Virus record (IMG/VR): IMGVR_UViG_3300049491_000379
Coordinates: 1-25,267 of that record
Strand: one strand, 5' to 3'
From: a virus
DNA: 25,267 nt
Within the stretch, counting starts at the first letter, position 1. Each line of letters begins with the position of its first letter. Positions 1 to 25,267 of this stretch are shown here, in pieces. Below the pieces are notes generated by a model, which did not search any database, was not told the origin of the DNA, and saw only the letters and a program-made list of their open reading frames with translations. Both the position numbers and the translations under genes were made by a program.

Positions 1-1
1 T

Positions 2-679
2 TCTGAAACAGTGGCTTTAATTTTGGCTGAATTTTTTCATCTTGAGGATGATGGATGGCATAACAATCGTGCTGATATTGAGATTGAAGAGTATCAATCG
101 AAGGCAGAAACGGCGCGAGTTAATGGCAAAAAAGGCGGGCGACCCAAGAAGAATAGCGGCTTAAAAACCCAGCTGGTTATTTCTGGGAACCCAGAAGAAA
201 CCGGATTGAAAGCTAACCAAGAACCATTAACCATTAACCAAGAACCATTAACCAATATTAAAAACACGTCGCAAGCGACAAAAAAAAATATTTACCCAGG
301 CTGGTTTGATTCGCTTTGGGAGAAATTCCCTCCGAGGGCTGGAGGAAACGACAAGCGAAAGGCGTTTCAGGCTGTTAACGCTCGAATTGCCGATGGGAAA
401 AAACAAAACAAAACTGAAAACGAAATTCTTGATGATTTCGTCGCGGCGGTTTTTCGGTATCGGTTATTCGTGGTGGCAACAAATAAAATTAATACCGAGT
501 ACACGATGCAGGCGGCCACGTTTTTTGGCCCCGGCGGGCACATTGAGAACGATTGGAAAATTCCTGCACCGCAAAATTTGCAGCGAGTGGTTGCTGGAAG
601 CTTTGGTGCCAATGGGTCTCGGAGCACGAGGGATATTCCCCTGAGCGAAAATTTAACTGATAGGTCTTGGGCCGATTAA
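2..679 (+). CDS. DUF1376-type phage replication protein, 5'-truncated by window edge
   Basis: The reading frame is open from base 2, so the true start lies upstream; the GTG at 11 is inside the conserved domain. The visible N-terminal part (LAEFFHLEDDGWHNNRADIE, then ARVNGKKGGRPKK) matches the end of the DUF1376 domain of phage proteins in replication modules. A linker follows with the 7-residue repeat NQEPLTI/NQEPLTN. The C-terminal part (WFDSLWEKFPPRAGGNDKRK ... TEYTMQAATFFGP) resembles the C-terminal helical segment of phage O/DnaT-like replication proteins. By family knowledge such proteins recruit the host helicase to the phage origin; that role is inferred here. The position upstream of nin-like genes and a Q-like gene matches the lambdoid order. 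The family call is fairly sure; the biochemical role is not shown by the sequence. Confidence 0.75.
   Translation, partial: SETVALILAEFFHLEDDGWHNNRADIEIEEYQSKAETARVNGKKGGRPKKNSGLKTQLVISGNPEETGLKANQEPLTINQEPLTNIKNTSQATKKNIYPGWFDSLWEKFPPRAGGNDKRKAFQAVNARIADGKKQNKTENEILDDFVAAVFRYRLFVVATNKINTEYTMQAATFFGPGGHIENDWKIPAPQNLQRVVAGSFGANGSRSTRDIPLSENLTDRSWAD
214..254 (+). repeat. Tandem 21-bp repeat (2 copies) inside the replication gene
   Basis: The 20-mer TAACCAAGAACCATTAACCA occurs at 214-233 and again at 235-254, a perfect period of 21 bp (7 codons, encoding NQEPLTI). Lambda-type phages carry their replication origin as iterons inside the O gene, so this could be an iteron pair. It could equally be simple expansion of a flexible linker, as similar NQEP linkers are common in such proteins. 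Confidence 0.7.
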
Positions 680-719
680 CCAAAAATATTTACCGCTAAT
701 AAAAAACTAGGGGCAAGTT

Positions 720-908
720 ATGAGATTAGGTTTGATTGCATTGTGTTTATTCGTTATCGCCGCAGCTGATTGGGCTGATCGCATAGACCAAAATAAAAAA
801 GAGCTGGTGCGCCTTGAGGTCAAAAAAACCGAACTGGAAATTCAAAAGCTTGAATACGAGCTTGCGATTTACCGCGAGCAAGAATCCATCCCTGTAAGCG
901 CCGAATAA
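720..908 (+). CDS. Small membrane-anchored coiled-coil protein
   Basis: This is a 62-aa ORF with a clear ribosome site (AGGGG at 709-713, 6 bases before ATG). Residues 2-15 (RLGLIALCLFVIAA) form a single hydrophobic segment or signal anchor. Residues about 20-55 are heptad-like and rich in K, E and L, so a short helical coiled coil is likely. I do not recognise the family. The shape, an N-terminal membrane anchor plus a periplasmic helix, is that of a mini-spanin (Rz-like), but it lies in the replication/nin region far from the lysis genes. It has no lipobox partner that I can see, so the spanin idea is weak. Confidence 0.6.
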   Translation: MRLGLIALCLFVIAAADWADRIDQNKKELVRLEVKKTELEIQKLEYELAIYREQESIPVSAE

Positions 909-925
909 ATCAAGGGGCCTAAAAA

Positions 926-1210
926 GTGACCGTCAAAAGCACAAGCAAAGCTGCACACCTTGACAACAACGAAAGCGGGTTAAATCAAACCAAGCGCACA
1001 AAGATATTTGAGTTTGTCTATTCGAATCCAGGTTGTTCGCGTTCGGATATTGAGCGCGGCTTGATTGACATGAAAATAAATTGCGTCTGTGGTCGTGTTA
1101 ATGAATTGCTTATGGCTGGCTCCATTCACGAAAACGGCTGTAAGCATGATTCGGTTACCGGGCGTAGCGTTAACCGCTTGTACGCGGGGCGTAAGGCGGC
1201 TGCAGCATGA
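926..1210 (+). CDS. Small winged-helix-like DNA-binding protein
   Basis: This is a 94-aa ORF starting at GTG 926 with AAGGGG at 912-917, 8 bases upstream. Residues about 22-65 (KRTKIFEFVYSNPGCSRSDI then VCGRVNELLMAGSIHENG) look like a winged helix: helix, turn, recognition helix (CGRVNELL), then a wing. Similar short proteins sit in nin-like regions of phages of Pseudomonas and relatives. Its stop overlaps the ATG of the next small ORF (ATGA), which indicates translational coupling. A regulatory or accessory role is inferred only from the fold-like pattern. Confidence 0.6.
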   Translation: MTVKSTSKAAHLDNNESGLNQTKRTKIFEFVYSNPGCSRSDIERGLIDMKINCVCGRVNELLMAGSIHENGCKHDSVTGRSVNRLYAGRKAAAA

Positions 1211-1335
1211 CGCATCGTTACTGGCTCCACTTGTTCAATTGCAAAAACTGCCAAGAGCATACGGGTGCGCTTTGCGCTGAGGGTGCGCGCTTGCGTGGTG
1301 AGTATTTGATTTGGCTTAAGGGTAAGGTGGCTTAA
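1207..1335 (+). CDS. 42-aa Cys-rich protein between overlapping genes
   Basis: This is a 42-aa ORF. Its ATG overlaps the previous stop (ATGA at 1207-1210) and its TAA shares one base with the next ATG (TAATG at 1333-1337). The sequence begins MTHRYWLHLFNCKNCQEHTG and has a third Cys at residue 23 (ALCAEGARLRGEYLIWLK). The NCKNC pair is a possible half zinc site. Without this ORF there would be an unusual 124-bp gap in a tightly packed operon. The exact fit of both overlaps is the best evidence that it is translated. Function is unknown. Confidence 0.6.
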   Translation: MTHRYWLHLFNCKNCQEHTGALCAEGARLRGEYLIWLKGKVA

Positions 1336-1796
1336 TGGGTGAAGCGTGGACTGTTAACGATGATCGAAAACTAACTGCTTATGTTGAGCACGTTAGAAAG
1401 CTGTATTGCGATCATAAATATTTAACATTCCCTGCACCGCGAATTGGAGCCGACAGGTCGCTTGATCAGAATGCATTGATGCATGTTTGGCTAACTGAGT
1501 TTTGCTGTTATTTGGCGCGCTGCCATAAAGATCAAGTGACGGACGGAATGCTTGAGGGTATCAAACGTACCATGAAGGGATTGTTTTATAAAACCTATGC
1601 ATACGGATGGATGATTCATGATGTTACCTGTGTTTTAACAGGTCGTACAAAAAAAGATTTCACCAGTTCAAAAGACTGGAAGCGTGGCGAGATGTTTATA
1701 TTTTTGGATTGGTTACAAAACTTTGCAGCAACTAAGGGTTGCATTTTAGAAAGCAAGGGTGAGTTTGCAAAACTTAAAAGGGAGCAGAACAAGTGA
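1335..1796 (+). CDS. NinB-like recombination protein
   Basis: This is a 153-aa protein. The motif RSLDQNALMHVWLTEF (residues about 40-56) matches the signature of NinB of lambdoid phages (RSLDQNRKLW...), and the C-terminal segment KRGEMFIFLDWLQNFAATKG matches NinB's GEF...LIQAFGTERG. By family knowledge NinB (Orf) is a RecFOR-like recombination mediator that binds single-stranded DNA. The place in a nin-like region, upstream of a DUF1064 nuclease and a Q-like gene, fits. The central part has extra Cys and Tyr residues and diverges from lambda NinB, so this may be a distant family member. It overlaps the next gene by 4 bases (GTGA). Confidence 0.6.
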   Translation: MGEAWTVNDDRKLTAYVEHVRKLYCDHKYLTFPAPRIGADRSLDQNALMHVWLTEFCCYLARCHKDQVTDGMLEGIKRTMKGLFYKTYAYGWMIHDVTCVLTGRTKKDFTSSKDWKRGEMFIFLDWLQNFAATKGCILESKGEFAKLKREQNK

Positions 1797-2038
1797 TTAA
1801 TAAAAAGAAATGGCACGCAGTGGAAAACGAACGCGCTCTAATTGATAAGAGCAAGGTTAAGCATTTTATAAATGTTTTCAAATCTGTAGTTGATCACTAC
1901 GGTTCAATTCGGGCGGCGGTTGAGAAAACTGGAATAGGGCAAAGCAGCTATTACCAAATGATAAACAACAATATTCTTTCGGTGTGCGTTGCGCACAGAA
2001 TTATGGATTCGTTTGCGGAGATTGCGCCGTATAAATAA
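1793..2038 (+). CDS. Small HTH-like protein ending in an attC site
   Basis: This is an 81-aa ORF with a GTG start overlapping the previous stop (GTGA, 1793-1796). Residues about 25-60 (FKSVVDHYGSIRAAVEKTGI then SSYYQMINN) look like a helix-turn-helix of the kind in small phage regulators: GSIRAAVEKTG as the first helices and QSSYYQMI as the recognition helix. No family is recognised with confidence. Its TAA stop (2036-2038) lies inside the first conserved box of an attC-like site, the same geometry as the two following ORFs. That raises the question whether this ORF is a phage gene or the first cassette gene. Confidence 0.55.
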   Translation: MINKKKWHAVENERALIDKSKVKHFINVFKSVVDHYGSIRAAVEKTGIGQSSYYQMINNNILSVCVAHRIMDSFAEIAPYK

Positions 2039-2115
2039 CGCCTTAATAACGCTGCGGCTGACGATTTAAAACATTGCGACATTCTCATTCCGTCGCGTTC
2101 ATTTACTTGTTATGT
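2033..2115 (+). other. attC-like recombination site 1 (integron cassette site)
   Basis: The outer boxes are AATAAC (2034-2039, R'') and GTTATGT (2109-2115, R'). The inner boxes are TTAATAACGC (2043-2052, L'') and GCGTTCATTTA (2095-2105, L'). They pair as imperfect inverted repeats with one extra unpaired base in the right arm (C2100), the extrahelical base expected of attC. The length of 83 bp is in the usual attC range. The box order R''-L''-L'-R' is correct for cassettes read on the + strand. Confidence 0.7.
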
Positions 2116-2141
2116 GCTGGAACTTGAGAGAATTTATAAAA

Positions 2142-2438
2142 ATGGATAGCGGAAAAATATTAGAAATTGCACACCGAACCGCGTGGAAATACAAGCATAG
2201 CAGTGACCCACACCACTCAGACACGTATACATTTAACGCGCACACAATGATTGATTTTGCGCGCAAAGTTTCTGAGCGTGAGGCACCGTGCCTTAATTTC
2301 TGCGAACAGCAAGCATTTAAGATTGAGATTAGAAAACTAAAGGCAGCGATACGCGAAACGATTGAAGATAATTTACATTTGGCAGACGGTGAAAACTGTA
2401 CATTAATTAAATTAAAGCGCGCTATTGGGTACACATAA
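2142..2438 (+). CDS. Cassette A protein, unknown function
   Basis: This is a 98-aa ORF; ATG 2142 is chosen because an in-frame ATG at 2112 falls inside the attC R' box. The ribosome site is weak (GAGAG at 2126-2130). The protein is soluble, charged and mostly helical: MDSGKILEIAHRTAWKYK, then a His/Ser-rich HSSDPHHSDTY, then FNAHTMIDFARKVSEREA and a helical C-terminus. The phrase HTMIDFARKVSE resembles segments of small accessory proteins of phages, but I cannot name a family. The TAA stop lies within the R'' box of the next attC site. From GTTATG at 2109 to the next GTTATG at 2559 the unit is a 450-bp element, a typical gene-cassette size. Confidence 0.6.
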   Translation: MDSGKILEIAHRTAWKYKHSSDPHHSDTYTFNAHTMIDFARKVSEREAPCLNFCEQQAFKIEIRKLKAAIRETIEDNLHLADGENCTLIKLKRAIGYT

Positions 2439-2565
2439 CGCCAAGCTAAGCGGCAGGATTTAAGTTGTGATTTTGTGATAAAAATTTACGAAGTAAATTC
2501 ACAAAAGCGCGACTTAAAGACTGTCCAAGGAGCGTAGCGACTGGTGCTTGAGCGCCTTGTTATGC
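2433..2565 (+). other. attC recombination site 2, well formed
   Basis: This is the clearest attC of the window. R'' is ACATAAC (2433-2439), L'' GCTAAGC (2445-2451), L' GCTTGAGC (2546-2553) and R' GTTATGC (2559-2565). L'' and L' pair perfectly except for one extra G at 2550, the classical extrahelical base. The centre folds further: TTTAAGT (2459-2465) with ACTTAAA (2512-2518), TTTTGTG (2471-2477) with CACAAAA (2500-2506), and AATTTAC (2483-2489) with GTAAATT (2493-2499). The edges TAACGCC...TAAGC and GCTTGAGCG..TTGTTA also resemble well-known resistance-cassette attC sites. The length is 133 bp. Confidence 0.85.
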
Positions 2566-2598
2566 AAATTTAACGAAGTGATATTTTGGGGTAAACAA

Positions 2599-2925
2599 AT
2601 GAAAATTGCAAAGGCTAGCAAAGAAGACATGGACATGGCTATTGACCTTGTTTCAGCTTTAGAAACATTAGAGCGCGGTTATATTCCGAGCCAAATGGAC
2701 GAGGGTGACGAAGACGGTTATGGGTATTTTGATATTGACGATAAAACCCAGTGCCGAGAAGTATTGAAGGTAATTTTAGGCATTTTAGAAAAAGGCTCAA
2801 TTGGCCGCGTGGTTTGGGGCATGGCTACGCTAATTGATCCGGCAAACAAAGTGGTAAACCCTGACGCTAACGCTCTTGAGTTACACCCAGAATTGCAAAA
2901 ACTACTTTCAGCGCAAAGTGCATAA
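2599..2925 (+). CDS. Cassette B protein, unknown function
   Basis: This is a 108-aa ORF; ATG 2599 has GGGG at 2588-2591, 7 bases upstream, and any earlier start would fall in the attC site. The protein starts MKIAKASKEDMDMAIDLVSALETLER, has an acidic middle (DEGDEDGYGYFDIDD) and ends ALELHPELQKLLSAQSA. It looks soluble and helical, with no membrane segment or recognisable catalytic motif. Similar short proteins occur in phages and proteobacterial genomes, but I cannot assign a function. The stop TAA (2923-2925) lies in the R'' box of a third attC-like site. It is on the same strand as the phage operon and probably co-transcribed with it. Confidence 0.6.
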   Translation: MKIAKASKEDMDMAIDLVSALETLERGYIPSQMDEGDEDGYGYFDIDDKTQCREVLKVILGILEKGSIGRVVWGMATLIDPANKVVNPDANALELHPELQKLLSAQSA

Positions 2926-2979
2926 CAGCGGAATATACGGCCTGCGCCGTGTAACTCCAATTGCGCTATTTTTAATGTG
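2920..2979 (+). other. Degenerate attC-like site 3
   Basis: A good R'' box, GCATAAC (2920-2926), holds the stop of the preceding ORF. The centre is a hairpin, ACGGC-CTGC-GCCGT (2937-2950). The inner-arm pairing is partial (AGCGGAAT against ATTGCGCT), and the right end reads TTTAATGTG (2971-2979) in place of GTTATGT. This looks like a decayed attC or the fusion point between the last cassette and phage DNA. Confidence 0.45.
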
Positions 2980-3019
2980 TACCTAATAGATTTTATAAAT
3001 AATTGTATTCGGATGCTTT

Positions 3020-3364
3020 GTGAATAAAAAATTGCTTGCGCTTGGCAGATTAAAATCTGGTGTGATGAACAAAACCGAATCGGCTTACGCTTCTCGATTG
3101 GAGTTGCTGAAACAATCTGGCGAAATAGTTTGGTATAAATTTGAGGGCATGAAGTTCAGGCTTGCGGACAATACGTTTTACTCGCCTGATTTTATTGTGA
3201 TGCTGGCTAACGGGGCTCTACAGTCTCATGAGGTGAAAGGTTTTTGGACGGATGATGCGAGAGTAAAAATAAAAGTTGCTGCTGATATGTATCCGCTTGA
3301 ATTTTTGGCTGTAAAGGTAAAGCCAAAAAAATCCGGTGGTGGTTGGGAAGTTGAATCATTTTGA
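3020..3364 (+). CDS. DUF1064 phage nuclease (VRR-NUC/resolvase-like)
   Basis: This is a 114-aa protein, GTG start at 3020. It matches the DUF1064 family closely: NKTESAYASRLELLKQSGEI at the front, then WYKFEGMKFRLADNTFYSPD, then HEVKGFWTDDARVKIKVAA. The residues E (NKTE), D (YSPDF) and E.K (HEVKG) form a PD-(D/E)xK-type nuclease core. These proteins often sit where RusA-like Holliday-junction resolvases sit in lambdoid phages, just before the Q antiterminator, and are thought to trim branched DNA before packaging. The stop overlaps the next start (TGATG, 3362-3366). The family call is confident; the substrate is inferred. Confidence 0.85.
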   Translation: MNKKLLALGRLKSGVMNKTESAYASRLELLKQSGEIVWYKFEGMKFRLADNTFYSPDFIVMLANGALQSHEVKGFWTDDARVKIKVAADMYPLEFLAVKVKPKKSGGGWEVESF

Positions 3365-3750
3365 TGGCGGTAAATATGATAAAAGCAGATAAGCGAACTG
3401 TTCATGAGTGGTTACAGCTTTGGGGTGAGTGGGAGCGATCTGGCGCTAATTACTTGGCTCACCTATCGCCTCCATCAAACATGGAAATAGTAATTCGTGG
3501 AAACGTCCAGCAGGTTCAACATTCGTTTTCGCCATCCCTCGATGATGATGAGGCTATGTGGTTTTGTAAACTTATGAGCAAGCTTAAATCAGTTCGCCCA
3601 GATGCGTACAGCTTGTTTCAAATGGTTGATATTTGGCAGATGTCTATGCGTGAAGCTTCTCGTAAACTTGGGATTAGTTTTGAGTCGGCTGCTCGCCTGT
3701 ATGAAAATGCCATTGGTATCATTGAGGGTATGATGCTAGCCATTGCTTGA
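3364..3750 (+). CDS. Probable Q-type late antiterminator
   Basis: The 128-aa protein starts at ATG 3364, overlapping the upstream stop (TGATG). It begins with a WLQLWGEWERSGANYLAH segment, typical of phage antitermination Q proteins (W-W-W pattern), and ends with a helix-turn-helix-like segment MSMREASRKLGISFESAARL (residues about 93-112). Position is the strongest argument: it is the last gene before a promoter followed at once by a terminator and then the holin gene, exactly the lambda Q-pR'-tR'-S layout. By family knowledge Q binds near pR' and lets RNA polymerase pass terminators in the late operon. No direct motif proves this; it could be a sigma-like or other regulatory protein. Confidence 0.55.
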   Translation: MAVNMIKADKRTVHEWLQLWGEWERSGANYLAHLSPPSNMEIVIRGNVQQVQHSFSPSLDDDEAMWFCKLMSKLKSVRPDAYSLFQMVDIWQMSMREASRKLGISFESAARLYENAIGIIEGMMLAIA

Positions 3751-3775
3751 CACTGCACTGCAGCGACTATAGTAT
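3747..3775 (+). promoter_or_regulatory. Probable late promoter (pR'-like)
   Basis: A perfect -35 box TTGACA (3747-3752) and a -10 candidate TAGTAT (3770-3775) are spaced by 17 bp; TATAGT at 3768 with 15-bp spacing is an alternative. It overlaps the last codons of the Q-like gene and precedes the terminator at 3814. An imperfect inverted repeat (TCAG-TAT...ATA-CTGA, 3778-3799) lies just downstream of the -10 box. Confidence 0.6.
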
Positions 3776-3813
3776 TTCAGTTATGTCGTTATAGCTGACT
3801 AAAAAATTCATCT

Positions 3814-3847
3814 AAACCCGCCCAGAGCAATCTCGGCGGGTTTTTTA
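3814..3847 (+). terminator. Intrinsic terminator (tR'-like)
   Basis: A perfect 9-bp stem AAACCCGCC (3814-3822) / GGCGGGTTT (3835-3843) with a 12-base loop is followed by a T-rich tail. It stands between the promoter at 3747 and the holin gene, so without antitermination only a short leader RNA of about 60 nt would be made. Confidence 0.85.
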
Positions 3848-3881
3848 TTGCTCGATTTTCAGCGATGCAGCCGGTCGGAAA

Positions 3882-4217
3882 ATGAAAATGCCAAACAAAG
3901 ACCCCAATTTATGGGCATACATACTGCAATGCTTACAGAATTTCGATTTTCATGGCCTAAGCGTTGCATTTTATGCCGCAGTAGTCGCTTTCCTGCGTAT
4001 CGCATTCGATGCAAGGGAGCGCCGCTGGCAAAGAATTATCTTAGAGGTTTCTTTGGCTGCGTTACTTGCTAAGGGGGCAGATCAAGCCGCTGTTGCTATG
4101 GGTTACTCACACATTGATATAGCTATTGGCTCAGCTATTGGGTTCATCGGCGTAGATAATCTGCGCTACTGGGGCCGCAAGTGGTTTGCCAAAAAAGTTG
4201 ACCAGCAAAATGGCTGA
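3882..4217 (+). CDS. Lambda-family holin with dual start (MKMP)
   Basis: This is a 111-aa protein with three hydrophobic stretches (about 25-43, 52-72 and 78-95) and a basic tail, the class I layout of lambda S. The segment IGSAIGFIGVDNLRYWG matches the third segment of the Phage_holin (lambda S) family. The start MKMPNKDPN has two Met codons, at 3882 and 3888, separated by Lys, as in lambda S (MKMPEKHD). There the longer product is an inhibitor (antiholin) and the shorter is the holin. The role is to form lesions in the inner membrane at a timed moment and release the muramidase encoded just downstream. The gene follows the pR'/tR'-like leader and overlaps the next gene by 8 bases. The family call is strong. 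Confidence 0.85.
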   Translation: MKMPNKDPNLWAYILQCLQNFDFHGLSVAFYAAVVAFLRIAFDARERRWQRIILEVSLAALLAKGADQAAVAMGYSHIDIAIGSAIGFIGVDNLRYWGRKWFAKKVDQQNG

Positions 4218-4710
4218 TTTCAATGCGGCAATAGCCAAGACCTTGCTTAAAGAGGGTGGCAGCAAGTACACCGAAACCGTGGGCGACAATGGCGGTGCCA
4301 CCAAATACGGCATTAGCCAAAGGTCATATCCTGATGTGGATATTAAGAATCTCACCGAGCAACAGGCTCGCAATATTTATAAGCGCGATTACTGGGATCG
4401 CGTAAACGGCGATGCAATCCAAGATCAGGTTGTTGCCGAAAAGCTTTTTGATTGCGCTGTGAACATGGGTGTCAAAACAACGATAAAGCTTGCCCAGCAC
4501 GCACTCAATGAAAACATGATCGACCAGCTTGCTGAGGACGGTATAGCCGGGGCAAAAACTATTGCTCATCTCAACAAGTGTAAGAACACTATTTTCTTCG
4601 CGTCCTTTGTGCTTATTTGCATCGCTCGTTATGCGGCTATCTGCAATAAAGATCGAGCGCAATCTAAATTTCTATTGGGCTGGATTAACCGCGCCCTGGG
4701 CGGTGCCTAA
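4210..4710 (+). CDS. GH108 muramidase endolysin with PG-binding domain
   Basis: ATG 4210 gives MADFNAAIAKTLLKEGGSKY, the usual beginning of glycoside hydrolase 108 lysozymes; a TTG at 4186 is an unlikely earlier start. The 166-aa enzyme has the catalytic Glu in KEGG (residue 15), the GGATKYGIS motif (28-36), and the YKRDYWDRV and DCAVNMG segments of the catalytic domain. A C-terminal PG_binding_3 region follows (EDGIAGAKTIAHLN). It should cut the glycan strand of peptidoglycan between MurNAc and GlcNAc. No signal peptide or SAR segment is visible at the N-terminus, so release should depend on the holin whose 3' end it overlaps. The stop shares a base with the next start (TAATG). Confidence 0.9.
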   Translation: MADFNAAIAKTLLKEGGSKYTETVGDNGGATKYGISQRSYPDVDIKNLTEQQARNIYKRDYWDRVNGDAIQDQVVAEKLFDCAVNMGVKTTIKLAQHALNENMIDQLAEDGIAGAKTIAHLNKCKNTIFFASFVLICIARYAAICNKDRAQSKFLLGWINRALGGA

Positions 4711-5150
4711 TGAGTTTCTTCTCTACGCTGTTTTCTGGTGGCGACACCGTTAAAGCAATTGGCGACACGGTTGATAAATTATTCACTTCTGATGATGAGC
4801 GACTAGAGCGCCAAATTGAAGCCGACAAAGCACAGAACGCATTTGATTTGGAAATTGCCAAGCTCGATGCGCAAGCTCTGCAAAACCAAACCGACATAAA
4901 CAAAATTGAAGCAGCGAGCACAAATCTATTCGTTTCTGGCTGGCGTCCTTTCGTTGGCTGGGTATGCGGTATTGCATTGGCATATGTTGCCATTATCGAA
5001 CCTATCGCGCGATTCATCGCCAGTCTCTACGGTTATACCGGTGCGTTTCCGGTAATTGACACCACAATCACTATGCAGGTGTTAATGGGGATGCTTGGTC
5101 TTGGCGGTATGCGCAGCTTCGAGAAAGTTAAAGGCGTTGCGAACAAGTGA
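4710..5150 (+). CDS. GTA-type 3-TM holin superfamily protein
   Basis: This is a 146-aa protein. Residues about 28-70 are a charged helix (DDERLERQIEADKAQNAFDL ...), followed by NLFVSGWRPFVGWVCGIALAYVAIIEPI, the signature of the GTA_holin_3TM family, and then further hydrophobic segments (ARFIASLYGY, MQVLMGMLGLGG). The family is linked to phage and gene-transfer-agent lysis modules. Together with the lambda-type holin upstream, the cassette has two predicted pore proteins around one endolysin. This one may be a second holin, an antiholin, or a membrane protein of another lysis step. No Rz/Rz1 pair was found next to it. Confidence 0.75.
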   Translation: MSFFSTLFSGGDTVKAIGDTVDKLFTSDDERLERQIEADKAQNAFDLEIAKLDAQALQNQTDINKIEAASTNLFVSGWRPFVGWVCGIALAYVAIIEPIARFIASLYGYTGAFPVIDTTITMQVLMGMLGLGGMRSFEKVKGVANK

Positions 5151-5198
5151 ATAAGCGCTAGTCGCACTCACAATTGAAAAACTACTGGGAAAAACCAA

Positions 5199-5534
5199 TT
5201 GGAAACCCAAAAAAAGAAAGGCGGCTTAAGGGCAGGCTCTGGCAGAAAGAAGGGCACGCCCAACAAAGTTACGCAAGAATTTCGCGATACTGTTCGGCAG
5301 TTGCTTGATGATAACTCTCAAAACATAGGGCGCTGGCTAACTCTTGTTGCAGAGGGTGACGGAACAGAAAACGGCAGACCAGACCCGGCTAGAGCGCTGG
5401 ATATTGTGTCAAAGCTTGCTGAGTACGCAGCCCCTAAGCTTGGCCGCACTGAGCATGTTGGTGATGGTGGCGGGGCAATACAAACAGTAACTCGCATTGA
5501 GCTGGTAGCGATGAATGACAGCAGCGAGAGTTGA
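5199..5534 (+). CDS. Terminase small subunit
   Basis: This is a 111-aa protein read from TTG 5199, with GGGA at 5187-5190, 8 bases upstream; no ATG fits before the conserved start. The N-terminus ETQKKKGGLRAGSGRKKGTP is the basic, glycine-rich head typical of small terminase subunits and their DNA-binding region. A helical oligomerisation region follows (ALDIVSKLAEYAAPKLGRTE). It recognises phage DNA and loads the motor. The gene overlaps the large-subunit gene by 20 bases. The TTG start is unusual and worth noting; the role is well supported by position. Confidence 0.75.
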   Translation: METQKKKGGLRAGSGRKKGTPNKVTQEFRDTVRQLLDDNSQNIGRWLTLVAEGDGTENGRPDPARALDIVSKLAEYAAPKLGRTEHVGDGGGAIQTVTRIELVAMNDSSES

Positions 5535-6822
5535 GTTACCAAAGAAGTTAATTCCCGTATTTAGTGGGCGCGCTGATGTAAGGGGCGCTTACGGTGGGCG
5601 CGGTTCTGGTAAGACACGCGGCTTCGCAAAAATGGCTGCAGTGCGCGGCATGATTTACGGGTCGCAAGGCATCACTGGGCAAGTTGTTTGTGGTCGTCAG
5701 TTCATGAACTCGCTAGAAGACTCTTCGCTTGAAGAGGTTAAGCGAGCCATTGAAGATGAGCCTTGGTTGCTCAGCTATTACGAGATTGGCGATAAATACG
5801 TTAAAAGCAAAGACGGGCGAATTTGGTTTACATTCGTTGGTCTTGATCGAAATATCCAATCCATTAAATCGAAAGGCCGCATCCTCCTGTTGTGGGTTGA
5901 TGAAGCCGAACCTGTTACAGATTCCGCCTGGTCAATTGTAATTCCAACCCTTCGAGAAGAGGGCGATGATTGGAATGCTGAGCTGTGGGTGACATGGAAC
6001 CCGAAGCGAAAAACAGCGCCGGTTGAGTCACGATTTAGATTCGCAAAAGATCCGCTGATTAAAGTTGTAGAGCTCAACTGGAAAGATAACCCTAAGTTTC
6101 CAGCGAAGCTTGAGCGAGATAGGCAGCGTGATTTAAGTGAGCGCCCAGATCAGTATCCTCACATCTGGGACGGTGATTATGTGCAGGCGGTTGAAGGTGC
6201 ATATTTCGCCAAGCACCTATTAAAAGCGAAGGAAGAAAGCCGGATAGGTTTTTTCCCTGCTGACCCGCTAATGACAATTCGATTGTTTGTGGATATTGGC
6301 GGAACTGGCGCAAAAGCTGACGCATTTACGATATGGGCTGCACAATTCATTGGCCGTGAAATACGGGTTTTCGATTACTACGAAGTTGTAGGGCAACCGC
6401 TTGATGCGCACCTTGCTTGGTGTCGCGAACGTGGCTACACAAAAGACCGCGCTCAATTCTGGCTACCGCATGATGGCGGAACTCAAGACAAGGTTTTTGA
6501 TGTGTCTTATGAGTCTGCACTAAAGGCTGCTGGATATTCCGTAACAGTAGTGCCCAATCAAGGCAAGGGCGCTGCAATGGCTCGCATCGAGCGAGCAAGA
6601 ATTCTATTTCCTCAAGTACGTTTTCACGAAGAAACCACACAATCAGGGCGTGAGGCGCTCGGCTGGTATCACGAAAAGCGCGATGAAAACCGCGATATAG
6701 GGCTAGGCCCCGATCACGACTGGTCGAGTCACGGCGCTGACTCGTTTGGCCTTATGTGCGTTGTATGGGAAGAGCCAACAACGTGGGGCGAAATCAAATA
6801 CAAAAATCTGGGTAATTATTAA
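5515..6822 (+). CDS. terL: Terminase large subunit (packaging ATPase/nuclease)
   Basis: This is a 435-aa protein with Walker A GGRGSGKT (residues 27-34), Walker B LLLWVDEAEP (Asp129-Glu130) and the coupling motif TWNPK (160-164) of PBSX-type terminases. The nuclease domain shows Asp260 (FVDIGG), Asp320 (LPHDGG) and Asp409 (HGADSFG). It pumps DNA into the prohead and cuts it. All expected motifs are present, and the length matches the family. Its stop shares a base with the portal start (TAATG). The family suggests headful (pac) packaging, but sequence alone does not settle this. Confidence 0.95.
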   Translation: MTAARVELPKKLIPVFSGRADVRGAYGGRGSGKTRGFAKMAAVRGMIYGSQGITGQVVCGRQFMNSLEDSSLEEVKRAIEDEPWLLSYYEIGDKYVKSKDGRIWFTFVGLDRNIQSIKSKGRILLLWVDEAEPVTDSAWSIVIPTLREEGDDWNAELWVTWNPKRKTAPVESRFRFAKDPLIKVVELNWKDNPKFPAKLERDRQRDLSERPDQYPHIWDGDYVQAVEGAYFAKHLLKAKEESRIGFFPADPLMTIRLFVDIGGTGAKADAFTIWAAQFIGREIRVFDYYEVVGQPLDAHLAWCRERGYTKDRAQFWLPHDGGTQDKVFDVSYESALKAAGYSVTVVPNQGKGAAMARIERARILFPQVRFHEETTQSGREALGWYHEKRDENRDIGLGPDHDWSSHGADSFGLMCVVWEEPTTWGEIKYKNLGNY

Positions 6823-8972
6823 TGAGTTTATTTGACGACGATCAGGCCGAAGAAACAGGCATGAGCGATGATGAGCTGTGCGCGTACATTGAAGAACGCC
6901 GCCGCAACTCTATCGGCTACAACGACACATTAAAATCAGATCGTAAAAAATCACTGCAATATTACATGGGCGAAGCCAGTGGCGATTTAGCTCCGCCAGA
7001 GGTTGATGGTCGTTCAAAGGTTGTGTCAAAAGATTTAATGGACACCATCGAATGGATCATGCCGTCAATGATGCGCATCTTCGCCGGCACAGAAAATGTG
7101 GTCGGCTTTGAGCCATCAAAAGCGGGTCAGGAAGAAAATGCCCAGAAAGCAACAATCTATTGCAACTACACGCTATTAAAACGCAATAACGGTTTTAGAA
7201 TTCTGCACGATGCAATTAAGTCTGCACTTATTCAGCGCGTTTCATTCGTAAAGATTTGGAACGAAGAAGACACAGAAAGCTCTCGCGAAAATTATACCGG
7301 CTTATCTCAAATTGAATTTGAGGCGTTGCAGGCCTCTGACGAGGTAAGTATCACCGAAGCGTCTACATACGTTGACGATATTACTCAAATGCAATTGTTT
7401 GATGTCGAGGTTATGCGCTCAGTTGGTAAGCAGCGCATTAAAATTGTAGGTGTCCCGCAAGAAGAATTGTTTATCGATGGCGATGCTACCAGCGATGAAG
7501 ATGTAAGTTTTGTTTGCCACGAAAGAGACATCACTATTTCCGATTTGATTTCGATGGGTTATGACAGAGAGCTTATTGAGTCGCTTGCAGATGATGACGA
7601 AGAAACTGACGAGCAGGTGCGTAGAAGCGCCGTTGGGCTTGATGGCAATGACGGTGATAACGGCACAGGCGCAATGCGCAAGGTAACGCTGCAAGAGTGT
7701 TACTTAAAAGTCGATTATGACGATGACGGAATTGCCGAGTGGCGCAAGGTTCACAAAGCTGGAAGCCATATCCTGTTAAATGAGGATTCAGACGGTCACC
7801 CAATCGCAAGCTGTTCCGCAATTCTAATGCCATACAGCTACATTGGCCTTTCCTTCTTCGATTTGCTAAATGATTTGGTGCGCATTAAAACCGCGCTGCA
7901 ACGCCAAATGCTCGACAACATGTATTTGATTAACAATGCACGTACAGAGGTTGTTGAAGGGCAGGTAAATCTGGATGATTTGTTAAACCCTCGACCCGGT
8001 GGAATTGTTCGCGTTAAGCAAGTTGGTTCGATGCGCGAAATTATGCCAACGCCCGTTGCGAATGAAGCGCTCTCTGCAATCAACCACTTTGACCATGTTC
8101 GCCAAGTGCGTACCGGTGTTACTGAATATGCCAGTGCCACTAATGCGGATGCGATAAGCAAGAGTTCAGGTGTTGCAGTGGATATGCTGCAAAGCGCCGC
8201 CAAGGAGCGCATAGAGTTAATTGCGCGTGTGATTGGTGAGACTTTCATCACCCGCATTTATAAATTAATTCTTAAGTGCGCGCTGCAAAATCAAAGCAAT
8301 CAGGATCAGATTTATATTGCGGGCTCGCTGATTGATATTGACCCGCGCGAGTGGGATACGCAGTACAACATGACAGTAAGTGTTGGTCTTGGAACTCAGT
8401 CAAGAGCTGCACAGGTTGGGCAGCTTCAATCACTTTTGAATCTGCAGCAGCAGGCTATGGGCTTCGGCATTGCTCGCCCCGAACATATCGCCGCAACAAT
8501 GAAATCGCTCATTGAGGCGATGGGCTACAAGAATTATTCTCAATACATGGTTGACCCCATGAAAGAGAAAATACAAACCCCGCCACCCCCGCCAGACCCG
8601 AATCAAGCGCTTGTACAAATCGAGCAAGTTAAATCGCAAAGTAAGCAAACAGAAATACAGCTTAATTATCAGCTTGAGCAACAAACTAACGCACAAAAAG
8701 CGGCATTTGATGAGCAGGATGCGCAGCGCAAGTTTGAGCTTGAAAAATACAAAGTTGATTCGGCGCGCCAAGAAAATATCGAAAAAGAAGCCATTAAAGC
8801 GCAATCACAAGAGCGTATTAAAATGATGGATATTCAATTTGAGGCTATTCAAACGGGCAAGCTTGGCGAAATTAAAGGCATGTTAGAGCAAGTCAAGGCC
8901 GCGCAAACGATTGAAGAAATTAGCGCGCTCGTGGATGGCATAGATTCACTTGTTACAGGGGCCGCGCAATGA
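6822..8972 (+). CDS. Portal protein, P22 type
   Basis: This is a 716-aa protein of the large P22_portal family (podoviruses). The N-terminus has the YIEERRRNSIGYNDTLKSDR ... YYMGE segment, followed by KDLMDTIEWIMPSMMRIFAG, the stem and wing regions, and the segment ASATNADAISKSSGVAVDML. After residue about 585 a Pro-rich stretch (TPPPPPDPNQ) leads to a long charged coiled coil (about 605-680), like the barrel of P22 gp1. As a dodecamer it forms the DNA entry channel and docks the terminase. The gene overlaps its neighbours (TAATG before, ATGA after), which places it in a tight packaging operon. Confidence 0.9.
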   Translation: MSLFDDDQAEETGMSDDELCAYIEERRRNSIGYNDTLKSDRKKSLQYYMGEASGDLAPPEVDGRSKVVSKDLMDTIEWIMPSMMRIFAGTENVVGFEPSKAGQEENAQKATIYCNYTLLKRNNGFRILHDAIKSALIQRVSFVKIWNEEDTESSRENYTGLSQIEFEALQASDEVSITEASTYVDDITQMQLFDVEVMRSVGKQRIKIVGVPQEELFIDGDATSDEDVSFVCHERDITISDLISMGYDRELIESLADDDEETDEQVRRSAVGLDGNDGDNGTGAMRKVTLQECYLKVDYDDDGIAEWRKVHKAGSHILLNEDSDGHPIASCSAILMPYSYIGLSFFDLLNDLVRIKTALQRQMLDNMYLINNARTEVVEGQVNLDDLLNPRPGGIVRVKQVGSMREIMPTPVANEALSAINHFDHVRQVRTGVTEYASATNADAISKSSGVAVDMLQSAAKERIELIARVIGETFITRIYKLILKCALQNQSNQDQIYIAGSLIDIDPREWDTQYNMTVSVGLGTQSRAAQVGQLQSLLNLQQQAMGFGIARPEHIAATMKSLIEAMGYKNYSQYMVDPMKEKIQTPPPPPDPNQALVQIEQVKSQSKQTEIQLNYQLEQQTNAQKAAFDEQDAQRKFELEKYKVDSARQENIEKEAIKAQSQERIKMMDIQFEAIQTGKLGEIKGMLEQVKAAQTIEEISALVDGIDSLVTGAAQ

Positions 8973-9253
8973 CGTTAGCCGAAGAAATTCAGCGCGGTAT
9001 TGATGCGCAAAGATTGATTGAAGAACCGCTTCTCATTGAAGCATTTGAAAAAATTGAACAAGAGGTGTTTGAAGCATGGCGAACAAGTCCGGTAAGAGAT
9101 CAGGAAGCGCGGGAGAAACTGTACCTGACGCAAGCAATGTTGACCAAGCTCAAATTGCACCTGCAGTCAGTGATGGAAACGGGGATGCTGGCAGCGACAA
9201 CGGCGCAGCAGCAAAGCAATCGAGCGGCTGGAATAAGCACGCTACTCGATTAA
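8969..9253 (+). CDS. Small helical protein between portal and scaffold
   Basis: This is a 94-aa ORF beginning at the ATGA overlap with the portal stop. The sequence (TLAEEIQRGIDAQRLIEEPL, then AFEKIEQEVFEAWRTSPVRD ... REKLYLTQAMLTKLKLHLQS) is fully helical. It looks like the short conserved protein found after the portal gene in many podoviruses (FEAWRTSPVRDxxARE pattern). Function is not known to me; a role in prohead assembly is possible. Its last 178 bases overlap the next ORF in another frame on the same strand. Confidence 0.7.
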   Translation: MTLAEEIQRGIDAQRLIEEPLLIEAFEKIEQEVFEAWRTSPVRDQEAREKLYLTQAMLTKLKLHLQSVMETGMLAATTAQQQSNRAAGISTLLD

Positions 9254-9417
9254 CCGAAGCGCTTGAGAAGTTTGATAGCGCCCCTACGCGCCTACTTGTT
9301 CCGTTTGATGATGCCCCCGCTCACATTTCTATTGGTTGTTTTGGGGTCCACATTGTCACGCACGACAGCGATGAAATCATTGCTGTTTTCTCTGATGGAT
9401 CAACCAAAACGATTTAA
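9076..9417 (+). CDS. Hypothetical head-region protein overlapping previous gene
   Basis: This is a 113-aa ORF starting at ATG 9076 with AGAGG at 9061-9065, 10 bases upstream. The first 60 residues, encoded in the overlap, are low-complexity (Gly, Ser, Ala, Asp). The part beyond the overlap, LTEALEKFDSAPTRLLVPFD then HISIGCFGVHIVTHDSDEII, is well-ordered protein sequence with beta strands. Coding of the second half is believable because the preceding ORF has ended there. The true start could be further downstream, but no better start with a ribosome site is seen. Unknown function. Confidence 0.55.
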   Translation: MANKSGKRSGSAGETVPDASNVDQAQIAPAVSDGNGDAGSDNGAAAKQSSGWNKHATRLTEALEKFDSAPTRLLVPFDDAPAHISIGCFGVHIVTHDSDEIIAVFSDGSTKTI

Positions 9418-9446
9418 AAATATTTAGATAAAAGTTTTACCAACAC

Positions 9447-9470
9447 AAACCCGCCTAGTGCGGGTTTTTT
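9447..9470 (+). terminator. Intrinsic terminator before the scaffold-capsid genes
   Basis: An 8-bp stem AAACCCGC (9447-9454) / GCGGGTTT (9460-9467) with loop CTAGT and a T6 tail. It lies inside the late operon, so it should be passed by antiterminated polymerase or act to lower transcription into the next genes. Confidence 0.8.
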
Positions 9471-9491
9471 CATTTCTGAGAGGTGTAAACG

Positions 9492-10439
9492 ATGGAATTG
9501 ACCAACCCAAGTTCGGGAGTCGATGGCGGTATGTCTTTGGATGATGCTGCGGATATTGCTAATTCTTTTGATGATGAAGAGGAAGAGCGGGGCGCGCAGG
9601 ATGATGAGCAAGATGGCGATTATCAGTCAGAAGATGACCAAGATGACGACCATGAAAGCGATGCCGAAGATGACGACAGTGAAGGCGAAGAAATTGAGCA
9701 CGATGGTAAGAAGTACAAAGTACCAAAGGCATTAAAGGATTCGTTTTTACGCCAAGCGGATTACACCCACAAAACTACAGCGCTCGCAGAACAACGGAAA
9801 GCTATTGAGCAGCATGCACAAAATTTAGTAGCGGAGCGTACTTTTTACGCCAACCAGCTCAGCGGTTTTGTTCAGCAGCTATCTAGCCAAATCCAACAAC
9901 TGCCCAGCGATGAGCAATTGCTGCAACTGTCGCGCACAGACCCCGCCGGATATTTGCAGGCAAAGGCCGAGCGTGATTACAAGCTCAACCAAATGCAGCA
10001 AGCACAGCAAGCTCAACAATATTTATCTCAGCAGCAAGAACAGGATCAGCAGCGCAACACAGCGGCCATGCTTGAAAACGAGCGCAACAGTCTAATGACC
10101 AAGTTGCCCGCGTGGAAAGATGAAAAAGTCGCAGCAAAAGAGCGCACTGATATTTCCAGCTACCTAACTGCTGAAGGCTACACCCCAGACGAATTGGCCG
10201 ATGTGTTTGATCACCGCGCCTTACTCGTTGCACGCAAGGCCATGCTCTACGACCGAATGATCGCAGGCAAAGGCAAGCAGCAAATTAAATCGCCTAACCG
10301 CCAGCAAATTAAAACCTTGCCTGCCGGTAATCAGGGCAAACCAAGAGCGCGAGTTGAAAAGGCAGTCGTTGATCGATTTAAGCGATCAGGCTCAATTGAT
10401 GACGCGCTATCAATTCTTAATCGAATTTCAGGTGAATAA
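9492..10439 (+). CDS. Scaffolding/head-assembly protein
   Basis: This is a 315-aa protein next to and just before the major capsid gene. The N-terminal 70 residues are extremely acidic (runs such as DDEEEERGAQDDEQDGD). The motif EIEHDGKKYKVPKALKDSFL follows, typical of scaffold-type proteins in SU10-like and other podoviruses. A long Gln-rich coiled coil comes next (about 90-200, e.g. LNQMQQAQQAQQYLSQQQEQ) and a basic C-terminus that could bind the coat protein. No protease catalytic motif is visible. It probably guides coat assembly and leaves or is cleaved later. The call rests on composition and position. Confidence 0.8.
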   Translation: MELTNPSSGVDGGMSLDDAADIANSFDDEEEERGAQDDEQDGDYQSEDDQDDDHESDAEDDDSEGEEIEHDGKKYKVPKALKDSFLRQADYTHKTTALAEQRKAIEQHAQNLVAERTFYANQLSGFVQQLSSQIQQLPSDEQLLQLSRTDPAGYLQAKAERDYKLNQMQQAQQAQQYLSQQQEQDQQRNTAAMLENERNSLMTKLPAWKDEKVAAKERTDISSYLTAEGYTPDELADVFDHRALLVARKAMLYDRMIAGKGKQQIKSPNRQQIKTLPAGNQGKPRARVEKAVVDRFKRSGSIDDALSILNRISGE

Positions 10440-10441
10440 TT

Positions 10442-11380
10442 ATGGCAATTTTTGCTAACACTCAGACCAGTTACGTCTCTAAAGGTAACCGCGAAGATTT
10501 GATTGATTTGATTTACAACATCGACCCAATCGAAACCCCGTTTATGTCGGGCATCAAAAAAGTTGATGCGACTGCAACCAAGCACGAATGGCAAACCGAT
10601 AACCTCGCAGCACCGGCGGCTAACGCCAAGCTTGAAGGTGATGACGTTGCCTCGGTAGATGCCGTGAATGCAACTGCACGATGGGATAACTACTGCCAAA
10701 TTTCAACCAAGTCTTTTGCGGTTACCCGTACGCAAGAAAAAAATAAATCAGCTGGCCGCAAGAGTGAGTTGAATTATCAGCAATTGAAAAAAGGCAAAGA
10801 GCTGAAGCGTGATATGGAATTGGCGCTCACGCAAAACAGTACTTATAACGTTGGTGCTGCGGCGACAGCGAGACAACTGCGCGGCTTGGAAGGTTGGATT
10901 TTCACAAACGATGTTTTGGGTGCCGGTGGTGTGTCGCCTGTGCCATCCACCAACACGGCGCAAACTGACGGTACAGCGCGCGCATTAACTGAAACTTTGC
11001 TGCAAAGCGTGATTCAGCTTGCATGGGCAGCGGGCGGCGAACCTGACACCATTATGTGTGGCGGCACGCAGAAGCAAACCATTTCTGGTTTCACTGGCGG
11101 CACCACAAAATTCACCGAGGCGTCAGAGAAAAAACTTGTCGCTGCGATTGATTTTTATGTGTCCGACTTCGGTACATTAAAGGTTGTTCCAAACCGCTTC
11201 CAGCGCGCTCGTACTGTGTTTGTGCTTGATATGAGTTATTGGAAGATTGGCATGTTCGATGATATTAAATTCGAGCAACTTGCTAAAACTGGCGATGCTA
11301 CCAAGTACCTTGGCACTGTTGAATACACCTTGGAGGCTTGTAACGAGGCATCCAGCGGTGCAATTCGCGACTGCTTGTAA
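10442..11380 (+). CDS. Major capsid protein (DUF5309 / SU10 type)
   Basis: This is a 312-aa protein with a good ribosome site (AGGTGA). The beginning, IFANTQTSYVSKGNREDLID then YNIDPIETPFMSGIKKVDAT, is the signature of the DUF5309/SU10 capsid family, an HK97-fold coat. The region TARWDNYCQISTKSFAVTRT and the C-terminal YTLEACNEASSGAIRDCL also fit. It forms the capsid shell. The gene is followed at once by a strong terminator with a UUCG tetraloop. No cleavage protease gene is nearby, so maturation without proteolysis is likely. Confidence 0.9.
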   Translation: MAIFANTQTSYVSKGNREDLIDLIYNIDPIETPFMSGIKKVDATATKHEWQTDNLAAPAANAKLEGDDVASVDAVNATARWDNYCQISTKSFAVTRTQEKNKSAGRKSELNYQQLKKGKELKRDMELALTQNSTYNVGAAATARQLRGLEGWIFTNDVLGAGGVSPVPSTNTAQTDGTARALTETLLQSVIQLAWAAGGEPDTIMCGGTQKQTISGFTGGTTKFTEASEKKLVAAIDFYVSDFGTLKVVPNRFQRARTVFVLDMSYWKIGMFDDIKFEQLAKTGDATKYLGTVEYTLEACNEASSGAIRDCL

Positions 11381-11401
11381 TTTATAACCTCTGGAACCAT
11401 T

Positions 11402-11427
11402 GGGCTGCTTCGGTAGCCCTTTTTTTT
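11402..11427 (+). terminator. Terminator after the major capsid gene
   Basis: Stem GGGCTGC (11402-11408) / GTAGCCC (11413-11419) with a TTCG tetraloop, followed by eight T residues. This is a textbook intrinsic terminator; it may also stabilise the capsid mRNA 3' end. Confidence 0.9.
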
Positions 11428-11439
11428 GAGTAAAAAATC

Positions 11440-11739
11440 ATGAGAGCACCAGCGCCATATCACATCGTTAATACGGGTGTGAATATCACAACGTCTGCCA
11501 CCTCTGCGAGCCAACCAATCCCAAATAATTCTGCGGGCGTTCCTGCGGATTATATTTTGGTGACCGCAACTGCTAACGCAAATATTCGAGTTGGCAAAAC
11601 CACTGCAACGGCAATCGCTACAGATTTTATGATTACCCCCGGCATAGCGGCTGTTTTAAATACCTGCGATTTTGATGTTATTGCAGCAATACAAACATCT
11701 GGCCCCGGCATTGTTAACGTGACGCCGTTGGAGATGTAG
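11440..11739 (+). CDS. Small structural protein, possible head decoration
   Basis: This is a 99-aa ORF, MRAPAPYHIVNTGVNITTSA ... rich in Ala, Thr and Val with beta-strand pattern (ADYILVTATANANIRVGKTT, FDVIAAIQTSGPGIVNVTPL). The composition resembles small jelly-roll or beta-sandwich proteins placed after capsid genes, such as decoration proteins. I recognise no specific family. No strong ribosome site is seen just upstream. It ends immediately before the next ORF without a gap. Confidence 0.6.
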   Translation: MRAPAPYHIVNTGVNITTSATSASQPIPNNSAGVPADYILVTATANANIRVGKTTATAIATDFMITPGIAAVLNTCDFDVIAAIQTSGPGIVNVTPLEM

Positions 11740-12051
11740 ATGGACGCAAATTTCGAGGGTAGTTTTGGCACAAGCACTAATGTAAAAACCGAAAGCGATG
11801 GCCGCATTATTGTTAGCCGCCAGCAGGACGTTACCGAGCATCTAAATACCACGCGCGAACTGCATAACAGCGGTTTTACGGGCGGTAAAGATGTAAAGCT
11901 CGCCGCATCCATTCCTGTGGTGGTTGTCGAGGCTTATTGCAATCAAAACGGCATTACTTTCGAGGCGTTCATGCAGGATAGGGCGCATCAAAAGCGAATT
12001 CTTAACGATAAAAGCCTTGAGCATTTTAGAATTTGGAAGGGGCGCGTTTAA
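11740..12051 (+). CDS. Conserved podovirus head-region protein, unknown function
   Basis: This is a 103-aa ORF beginning directly after the previous stop. The N-terminal half has beta content (MDANFEGSFGTSTNVKTESD, GRIIVSRQQDVTEHLNTTRE). The C-terminal half, IPVVVVEAYCNQNGITFEAF then LNDKSLEHFRIWKGRV, is a pattern I associate with small proteins between capsid and adaptor genes in many podoviruses (xxIP..VVE.WC...G....F..D...F.R). The role is unknown; head completion is possible. The stop TAA overlaps the next ATG (TAATG). Confidence 0.65.
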   Translation: MDANFEGSFGTSTNVKTESDGRIIVSRQQDVTEHLNTTRELHNSGFTGGKDVKLAASIPVVVVEAYCNQNGITFEAFMQDRAHQKRILNDKSLEHFRIWKGRV

Positions 12052-12626
12052 TGAATTACGTTGAAATAAAATCTGCCATGCAAAATTGGCTGCATGATAC
12101 CAGTGCGGAATTTGTGGGCCTGATTGATACGTTTATTCGGCTTGGTGAGGCGCGCTTAAATCGTGACTTGCGCACACCCAAGATGATTGAAGTCGTGACC
12201 GGAAGTATTGCGGCAATTATTCCGCTGCCTGCTGACTTTCAAGAAATAGTTGCGCTAAACCGCGTTGATTCTTCTTATTCCCAAACACCCATTGAGCCCG
12301 TAAGCATTACAGCGCTTAGAAATGGTTCGATTGGCTACTGCATTACCAGTAATGGTTTTGAGTTATCGCCATTTCTTAATGGCACCTACGAGCTTTCATA
12401 CATTACAAAGCTGTTATCCATCGTTGAAAATTCTACGAATTCAATTTCATCTGCACACCCTGATTTATATTTGTACGCTTGCGTTCTTGAAGGCGCTGCA
12501 TTTTTGCGCGATGAAAAAGAACAATATTTTTTAGGTAAATACTCCGAGATTTTGCAATCTGTAAACACAACAGAGGCAAGGGTCGGCCAAGCAACTCACA
12601 TGAGGGCTGATTTCAATGTCGCTTGA
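12051..12626 (+). CDS. Head-tail adaptor protein (SU10-type)
   Basis: The 191-aa protein starts at ATG 12051 in a TAATG overlap with AAGGGG upstream; a TTG at 12033 is rejected. Residues begin MNYVEIKSAMQNWLHDTSAE, then IDTFIRLGEARLNRDLRTPK, the helical signature of podovirus adaptor proteins (P22 gp4 / T7 gp11 role). LPADFQEIVALNRVD and AHPDLYLYACVLEGAAFLRD follow. It should form a ring under the portal and connect the tail hub. The family recognition is good; the assignment to the SU10-type adaptor is by pattern. Confidence 0.8.
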   Translation: MNYVEIKSAMQNWLHDTSAEFVGLIDTFIRLGEARLNRDLRTPKMIEVVTGSIAAIIPLPADFQEIVALNRVDSSYSQTPIEPVSITALRNGSIGYCITSNGFELSPFLNGTYELSYITKLLSIVENSTNSISSAHPDLYLYACVLEGAAFLRDEKEQYFLGKYSEILQSVNTTEARVGQATHMRADFNVA

Positions 12627-13095
12627 GTCCGCTAATTATCCAAATCAGTTGGTGGCGACTAACCCGCCATTTGATGACCCAAAAAATCAGGGCGACGATC
12701 ACATTCGCCTAATTAAAAATGTTTTAACGGTTACGTTTGCAAATGTTGGTGGTGTGCTCGGTCTTTCGCTAAATACGCTTGGCGCGCATGTGTGGTCTGG
12801 CTCGCATGATTTTAGCGGGGCGACATTTGTAAAAGTTCCAACACTATCCGGAACTGAAAATTCAACAAAGGCGGCATCAACACAATTTGTTAATACAAAT
12901 TTTATTGCTGCAGATCATGTTTGGAGCGGCAATCAGGATTTTAGCGCTGCGGCTTCGGTCGCTGTTCCTAATCCCGTGATCACGTCTAATAGCAACACGG
13001 CGGCATCAACACAATTTGTTCAAGCTCTTTTCACTGCAACACCTGCGTCACTCGCATGGCGTTCGCGCATGATGTTTTACGGAGGTAATCGATAA
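12616..13095 (+). CDS. Tail-fibre-like structural protein with repeats
   Basis: This is a 159-aa protein. The N-terminal part SLESANYPNQLVATNPPFDD, then NQGDDHIRLIKNVL, is seen at the head of phage fibre-like proteins. Two copies of a repeat follow: HVWSGSHDFSGATFVKVPTL then TKAASTQFVNTNF, and HVWSGNQDFSAAASVAVPNP then NTAASTQFVQALF. The (K/T)AASTQFV motif is a common unit of phage tail fibres. The DNA has a perfect 22-bp repeat within these units (12870-12891 and 12999-13020). It is much shorter than usual fibres, so it may be a truncated or minimal fibre or a tail plug component. Confidence 0.65.
   Translation: MSLESANYPNQLVATNPPFDDPKNQGDDHIRLIKNVLTVTFANVGGVLGLSLNTLGAHVWSGSHDFSGATFVKVPTLSGTENSTKAASTQFVNTNFIAADHVWSGNQDFSAAASVAVPNPVITSNSNTAASTQFVQALFTATPASLAWRSRMMFYGGNR
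12870..13020 (+). repeat. 22-bp direct repeats in the fibre-like gene
   Basis: A 22-bp sequence beginning GGCGGCATCAACACAA and ending TTTGTT is identical at 12870-12891 and 12999-13020 (129 bp apart, 43 codons, in frame). The repeats encode AASTQFV. Recombination between them would delete or duplicate one repeat unit in frame. Confidence 0.8.
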
Positions 13096-13397
13096 TGGCA
13101 TTAGGTAGAGCGGATGTTGCAGCTACAACAAATACTAAGGTGTATCAGGTTCCGGTTGGTAAGACTGCATCTGTAAATATTAACGTGTGTAATAGAAATT
13201 CAACAGCAGCAAAAATTCGCATTGCACTTTCGGTGGCTGATACTCCGGTTGTCTCTGAATATTTGGAGTACGACTTTAGTTTGTCCGGCAACAACACAAT
13301 TGAGCGCACTTGCGTAATTGCAAATGCAGGGGATCGCGTAGTTGTTTATTCAGACGTTGCCAATGTTTCTGCGGTCGTCACAGGCTTTGAGGATTAA
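13095..13397 (+). CDS. Small beta-rich structural protein
   Basis: This is a 100-aa ORF with a strong ribosome site GGAGGT (13081-13086) inside the end of the previous gene; the starting ATG (13095) shares a base with the previous TAA. The sequence ALGRADVAATTNTKVYQVPV, then VNINVCNRNSTAAKIRIALS, then GDRVVVYSDVANVSAVVTGF, has the strand pattern of an Ig or jelly-roll domain. Similar short proteins appear in tail modules of podoviruses. I cannot assign a precise role. Confidence 0.65.
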   Translation: MALGRADVAATTNTKVYQVPVGKTASVNINVCNRNSTAAKIRIALSVADTPVVSEYLEYDFSLSGNNTIERTCVIANAGDRVVVYSDVANVSAVVTGFED

Positions 13398-13399
13398 TC

Positions 13400-13861
13400 A
13401 TGGGCAGAAATGTTTCTTCGTCTTTACCCTATGCAACAAAATCGATAAAAACAGCACAATCCGTTGCTGGGTTCACCGTAGTAACTATAGTGACTGCTAC
13501 CGGCGTTAGCGGTGCAGTAAAGGCGGTCGGCTCAGGAGCGCTTACCGCTGGTGTTTTATCTACCATTTTTAGCAAAACCGATGGCCCGTGTGAAATGTCA
13601 CATTTCACACTTAGAACTCTTGACACAACCGCAAGAACAATGCGATTGAAATGCACTATTGACGGAGTTGTAGCGTTTGACTACACATCAGCCTCAACAT
13701 CTGCAAATAATGCCGGAGTTGCAATAGCGGGCGTTGTGAGTCCAATCGTTACAACTAAATTATCTCCAATTCGATCTCTTCAGTCTTTAATTATCGAATG
13801 CGCATCAAACGTTAGCGAAACCGATAAATTTACTGCCGAATACGCATATCAGGAGCTTTAA
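13400..13861 (+). CDS. Beta-rich structural protein, unknown function
   Basis: This is a 153-aa ORF two bases after the previous stop. It is rich in Ser, Thr, Ala and Val with long beta pattern (VAGFTVVTIVTATGVSGAVK; CEMSHFTLRTLDTTARTMRL), a composition like virion surface proteins. No family is recognised. It lies between a short beta-rich protein and the tail-hub gene and is probably part of the tail or a neck decoration. Confidence 0.6.
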   Translation: MGRNVSSSLPYATKSIKTAQSVAGFTVVTIVTATGVSGAVKAVGSGALTAGVLSTIFSKTDGPCEMSHFTLRTLDTTARTMRLKCTIDGVVAFDYTSASTSANNAGVAIAGVVSPIVTTKLSPIRSLQSLIIECASNVSETDKFTAEYAYQEL

Positions 13862-13863
13862 TC

Positions 13864-14235
13864 ATGGCCACGTTTGAACTACCTCCGCTACCCGGCTCTA
13901 CGCATAAAACGGAAGGCCTGAATAAGACCGAATTACGATTTTTACTTACCGACATAGAGCAGACGCGAACTGATAAAGCGATGGCAAAAATTGAAGGCGA
14001 TTTAAGCTGGCTGCCTAAAAATGCAAATTTAATTGATTTGGATGCGGCGGTAATAGGAAAGCCTGGATCAACATGCCGGGATGTATTGCGATCAGCGTTT
14101 GCGCGCTATCAAGATGCCTCATCCTACAGCACAAGCAATCCAGATTTTATTAAGGGTTTACAGTTAAACGCATTCTTTGGGTTACTCGAATCTGATGCGC
14201 GAGTTACAGAAATTTTAAAAGGCTTGCCGCTCTAA
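13864..14235 (+). CDS. Hypothetical tail-module protein
   Basis: This is a 123-aa ORF, MATFELPPLPGSTHKTEGLN ... LTDIEQTRTDKAMAKIEGDL ... ALPHA-like C-terminus (NPDFIKGLQLNAFFGLLESD). It seems soluble and mostly helical after a Pro-rich head, unlike the beta-rich proteins before it. The final TAA shares a base with the next ATG (14235). Not recognised; it may be a chaperone or connector of the tail. Confidence 0.55.
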   Translation: MATFELPPLPGSTHKTEGLNKTELRFLLTDIEQTRTDKAMAKIEGDLSWLPKNANLIDLDAAVIGKPGSTCRDVLRSAFARYQDASSYSTSNPDFIKGLQLNAFFGLLESDARVTEILKGLPL

Positions 14236-15776
14236 TGCTGCGAAGAATTTCAGGGCTTGGTGATATTGGTGTTGTATCTGATGGTATGGATGGCGAGCTG
14301 CCCGAAAACGCATTTAGCGATGCGCTTAACATGCGTTTTGGCGGCGGTTATTGCGAGCGATTCACTGGCAGTATTCCAGTTTTTTCTCCCCCGTCTGTAA
14401 CGCCCTATGGGTTAATGTATTACTCATCAACATTGCCGTACTGGATTTATTTAGGTTTACAAAAAGCCTATGCAGTTAACGGATCAACACACACAAATCT
14501 TACGCGACAAACTGCCTCTGTCGATGTCAATTACAACGCAACTGCTGATAATGTTTGGACTACTGGTGTTATCGGTGGTATCGCAGTAATTAATAATCCT
14601 GCTGATGATCCGCAATATTGGGCGGGCAACATTGCTAATAAATTTGCTGCGGTTACCGCTTGGCCTGCAAATACAAAATGCCAAGCAATGCGCGTATTTA
14701 AAAACTACCTGATAGCTCTTGGGATCACCAAGGCAGGGGTTTCTTATCCGCATATGGTCAAGTGGTCACACTCTGCCGATCCGGGTGCTATGCCTGTTTC
14801 GTGGGATCAAGCAGACCCAACAAAAGATGCTGGCGAAAATGACTTGGCAGATAGTCAGAGCATTATTGTTGATGGATTGCCACTTGGTGAATCTTTTATT
14901 ATTTACAAAGAGCGCTCTTATTACTCGATGGAGTATATCGGGCCACCTTTTATTTTCCGTTTTAGAAAAATTTACGAAGGGCAAGGCGCGCTTGCAAAAA
15001 ATTGTGTTGCGGAAACTCCTTACGGTCACGTTGTTTTAGGTCAAGGCGATTTATTTATTCATAACGCTGGAAAACCGCAAAGTATTGTTTCAGATATTGT
15101 TCGCCGCAAATTATTTTCACAGATTGACTCCGTAAATTACTCACGTTGTTCCGTAGTTGCAAATCATCGTAAAAATGAAGTGTGGGTGTGCTATCCAACC
15201 AATAGCAGCACGTCATGCAATCGCGCACTGGTTTGGAATTGGGAGCAGAAAACAATCACATTTCGTGAGGCTCAAAACTTCACATGTGGTGCTACTGGGG
15301 CGGTCGTTAGCTCATCAAGCGAGTCATGGGCATCTGATGGCGACTTTTGGTTTGAAGATCAATCTATTTGGAGCCAAAACGAAACCTCAGCGGGCGAGCA
15401 GCGTTGCATTTTTGGTACAGCAGATACCACGCTTAATCTTGTTGATCAGCAATCTCGTTTTAACGGACAAACTATTACCGGATATGTGGAACGCACCGGG
15501 TTAACGTTTGGCGACCCATCAATATCAAAACTTATCAAAGGCGTGCGCATTCACGCAGAAGGGGCTGACGGCGCGCAGGTAACCGTAAGGCTTGGCGCTT
15601 CAAAATCAGAAAGTGGGGCCATCACTTGGGGGCAACCAGTAACCTATATGCTTGGACAAAATAACTTGGCTTGCTCGAATGTTTCAGGCCGTTTTATAGC
15701 GTACCGCATTACCACAACAATTCCTTTTAAGCTTCGCACAGTCGAATTCGACTATCAGGCAAAGAGCGCCTACTAA
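14235..15776 (+). CDS. Tail hub/nozzle protein, P22 gp10-like
   Basis: This is a 513-aa protein at the position where P22-like phages encode gp10 (phage stabilisation / tail hub). The start LRRISGLGDIGVVSDGMDGE then LPENAFSDALNMRFGGGYCE, and segments like LIALGITKAGVSYPHMVKWS, GESFIIYKERSYYSMEYIGP and CYPTNSSTSCNRALVWNWEQ, give the repeated blade-like pattern of tail-tube or nozzle proteins of short-tailed phages. By family knowledge it closes the portal-adaptor channel and carries fibre or spike proteins. I am fairly sure of the group, less of the exact name. Confidence 0.75.
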   Translation: MLRRISGLGDIGVVSDGMDGELPENAFSDALNMRFGGGYCERFTGSIPVFSPPSVTPYGLMYYSSTLPYWIYLGLQKAYAVNGSTHTNLTRQTASVDVNYNATADNVWTTGVIGGIAVINNPADDPQYWAGNIANKFAAVTAWPANTKCQAMRVFKNYLIALGITKAGVSYPHMVKWSHSADPGAMPVSWDQADPTKDAGENDLADSQSIIVDGLPLGESFIIYKERSYYSMEYIGPPFIFRFRKIYEGQGALAKNCVAETPYGHVVLGQGDLFIHNAGKPQSIVSDIVRRKLFSQIDSVNYSRCSVVANHRKNEVWVCYPTNSSTSCNRALVWNWEQKTITFREAQNFTCGATGAVVSSSSESWASDGDFWFEDQSIWSQNETSAGEQRCIFGTADTTLNLVDQQSRFNGQTITGYVERTGLTFGDPSISKLIKGVRIHAEGADGAQVTVRLGASKSESGAITWGQPVTYMLGQNNLACSNVSGRFIAYRITTTIPFKLRTVEFDYQAKSAY

Positions 15777-16022
15777 ATGTATGACGTTGGAAATCCCCCC
15801 GTCTCTGATAAAGAGCTGGGCGAATTCGTATTGCGCGAATTTCGCAAAATCAGTGCCGCATTAAACACATCTACAGATTTAATTCGACTTGAAGAAACCG
15901 CTGTAGCGCCTGCAAAGCCTCGGCATGGCGATATTCGCCTAGCGGATGGCGTCACATGGAACCCAGGAGCAGGCGCAGGCTTTTACGGTTACAGGAGCGG
16001 CGCATGGCGCAAATTGGATTAA
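15777..16022 (+). CDS. Small conserved tail-module protein
   Basis: This is an 81-aa ORF starting at ATG right after the previous stop. Its first half is helical (VSDKELGEFVLREFRKISAA) and its second half GDIRLADGVTWNPGAGAGFY then YRSGAWRKLD is a short beta motif common at the C-terminus of small tail-associated phage proteins. The exact role is not known. It overlaps the next gene by 19 bases. Confidence 0.65.
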   Translation: MYDVGNPPVSDKELGEFVLREFRKISAALNTSTDLIRLEETAVAPAKPRHGDIRLADGVTWNPGAGAGFYGYRSGAWRKLD

Positions 16023-16429
16023 CGTTTTTGCTCAAAGAAGAAGCACCGCAATTCGCTGAAAAATTCATTCCATTTTTATCAAAAATTGAAGACATAGACG
16101 CTGGCAGATGGTCGCTTGATCACTGCTTAAGTGACATCTATGAAGGCAATTTAATCGTTTGGCTTGTGTTTCGCGACAACGAAATTGTTGCAGCAATTAC
16201 AACCCGCATTTGTCAGGCAAAAATTAAATATTTAGTCATTGAAGATATTGCAGGCGATTACCTGAGTGATTGGGTGACGCAAGCGCATGACGCAATAGAA
16301 AAATTCGCCAGATCAATTGGCTGTGCGCAAATGACCACGGGCGGGCGCGCCGGGTGGGAAAAATATTTTAGGCAATTTGGTTTTACAAAAAGCCGAGTTG
16401 AAGGCTTTAAAAATTTGGAGGCACTATGA
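16004..16429 (+). CDS. GNAT-like protein in the tail/ejection module
   Basis: The 141-aa protein starts at ATG 16004 (MAQIGLTFLLKEEAPQF) with AGGAG at 15992-15996; an earlier in-frame start gives an Arg-rich head with no family sense. The pattern SDIYEGNLIVWLVFRDNEIV, then LVIEDIAGD, then IEKFARSIGCAQMTTGGRAG and YFRQFGFTKSRVEGF, resembles the GNAT acetyltransferase fold (strands 4-5 and the W..YF...GF end). Such proteins are found with internal virion genes in T7-like and other podoviruses. The acetyl-CoA loop is not clearly present, so it may be structural rather than enzymatic. Confidence 0.65.
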   Translation: MAQIGLTFLLKEEAPQFAEKFIPFLSKIEDIDAGRWSLDHCLSDIYEGNLIVWLVFRDNEIVAAITTRICQAKIKYLVIEDIAGDYLSDWVTQAHDAIEKFARSIGCAQMTTGGRAGWEKYFRQFGFTKSRVEGFKNLEAL

Positions 16430-17592
16430 GCGGCGGCGGAAAAAATACTACAACAACTACAAAGCAAGAGCTTGATCCAGCAATGCAAAAATTGCTTCTT
16501 GGTGACAGCGGGCTTTATAAAAGCGCTGGCGATTTATATGCGCAAGGCGGCGGGCAATATTACCCTGGCGAAACTTATGCTGGAATGAATGACGTTCAGC
16601 TAAGCGCATTAAACAATCAACTTAACGCACTGCAATCACCAGATGCGGCGGCGGGCGCGGGTGCCTATAAAAAAGCTGGCGAGTACGGCATGACACCAAT
16701 GGATTCCACTATTGGGAGATACGACCTAGGCAAAACATCTGAAATTGATTTAAGTAAATTTATGGCTCCTGTTGAGCAGATTTATGGGCGCACTGAGGAT
16801 ACAAATAATCCTTATTTAAAAAGCGCTGTGGATTCGGCTGCTACACGGTTGACTGATAATTTCAATGCGTCCGTTATGCCGCAAATACGTGGCGGCGCAC
16901 AAGAAGCAGGCCAGTATGGAAGCTCGCGCCACGGTATTGCTGAGGGTATTGCGGCAAAAGGCTTATCGCAAACTGTTGGCGATATGAGTGCTGATATGTA
17001 CAGCAAAAGCTATGAGGGCGCACAAGAACGAAATGCGGCAAGTGCTAATGCAGCACTCGGAGCCAATGCTTCAGCAGCAATGAATCGCGAAAATAATATT
17101 TTCGGGGCGCTGAAATATAATGCTGATGCAAACAATACAAACAATTTTAATAGCGCAAATCTTGGCTTCACCGCAGCCAATACCAAAAATAATATTTATG
17201 ACGCAAACCTGAATCGAATGGTTACGGGTGCAGGCGCAATAAATACCTCCGCTGCAATGCCTCTGCAAAACAATCAGGCCGCTTACGCCATCGGCTCAAC
17301 ACTGCAAGGTGAGCAACAAAATAGAACAAATGCTGATCTGGAGGCATGGAATTACTACCAGAGCTTGCCAGTGGCGATGCAGCAGCAATATGCGCAAATC
17401 GTTCAAGGTGGTGCAAATACTGGGGCGGGACAATCACAAACAGGTGCAAATCCTAACTACACATCACCAGCACAAGGCGCGGTAGGTGGGGCGGCAACGG
17501 GGGCGGGTATTGGCACCAGCATAATGCCAGGCTGGGGTACTGCAATTGGTGCAGGTGTTGGCGGTTTATTAGGTTATGCGGGGAGCAGATAA
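16426..17592 (+). CDS. Ejection/internal virion protein 1
   Basis: This is a 388-aa protein starting in an ATGA overlap. It begins SGGGKNTTTTTKQELDPAMQ, has a helical segment NNPYLKSAVDSAATRLTDNF then ASVMPQIRGGAQEAGQYGSS, and ends in a Gly/Ala-rich tail GAVGGAATGAGIGTSIMPGW then GAGVGGLLGYAGSR that could insert into a membrane. This beginning and tail are typical of injected virion proteins of podoviruses. It probably enters the cell with the DNA and helps to form a channel across the envelope. No enzyme motif is seen. Confidence 0.7.
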   Translation: MSGGGKNTTTTTKQELDPAMQKLLLGDSGLYKSAGDLYAQGGGQYYPGETYAGMNDVQLSALNNQLNALQSPDAAAGAGAYKKAGEYGMTPMDSTIGRYDLGKTSEIDLSKFMAPVEQIYGRTEDTNNPYLKSAVDSAATRLTDNFNASVMPQIRGGAQEAGQYGSSRHGIAEGIAAKGLSQTVGDMSADMYSKSYEGAQERNAASANAALGANASAAMNRENNIFGALKYNADANNTNNFNSANLGFTAANTKNNIYDANLNRMVTGAGAINTSAAMPLQNNQAAYAIGSTLQGEQQNRTNADLEAWNYYQSLPVAMQQQYAQIVQGGANTGAGQSQTGANPNYTSPAQGAVGGAATGAGIGTSIMPGWGTAIGAGVGGLLGYAGSR

Positions 17593-18131
17593 TGAGCGGA
17601 ATTGGTAAAACATCGAGAACTACACTTCAAAAACGCGCTGTTGAAAAAAATCTCGCAGCAGCGAGCAAAGATATTGAGGGCTACAACAGCAAAGAAGCTG
17701 CTGATTTACAAAATCAATTAACTAATTTTAGACCTACCGTCACACCTGAAATGCGGCAGGCCATGCAAACCAAGGCTGCACCAATGCCTGCGGCTGGCGG
17801 GATGAGCATGGACTATTTGCGATCTCTAATACAAACGCCGCAATACGGTAGGGCTGCAGATCAGCAATGGCAAGATAACCGAGCTACGGTTTTACCTCAA
17901 ATTGATGAGCAAGCGCTTACTGCAAAAGCACGCAATGATTGGTTAATGCAGCAAACGGCGCAAATTCAAAATACGCCACTGAATAAGCTTGGGCGTGAAG
18001 CTGCATCAAATACTATGCGCACACAAATGCTGGACCCTAATTTTATGGCTCAATTTGCGCGCACCGCACCAACAGACGAGCAAAGACGATTGCAAATGCA
18101 ACAGCTACGCGGCGGATTATTACAGGGGTAA
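17592..18131 (+). CDS. Ejection/internal virion protein 2
   Basis: This is a 179-aa protein; its ATG shares a base with the previous TAA. It is rich in Ala, Gln, Lys and Arg and helical (KNLAAASKDIEGYNSKEAAD; DEQRRLQMQQLRGGLLQG), with a Pro/Ala hinge around 60-70 (TKAAPMPAAGG). The position between two ejection-type genes suggests a partner of the injection complex. No family is recognised. Confidence 0.6.
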   Translation: MSGIGKTSRTTLQKRAVEKNLAAASKDIEGYNSKEAADLQNQLTNFRPTVTPEMRQAMQTKAAPMPAAGGMSMDYLRSLIQTPQYGRAADQQWQDNRATVLPQIDEQALTAKARNDWLMQQTAQIQNTPLNKLGREAASNTMRTQMLDPNFMAQFARTAPTDEQRRLQMQQLRGGLLQG

Positions 18132-18134
18132 TGT

Positions 18135-19409
18135 ATGGGCATATTTGATAGCTGGGGTATTGACCAAACTACGGGCAATAACGACCCCTTAGGCGGCTTA
18201 TTGACACTCTCTAAAAAAGACAAATCCGGCGCGCTTGGGCAGGCGCTGTTTCAGGCTGGCATGGGAATTTTGAGCGCAAAAACAGGCGGCAATATTGGTG
18301 CGGCAATTGGTCAGGGTGGTATGCAGGGCGTGCAAGCATATGGCAGCGCCATTGATGATTTGAAGCGTGAAAAGCTGCAGGGCTATCAAATGCAGCACCA
18401 GCGAACTCAGGATGAAACGGAATCCGAGCGTATGGCGCGGCAGGATGAGCGACAAGCGAAACTTGATGGTTTTGCCGAAACCAATGCCAATAATCAGCAA
18501 ACCGTGTTTCAACAATCACAAGCCAAAATGCAGGCGATGAAAGATTTAGCGGCTAAGTATTCTCAGGGTGGTAGATTCGACGAGGCTGGCTATATTAATG
18601 AGCTAAGTTCAGTTGATCCAGATAAGGCCATGGAATACAGCAACATGATAAAAGACCGCGAGATAAAAGCGCGGCAGATTGCGCAGGGCGGGCAGCGGGC
18701 ACCTTACTTTACTACGGTGGTTGGAAATAACGGAAATATGTATTCTTTCAATAGCCTAACCGGTAAAGCCGAGCCTTTGATGGTTGGAGGCGCAAAACCT
18801 GACGCGCCACCACCTGCTGGTGGCGCAACTCCACCGAACGCTTCATCTCCGCCCCCAATGCTGACACCTTTGAAGAAGCCAAATTTTGACACGCAGCTTA
18901 CGCGTGAGTTGGCTGAGGCAAAAGCTACGGGGGTGCAGGGTTCAGATGAGATAGATGCAGCGATAGGCGCAGCACAAAATATAAGAGAGGTCTTAGCATC
19001 TTATGACACGCTTGAAAATGCGATAGCTAACGGAGCTAGTACCGGCCCAATAAGTGCGCGCTTCCCTACATTTAATGAAAACACACAACAGGCAGAACAG
19101 GCATTGCTTGGGCTATCTATCCCAAAAACAAAACAGCTTGGTTCAAACCCAACGGACAAGGACGCCGAGATTATTCGTAAGAGTAATTTGAATGCGAACA
19201 TGAGTAATGAATACCTCAAAAAAGTATTACCTGACTACAGGGCGGCTGCACAAAGGTCATTAGCAAGCAATGAGCAGTATATTGAACTGTTAAAGAAAGG
19301 CGTTTCAAAAGCCGAAGCCTATAAAGCGGTTTTTGGCGGCTCGCAGGGCAATGGTGCGTTTAGTGGCGATAATCAACAAAAAAAAGCCGTCAACTGGTCA
19401 GACCTATAG
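18135..19409 (+). CDS. Ejection/internal virion protein 3
   Basis: This is a 424-aa protein. The start GIFDSWGIDQTTGNNDPLGG, then ALGQALFQAGMGILSAKTGG and NIGAAIGQGGMQGVQAYGSA, is a Gly/Ala helix of the kind found at the head of injected proteins. A long coiled coil follows (about 75-150; Gln, Glu and Lys rich), then a Pro-rich linker (PPPAGGATPPNASSPPPM) and a helical C-terminal domain (TRELAEAKATGVQGSDEID ... EYLKKVLPDYRAAAQRSLAS). It is likely part of the DNA-ejection apparatus. No lytic transglycosylase motif is seen. Confidence 0.65.
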   Translation: MGIFDSWGIDQTTGNNDPLGGLLTLSKKDKSGALGQALFQAGMGILSAKTGGNIGAAIGQGGMQGVQAYGSAIDDLKREKLQGYQMQHQRTQDETESERMARQDERQAKLDGFAETNANNQQTVFQQSQAKMQAMKDLAAKYSQGGRFDEAGYINELSSVDPDKAMEYSNMIKDREIKARQIAQGGQRAPYFTTVVGNNGNMYSFNSLTGKAEPLMVGGAKPDAPPPAGGATPPNASSPPPMLTPLKKPNFDTQLTRELAEAKATGVQGSDEIDAAIGAAQNIREVLASYDTLENAIANGASTGPISARFPTFNENTQQAEQALLGLSIPKTKQLGSNPTDKDAEIIRKSNLNANMSNEYLKKVLPDYRAAAQRSLASNEQYIELLKKGVSKAEAYKAVFGGSQGNGAFSGDNQQKKAVNWSDL

Positions 19410-19416
19410 GTGATTT

Positions 19417-21231
19417 ATGGATGTAACTTTGCCGAATGGCTATGTCATTCACGGTGTTCCTGACGATGCAACTAAAGATCAAATTAGAGCAAAGGCAATT
19501 TCTTCGGGGGTTGCCACTGCGCAGGATTTCGGCTTATTAAATACCGCTAAGCAAGACAGCGAGCGCGCCAAAGTGGAGGCCGAGCTAAAACAGGCTATCG
19601 CAGAAGCCGAGGCAGCGAATTCGCACTTTCAGGTAATGGACTCTATCGGTAATGTTGCGAATGCGATTGGTGGCGGTGTGCGTGGCGCGGGCTCTATTGG
19701 TGCTTTGGCTTTGTGGCCTGTAGATGCTGCAGTCGATGCAATTAAGGGGGATCGTGGGCCAAATATCGCCAGTGAGATTTCTGGTCAGCAGCCGTTAAGC
19801 CGCAATCAAGAGCGCCGTGCAGCTATGGATGATGCACTAGCGAGTCTAGGATATGACCCCAAAAGTACCTCGTATAAAGTTGGAAAAGTTGCGGGAGAGG
19901 TAGCGGGCACTGCGGGCGCTGGTGGTGTATTGGCAAAAACCGCCCAGCTAGCGGGGGCTGCACCCAAAATTGCGGCAGCGCTTGAATCTGGTGGCTTTAG
20001 TCTTGGCGGTGCGCCAGAGACAACAACATTAGCCGGTAGTTTAGGCAATATGGCTCTCCGCGCTGGCGCTGGTGGCGCTACGGGTGCCACTCAAACGTTC
20101 ATGGTTGATCCTGAGCACACGCTAACCGGTGGAATATTGGGTGCTGCTTTGCCGGGCGCAACAAAATTAGCAGGAAAGACAGGCGGATTGCTCAGCGATG
20201 CAACAATCGGAGCTCTTGGTATGACTACGGGTGTTGGTGGTGACGCAATTCGCACCGCGTTCAAATCCGGCAAAGATGGTGCGACAGCCTTCCTTGATAA
20301 TATGCGCGGAAAAGTAGATTTTGGCGATGTTGTTGATAGTGCAAAAGGTGGTTTAAACAAGATGCGCATTGCGCGAGGCGATGCCTATAAGGCTGGAATG
20401 GTTGACGTAACCAATGACAAAACGGTTATTGATTTCGCGCCCATCAATCAGGCGATGCAGAGCGTGGCCGATATGGGGACGTTTAAAGGTGTACAGGTAA
20501 ACCCCGAGTCAGCAGGAACGGTTCAAAAGCTTCAATCGATTGTAGAGCAGTGGCGAATGCTTGATCCTGCGGAATACCACACGCCAGAAGGTATAGATGC
20601 ACTTAAGCGTGCCATTGGCGATGTGCGGGAATCTGTCGCCCCCGGTACGCCAGCACGCCGCGCTGCTGATGAGGTTTATCATTCAGTAAAATCAGCAGTA
20701 AGTGCGCAAGCTCCAGTATATGACAGCGTTATGAAGGGCTATCAAAAAAGCTCTGACGACATAAAGCAAATTGAACAAGCGCTGTCATTGGGCAGTAAAG
20801 CACAAAAAGACACAGCTGTTCGAAAGCTTCAATCACTGCTTAGAAATAACGTACAGACAAATTACGGCAACAGGGTGAATCTTGCCAATAAGCTTGAAGA
20901 TGCTGGCGGTGTTGATTTATTCCCTGCAATTGCGGGACAGGGCATGAATTCATGGATGCCGCGCGGGCTGCTCGGCACTTTGGAAAAGGGTGCTTCAATA
21001 TCCGCAGCCGCAAAATTGTCTGGCGGCCTATTAGCTGCACCCATGGCCAGCCCACGCTTAATAGGAGAGGCGGCATATAAGCTTGGTCAGCTTACTGGTA
21101 TGAGCACAAAAGCCAGCAAAAAAGCTGTTGACTCTTTGCTGTCAGACCCTAGGAGGCTAGAGCAAGCATCAATACTTTTGCAGACTTCGCCTAGGATCGG
21201 TCTTTTAGAAGTCCAAAGAAGCCAGCAATAA
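19417..21231 (+). CDS. Large ejection protein (internal virion)
   Basis: This is a 604-aa protein with ribosome site AGGTGA. The N-terminal motif DVTLPNGYVIHGVPDDATKD then QIRAKAISSGVATAQDFGL is a small conserved domain seen at the start of phage injection proteins and similar large virion proteins. Several Gly/Ala-rich, possibly membrane-active helices follow (residues about 75-110, 150-185, 205-265), then a helical region with AINQAMQSVAD-like repeats and a basic end. It is the last gene of the late operon and the largest candidate for the DNA-transfer channel. No peptidoglycan hydrolase motif is present. Confidence 0.7.
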   Translation: MDVTLPNGYVIHGVPDDATKDQIRAKAISSGVATAQDFGLLNTAKQDSERAKVEAELKQAIAEAEAANSHFQVMDSIGNVANAIGGGVRGAGSIGALALWPVDAAVDAIKGDRGPNIASEISGQQPLSRNQERRAAMDDALASLGYDPKSTSYKVGKVAGEVAGTAGAGGVLAKTAQLAGAAPKIAAALESGGFSLGGAPETTTLAGSLGNMALRAGAGGATGATQTFMVDPEHTLTGGILGAALPGATKLAGKTGGLLSDATIGALGMTTGVGGDAIRTAFKSGKDGATAFLDNMRGKVDFGDVVDSAKGGLNKMRIARGDAYKAGMVDVTNDKTVIDFAPINQAMQSVADMGTFKGVQVNPESAGTVQKLQSIVEQWRMLDPAEYHTPEGIDALKRAIGDVRESVAPGTPARRAADEVYHSVKSAVSAQAPVYDSVMKGYQKSSDDIKQIEQALSLGSKAQKDTAVRKLQSLLRNNVQTNYGNRVNLANKLEDAGGVDLFPAIAGQGMNSWMPRGLLGTLEKGASISAAAKLSGGLLAAPMASPRLIGEAAYKLGQLTGMSTKASKKAVDSLLSDPRRLEQASILLQTSPRIGLLEVQRSQQ

Positions 21232-21280
21232 AGGCCAGCACTACGAAAAATATAAATTTTCCAATCATAAACTCAAGCAT
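21191..21280 (-). CDS. Possible 29-aa membrane peptide on the minus strand
   Basis: A minus-strand ORF from ATG at 21280 to TAG at 21191 encodes MLEFMIGKFIFFVVLAFIAG then FFGLLKDRS, a single strongly hydrophobic segment with basic ends. A GGAG ribosome site lies 6 to 7 bases before the ATG. Its last 41 bases lie antisense to the 3' end of the large ejection gene. Against it, a terminator stem (21304-21336) stands directly upstream, so any promoter must be very close. Treat as tentative. Confidence 0.35.
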   Translation of the reverse strand: MLEFMIGKFIFFVVLAFIAGFFGLLKDRS

Positions 21281-21303
21281 ATAAATCTCCATTTTTTTAA
21301 GAC

Positions 21304-21338
21304 AAAACCCCAAGTGTTGGTAGCACTTGGGGTTTTTT
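21304..21338 (+). terminator. Bidirectional terminator ending the late operon
   Basis: A perfect 13-bp stem AAAACCCCAAGTG (21304-21316) / CACTTGGGGTTTT (21324-21336) with a 7-base loop and a T6 run on the + side; on the - strand the stem ends in TTTT followed by GTCTT. It separates the rightward late genes from the convergent leftward antirepressor gene. Confidence 0.9.
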
Positions 21339-21416
21339 ATTGAATCCAACAAAGGAAACAAACTAACAATGCCCTTTAAATATACATCAAATATTAAACT
21401 ATTGGTAGGTGGAAAA

Positions 21417-21545
21417 ATGAACGAAAAAGATGCTGGAACCGTTGGGAAATTATTGGCAATTTCTGTACTAATTCTTTCCGCAGGCCTGTCTATTGCAGCA
21501 ACAATATGGGCTGCATCGCACCTTTTTCATTCTCTAGTCAATTGA
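21417..21545 (+). CDS. Small single-pass membrane protein (possible moron)
   Basis: This is a 42-aa ORF, MNEKDAGTVGKLLAISVLIL then SAGLSIAATIWAASHLFHSL, with one clear transmembrane helix (about 11-35) and a charged N-terminus. ATG 21417 has AGGTGG at 21407-21412; an in-frame ATG at 21369 would add 16 residues and is possible. It lies after the late terminator and so needs its own promoter; TTGAAT (21340-21345) and TAACAA (21364-21369) with 18-bp spacing is a weak candidate. It ends 12 bases inside the convergent antirepressor gene. The layout is that of a moron, for example for exclusion; function unknown. Confidence 0.5.
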   Translation: MNEKDAGTVGKLLAISVLILSAGLSIAATIWAASHLFHSLVN

Positions 21546-22412
21546 TCCTACACTTTTACGGGTGTGCGCTCTTTCAACCATATACAGGGCAGAGCTTCTT
21601 ATGTCCTCAAGCCGATTTCTGTACACTTCGGTTAAATGCTGCAAACTTATTAATTCCTTCCGCAGTTTTGAAACGTCCTCTATCGACAAGGTGATATTTT
21701 TCCCTGCATTCCGCTCAAGAATTACAAGAAACTTGCTTAGGTCTGTATTCCATCCGCAGTTATGCAGATCATTAAACGCGTAAAGGTGGTGTTGGCCTGT
21801 TGCCGGGAAATTTATATTCAGCACTGGCGCAAGCTCCAGTTGCCCGCCTTCTAAATATTCGCCTTCCAGCACCTTAATAGGCGCACCGAGATACTTGCAC
21901 AACTCATTAAACCGGGTGCATGGAATATCCTTGTAGGTGCCAACATTAAAGCGGTCTTTAACTGATCGCCAAACGGACTGAAAGGAGCTGCCCGGCTGTG
22001 TAGCAAGGTAAGACACTCGCGCCTGAATGTGGCGCTGCATGGCTGGGGTAAGTGGCTGAGGGAGTTTTTTAGCCTCCTGCTTTTTTGATAGCTCGGCAGC
22101 CATTGCGTTAAAGGCATTAATAAACGCCTCTTTAATTTGGGCGGCTTTCTTGCCAGTGAAACCCATAACCAAAAACATGAAACCGTCTTTGGTCATTTCC
22201 CACATGGGTAGTTTGCGACCTGTTGAGTCTTGAAATTCACTGGGCTCAAAATTGAGCTGAGTGAACTCTGGCGAGCATTCAAGCGATTCAAGTTTACGAA
22301 TTACGTTTTTATGTAGCTTGCCAAATGCCTCAGAAACTTTAATTGAGTTTGTGCGAATTTGGTTATGGTGAAAAATGATTGCGTCTTGCGGAATTGATGC
22401 GATGGCGTTCAT
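21534..22412 (-). CDS. rha: Rha family regulator with ORF6C domain (antirepressor type)
   Basis: This is a 292-aa protein. The N-terminal Rha domain is clear: RTNSIKVSEAFGKLHKNVIR, then KLPMWEMTKDGFMFLVMGFT and GKKAAQIKEAFINAFNAMAA. The C-terminal half matches ORF6C (MQRHIQARVSYLATQPGSSF then QSVWRSVKDRFNVGTYKDIP), followed by a coiled tail. Rha proteins are phage regulators; those with Ant/ORF6 C-terminal parts usually act as antirepressors that help induction. The ribosome site is AGGTAA upstream of ATG. The gene has a 245-nt leader starting at a strong promoter with an inverted repeat, so expression is probably controlled at both promoter and RNA levels. Confidence 0.85.
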   Translation of the reverse strand: MNAIASIPQDAIIFHHNQIRTNSIKVSEAFGKLHKNVIRKLESLECSPEFTQLNFEPSEFQDSTGRKLPMWEMTKDGFMFLVMGFTGKKAAQIKEAFINAFNAMAAELSKKQEAKKLPQPLTPAMQRHIQARVSYLATQPGSSFQSVWRSVKDRFNVGTYKDIPCTRFNELCKYLGAPIKVLEGEYLEGGQLELAPVLNINFPATGQHHLYAFNDLHNCGWNTDLSKFLVILERNAGKNITLSIEDVSKLRKELISLQHLTEVYRNRLEDIRSSALYMVERAHTRKSVGSID

Positions 22413-22443
22413 AGCGGATTACCTGTTTCATATTTTGAATTTA

Positions 22444-22640
22444 GCCCCCTTTTGAGAGGGGCGGCCAAGCGCTCAAAACCGGAAACAGACGGCGGGCATA
22501 TTCCCAGAACTCAACAACCCGAAAATGTAGACTTCAGACGGCTGGAACTTGGTATTGTATTAGCCACACGCTCGGCCATAGCAAAAACTATGGGCGAAAA
22601 AAAACCGCAAAGGCTATCGGGTGCGGATTCCGCTGTTTCC
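22444..22640 (-). ncRNA. Structured leader of the antirepressor gene, C4-like candidate
   Basis: Within the 455-bp gene-free stretch 22413-22867, the transcribed leader has several perfect pairings: CCATAG (22576-22581) with CTATGG (22588-22593), GCCCC (22444-22448) with GGGGC (22458-22462), and a long-range match of CTGTTTCC (22633-22640) to GGAAACAG (22481-22488). Phage P1 and related phages make the C4 antisense RNA from such a leader upstream of an antirepressor gene; the promoter-leader-antirepressor order is the same here. I cannot confirm the C4 family without a covariance search. The + strand frame here (22452-22670, TTG start) is not treated as a gene. Confidence 0.35.
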
Positions 22641-22659
22641 AAGTGTTTTGAGCACTTGT

Positions 22660-22692
22660 ACAAATCCTAGCCGCGCTCGTGGGATTTGTCAA
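22660..22692 (-). promoter_or_regulatory. Promoter with overlapping operator for the antirepressor unit
   Basis: On the minus strand, TTGACA (22692-22687) and TAGGAT (22669-22664) are spaced by exactly 17 bp. A perfect 8-bp inverted repeat, ACAAATCC (22660-22667) / GGATTTGT (22682-22689), covers both boxes. A dimeric repressor bound there would block transcription; the XRE protein encoded at 23836-24051 is a candidate. The rest of the stretch (22693-22867) shows only a GTTATGT/ACATAAC inverted pair and no convincing gene. Confidence 0.65.
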
Positions 22693-22867
22693 ACTACGGG
22701 CCGATATAGCCTCTCATTATTGTTATGTCATCGCCCATGCGCTCAAGCTGCATGCTAATTGAGATCATACATATTAAGTTTATGTAACATAACACCTCAA
22801 CAGATGGAGAGTAACCAAAATACCTTGCTATCCCGAGTAGCCCAGCGAAACCTAAAAAAGCAAAAAG

Positions 22868-23299
22868 TTACTGACTGGAACGCACCGCACGCACACACGC
22901 GAGGTGGCTGCGGAAGTCGCTGCCGACAAAGCCGTAGCCGAAGCCGACGACCCAAACAGCGGTGTCATTCCAAGCGCATGGCGTTGATGTCCAGTAATAT
23001 TTGCTTTTCGTATCTGGATATTTTTCTGTATCAATTGCTGGATCATGGCGCGATAGATCAATCAATGACTCAAGCTCTATTCGTGTTGGAATTCGCCATC
23101 CTGCACCCAGCGTGGAAACTGCTTTTTCTGCGGATTCATAATTTACTGAATCGCCATCGAGCAGGGTTTTACTCCACTCTAATTTTGGTGATGCTATAGA
23201 CTCGACAGCAAGATGATTTTCAATTGAAATCGATATGGTTCCTTCGGGTAACACTAAGCCGACATTTTTACCACCAAGATGAATCGTTAAATTCGTCAT
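22868..23299 (-). CDS. DUF1566 lectin-fold protein with DGR-like variable 3' end
   Basis: This is a 143-aa protein with ribosome site AGGA before ATG. The C-terminal half is DUF1566: GAGWRIPTRIELESLIDLSR (residues 65-84), YPDTKSKYYWTSTPCAWNDT (94-113), and the end CVRAVRSSQ. The fold belongs to the C-type-lectin-like group that includes known targets of diversity-generating retroelements. Codons 117-133 (VVGFGYGFVGSDFRSHL) end in C in 16 of 17 cases, while the rest of the gene prefers A or T; this is the trace of AAC codons mutated at A. No signal peptide is seen. It may be a receptor-binding or surface-binding protein of the virion, or a lysogenic-conversion protein. Confidence 0.8.
   Translation of the reverse strand: MTNLTIHLGGKNVGLVLPEGTISISIENHLAVESIASPKLEWSKTLLDGDSVNYESAEKAVSTLGAGWRIPTRIELESLIDLSRHDPAIDTEKYPDTKSKYYWTSTPCAWNDTAVWVVGFGYGFVGSDFRSHLACVRAVRSSQ
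22901..22951 (-). other. Candidate DGR variable region (codons 117-133)
   Basis: The codons read GTC GTC GGC TTC GGC, TAC GGC TTT GTC GGC, AGC GAC TTC CGC AGC, CAC CTC: NNC in all but one. The G/C-rich end that follows (GTGTGCGTGCGGTGCGTTCC) is where an initiation-of-mutagenic-homing element would lie. No template repeat or reverse transcriptase is in this window, so the region would be an orphan or served from elsewhere. Confidence 0.55.
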
Positions 23300-23519
23300 T
23301 TGCTTGCTTCCTGTTTTGTCAATAAAAAATAATTAGTAGCACCTTACGGGTGCAATTCGAAAGCATCACTCAAAAACACTTAAGCTCTGGCTAACATCGA
23401 AGCATCAAGCCTGTTCCTGCTATCTATCCTCAATGCCGCTGAATTCAAAAGCGGAGCCGCATATTTCGGTCGAGCTGCTTTTGGCGCGGTTATTGGCCCC
23501 ACTCACGCCTTGGGTAAAA

Positions 23520-23825
23520 CTACTCAAACTCTTTAAAATCTTTTAGCTTCTGTTGCCAGCGACTAATGCGTAACTGCAGTTGCGCTGGCGAGCCGTGCTT
23601 GTTAAGAATTAAGCCGCGTGTCTTGCTCACCAAATCTTTGTAATCAAGCGCGTTTTGATAGCTGCCTGAAATTGCCTTTAGGGGGGGGCGACAAGAACAG
23701 AATCGCATTACCTCCATATAAACTGTTTCAAGCTGCGCACCGAGTTTTGCTTTTTGTTCTGCAAGCTCTGCGCGGCTAACTCTTGGCTTTTTGGTTTTAG
23801 CATCTAGCTTTTTAAGTGCTGGCAT
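23520..23825 (-). CDS. Hypothetical 101-aa protein with a C8 tract
   Basis: This is a 101-aa, basic, helical protein: PALKKLDAKTKKPRVSRAEL, then AEQKAKLGAQLETVYMEVMR, then a C-terminal TRGLILNKHGSPAQLQLRIS and RWQQKLKDFKEF. The ribosome site TGAGGT lies 6 bases before ATG, inside the end of the XRE gene, so the two are one operon. A run of eight C (G8 at 23681-23688 on +) sits in the middle of the gene, coding CRPPLK. The region between this gene and DUF1566 (23300-23519) contains a GCACC/GGTGC hairpin (23340-23354) but no clear gene. Function unknown. Confidence 0.55.
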   Translation of the reverse strand: MPALKKLDAKTKKPRVSRAELAEQKAKLGAQLETVYMEVMRFCSCRPPLKAISGSYQNALDYKDLVSKTRGLILNKHGSPAQLQLRISRWQQKLKDFKEFE

Positions 23826-23835
23826 ATAAACCTCA

Positions 23836-24051
23836 TTAAAAAAATTCTGCTACGTGCACACCTAAAGCCTTAGCGATTGCGCACAAAACTAGATATGTAG
23901 GATTGTTTTCACTGCGCTCAATTCGGCTTAAGTACGACAAGTCAATTTCAGAATCGAAAGCTAGCGCCTCTTGCGACAGCTTTTTAGATTTTCGTAGCGA
24001 CTTGACTTTTAGTCCAAGCGCTACAAGGGATTGATTTTTCGATTCGCGCAT
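23836..24051 (-). CDS. XRE-family (Cro/CI-type) regulator
   Basis: This is a 71-aa protein that is essentially one HTH_3 domain: LGLKVKSLRKSKKLSQEALA, then FDSEIDLSYLSRIERSENNP, then TYLVLCAIAKALGVHVAEFF. The recognition helix is DLSYLSRIE. Such short proteins act as phage Cro-like or control-protein-type repressors. The ATG lies two bases after the stop of the upstream exonuclease gene. It might bind the inverted repeat at 22660-22689, which is inference only. Confidence 0.85.
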   Translation of the reverse strand: MRESKNQSLVALGLKVKSLRKSKKLSQEALAFDSEIDLSYLSRIERSENNPTYLVLCAIAKALGVHVAEFF

Positions 24052-24053
24052 AG

Positions 24054-24623
24054 CTAGGCGGCGCTCGCTACGTTTGACTTAAGGGCAAAGTAAACATCCT
24101 TACAGGCGTTCGCATCAGCCAATGCTGAGTGCGCACCTACCAGCTCTTTACCGGTGAAATGTTGGTACGCCTCACCCAGTGTTGGATTTTTCGCAATCGG
24201 CATAACCTTGCGCGCATTAACCATCGTGCAAAAATATTCGCCTGCGTGCCATTGCTCCTGAGCCTCTTCACTGCAGAAGCGTTTGGTTGCAATACGAATA
24301 ATGCGATTATCAAAAGTTGTGTTGTGTGCGATGCGAATGCGGCCAGCCCATAATGCCAAAAACATTTCTAGCGCCAACTTTTCAGGAATGCCTACCGCTA
24401 ATGCGTGCTCGGTGGTAATGCCGTGAATTGCTGCAGTCTCGTCAGGAATAGTCCAGCCGTCCGGCTTAATGATTACGTCCATCGACTGAACAACTTTTTG
24501 TGTGTCGAGATCTACCAAGCTCGCAGCAAGCTGAACAATGTGCGGCTGGTTGTCGCCCTCGGATGGCTCCTTGAACAAAGGAAGTCCAGTTGTTTCTGTA
24601 TCAAAAACTAGTGCTAAATTCAT
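24054..24623 (-). CDS. DnaQ-like 3'-5' exonuclease (DEDDh)
   Basis: This is a 189-aa protein with all three Exo motifs: Asp8 and Glu10 in FDTETTGLP (ExoI), Asp105 in HNTTFDNRI (ExoII), and His165 with Asp170 in HSALADANA (ExoIII, the h type). Lengths fit phage exonucleases of the early region. It should remove nucleotides from 3' ends of single strands using two metal ions. It has a good ribosome site (AGGAAA) and sits in a leftward early operon between a coiled-coil protein and an XRE regulator. The role may be in phage replication, repair or recombination. Confidence 0.9.
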   Translation of the reverse strand: MNLALVFDTETTGLPLFKEPSEGDNQPHIVQLAASLVDLDTQKVVQSMDVIIKPDGWTIPDETAAIHGITTEHALAVGIPEKLALEMFLALWAGRIRIAHNTTFDNRIIRIATKRFCSEEAQEQWHAGEYFCTMVNARKVMPIAKNPTLGEAYQHFTGKELVGAHSALADANACKDVYFALKSNVASAA

Positions 24624-24651
24624 GATTCAATTTCCTGTGGTTTGTAATTAG

Positions 24652-25267
24652 TTAGGCGGCCTTACTTACAGCTTCCGGCGCGCCGACATCAATAAAATCT
24701 TCTACTGCTTTCGCGAAACCTAATGCACCTTCTCGCGCAAAAATCATTAGAGCCAAATCTAATCCGGCAACAATTCCTTCCTGCCTGCCCTTGGCAAAAC
24801 CTTTCTGGAAGTCGCTAAGGTCAACCATTGGCTCTACGTTGCTGCCGCTAAACACTTGCTCAAACGATTGCTCGGGCTCTTGCGTTTGCGCGGCGTATTG
24901 CTCGTAGTCGGCTGGCACCTCTTCGAATTCAGGAGCCTCCATCATCTCTATTTCAGGCTTTTCTTGGTTAAGTGCGGCCAGCTCTGCTTGGGATTTCGCC
25001 TCTATTTGGCGGTCACGCTCAAGCTGCTCATTTGCAATGCGCTGCGCCTCAGCTTTGCGCTCAGCAGCAACACGAGCAGCTTCCGCGATACGTTCTTGCT
25101 CGGCCTTGTGATCGTTGATGCGCTGTATTGCTACGGCACGAAGTGACTCTTTTTCGTAAGTGCAAATATTTTGAATATCTGCAAACAAAAATTTGTAATC
25201 GCTAGCGATTTCAGTGAGCATTTTTAAATTGGTTGAAATGTTGGCATAAAGTAAATCAGCCTCAACT
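24652..25267 (-). CDS. Coiled-coil early protein, 5'-truncated by window edge
   Basis: The frame is open to the window end; reading back from the ATG at 25221 it continues VEADLLYANISTNLKMLTEI, so the true start lies beyond 25267. The segment ANISTNLKML then SDYKFLFADIQNIC is conserved in phage early proteins I cannot name. A long charged coiled coil follows (HKAEQERIAEAARVAAERKA). An acidic linker (EKPEIEMMEAPEFEEVPADY) and a C-terminal domain (FQKGFAKGRQEGIVAGLDLA ... FAKAVEDFIDVGAP) complete it. It is the first gene visible of the leftward early set, before the exonuclease; a DNA-metabolism role is possible but unproven. Confidence 0.65.
   Translation of the reverse strand, partial: VEADLLYANISTNLKMLTEIASDYKFLFADIQNICTYEKESLRAVAIQRINDHKAEQERIAEAARVAAERKAEAQRIANEQLERDRQIEAKSQAELAALNQEKPEIEMMEAPEFEEVPADYEQYAAQTQEPEQSFEQVFSGSNVEPMVDLSDFQKGFAKGRQEGIVAGLDLALMIFAREGALGFAKAVEDFIDVGAPEAVSKAA

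Follow-up and report, generated by a model that had tools for sequence, protein, structure and literature searches.

The left end of the 25,267-bp IMG/VR virus record that we analysed in full (the window) forms a nin-like early region, in which positions 2033-2925 are probably a two-cassette integron array without an integrase gene, drawn from a pool of phage cassettes with inverted genes and moved by a host integrase. The central proposal of a preliminary description of this DNA, that integron-type cassettes with attC sites lie in a phage early operon, was supported, also when it was examined with attC models.

Two attC sites in a phage early operon

The left-end gene order is primosomal protein, NinB, small HTH-like gene, cassette array, resolvase-like gene, antiterminator Q, and holin. 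Upstream of the array lie the gene for the NinB/Orf recombination mediator (1335-1796, plus strand; phrog_72, E 3.5e-12) and the small HTH-like phage gene (1793-2038, plus strand), an ORF with a weak HTH match whose stop codon TAA (2036-2038) falls within the TAAC box of attC site 1 (2033-2115, minus strand in attC polarity). Cassette ORF 1 (2142-2438, plus strand, 98 aa) ends with a TAA (2436-2438) inside the box of attC site 2 (2433-2565, minus strand), and cassette ORF 2 (2599-2925, plus strand, 108 aa; 99% aa identity in L002, 37% in L003) ends with a TAA (2923-2925) that doubles as the TAA of the array-terminal element, TAACAGCGGAATATACGGCCTGCGCCGTGTAACTCC... (2923-2970). The downstream flank consists of a Holliday-junction-resolvase-like gene (3020-3364, plus strand; phrog_190, E 1.8e-30) and the gene for antitermination protein Q (3361-3750, plus strand; PF06530, E 9e-9). 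The placing of two small ORFs, both on the plus strand, between the sites of a nin-like region was therefore correct. The crossover at site 1 would fall between 2038 and 2039 (TAA/C), and cassette 1 would extend from 2039 to 2438 (plus strand), comprising the site body, a ribosome-binding region, ORF 1 and its stop TAA; we infer these limits from the box positions and from the exchange boundaries of other cassettes.

Two covariance models were used to identify the sites. Model R1 was built from 47 sites of other phage contigs (alignment A1) and contained no window sequence. Model R2 was built from 26 attC sites. Of these, 25 lie beside integron-integrase genes in gammaproteobacterial genomes and were located by TIGR02249 and structure alone; the other is that of aadA1 of plasmid R100. 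R1 matched 2033-2115 at 51.5 bits (E 7e-10) and 2433-2565 at 46.6 bits (E 1e-8), and gave no match across 457 kb of related phage regions. When R2 was run on the whole 25-kb window it matched 2433-2565 at 23.9 bits (E 8e-4), as expected from the preliminary description; in an unfiltered 2-kb scan it matched 2033-2115 at 13.3 bits (E 0.02), which taken alone is weak support. Besides both window sites, R2 matched most phage arrays. An Rfam scan of the window gave no attC model match, its one match being sRNA-Xcc1 (see below).

The anatomy of the sites was that of attC. The TAAC/GTTA R boxes, invariant in 47 of 47 A1 sites, also occur in sites 1 and 2; the inverted pair (RYYYAAC ... GTTRRRY) can be recognised, with window outer bases, CATAAC/GTTATG, that deviate from the strict RYYYAAC consensus, as do those of many natural attC sites. 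In site 2 the R boxes are at 2434-2439 and 2559-2564 and the L boxes at 2445-2451 and 2546-2553, with a long central hairpin between; the L stem with one extrahelical base, noticed earlier, was confirmed, 2445-2451 pairing with 2546-2553 and G2550 being left out. The fold of this site had z values of -5.0 on the plus strand and -2.7 on the minus strand. In the A1 sites the L stem has eight pairs and a lone extrahelical base, which invariably falls on the 3' side relative to the gene. The covariation of these sites far exceeded that of shuffles and slid controls, although most of them had been chosen on pairing. In an unselected test on 42 sites, picked solely by TAACGCCRAG...ACTTGTTAYR without regard to the L stem, the stem was found with the extra base 3' in 30 and 5' in one; in shuffled cores each arrangement had a frequency of about 1%. 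With R1, Pseudoalteromonas phage H101 (PH101) also gave four sites, and Qi et al. 2023 (PMC9892861) report that attC sites of this phage recombine with attI1 through IntI1. We concluded from these results that sites 1 and 2 are attC sites.

Hairpins that lie between early genes, as these do, might instead be RNA regulatory or processing elements, such as terminators or RNase sites, that mimic attC, and one segment (2543-2556) fits a weak terminator pattern. However, terminator-like matches occurred at chance level, the conserved boxes fit the integrase-binding anatomy and the integrase-linked model, and whole units move between phages, so that we regard this explanation as hardly credible.

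Gene and attC polarity

R2 matched both window sites on the minus strand, whereas the ORFs are on the plus strand. The extrahelical base of the window sites is on the 3' side in the gene direction, the opposite of its position in R100 aadA1 and in 34 of 35 integrase-linked sites, in which it is on the 5' side in the gene or array direction (normal polarity). The earlier statement that the ORFs and attC sites point the same way was therefore wrong, and the normal cassette form, an ORF in attC polarity with the attC at its 3' end, does not occur in the window. A minus-strand ORF (2099-2434) was considered as a normally oriented cassette gene; it had no family match, and it was disfavoured because the homologues found belong to the plus-strand ORF.

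The inversion is systematic and extends beyond the window. Of the 203 viral sites, 183 had the longer adjoining ORF on the R1 strand, and in 126 of these the box contained the stop TAA of that ORF; at bacterial sites the gene was on the other strand, the normal orientation, in 36 of 41 cases. One Cellvibrionaceae genome has both forms, a prophage region holding an inverted array and the intI being accompanied by two normal cassettes. Among published phage clusters, those of H101 and MW202573 are inverted and that of TJE1 is normal; in P12002L neither R1 nor R2 found a match. This consistent reversal of gene against attC bears on how orientation is set without a Pc promoter or attI selection.

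A CALIN has at least two attC sites and no intI, as does the window. The polarity also bears on whether this is an ordinary CALIN, a bacterial integron fragment that a phage took up on one occasion together with normal cassettes. The fit of the attC models agrees with this view, and such captures are published (Qi et al. 2023, PMC9892861), phage TJE1 being one that fits normal polarity. Against it stand the inverted polarity in the window and in nearly all related arrays, the common terminal element that marks the arrays, and the rarity of R1-type sites (E <= 1e-8) in Cellvibrionaceae, where they were found in only 2 of 144 genomes, in one of them in a prophage region (portal, terminase). This reading is already disfavoured and seems to us very improbable.

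Arrays and cassettes across phages

In all, 39 viral contigs (the window and 38 others) carry the 203 R1 sites; 30 have three or more and the maximum is 11. Clean cassettes had a median length of 319 bp and a median ORF of 73 aa, which started about 21 nt past the site. Nearly all sites adjoin a small ORF; the repeats were not found dispersed in phages without cassettes, a pattern that would have spoken against the preliminary description. Two contigs, L024 and L112, have sites on both strands, as two separate arrays or stray single sites per phage. At L081 (G059:C152) a P2-like prophage region (terminase, portal) of a Cellvibrionaceae genome bears an inverted array, and so the arrays extend past one phage type.

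The arrays often end alike. Of 41 array ends, 24 had TAACAG no more than 25 nt from the final stop, against a chance probability of about 0.005 per end; usually that stop codon itself supplied the TAA, and a recognisable element then continues. Where three attC-like sites had been proposed for the window, sites 1 and 2 stood, both models placing them at exactly the coordinates proposed; the third (2920-2979), read as a decayed attC, was matched by neither R1 nor R2 and is instead the conserved array-end element. An intrinsic terminator was likewise considered, and the terminator scan gave none at that position. Taken on the minus strand, the element sits in the place equivalent to that of attI, and we suggest that it may be an attI equivalent.

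Neither ORF 1 nor ORF 2 matched a family in Pfam or PHROGs, and neither cassette protein had a tblastn match among 50,697 annotated phage records. ORF 1 has relatives within other arrays and also outside them, where L004 3397-3684, a close homologue (89% aa) without an adjoining attC site, is an ordinary phage gene. When 149 cassette ORFs were scanned, few matched known families, and these were DNA methyltransferases, Lar restriction alleviation, an Acb2/Tad1 hairpin-domain protein, RNA ligase, PAPS reductase, DUF551 and HTH. Cassette content thus leans toward counter-defence, with most ORFs outside known families. Elsewhere in the window, 22455-22577 (minus strand) matched Rfam sRNA-Xcc1 (RF02221) at 59.8 bits, above the cut-off of 53, directly upstream of a regulatory gene (21534-22412, minus strand) that we take to be Rha-like. 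In Xanthomonas, sRNA-Xcc1 shares with symE an integron cassette of reverse orientation (PMC12444791).

Exchange of cassettes was seen most directly by comparing the window with L002, a 37-kb phage. Window positions 2436-2926 (plus strand), comprising site 2 and then ORF 2, are shared with this phage (contig IMGVR_UViG_3300048672_000136) as a unit of 491 bp with 95.9% identity and TAAC at both ends. Comparison of the 25 kb of the window with the 37 kb of the other phage excluded a larger common block; outside the unit, nucleotide similarity was confined to 80 bp within an ORF 1 homologue, and the terminases of the two phages are 26% identical. L024 and L038 repeat the pattern, with 459 bp at 97% and the same kind of boundaries. 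Whole cassettes can be swapped precisely, box to box, between unrelated phages, and these cases are near-clean evidence for such movement. The comparison of related phages also supported movement, as the preliminary description had supposed: L210, the phage with the nearest relative of the window's NinB (79% aa), has no array, and cassette 2 alone occurs in an unrelated phage. Some array phages have common flanking DNA yet almost no common cassettes.

The unit was not always the same. The ORF travelled with its upstream site above background in 5/16 and with its downstream site in 1/10, both small numbers. Several pairs with 84-98% ORF protein identity have differing attC bodies; since the ORF is shared and the body is not, the 5' boundary in these pairs lies at the downstream GTTA box, not at TAAC. 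Differing bodies are not predicted by a model in which an integrase makes a single cut, and they count against our main reading; they could reflect use of both boxes, rapid turnover of the site body or homologous recombination. In one cassette (L038, minus strand, about 1640-1670) the attC body has shrunk to TAACGCCTTGTTATG, and the ORF region is 96% identical to that of the full-site L030 cassette.

Homologous recombination could also explain the exchanges as a whole, if the sites were derived from attC, no longer served as integrase substrates, and their short conserved ends were used by phages to shuffle modules. The boundary sequences of lambdoid nin regions have been proposed as sites of homologous module shuffling. 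Consistent with this idea, the phages carry no integrase, the window phage encodes the NinB recombination mediator, and the several ORFs held in common with a different site body have boundaries at the conserved ...CTTGTTATG end. On the other hand, R and L boxes and a single extrahelical base are conserved among sites of widely divergent sequence, a feature for which homology has no need, the two clearest exchanges span the whole site and end at TAAC, and the conserved ends are just ~8-12 bp. We consider this explanation unlikely.

Mobilisation and comparison with known systems

Almost all array contigs lack an integrase gene. The tyrosine recombinase family PF00589 was absent from 30 of 32 records and TIGR02249 (IntI) from 27 further viral records; the window record, possibly incomplete, likewise has no PF00589 match and so lacks the intI of a complete integron. 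Many of the records are fragments, so a missing integrase is no proof of absence. Among 185 gammaproteobacterial genomes sampled, 72 had an IntI scoring above the family cut-off; it is also encoded by the two Cellvibrionaceae genomes in which R1 arrays were found. With array phages that mostly lack an integrase and array-bearing bacteria that encode IntI, the mechanism that fits best is action of the host IntI in trans, and it is likely that this enzyme moves the phage cassettes.

We propose that the mobile unit would consist, in the gene direction, of the attC body, the ribosome-binding region, the small ORF and the stop TAA. The cut would be at TAA/C, so that each junction would recreate the stop codon of the preceding gene. 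A host integron integrase would recognise the folded phage strand in trans and excise or insert units between attC sites, with the conserved terminal element closing the array. Cassettes would in this way be swapped among phages that infect integron-bearing hosts, and the inserted genes would be transcribed together with the phage early operon, as was suggested before. The arrays may serve phages as a store from which small early genes and anti-defence genes are drawn.

The results point to a pool of genes on the phage side that draws on integron chemistry in trans. Much more tentatively, we suggest as one possibility that phages own a shared mobile cassette system, made up of inverted attC-ORF units with the stop codon at the cut, beside an attI-like terminal element, moved by host integrases, and supplying different kinds of phage with small early and counter-defence genes from one shared stock, a parallel to the stocks of anti-phage cassettes that bacterial integrons were recently reported to carry.

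The preliminary description knew of few, if any, such clusters in phages; that view has been overtaken by Qi et al. 2023 (PMC9892861), who reported 17 CALIN-type clusters among phage genomes and saw IntI1 recombine five of the six sites they tested. Although attC sites in phages were already known, the inverted polarity, the terminal element and the box-to-box exchange appear to be new; our literature search, for which preprints and most closed papers were beyond reach, found no description of inverted phage cassettes, the terminal element or inter-phage cassette exchange. The phage CALINs of Qi et al. (PH101/H101, MW202573, TJE1, P12002L) resemble the window in having attC sites and small ORFs without an integrase gene, and H101 and MW202573, when scored with our models, share its inversion, whereas TJE1 does not; inversion, terminal element and exchange between phages are undescribed in the main-text parts of that paper (PMC9892861). 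The symE/sRNA-Xcc1 cassette of Xanthomonas integrons (PMC12444791) also has its gene against the normal direction, but it is a single exception among bacterial cassettes, whereas the phage inversion is a systematic rule. Sedentary chromosomal integrons share with the window the R and L boxes, the one extrahelical base and the tandem single-ORF cassettes; the phage arrays differ from them in having no intI or proven attI, and ORFs that are small and of opposite polarity. The lambdoid nin region is, like the window array, an early-operon block of exchangeable small genes; in the window array, however, the boundaries are attC hairpins.
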